Part shown: positions 1 to 13,484 of the stretch, piece by piece | How the letters are laid out: each line of letters starts with the position of its first letter | How positions within the stretch are numbered: the stretch's first letter is position 1 | Assembly (NCBI GenBank): GCA_913046825.1 | Contig: CAJWTF010000105.1 | Coordinates: 1-13,484, forward strand | Reading direction: 5' to 3' | From: an uncultured Rickettsiales bacterium | GTDB taxonomy: Bacteria; Pseudomonadota; Alphaproteobacteria; UBA8366 | DNA: 13,484 nucleotides | Made by a program: the position numbers and the translations under genes | The notes under the pieces: model-generated | What the model saw: only the letters and a program-made list of their open reading frames with translations | The model's database searches: none | What the model was told of the DNA's origin: nothing

Positions 1-689
1 GAGCTGTAAATTTGCTCGTGGGTCGCTTCGTTGCTGGTGATCGAACCCAGCATGACGTCGGAATGCGCGACGATATATTTTGTGCCCGCCTGCACCGATA
101 CGTCCACCCCTTGAGAGAGCGGTTTGTAGAAATAGCCGCCGCTCCAAGTGTTATCGATGAGGGTTTGGACACCTTTCGCCTTTGCGATTTCGACGATGGT
201 GGGTACGTCCTGCATCTCAAAGGTTTGACTACCGGGCGACTCCAGCCAAATCAACCGCGTATTCGGACGGATCAACCGTTCGATCCCGGCACCGATGCCC
301 GGATCATAATATTCCGCCTCAACACCAAAACGCGCGAGAGTACCATTGCTGAAGTTGCGGGTCGGGCCATAAGAATTGTCGGTAATCAAGATATGATCGC
401 CGGTCTGTACGAGCGCCATGAGCGACATGGTGATGGCAGCCAGTCCGGACGGCACGATCGCGGTGCCTGCGGCGGCATCCCCTTCAAGCGCGGTCAAAGC
501 ATCTTCTAGCGCGAAGGTCGTCGGTGTGCCCCGTCGGCCATAGCGCACTTTTGCGGTATCGCCGCGTTCCGCGTATTCCTTCATCGTCGGGAACAGGATC
601 GTCGAAGCGTGATAGACCGGTGGATTGACGGCGCCGTGATGGTCAAAAGGGTGGCGACCGGAATGAGTGATTTTTGTGTCGTCTTTCAT
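1..689 (-). CDS. metC: Cystathionine beta-lyase, partial (C-terminus beyond left edge)
   Basis: PLP-dependent Cys/Met metabolism enzyme (fold type I) that normally cleaves cystathionine to homocysteine, pyruvate and ammonia in the cytoplasm. The ATG at 689 opens a frame that reads without a stop to the left edge, giving 229 residues of a family usually near 390. The N-terminus carries the family signatures: NPPVYHAST near residue 23, the YGRRGTPT phosphate-contact segment near 50, the PSGLAAI turn near 81, and the PLP lysine K204 in GTKYIVAHSD. The gene is divergent from the FAD oxidoreductase, with 113 nt between the starts. A cysteine synthase and a sulfurtransferase lie further right on the same strand, fitting a sulfur-amino-acid neighbourhood, but this gene is separated from that operon. 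Cystathionine gamma-synthase or gamma-lyase are less likely because the GTKYIVAHSD block is of the beta-lyase type. Confidence 0.92.
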   Translation of the reverse strand, partial: MKDDTKITHSGRHPFDHHGAVNPPVYHASTILFPTMKEYAERGDTAKVRYGRRGTPTTFALEDALTALEGDAAAGTAIVPSGLAAITMSLMALVQTGDHILITDNSYGPTRNFSNGTLARFGVEAEYYDPGIGAGIERLIRPNTRLIWLESPGSQTFEMQDVPTIVEIAKAKGVQTLIDNTWSGGYFYKPLSQGVDVSVQAGTKYIVAHSDVMLGSITSNEATHEQIYS

Positions 690-802
690 GCTTCGCTCAA
701 TTGGTTTATACGGACTCGCTAAGTGGCGAGGATGGACATTGAAGCATCGTGTCGGTCTGCTAGCCAGCAGCTTTTTACAGGATATGTCGACCGGAGGTAG
801 GG

Positions 803-1915
803 TTGTCGGAAATCGAGAAAGCGGATTGTGTCGTGATCGGCGCGGGTGTCGTGGGCCTCGCGGTCGCGCGCGAAATGGCCATGGCGGGACACGAGGTAAT
901 TGTTCTGGAAGCTGCGGATATGATCGGCAGCGAGACCAGTTCTCGGAATAGCGAAGTCATCCATGCCGGGATCTACTATCCAACGGGGAGTCTGAAGGCT
1001 TCGCTCTGTGTCGAAGGTAAGAAACGGCTGTACCAATATTGCGATGAGCACGGAGTCACCTACAAGCGCATCACGAAATTGATCGTGGCAACGCTCGGCG
1101 ATCAGGTCGACACACTGAAGGAAATTCAAGCCAAAGCAGCGGCGAACGGTGTTGGGGATCTGGAAATGATCAGTGGCAACGAAGCGACCGAGATGGAGCC
1201 TGAATTGAGCTGCGTGGCAGCACTTTTGTCGCCATCTACCGGCCTTGTCGATAGCCATGGCGTCATGCTGGCCTATCAAGGCGACGCGGAAGACCACGGG
1301 GCTATGATCGCTTTTTTGAGTCCGGTGAAAGGCGGGGAAGTCACGGATGACGGCGTCGTTCTGAACGTTGGCGGGGAAATACCGATGCGGCTCGCCTGCA
1401 ATACGGTGATCAACAGCGCCGGATTACATGCCCCGGCACTGCTCCACAACATCTCAGGTTTTCCGAAAGAACACGCGCCGAATAACTATTATGCCAAAGG
1501 AAATTATTATTCCTTGCTGGGTAAGTCGCCGTTTAGCCGTCTGATTTATCCGGTCCCTGAGCCAGGCGGGCTCGGCGTGCATATCACCATCGATCTTGGC
1601 GGACAGGCGCGGTTCGGGCCCGATGTGGAATGGATCGATGAAATCGAATATTCCGTCGATCCGACACGTGCGGATAAGTTTTACGACGCGGTTCGGACGT
1701 ATTGGCCGGGATTAAAGGACGGCGCATTGGTTCCGGGATATTGCGGCATACGTCCGAAGATTTCTGGCCCCGGTGAAGAGGCGGCGGATTTTGTTGTCCA
1801 GGGCCCCGACATTCACGGCGTGCCCGGAATGGTCAATCTGCTCGGTATTGAATCGCCGGGGCTTACCGCTTCACTGGCGATTGCGGATCGGGTTCGTGAG
1901 GTCCTTGAGGCTTAA
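803..1915 (+). CDS. FAD-dependent oxidoreductase, L-2-hydroxyglutarate oxidase-like
   Basis: A 370-residue protein of the DAO/glycerol-3-phosphate oxidase superfamily. The N-terminal dinucleotide-binding motif is visible as GAGVVG at residues 13-18, with an acidic residue (E36) closing the second beta strand. The [14 protein letters not shown] block (residues 47-60) and the C-terminal [10 protein letters not shown] block (from about 348) are characteristic of the LhgO/L2HGDH group, which oxidises L-2-hydroxy acids such as L-2-hydroxyglutarate with FAD. The start is a TTG: GGAGG at 793-797 sits 5 nt upstream, and no ATG lies in frame between that site and conserved sequence. No membrane segment is seen. 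The gene stands alone between the divergent cystathionine beta-lyase and the convergent GNAT gene. The flavoenzyme fold is certain; the exact substrate is not. Confidence 0.9.
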
Positions 1916-1956
1916 GCTGGAATAGCGCCTCTCAGACAACGTCATTTCGATAACTG

Positions 1957-2535
1957 TCAGATATCCATTGGCGGCCCGACATTGACGGGCATATAGCCGA
2001 CCCGGCGAGGGTCCATTACCTTGCGGGTAATCTGATTGAATGGTGAGAATCCCCGTCGCTGATAATTAGGCAATGCGGAAGGATGATCCAACGTACAGGT
2101 ATGAAGCCAAAAGCGGTTGGGATGATAACTCCAGGCAATATCGATTACCGCTTCGAGAAAATAACGGCCAAGTCCTTCGCCGATGAAGTCAGGGATGAGG
2201 CCAAAATAAGAGAGTGCGATATCGGTTCGGTCACGGCGGTTCAGTTCCGCATATCCCGCTGGTACACCGCCAACGAACAGGCAATATATCTCGACACAAT
2301 CATCATGGATAATCTGGGTGAGAGGATCATCTTCCATGATCCGTCGTTCATACCACAACCATGGTTCGCCGACGGTGTTGTAGAGGTAGCGATAAAAGCT
2401 GACCGTCGGCTCCATGATGCGCGTCATCATGACCGGATATTTTAAGACAGGGGGGGGGATTTGGGGCCGGCTTGGTGCGCTGTGCATTTCCAGATAAGTG
2501 AACGTCACTTCAATGCGGTTGTCTTTGAATATCAT
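1957..2535 (-). CDS. GNAT-family N-acetyltransferase
   Basis: A 192-residue acetyl-CoA-dependent transferase, last gene of the leftward sulfur operon. The acetyl-CoA binding motif reads FIGEGLGRYFLEA near residues 117-129, followed by the C-terminal HPSALPNYQRRGF segment that is typical of GNAT proteins. The ATG at 2535 is preferred over an in-frame ATG at 2577 because AAGGA lies 7 nt upstream and because the 2577 start would fall inside the preceding acetyltransferase coding frame. The start lies only 1 nt past the TGA of that upstream reading frame, suggesting translational coupling. A run of nine C (2458-2450) codes for part of an Ile-Pro-Pro-Pro stretch near residues 26-29 and is a possible slippage site. 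The substrate cannot be told from the sequence. Confidence 0.85.
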   Translation of the reverse strand: MIFKDNRIEVTFTYLEMHSAPSRPQIPPPVLKYPVMMTRIMEPTVSFYRYLYNTVGEPWLWYERRIMEDDPLTQIIHDDCVEIYCLFVGGVPAGYAELNRRDRTDIALSYFGLIPDFIGEGLGRYFLEAVIDIAWSYHPNRFWLHTCTLDHPSALPNYQRRGFSPFNQITRKVMDPRRVGYMPVNVGPPMDI

Positions 2536-2536
2536 T

Positions 2537-2962
2537 TCAACGTCCTTCCCGCCCGTCGACCCAGCGCGACATAACAATCCGATCTTCCACCGAGTATCTA
2601 CTGCGCTCGTAAAATAGACGAACTGCGTCGTTCTCAGGTCTGATCATAAGCTCGACCTTCGGAACGCCCAATTCTCGAATCTACTTTTCGCCATGGGCCA
2701 TGATCTCACGGCCGAGACCGTCTATTTGGCGGTCAGGGTCGACCCCAAGGTAATATATCCAACAGCGATGGCCATCGCTGCCGAGCAATACGCTCGCGAC
2801 AATCGCGTCATTGTTGGTGCCGACGAAAATTTCGCATTGCGGTGTTTTCCGCGCAAGCGTGATGTCGTCATGGGGCGCGTTCCACGGGCGCGTTAGCCCG
2901 CACACTCCCCATAGCGTCACAACCGCATCGACATCTACATCAGCGATGGGACGAATTCGCAT
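2537..2962 (-). pseudogene. YpeA-type GNAT acetyltransferase split by an in-frame TAG
   Basis: The ATG at 2962 starts 6 nt after the sulfurtransferase stop. The first 93 residues match the YpeA-like GNAT group: TLWGVCGLTRPWNAP near residue 16, GSDGHRCWIYYLGV near 62, and the acetyl-CoA motif QIDGLG at about 79-84. A TAG at 2683-2681 then interrupts the frame. Beyond it the same frame stays open and continues the family exactly: IRELGVPKVELMIRPEN, then AVRLFYERSRY, ending at a TGA at 2539-2537. The uninterrupted length would be 141 codons, the usual size for this family. Homologues commonly carry Trp at the interrupted position, so a single TGG-to-TAG change explains the stop. Without suppression the truncated product lacks the last helix and strands and is probably inactive. 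A sequencing error is an alternative. Confidence 0.85.
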
Positions 2963-2968
2963 TTGCGC

Positions 2969-3814
2969 CTACTTTTCGACGGGCAGGTCTTCCCGTCCAC
3001 CCCATTCCGTCCAAGAGCCGTCATATATGGCGACATCGTCGCGACCGATGAGATAGAGCCCAAGCGCTAAAATGCAGGCGGTGATTCCGCTGCCGCAGCT
3101 GGTCGTGATCGGTTCCGCCAAGTCGACGTTTCCGGCTTCGAAAGCTTGTGTAAGTGAAACGCCGTCCACCATTGCCCCGTCTTGGATGATTTTGGCATAG
3201 GGGACATTCATCGAACCGGGAATATGGCCTGACCTTAGGCCAGGACGGGTCTCTGGTTCCGTGCCGTTGTAGCGGCCAGCGCCACGAGCATCGACGACTT
3301 GTTCGCCGCCGCTGGCGATATTGGCATTTACTTGATCCGCTGAACGCAGCAAATCGGTGCGTAATGTGGCCGAAAAATCAACCGTGGCCGGAGCAGGGGT
3401 ATCAGTGGTTACGGGGCGACCTTCAGCCCGCCATTTTGGCAGGCCTCCGTCGAGCACCGCAACATCGTCGTGACCGAAGGCGCGGAACATCCACCATCCG
3501 CGCGGTGCGGAATAGATACCGTGTTGATCGTAGACCACGACCTTGCAGTCGTTTGAAATACCGAGCGCGCCGACGCCTTTCGCAAATATTTCCACATTCG
3601 GCATCATATGTGGCAGTGTGGCATTCGGGTCGGCAATTGTGTCAATGTCGAAAAACGGTGCCCCCGGAATGTGCGCGTCGCGGTAATTCGCCCGCATGTC
3701 TTCTTTAACTCCAACGCGTGGCAGGGAGGCGTCGACTACGCAGACCTTGGGATTGTCGATATTCTCAGCGAGCCAGTCGCTGGAGACCAGCGCTTCCGGT
3801 TTAACGTATGACAT
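2969..3814 (-). CDS. sseA: 3-mercaptopyruvate sulfurtransferase (tandem rhodanese)
   Basis: A 281-residue two-domain rhodanese that moves sulfane sulfur from 3-mercaptopyruvate to a thiol or cyanide acceptor. The N-terminal inactive rhodanese domain includes [16 protein letters not shown] and the inter-domain [16 protein letters not shown] hallmark. The C-terminal domain contains [13 protein letters not shown] and the active-site loop CGSGITAC with catalytic C240; this CGSG(V/I)TAC form distinguishes mercaptopyruvate sulfurtransferases from thiosulfate sulfurtransferases. The protein ends with the usual YDGSWTEWG block. The ATG at 3814 has a strong AGGAAAGGAA ribosome site just upstream and follows the AlaX stop by 18 nt. 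Its place behind cysteine synthase and an editing protein suggests joint expression in cysteine metabolism or detoxification. Confidence 0.93.
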
Positions 3815-3832
3815 TGAGTTCCTTTCCTGAAC

Positions 3833-4549
3833 TTAGTCGGCGAAGGCGATGCTAACCCGTCGGTTTCGCTTGCCCTTGCTTTCGATTTTAGTAATACGAA
3901 TATGGCCAATTTCGCCTGTCCGCGAAACGTGCGTTCCGCCACAGGGCTGCAGGTCAATCTCGCCAATTTTTAGCAATCGGATCCGCCCGGTTCCACGTGG
4001 TGGAGCCACCGACATAGTCGGAATGATCTCGGGTTGAGCATCGAGTTCCTCGTCAGTGATATAATCAATATGTATCGGATGATCAGCGTCAATCAGTGCA
4101 TTTACCAAGGCGGCGATCTCCTCCTTATCGAGTTTTTCATCACTCATATCAAAATCCATTCGGCTTTTCTCGGCGCCGATTTGGTTTCCAGTCACACCCG
4201 CGGGTACGATGGAACATACCAGATGCAGAGCGGTGTGCATTTGCATGTGAAGATAGCGTCTATCCCAGTCGACGACCGCTTTGACTTGCGTGCCGGGTAA
4301 AGGCGCCGTTTGTCCCTCGGCGGGGACATGGACGACATTCTCAACACCTTTGCCTTTCACTGTGGTCGCAATGGTGATTTCACTGCCGTCCGCTAGGCGC
4401 AAGATGCCGGTATCGCCTGGTTGGCCGCCACCGGTTGGATAAAAATTCGTGCGGTCCAGAACGATGCCGCCCAGCTCATTAATTGAGACGACAGTAGCCT
4501 CGCATTCCTTGAGGTACGAATCGCTCCGAAAAACTTCTTCCGTTAACAT
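3833..4549 (-). CDS. alaX: Alanyl-tRNA editing protein, AlaX family
   Basis: A 238-residue free-standing editing domain related to the C-terminal editing region of alanyl-tRNA synthetase. It is expected to hydrolyse mischarged tRNA, classically Ser- or Gly-tRNA(Ala), in the cytoplasm. The RTNFYPTGGGQPGDTG signature lies at residues 33-48. The four zinc ligands are intact: H105 and H109 in HTALH, and C203 and H207 in QPCGGTH. The start ATG at 4549 overlaps the end of the cysteine synthase gene by 7 nt, and GGAG lies upstream inside that gene, so translation is probably coupled. The length fits a medium (AlaX-M-like) form with an N-terminal beta-barrel and no synthetase core. The link to cysteine synthesis is only contextual; substrate specificity is not visible. 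Confidence 0.92.
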   Translation of the reverse strand: MLTEEVFRSDSYLKECEATVVSINELGGIVLDRTNFYPTGGGQPGDTGILRLADGSEITIATTVKGKGVENVVHVPAEGQTAPLPGTQVKAVVDWDRRYLHMQMHTALHLVCSIVPAGVTGNQIGAEKSRMDFDMSDEKLDKEEIAALVNALIDADHPIHIDYITDEELDAQPEIIPTMSVAPPRGTGRIRLLKIGEIDLQPCGGTHVSRTGEIGHIRITKIESKGKRNRRVSIAFAD

Positions 4550-5556
4550 TTTACATACTCCAGCCAGTCTGGAACCGGCAGATTTTTCTCGCGCAGGAAC
4601 ACGGGATTGAACAGTTTCGACTGATACTTATTGCCGAAATCGCAAAGGATGGTCACGATGGTATGACCGGGGCCCATTTCCTTGGCCATCCGGATAGCGC
4701 CGGCGACATTTACACCGCTTGATGCGCCAAGGCACAGGCCTTCGTGTTTCAATATATCGAAGACGACCGGCAGAGCCTCTTCGTCCGGTATCTGATAGGC
4801 ATCGTCGAACGGCGCGCCGTCAATGTTGCCGGTTATCCGACCCTGACCGATTCCTTCCGAAATCGAGCTGCCGTCAGATTTTAGTTCACCGGTCTTGATG
4901 TAACTGTACATCGCGGCACCCATCGGGTCGGCGGCTGCTGTCTTGACGTCTTTGTTTTGATCCTTGAGGTACATACTAATTCCGGCAAGCGTTCCGCCCG
5001 TGCCGATGGCACAGGTAAATCCGTCTAATTTGCCGTCGATCTGCTCCCAAATCTCGGGACCGGTCGACCGATAGTGGCCCAAACGGTTTGAGGTGTTGTC
5101 CCACTGATTGGCATAGAGCACTCCATTCGGCTCACTGGCGGCCATTTCCATCGCCTTACGTTCCGCTTGATGGACGTAATTGTTCGGGTCCTTGAAGGGG
5201 ACAGCAGGGACTTCAATCAGTTCGGCGCCGCATAGGCGCAGCATATCTTTTTTCTCTTGGCTCTGTGTTTCGGGGATAATTATGACTGTGCTGTATCCGC
5301 GGGCATTACCAACCAGCGAAAGCCCGATGCCGGTATTGCCCGCCGTCCCTTCGACAATGACGCCGCCCGGTTTTAAGTCGCCACGTTCCTCGGCGTCCAA
5401 GATGATGTACTTCGCCGCCCGGTCCTTGACCGAACCGCCAGGGTTTAAGAATTCGGCTTTGCCGAGAATCGTGCAGCCAGTTTCCTCCGAAGCTTTTCTA
5501 AGCTTAATTAAAGGGGTGTTGCCGATTGCATCGACGAAATCGTTACGATAATTCAT
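4543..5556 (-). CDS. cysK: Cysteine synthase (O-acetylserine sulfhydrylase family)
   Basis: A 337-residue fold-type-II PLP enzyme, expected to make cysteine from O-acetylserine and sulfide. GNTPLIKL opens the fold at residues 12-19, and the PLP lysine is K44 in NPGGSVKDRAA. The substrate loop TAGNTG lies at 71-76, the phosphate-binding GTGGT at 185-189, and GASSGVN, which holds the pyridine-nitrogen serine, near 277-283. It is somewhat longer than the roughly 310-residue CysK of enterobacteria, with a longer C-terminus, as in a group of alphaproteobacterial homologues. The start ATG at 5556 has GGAG 10 nt upstream. It is the first gene of the leftward operon that continues into alaX and sseA. 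Cystathionine beta-synthase activity cannot be fully ruled out from sequence because the folds are shared. Confidence 0.9.
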   Translation of the reverse strand: MNYRNDFVDAIGNTPLIKLRKASEETGCTILGKAEFLNPGGSVKDRAAKYIILDAEERGDLKPGGVIVEGTAGNTGIGLSLVGNARGYSTVIIIPETQSQEKKDMLRLCGAELIEVPAVPFKDPNNYVHQAERKAMEMAASEPNGVLYANQWDNTSNRLGHYRSTGPEIWEQIDGKLDGFTCAIGTGGTLAGISMYLKDQNKDVKTAAADPMGAAMYSYIKTGELKSDGSSISEGIGQGRITGNIDGAPFDDAYQIPDEEALPVVFDILKHEGLCLGASSGVNVAGAIRMAKEMGPGHTIVTILCDFGNKYQSKLFNPVFLREKNLPVPDWLEYVKC

Positions 5557-5735
5557 ATCGATCTTGCTCCGTGAATGATGGGCGCGGTTCGTGGCAGAAC
5601 TTAAGCGCTATCAAGCCTTCCGGCAGGATTTCGGTCAAGTCCACTTGCATCGCAAATCATCGCGATTAAGCATCAACCACTGCAACGCAATGATCGAAAA
5701 TGAGCTGTTGATCTCGCCGTTTGCGATTCGGGTGA

Positions 5736-6803
5736 AGGCCTTATCTGCGGATTTCAGGAATACACGAATATCTGCCCCTTCATCTATATGTCCCGAATGC
5801 CAACCATACTCTCGTAATCGATCCGACGCGCAAAGCGGTCGATCAGTATCGGCGACGAAACGGAAGAATAGACAAAGAAACCATCAGGCTGGCAGTGTTG
5901 TTTTACATGCAAATTCTTGGTGAAGCAATTCAGGTACAGAAATCCCCGAAAGCTGCTCGGATCCGAAAAATTGGCGTTGCGCAAATGCAGTTGCTTAAGC
6001 ATACCGCCGCGCGGGATTTGTTGGCGTCGACAATACGAAAAGAATTCGCCGATCGTTCGCATAATCCATCGATCTGTTTTGCTGCACCGAAACTGCAGTG
6101 CATGTTGGACAAAGCGCTTAAGAGCATCCGCAGTGTGACCCGCGATCGAGCCTTCATGATCTTGCGGGAAGTATCGCCGAATTCGAATCCTCGCAGAGGT
6201 CGAATATCCGTTAAAATTGCTTATGTGGGCAAAGGTGAGATTGAGGCCGGACTCAAGGCGGCGGCGGAAATAGTTTCATAGCGCTTTGGCGCTGTGTAAA
6301 GCGGCGTAAAAGTTCGCGGAACAGGGAGATATACAGTTTACTGGAACGGGGTTGGTGGCCGCAGAGACAAATGTGTCGGAAATTGAATGTATATTCGCAC
6401 GGGATTTTGCCTTGTCTTGTTTGGCTGAAGCTTATGCTTCTATCGGCGATACCAGGACGGCCCAGAATAGCCTAAATTATTTCGAGGGGCAGATTAAAGA
6501 CTCGGTGTTTTTGGCGCATGTGGGCCAACCCGCTATACGAAGTGCGAATATAGCGACGTCGAGGAATTGAAAAACCAAGCAATCGAGGAGAAAAAGGCAA
6601 CCGATACATTTAAACAAGTGGCGATTTGGTCAGAAGCATCCAATACGGCATATCGTGTTGGGGAGAAGGGCTCTGCTAATGATTATCTGGGCAACGCGAT
6701 TGCTGTTGTCAGCGGAATGCAAACCCAGTGGTGTCTTGCGCGTGCGCTCAGTCGTATTGCGAATTCGGTTATTTCTTTGGAGAGTGCATCTGGTGGTCGT
6801 TGA
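5736..6803 (+). pseudogene. Decayed Ala-rich helical (TPR-like) repeat protein gene
   Basis: No intact gene spans 5557-6896. Pieces with a common pattern can be read on the plus strand in alternating frames. Frame A (5736-6281) has ARIRKIGVAQ followed by TAARDLLAST. Frame B (6310-6570) has ARDFALSCLAEAYASIGDTR. Frame C (about 6510-6803) has WSEASNTAYRVGEKGS and LARALSRIANSV. The shared arrangement (A..L..IA.A....GD...A) resembles TPR-like tandem helical repeats, with spacing of roughly 35-40 residues. A further frameshift seems likely near 6160-6205, where a neighbouring frame reads HDLAGSIAEFESSQ. Two or more frameshifts plus stops suggest a broken gene rather than several small ones. The stretch 5557-5735 shows nothing recognisable. 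The original function is unknown. Confidence 0.4.
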
Positions 6804-6896
6804 GCGACTGTTCCGCTTTCAAATGATGGTTCTCTTCGATGGGCTGCGCTAATATCGCATTTATTAAACTTAAGCTTATCGGCAAGGAGATACAGA

Positions 6897-8108
6897 ATGG
6901 ACCTGTCCTTTAGTTCAGCGGAAGAGAAATTCCGACAAGAAGTTCAGGAATTTATCGCGCAAAAATACTCGGCTGATATGCGGGATGCGTTGAAAAAATC
7001 TCCGACAAACTATCTGGACCCAGATCGTCAACGCCAATGGCAGAGAGCCCTTCATGAAAAAGGCTGGGCAGCGCCAAGATGGCCGATAGAGTACGGTGGT
7101 ACCGGATGGACAGCCGCAGAGCACTATATTTATGAGACGGAAATTTCCACCGCCGGAGCGCCGCGACCTATTGGTTTCGGCGCTCGTATGGTCGGCCCCG
7201 TAATCATTCAATTCGGACGTCCCGATCAGAAAGAGCGATATTTGCCGCGAATTCTAGCCTTTGACGATTGGTGGTGTCAGGGATATTCGGAACCTGGTTC
7301 GGGCTCCGATTTGGCCTCACTTTCGACGCGGGCGATCCGCGACGGTGACCAATATATAGTGAACGGCTCGAAGATCTGGACCACACTGGCGCAACATGCC
7401 GACATGATATTCTGTTTGGTGCGTACCTCTACGGAAGGAAAACGCCAAGAAGGCATCTCATTTTTGCTGATCGATATGAATACTCCTGGTATTCGTGTCG
7501 AACCAATCCTGTTGATTGACGGCGAACAATCGCCTTTCCACGAGGTCAACCAAGTGTTTTTCGACGATGTGCGAGTACCTGTTGAAAACCGGATCGGCGA
7601 GGAGAACAAAGGCTGGACCTACGCAAAATTTCTCCTCGAATTCGAACGGGGCGGATCCCATGGAGCTAGTATTCGCGCTGGTATCGCTAAGGCCCGTCGA
7701 ATAGCGGAACAAGAACGAAGCGGCGGCTGCCCCTTGATTAAAGATCCAGATTTTAGGAAAAAAATCGCTAGGTTGGAGATGGAAGTTCGAGCGGTCGAAG
7801 TCAGCGAGTTGAGAATTCTGGGATCTCTTGGCGCAGGCGAACGGCCGGGTGCCGAATCCTCTCTATTAAAACTGCGGGGCACCGAATTGGGCCAATCGGT
7901 GACGGAACTGACAATGCAGGCCATCGGATATTACGCGCATCCGCATGAGAGCGAGTACCTATCGCCTGGCAGCAATGTGGAGCCCATTGGGTTGGAATAC
8001 TCTGCCACAGTGACGCCGCGTTACTTGAACTATCGCAAAGCCTCGATCTACGGTGGTTCAAACGAAGTTCAACGCAATATTATCGCTAAGTTGATCCTCG
8101 GTCTTTAA
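6897..8108 (+). CDS. Acyl-CoA dehydrogenase family protein
   Basis: A 403-residue flavoenzyme expected to introduce the alpha-beta double bond into an acyl-CoA, passing electrons to an electron-transfer flavoprotein. The N-terminal helical domain holds WAAPRWPIEYGG near residues 57-68. The first signature YSEPGSGSDLASL is at 130-142, followed by VNGSKIWTT at 155-163 in the middle beta domain. The C-terminal helical domain ends with IYGGSNEVQRNIIAK at 384-398. The glutamate that medium-chain enzymes use as catalytic base in the YEG position is Gly here, as in the many homologues with a YGGS motif, so the base must lie elsewhere or the chemistry is specialised. AAGGAG at 6884-6889 lies 7 nt before the ATG. 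It converges on a fatty-acid-CoA ligase, fitting fatty or branched acid catabolism. Confidence 0.93.
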   Translation: MDLSFSSAEEKFRQEVQEFIAQKYSADMRDALKKSPTNYLDPDRQRQWQRALHEKGWAAPRWPIEYGGTGWTAAEHYIYETEISTAGAPRPIGFGARMVGPVIIQFGRPDQKERYLPRILAFDDWWCQGYSEPGSGSDLASLSTRAIRDGDQYIVNGSKIWTTLAQHADMIFCLVRTSTEGKRQEGISFLLIDMNTPGIRVEPILLIDGEQSPFHEVNQVFFDDVRVPVENRIGEENKGWTYAKFLLEFERGGSHGASIRAGIAKARRIAEQERSGGCPLIKDPDFRKKIARLEMEVRAVEVSELRILGSLGAGERPGAESSLLKLRGTELGQSVTELTMQAIGYYAHPHESEYLSPGSNVEPIGLEYSATVTPRYLNYRKASIYGGSNEVQRNIIAKLILGL

Positions 8109-8201
8109 CCGCCATGCAAGAGCCGCGAATGTCCGTCTCATCCTTTCCGGAAGTTTGCTATTCCGGAGAGATCGTGAGGGGGGGATGATTGATGGTGCGA
8201 C

Positions 8202-8405
8202 ATGGCCCTCACTTTCGACATGTTATTGGTCTGGCTGGCCGGGCTTTTGCTGTGGATCGCCTGTTGGCGTTACGGTCGTTCCATCGATGGTTTTGAACGC
8301 CATCTAATACGGTTCGTCTCGTTTTGTACCCGCGGATTTCGTGCCATCTCGATGGGTATTATACCGACGTGGGTCAACCACATGCTATCGCGTCTTGGGT
8401 GCTGA
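8202..8405 (+). CDS. Possible small membrane protein (unrecognised)
   Basis: A 67-residue ORF in the 298-nt gap between the acyl-CoA dehydrogenase and the convergent ligase. Residues 7-22 are strongly hydrophobic (LLVWLAGLLLWIACW), suggesting one membrane segment, followed by a basic, aromatic-rich tail with a second weaker hydrophobic stretch. There is no clear ribosome site before the ATG; only a G-rich run lies upstream. It resembles no family I can name and could be chance. Just before it, two TTCCGGA half-palindromes occur about 14 nt apart (8147-8168). Confidence 0.3.
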   Translation: MALTFDMLLVWLAGLLLWIACWRYGRSIDGFERHLIRFVSFCTRGFRAISMGIIPTWVNHMLSRLGC

Positions 8406-8406
8406 G

Positions 8407-10020
8407 TTAGACGACACGATAATTCTTGAAGCGTTCCCGCAGCTCTCTTTTTTGGAATTTCCCTGTTGATGTTCGCGGGATTTCATTAATAAATTCCACT
8501 GCATCCGGTAACCACCACTTAGCGAATTTGGTCGACAGAAAATCGCGAATATCGTCCGCCGTTAGCTTGGCCCCATCTTCAGCGACAACGCATGCAAGGG
8601 GTCGTTCGACCCAGCGTTCGTGGGGCATCGCGATGACGGCGGCTTCCTTGATATGTGGATGCCCCATCAGCGCATTTTCGACGTCGACCGAACTAATCCA
8701 CTCGCCCCCGGACTTGATGAGGTCTTTGGTCCGGTCGGTGATTTTGACATAGCCTTCGGAATCGACAGTCACGACATCTCCGGTTCGAAACCAGCCGTCA
8801 TCCGTCCAGCTATATATTGGTTCTTCGGGATTGTAATAGGCGTCCGCGATCCAAGGACCTCGGACCTGTAATTCCCCCATGGTCTCGCCATCCCAAGGAG
8901 CGAGGCCGTCATCGCTGATAACACGGATATCGACAAACGGTAAGGGGATGCCTTGTTTCGCCAATGTGGCGAATTGTTCGTCCTCGGTCATGTTGTCGAA
9001 TGATGGTTTTGGAATGCCTGTCGTGCCGACCGGTGTCATTTCCGTCATACCCCAGGCGTGGATTACTTGATGTCCAATCGCGTCGAGATCGCGGATCATT
9101 GCCTCCGGTGCGGCGGAACCGCCGATCATGAATTTGAGTTTCGGGTTCAGTTTCCAGCGGCTGGGTTCACGCTTCAACGAATCAACGACCGGCAACCACA
9201 CGGTCGGGACGCCGCTGGTCATTGTGACTTGTTCGCCTTCAAGTAACTCAAGCACGCTTTCATGATCTGTGTGTGGGCCTGTGAAGACAATCTTGCTTCC
9301 GGCCATGGTGGAGGTTGTCGGCATCCCCCAAGCGTTGGCATGGAACATCGGAACAATCGGCAAAATACAGTCGCGCATGGAGAGACCGAAGGCATCAGGT
9401 GCGGCCACGGCCAATGTATGGAGAACCACCCCCCGGTGACTATAAGCGACGCCTTTGGGTTTGCCCGTGGTGCCCGACGTATAGCACATGCCACAAGCCG
9501 TATATTCGTCGATTTCCGGGTACTCGAAGTTACCGGTGGCGGTGGTCAAGAGGTCTTCATAATCCTCCATCCCGGCTGGCACGACGTCACCATTATAACG
9601 CACGACGAAAATACGCTCGAAATTCACTTTGTCCTTAAATCCGTCCAATATATGAAGCAGGTCGTCATCCACGATTAAGAAACGGTCGCCTGCGTGCCCC
9701 GCTATATAAGCCAGTTCATCCTGATGTAGGCGTAAGTTCAATGTGTGCAGGACACCGCCGGCACATGGCACGCCAAAATATGCCTCGAGATGCGCGAAAT
9801 GGTTCCAGCAAAGCGTGCCGACACGGTCACCGGGTTGAAGGCCGGCCTTCAATAGGGCTTCCGATAATTGCTTCGCGCGGTGGTAGAATTCTTTGTAGGT
9901 ATAGCGGTGAAGGGACTTATCGGGCCTGCGCGAGACAATCTCCTGCGCGCCGTGCAAGCGACCTGCATGCTCCAGGATCGTAGGCAGGGTGAGTGGGTAG
10001 TCCATGATTGTGCCGCGCAT
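8407..10020 (-). CDS. Long/medium-chain fatty-acid-CoA ligase (AMP-binding)
   Basis: A 537-residue ANL-superfamily enzyme that activates a carboxylic acid through an acyl-adenylate to its CoA thioester. The core P-loop motif YTSGTTGKPKG lies at residues 180-190. The A5 motif WGMTE is at 323-327, the GWFRTGD motif at 409-415, the hinge DRTKDLIKSGGEWIS at about 429-443, and the C-terminal catalytic lysine is K521 in PRTSTGKFQK. The ATG at 10020 is chosen over the in-frame ATG at 10044 because GGAG lies 7 nt upstream of it. The sequence resembles the FadD3.x/AlkK-type ligases with the GGEWIS hinge, often of medium-chain or unusual acid specificity. With the convergent acyl-CoA dehydrogenase it covers the first two steps of beta-oxidation. 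Confidence 0.93.
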   Translation of the reverse strand: MRGTIMDYPLTLPTILEHAGRLHGAQEIVSRRPDKSLHRYTYKEFYHRAKQLSEALLKAGLQPGDRVGTLCWNHFAHLEAYFGVPCAGGVLHTLNLRLHQDELAYIAGHAGDRFLIVDDDLLHILDGFKDKVNFERIFVVRYNGDVVPAGMEDYEDLLTTATGNFEYPEIDEYTACGMCYTSGTTGKPKGVAYSHRGVVLHTLAVAAPDAFGLSMRDCILPIVPMFHANAWGMPTTSTMAGSKIVFTGPHTDHESVLELLEGEQVTMTSGVPTVWLPVVDSLKREPSRWKLNPKLKFMIGGSAAPEAMIRDLDAIGHQVIHAWGMTEMTPVGTTGIPKPSFDNMTEDEQFATLAKQGIPLPFVDIRVISDDGLAPWDGETMGELQVRGPWIADAYYNPEEPIYSWTDDGWFRTGDVVTVDSEGYVKITDRTKDLIKSGGEWISSVDVENALMGHPHIKEAAVIAMPHERWVERPLACVVAEDGAKLTADDIRDFLSTKFAKWWLPDAVEFINEIPRTSTGKFQKRELRERFKNYRVV

Positions 10021-10106
10021 TAAATTACTCCAGCATTGAACCAAACAATCTTCGCTTGGCTGACTTTATTGGTGAGTTATTTAAAATAGAGATATGTCGG
10101 CATTCG

Positions 10107-10445
10107 TCACCACCAGAGCGAAAACAAATAAATCCCCACGGCAAAACCTTTTCGCGGAGATAGCTCGAATGCGTCGGTTGCCTGAAGGGTCTTGTGTTTG
10201 AAGGCGCGAGACAGGTTAGACGTTCGCGACGATTTGGATAACGTCGCCATAATGGTGTAAATTGGATTAGGGTAGTCAATTTGGGCGTCCGAAGTCATAC
10301 CGACAGTGGTGCGCTCCAATTCGATGCGCTTTCTTTCTGCAATCGACAAACGATTTTTGGCAAGGCAAGTCTCGACGAGATCCAATACTTTACTTTCTAA
10401 ACCACCCACGTAGGGGCGCGACTGGTCATTCTGCTTGCCAATCAT
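10107..10445 (-). CDS. Hypothetical protein (unrecognised)
   Basis: A 112-residue ORF upstream of the CoA-ligase gene on the same strand, with 86 nt between them. The ATG at 10445 has GAGG 5 nt upstream and is preferred to a GTG at 10505, which has no ribosome site. Residues 16-50 look helical and charged (ETCLAKNRLSIAERKRIE), while the C-terminus ends in hydrophobic and aromatic residues (GIYLFSLWW). It resembles nothing I can name. Overlapping ORFs in other frames, low conservation signals and the AT-rich setting make a chance ORF or a decayed gene possible. Confidence 0.3.
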   Translation of the reverse strand: MIGKQNDQSRPYVGGLESKVLDLVETCLAKNRLSIAERKRIELERTTVGMTSDAQIDYPNPIYTIMATLSKSSRTSNLSRAFKHKTLQATDAFELSPRKGFAVGIYLFSLWW

Positions 10446-10619
10446 GTTGCCCTCACCTGTGGCGAGCCAGTCCATGAAAACTGAAAAGGGCTCCGAGGGT
10501 CGCACATCTACAATGAACGGAATTTTGGTAGTGCCGTTTAGGTAAAGATAAAATTGCGGTTAACTGACATTAGCCGCTGATTCGCGTAATGCATAAAGGT
10601 CTGCAACATCTCGCAGCCT

Positions 10620-10645
10620 GAAGGCCAGTGTCTGCGCGGCCTTTT
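10620..10645 (+). terminator. Terminator-like hairpin
   Basis: The arms AAGGCC (10621-10626) and GGCCTT (10638-10643) can form a 6-bp stem around an 11-nt loop, and the second arm runs into TTTTC on the plus strand. No plus-strand gene ends here, so it may be a remnant or serve an unannotated transcript. The surrounding 10446-10781 region holds no gene that I can support. Confidence 0.25.
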
Positions 10646-10700
10646 CATTCATTGCTGATAAGCAACCTGCGATCTAATGCAAGTATTGCTTTAAGTTGTA

Positions 10701-10715
10701 TTAGATTAGATCTAA
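10701..10715. promoter_or_regulatory. Candidate operator upstream of the XRE regulator
   Basis: TTAGA occurs twice in tandem (10701-10705 and 10706-10710) and is followed by its complement TCTAA (10711-10715), making the perfect palindrome TTAGATCTAA. It sits 66 nt before the XRE gene start in AT-rich DNA, a place and form suited to autoregulation. A second small inverted repeat, TTGCT-GATA-AGCAA, lies at 10652-10665. Binding is inferred only. Confidence 0.3.
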
Positions 10716-10781
10716 AAATGCGCAAAAAGGTACACAAGTATCAGAAATGATATATGAAATCGGTGTTGTATCACGTTTGAG

Positions 10782-11216
10782 ATGAAAACAGTGTCACCTG
10801 CCATAGCCGTTGAGGACAAATATGCTTCCCCGGATTTTCAGAAATCCCTGCAGTCTACTGCTGAAAATGTAGATAATCATGTCGGCCAACGCCTCCGATT
10901 ACGCCGCCAGGAGTTGGGCCAGAGTCAAACAGCCGTCGCGGATCGGTTGGAAGTTACATTTCAGCAGGTTCAAAAGTACGAGCGCGAAATGAACAGAATT
11001 TCCGTGAGCCGGCTTCACTACCTTTGTGGCATCTTGAATGTCCCCGTCGAGTATTTCTTCGAAGGTGTAGAAGCGGATGTTGTAGATCCCGATGGGCCAA
11101 ATTTGAATGATCCAGAACTCACGGAGTTGGTCGATTATTACATGTTGATTCCGCGACAAGTTACCCGTGCTAGGCTAAGCGCAATGTTGCGCGCGATGGG
11201 ACGTTGGCTCGTCTAA
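10782..11216 (+). CDS. XRE/Cro-type HTH transcriptional regulator
   Basis: A 144-residue DNA-binding protein. The helix-turn-helix domain spans about residues 34-93: VGQRLRLRRQELGQSQTAVA forms the first helices, and VTFQQVQKYEREMNRIS contains the recognition helix. LCGILNVPVEYFFEG closes the domain in the way typical of alphaproteobacterial XRE proteins. The C-terminal part (PELTELVDYYMLIP, then a basic helix) may be for dimerisation. About 30 N-terminal residues precede the domain. No strong ribosome site is seen before the ATG. It converges on the selenoprotein operon, with 60 nt between the stops, and has palindromes upstream that could be its own operator. Target genes are unknown. Confidence 0.88.
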   Translation: MKTVSPAIAVEDKYASPDFQKSLQSTAENVDNHVGQRLRLRRQELGQSQTAVADRLEVTFQQVQKYEREMNRISVSRLHYLCGILNVPVEYFFEGVEADVVDPDGPNLNDPELTELVDYYMLIPRQVTRARLSAMLRAMGRWLV

Positions 11217-11239
11217 TTCAACTGCCTTCTATTTAATAT

Positions 11240-11280
11240 GTAAGTCTTCATAGCACCCGTTCGGTGCAAAGGGGACTTAC
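11240..11280. terminator. Two-tier inverted repeat between convergent gene ends
   Basis: Outer arms GTAAGTC (11240-11246) and GACTTAC (11274-11280) enclose inner arms GCACC (11253-11257) and GGTGC (11263-11267), with a symmetric 6-nt internal loop that can partly pair. The right outer arm contains the selenoprotein stop codon. The element lies between two convergent genes, which suits a bidirectional terminator or mRNA 3'-end stabiliser. Neither side has a clear T-run, so a classic intrinsic terminator is not proven. Confidence 0.45.
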
Positions 11281-11801
11281 GTCTGGATGGCATCCAAGAT
11301 TTCCGGCATTGCTACCCGGGCGACGAGAGCGAGTTCTTCCGAAGTGCGATTTTGAATTGGATGAGGGACCCAAATCACCGCTGGCGCAAAGCCTAGTGCT
11401 TTTGATTGGGCAACCGCGCCGGGCTTGAATTCTTCCGATGCCACTCCGCATCCGGGAACACCTCGTTTATCCAAGGTCGCCAAGTCATGCAAACTGCACG
11501 ACGTACACGATCCTCAATCGGCCAAGCCGACGACGACGACGTTACATTGTTCGATAATATCTTGAACAATTGGCTCTGGTGCCGGTCTTGTGTAAGTTGG
11601 CTTGCGAAAGCGGACGACATTGTGTCCCTCCGCGACCAAGTTGCGCTCTACTGAATCTAGAAATTCATCGCTGCGTTCCTTGGATATCGACAACAAGCCA
11701 ATGACGGCATCTGACAATTTTTTGCTAGGGGAGAGCCGTTCGCGCAACACGTCGGTTAGCTCCGCGGTCGGGTCTCGCATGACAAACGGCTGATTTCTCA
11801 T
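11277..11801 (-). CDS. UGSC-family selenoprotein (UGA decoded as selenocysteine)
   Basis: Read through the UGA at 11516-11514, this frame gives a 174-residue protein. Residues 1-95 end in NVVVVGLAD, followed by the redox motif U96-G-S-C99 and TSCSLHD, then a C-terminal half with GFAPAVIWVPHP, which is the UGSC family pattern. In this family the UGA codes selenocysteine, placed so that U96 and C99 can form a selenenylsulfide; C102 is a further thiol nearby. A stem-loop with bacterial SECIS geometry lies just downstream of the UGA. The ATG overlaps the stop of the thioredoxin-like gene by 4 nt (ATGA), so translation is coupled. A conventional caller would split it into a 95-residue ORF and an unrelated fragment beginning at 11492. 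The biochemical function of the family is not established. The selenocysteine machinery (selA, selB, selC, selD) must lie outside this window. Confidence 0.9.
11484..11502 (-). promoter_or_regulatory. Candidate bacterial SECIS element
   Basis: In the mRNA, the arm GUCGUGCA (11502-11495) pairs with UGCAUGAC (11491-11484) in an 8-bp stem with one G-U pair, closing the 3-nt loop GUU. The stem begins 11 nt after the UGA and the loop 19 nt after it. Known bacterial SECIS elements have an apical loop about 16-37 nt downstream with a G among its first two bases; both rules are met. It should be bound by SelB to direct selenocysteine insertion. Confidence 0.75.
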
Positions 11802-13222
11802 AATTTCACCTCTTCCGATACGATCTTAATTTCGTCTTTGTTTCGCTGGGCAGGCCAGCCACCTATGATGCCGGATTGGCCGGCACCTTTGCCGCCGGCG
11901 CGCACGACGAGAAGCCCGCCTTCGTTAAATTTATCGACTGACTCGTCCACGCGTGAAGGGTCGATTCCTTCCAGGACACCTTGGGCCCCTTGGATTAGGT
12001 CGCGACCGGGCCGTTTGAGTGCTTCCCATAGAGCAGCCTCAATCTCTGGGCGACCCCAGCCGTTTTGACGGTAAATCTCATAATGATCCGGGCAAAGCAC
12101 CAGCACGGCATGGGACCATTGGCAGCTTTTGGGATGACAAACCGCCAGCAAACTCATCGCCAAGGACCGCGAAACTTCCTCCGGTGTTCGGGAGTGCCAG
12201 GCAACACAGCCTTGTACTCCGTCTCCATGGAAAAGCGTAACTGTTGACGCACCGGCGTGCGCTCCACGTGCTACGTTGAGTGGGACCCAGTCCGGATCGT
12301 CTTCATCTTCTGCGAAACAAAAAGTGTATTTTCCTGGATTCCCAAGGATCGAGCGGTCGACTTCTTGCGGAATGCCGCCGCCCACATTGCGTACCAAGAG
12401 CTGCAATGCACGGCCGATGGAAGCGTTCGCCCGATTGCCTTGGCCGAGCGCGTTGCCCTTAGAGTTCATGCCGATGCGTTTCGTCACCGGGCCATTGACG
12501 ATGACGACAGGGCCGGCAAAACCCAGTGTAGCCAGCAGGCCATGCATGGAGAACTCCGGTCGTAGCGCCGCTTCAATGACGGCCAGGACCACTGGCATAT
12601 ATTCCGGACGACAGCCCGCCATCACGGCGCTAATGGCGACTTTCTCGATTGTGCATATGGATAAGTTTGGTGGGATTAATCCGATAATTTCGTCCGATTT
12701 TCTATCCGTGCCGGCCAACATTCGCGCGATGCGTAAATCCGTTGGTGGAACAACGGGAAGGCCGTCCGACCAGCCGCGTTCATAGGCGACCTCCATCGGG
12801 TCTTCCATCTCGTCAACTTCTATCGCGCGCGATGCCAGATGAGTTCCGTCGAATTGTAATGCGAGGCGTTCCGGCATACCCGGCTCAACCGAACGCGAGC
12901 CGCACCCGGGCTTGAAGGCTGGCAAATCCGGGCCCAGACCTGACTGGCCGGTAACGCGCTGCCACGCTTCTCGGTCCCATCCCGCGATACGTTCAATTTC
13001 GATTCCGTCTTCGAGACGAATAACAGTCGGTACAATTTCAATTTTGCGGCGCCACGATTCCTTGAGCGTCCGATCATCGCGTGCTCCTCCGGTCGCTTCC
13101 GGGAAGGAGGGATCATCTTGCGAGAAAATAACCGTCGGTGCGGCCTGCTTTAGTAAAGAGAGGACTGGAGCAACACTTTGGCAGGTTTCGCAGTCGCGTT
13201 TTACAATAACGAGGATTTCCAT
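11798..13222 (-). CDS. Thioredoxin-fold protein fused to a large uncharacterised domain, UGSC partner
   Basis: A 474-residue protein. The N-terminal 90 or so residues look like a thioredoxin fold: MEILVIVKRD strand, redox motif C11-E-T-C14, and the cis-proline region IVPTVIRLEDG with P65. A linker containing GCGSR follows. A large domain from about 135 to 455 then shows DPMEVAYERGWSDGLPVVPP, MAGCRPEYMPVVLAVIEA (201-218), a Gly-rich stretch near 256-284 and LLVVRAGGKGAGQSG near the end. Eight Cys outside the CxxC motif (107, 190, 204, 302, 339, 362, 367, 377) may include functional thiols. I cannot name the large domain's reaction. The stop overlaps the selenoprotein start by 4 nt. A redox partnership, with the CxxC reducing the U-G-S-C centre, is a reasonable inference. 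The ATG at 13222 has only a weak GAGA ribosome site. Confidence 0.8.
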   Translation of the reverse strand: MEILVIVKRDCETCQSVAPVLSLLKQAAPTVIFSQDDPSFPEATGGARDDRTLKESWRRKIEIVPTVIRLEDGIEIERIAGWDREAWQRVTGQSGLGPDLPAFKPGCGSRSVEPGMPERLALQFDGTHLASRAIEVDEMEDPMEVAYERGWSDGLPVVPPTDLRIARMLAGTDRKSDEIIGLIPPNLSICTIEKVAISAVMAGCRPEYMPVVLAVIEAALRPEFSMHGLLATLGFAGPVVIVNGPVTKRIGMNSKGNALGQGNRANASIGRALQLLVRNVGGGIPQEVDRSILGNPGKYTFCFAEDEDDPDWVPLNVARGAHAGASTVTLFHGDGVQGCVAWHSRTPEEVSRSLAMSLLAVCHPKSCQWSHAVLVLCPDHYEIYRQNGWGRPEIEAALWEALKRPGRDLIQGAQGVLEGIDPSRVDESVDKFNEGGLLVVRAGGKGAGQSGIIGGWPAQRNKDEIKIVSEEVKL

Positions 13223-13262
13223 ATCTCTATATCAGGTATGCGAGCCATCGCATCCCGCAAGG

Positions 13263-13292
13263 CTTATAAGCTAAACTAGAGTGGTTTGTCGC
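13263..13292 (-). promoter_or_regulatory. Candidate promoter of the selenoprotein operon
   Basis: On the minus strand GCGACA (13292-13287) resembles a -35 box and TATAAG (13268-13263) a -10 box, with an 18-nt spacer, about 40 nt upstream of the thioredoxin-like gene. The -10 box lies in the perfect palindrome GCTTATAAGC (13262-13271). A small inverted repeat TGCGA-GCCA-TCGCA (13239-13252) lies in the presumed 5' leader. Confidence 0.3.
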
Positions 13293-13313
13293 CTTTCACG
13301 GTGACGTGAAACC

Positions 13314-13484
13314 TGTGGTGGGCTTTTGGGTAATAATCCCAAAGTGCGCGATGTGGGCCACTACTTTGTTCCAGTTAGGGGAGATTAAGATGGCTCGGAA
13401 ACGTGATTCATATGAGGACATACTTAAGTTGCTGCGGGAGATTGAGCTGAAGCTGGCGAATGGCAGTGACGTAGCGTCGGCCTG
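13314..13484 (+). mobile_element. IS3-family insertion sequence, left end (partial)
   Basis: The right edge of the window enters an insertion sequence, shown by the transposase orfA start at 13390. The exact left terminus is uncertain. A TG-starting candidate end at 13314 is followed by a G-rich stretch and a hairpin (CTTTTGGG at 13323-13330, CCCAAAG at 13338-13344). A perfect 7-bp inverted repeat TTTCACG-GTGA-CGTGAAA at 13294-13311 lies just outside. The right terminal repeat and target duplication are beyond the window. Confidence 0.35.
13390..13484 (+). CDS. IS3-family transposase OrfA, partial (start only)
   Basis: Thirty-one codons are visible, beginning MARKRDSYEDILKLL and continuing REIELKLANGSDVASA to the right edge. 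This is the N-terminal helix-turn-helix region of IS3-family OrfA proteins, which bind the element ends and pair with OrfB through a programmed frameshift to make the active transposase. AGGGGAG at 13376-13382 lies before the ATG. Its presence 168 nt from the start of the divergent selenoprotein operon shows that this boundary has been a site of insertion. The rest of the element lies outside the window, so its integrity is unknown. Confidence 0.75.
   Translation, partial: MARKRDSYEDILKLLREIELKLANGSDVASA

Follow-up and report, generated by a model that had tools for sequence, protein, structure and literature searches.

The minus strand of this DNA carries two small open reading frames (ORFs) that lie in the same frame and are separated by a single UGA codon. 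Is this UGA read as selenocysteine (Sec) within one gene, and what kind of protein would the gene encode? We examined these questions in the window, that is, the whole stretch of 13,484 nucleotides analysed here, and in related genomes.

One reading frame across a UGA codon

The features of the gene are as follows.

11277..11801, minus strand: UGSC-family selenoprotein gene, 174 amino acids, predicted Sec at residue 96
11514..11516, minus strand: in-frame UGA, codon 96 (Sec); of 80 genome loci, 74 share the TGA and six have TGC
11809..11816, minus strand: putative Shine-Dalgarno-like sequence GGAAGAGG, read ahead of the UGSC ATG

The frame runs on the minus strand from the ATG at 11801 to the TAA at 11279-11277, and its sole interruption is the TGA at 11516-11514, codon 96, which closes the N-terminal ORF (11801-11514). 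The joined protein matched the Pfam family PF24696 over residues 9-173 with an E value of 6.3e-35 and a score of 121.3 bits against a cut-off of 25. With NCBIfam NF041046 it scored 125.2 bits, which is barely over the cut-off of 125. The family motif, U/C-G-S-C, appears in the window protein as the TGA of codon 96 followed by GSC. The original prediction held that the two ORFs are one gene across a single UGA. This was borne out, since the frame is the same and the Pfam match spans the UGA. The product has 174 residues and the junction reads ...VVVGLAD-U-GSCTSCSLHD..., exactly as claimed. The downstream half had also been said to possess no good start of its own; its earliest start is the TTG at 11492, codon 104, which lies within the motif. 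Frame and family can thus be taken as established at the level of sequence.

Genome contigs were then scanned with two patterns of the N-terminal half, and the best 80 of 153 relatives were kept. Codon 96 was TGA in 74 of these and TGC in six, so that the Cys homologues with which an alignment at residue 96 had been proposed do exist. In a 40-row alignment D95, U/C96, G97, S98, C99, S101, C102, H105 and D106 were invariant. C102 was no longer invariant once more distant rows were added, and it is often W in paralogues. Between the window and its relatives L001-L003, the differences at codon positions 1, 2 and 3 numbered 45, 21 and 134 after the UGA and 66, 29 and 155 before it. Because the changes fall mostly at third positions, the segment after the UGA behaves as a coding frame. 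Neither a loss of U/C at residue 96 nor a lack of conservation beyond the UGA, which had been named as observations that would speak against the prediction, was seen: only TGA and TGC occurred, and the codons that follow are coding-like.

Of 139 homologues found, 120 were listed; 113 of these 120 stop at ...LAD, directly before the UGA, and the other seven are full length, all with CGSC. A search of viral contigs for UGSC gave 61 pattern matches, none of which was a relative.

The hairpin after the UGA and the Sec machinery of relatives

11472..11516, minus strand: predicted SECIS-like hairpin, beginning at the UGA, upper stem 11502-11484, AGU(U)U loop; evaluated by folding z-scores

The 48 nt from 11519 (11472-11519) gave a folding energy of -19.4 kcal/mol and a z-score of -3.77 against 200 shuffles, and the shorter cut 11477-11519 gave a z-score of only -1.69. 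When the 75 TGA genes (74 loci and the window) were reshuffled synonymously, the 48 nt starting at the UGA showed a mean z of -1.77, the lowest among the offsets scanned; the mean z of the same stretch in the six Cys genes was -0.38. At codon 103, a loop position, 71 of the 75 TGA genes have AGT and the remaining four TGT. All six Cys genes use TCN at this codon and none uses AGT, and elsewhere AGT makes up 29 of 651 Ser codons.

All 75 orthologues have C-G as the inner stem pair. Among 35 paralogues, 20 carry G-C at this place, 12 carry C-G and three leave it unpaired; that is, a compensating switch has occurred, and this switch mostly accompanies the change of C102 to W. The outermost counted pair is formed in just 47 of the 75 orthologues. 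These 35 genes belong to a set of 36 UGSC genes at paralogue loci (those of G001, G005, G014, G018, G020 and G029, with the G022 and G028 loci left out), from which L118 was omitted in the pair count as orthologue-like. The mean z of the 36 genes was -1.32, compared with -0.34 elsewhere in the genes (Wilcoxon p 6e-4). In eight of the 36 the z-score was above 0, the hairpin being no better than reshuffled sequence. Among the five most distant copies (below 50 bits), z was above 0 in three and was -0.88 and -2.81 in the others. Rfam gave no match in the whole window or in 11380-11600. The folding and codon data together point to the presence of a bacterial SECIS-like hairpin after the UGA.

The Sec machinery was examined in the genomes of 40 of the 80 loci, 34 of Sec type and six of Cys type. 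For tRNA-Sec we chose a threshold of 60 bits instead of the Rfam cut-off of 47, because matches above 47 bits occur in 37 of the 40 genomes and also in 5 of 14 controls. Among the 34 Sec-type genomes, tRNA-Sec of at least 60 bits was found in 30, SelB over its cut-off in 29, and either or both in 31. SelA and SelD were searched in 12 genomes. Of the three Sec-type exceptions, G024 has SelA, SelD and a piece of SelB under the cut-off, G037 has SelA, and G004 has only SelD. In the Cys-type genomes, SelB and tRNA-Sec were both present in two of six and both absent from four, in which the best tRNA-Sec match was 49.9-52.8 bits, above the Rfam value and below 60; one of these four, G031, has SelD. 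In the closest relative, L001, which is 76% identical, the full set of four Sec components is present.

Two other readings of the UGA must be weighed against these data. It might be decoded as something other than Sec, by readthrough or as Trp; we found nothing that favours this idea, the sense codons at position 96 across the 80 loci are Cys in every case (6/6), and the relatives carry Sec machinery, so that it appears very improbable. Still harder to uphold is a true stop that leaves a 95-residue N-terminal protein and a decaying remainder, for although the short form dominates the databases, the codons beyond the UGA evolve like coding sequence, every locus that lacks TGA has Cys instead, and the residues around and beyond the codon are invariant in 40 rows.

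These comparisons support the view that the window gene is a genuine selenoprotein gene and an ordinary member of a known family. The UGSC selenoprotein pattern proposed at the outset is supported clearly by PF24696, barely by NF041046, and further by the Cys homologues and the hairpin; we also count the Sec machinery of the closest relatives towards it. The description of the selenoprotein as hidden holds for gene callers and fails for the literature and the libraries, the family being already in Pfam, in NCBIfam and in print.

The literature on UGSC selenoproteins goes back at least to 2008. In the available part of PMC2398784, UGSC is a major family of the GOS data (255 Sec and 21 Cys forms) and one of the major selenoproteins of aquatic metagenomes; it is there called 'likely' thioredoxin-like, and a fusion to a domain named Unknown_1 is reported. 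The accessible portions of other papers list the UGSC family (PMC9312934), give a UGSC row with the values 26 and 33, which we take as organisms and genes (PMC5029168), assign to UGSC 8.2% of the marine selenoprotein genes found (PMC9402790), and, in a 2026 review, place it among selenoproteins with largely uncharacterised functions (PMC13188914). The word UGSC is absent from PMC12013277. Among the papers listed in the literature searches for UGSC, no title or abstract concerned UGSC function, the partner gene described below, a thioredoxin reductase link or an expansion of copies.

A standing partner gene with a thioredoxin-fold domain

The original prediction did not include the gene that lies directly upstream, and this gene is the more informative part of the locus.

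11798..13222, minus strand: partner gene, 474 amino acids; its TGA stop overlaps the UGSC ATG (ATGA)
12944..13222, minus strand: thioredoxin-fold domain of the partner, residues 1-93, with C11-x-x-C14
11801..12805, minus strand: main domain of the partner, about residues 140-474; without a match in Pfam or NCBIfam, seven paralogues having been scanned as well

In 75 of the 80 loci the partner ends upstream of UGSC, at a distance of no more than 200 nt. In the other five, the partner overlaps UGSC (L040), lies 1.3 kb upstream (L064), or is cut by the contig end (three loci). When ORFs of the 80 loci and the window were clustered, the largest cluster was the partner (65 loci) and the next was the N-terminal half of UGSC (40 loci). 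A candidate third conserved gene, an opposite-strand cluster of 37 loci, was rejected; it consists mostly of ORFs that overlap the pair (30 of 47).

In 23 genomes, searches with profiles gave 102 UGSC matches and 128 partner matches. For the pairing we used all 102 UGSC rows and 124 of the 128 partner rows, four short pieces being dropped, and assigned each UGSC match to its nearest partner. By this rule, 99 of the 102 UGSC matches have a partner on the same strand no more than 1.2 kb away, with the partner first in 58 pairs and UGSC first in 41, one of which is the second pair of L019 (in G015), mislabelled by the rule. Of the 124 partner rows, 27 are the nearest partner of no UGSC match; by a hand count, 22 of these 27 lack a UGSC match on their own strand at up to 1.2 kb. 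Among the 26 UGSC-first pairs in the fetched loci, seven form a single frame broken by TGA alone and one is free of stops, that is, natural fusions occur, that of L106 among them. Thus the partner is a standing companion of UGSC by gene order, and this companionship, the fusions and the thioredoxin domain are read directly from the genomes.

Residues 1-93 of the partner match the thioredoxin fold and contain the CxxC. The partner profile, compared with solved structures, gave 45 matches at an E value of at most 1, and 44 of them were thioredoxins; the single partner sequence gave nothing under E 0.07. Neither Pfam (E ≤0.1) nor NCBIfam (E ≤1) gave a match to the 474-residue protein. In 93 of the 124 partner rows the match starts past profile position 95; that is, these partners are without the thioredoxin domain. 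Cys302 of the main domain is invariant in a 40-row alignment. Fumarate hydratase and cyclic amide hydrolases were considered as fold relatives of the main domain and set aside, the matches being weak (E above 1e-3, TM about 0.1-0.2).

Searches of plasmid records for UGSC and the partner matched 8 and 24 records; 12 of these were examined, and 11 of the 12 were annotated. In 3 of these 11 regions trxB is found no more than 2 kb from the pair, and in the other eight it is not annotated. The gene order is trxB-trxA-partner-UGSC in the Arthrobacter plasmid and partner-UGSC-trxB in the Roseovarius THAF8 plasmid; the third is the Variovorax SRS16 plasmid. All three plasmid pairs are Cys forms. Among 120 loci, a TrxB-like gene lies within 3 kb of the partner in three, namely L057, a Cys form (TGC), and L101 and L103, both Sec forms (TGA), whose TrxB-like genes are 31-35% identical to the query. 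Nine further loci have TrxB-like genes more than 5 kb from the partner, and the remaining 108 of the 120 gave no TrxB-like match. Since the three plasmid pairs and L057 are Cys forms, the trxB link is barely shown for Sec forms.

Other plasmid copies were also observed. CGSC forms adjoin or are fused to partner genes in plasmids of haloarchaea, Arthrobacter, Roseovarius and Variovorax (L134, L135, L137-L142). In the Paracoccus ferrooxidans plasmid pFER4 (L136, 6420-8077 and 11392-13167), UGSC is split at the UGA into two hypothetical CDS, with the partner behind it and selB about 4 kb away.

The copy number is high in two betaproteobacterial genomes: G014 has 17 UGSC matches, of which 14 reach 50 bits, and in G018 13 of 16 matches do so. 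Even the low-scoring copies L116 and L123 match the Pfam UGSC family (E 2e-21 and 9e-21). The fetched copies of G018 lie on contigs of 22-878 kb. Both genomes are metagenome bins, that of G014 being fragmented, and some of the copies may come from contamination. Nearly all UGSC matches at L085-L096 (G014) and L105-L118 (G018) show one in-frame TGA, and most adjoin a partner paralogue. A second, diverged UGSC-partner pair is present at L019:4412-8069, and at L027/L028:10001-11051 tandem UGSC genes follow one partner.

As for the wider neighbourhood, clusters of 19, 13, 12 and 11 loci are real neighbours, mainly of Reyranella and Rhodospirillales-type loci. At L044, L051, L066, L075 and similar loci, an alpha/beta hydrolase and other genes common to 11-19 loci of these types lie downstream; L044 belongs to Reyranella aquatilis KCTC 52223, a cultured environmental strain. 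In a Pfam search of 80 near ORFs, out of 224 kept by the filter, alpha/beta hydrolases led with 18 of 80. At the paralogue loci, Pfam was run on 110 of 258 near ORFs and on all 110 far ORFs; TctC was found near in 10 of 110 and far in 7 of 110, which is no clear enrichment. In NCBIfam, SDR oxidoreductases led among the same 110 near ORFs. Several plasmid copies are flanked by CoA-transferases, TTT/TRAP binding proteins and isocitrate lyase/PEP mutase-type genes, and some UGSC-partner copies lie among organic-acid/CoA genes. The neighbours are not clearly catabolic above background. In the window itself, an HTH_3-type regulator (PF01381) at 10782-11216, plus strand, is convergent with the UGSC gene, and at 2969-5556, minus strand, a rhodanese, a tRNA_SAD/alanyl-tRNA editing-type protein and a PALP enzyme stand in series.

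A proposed two-part selenoenzyme and known systems

What, then, might the pair do? A structural model of UGSC, built with Cys for Sec from eight sequences, had a pLDDT of 86.7 and showed a strict alternation of strand and helix with five strands. Its Foldseek neighbours were flavodoxin, TIR, PurE and receiver-like proteins, and the domain is therefore predicted to be Rossmann-like. Thioredoxin folds were absent among the Foldseek matches listed, although one may occur among those not listed. By sequence, UGSC gave nothing credible against solved structures (all E above 0.9).

We consider, with a probability of about 0.55, that the UGA is decoded as Sec by means of the hairpin just downstream and that UGSC serves as the selenol subunit which, together with the 474-residue partner, forms a two-part enzyme that is fed by thioredoxin and has a small molecule as its substrate. 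In this proposal U96 would lie at the N-terminal end of the helix after the third strand of the Rossmann-like domain, with C99, C102, H105, D106 and probably H147 as neighbours. Its selenolate would attack a small substrate held together with the main domain of the partner. A bond between U96 and C99 (or C102) would then form, and the thioredoxin domain that the partner itself carries would reduce it. Of the two cysteines, C99 more probably resolves the bond, because C102 is so often replaced in paralogues. The thioredoxin domain would draw electrons from NADPH through thioredoxin reductase, and paralogues that lack this domain would use a separate thioredoxin and thioredoxin reductase. The complex, the electron flow, the substrate and the reductase direction are what we infer.

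The glycine, sarcosine and betaine reductases and the D-proline reductase have a selenol subunit with UxxC, a second subunit and a supply from thioredoxin. UGSC might be a remote relative of GrdB/PrdB, and the pair a divergent Sec-dependent enzyme of reductive cleavage of the glycine/D-proline reductase type. In an hhalign comparison over 78 columns, the Sec of UGSC fell on that of GRDB-like proteins from the same genomes (P 0.012; P 0.034 using another UGSC alignment), and one fusion gave a weak match to PF09338 (E 0.05). Against this, the hhalign probability was just 3.6% and 1.5% with only six GRDB-like rows, the window protein had no PF07355 match at E ≤0.1, and none of 24 PF07355 matches in eight genomes coincided with a UGSC match. 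We consider this relationship unlikely. GRDB-like selenoproteins (V-U-P-N-C) were observed at L126:1393-2604 and L131:1396-2619, in genomes that also carry UGSC, and these genes are likewise split at the UGA under plain ORF reading.

A different possibility is that the UGSC protein itself is thioredoxin-like, as its UxxC motif and the available part of PMC2398784 suggest. The strand and helix alternation of the model, its Rossmann-like neighbours and the constant company of the partner argue the other way, and we find this reading distinctly unlikely.

If we return to the two-part enzyme, what was an 'unknown redox protein' becomes, through its standing partner, the thioredoxin domain within that partner and the natural fusions, an enzyme pair that can be put to the test. 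What deserves to be followed is the partnership, the thioredoxin domain and the copy number. Should the high copy numbers hold, certain betaproteobacteria would exceed by far the UGSC counts given in the available parts of the printed sources. It is conceivable, and we say so only tentatively, that UGSC and its partner represent a large class of two-part, thioredoxin-dependent selenoenzymes of small-molecule catabolism, distinct from glycine/proline reductase, of which a single genome may hold as many as 16-17 diverged copies. Such a class would have been overlooked for two reasons: gene callers end the Sec subunit at the UGA, and no family model exists for the partner.

Compared with the UGSC family of PF24696 and NF041046, the window protein is alike in its near full-length match, its motif and the occurrence of Sec and Cys forms, and it differs in nothing essential; its partner, in contrast, has no model in either library. 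The GOS fusion of UGSC with Unknown_1, as far as the available part of PMC2398784 describes it, resembles the present pair in that UGSC is joined to an unnamed conserved domain, whereas in the window the partner is a separate gene with an added thioredoxin domain; the partner main domain may be Unknown_1. With regard to the Grd/Prd reductases (GrdB/PrdB, PF07355), as they are generally understood, the proposed UGSC pair would work alike in logic, but UGSC has no significant sequence match to them and the window partner has no PF09338 match at E ≤0.1.
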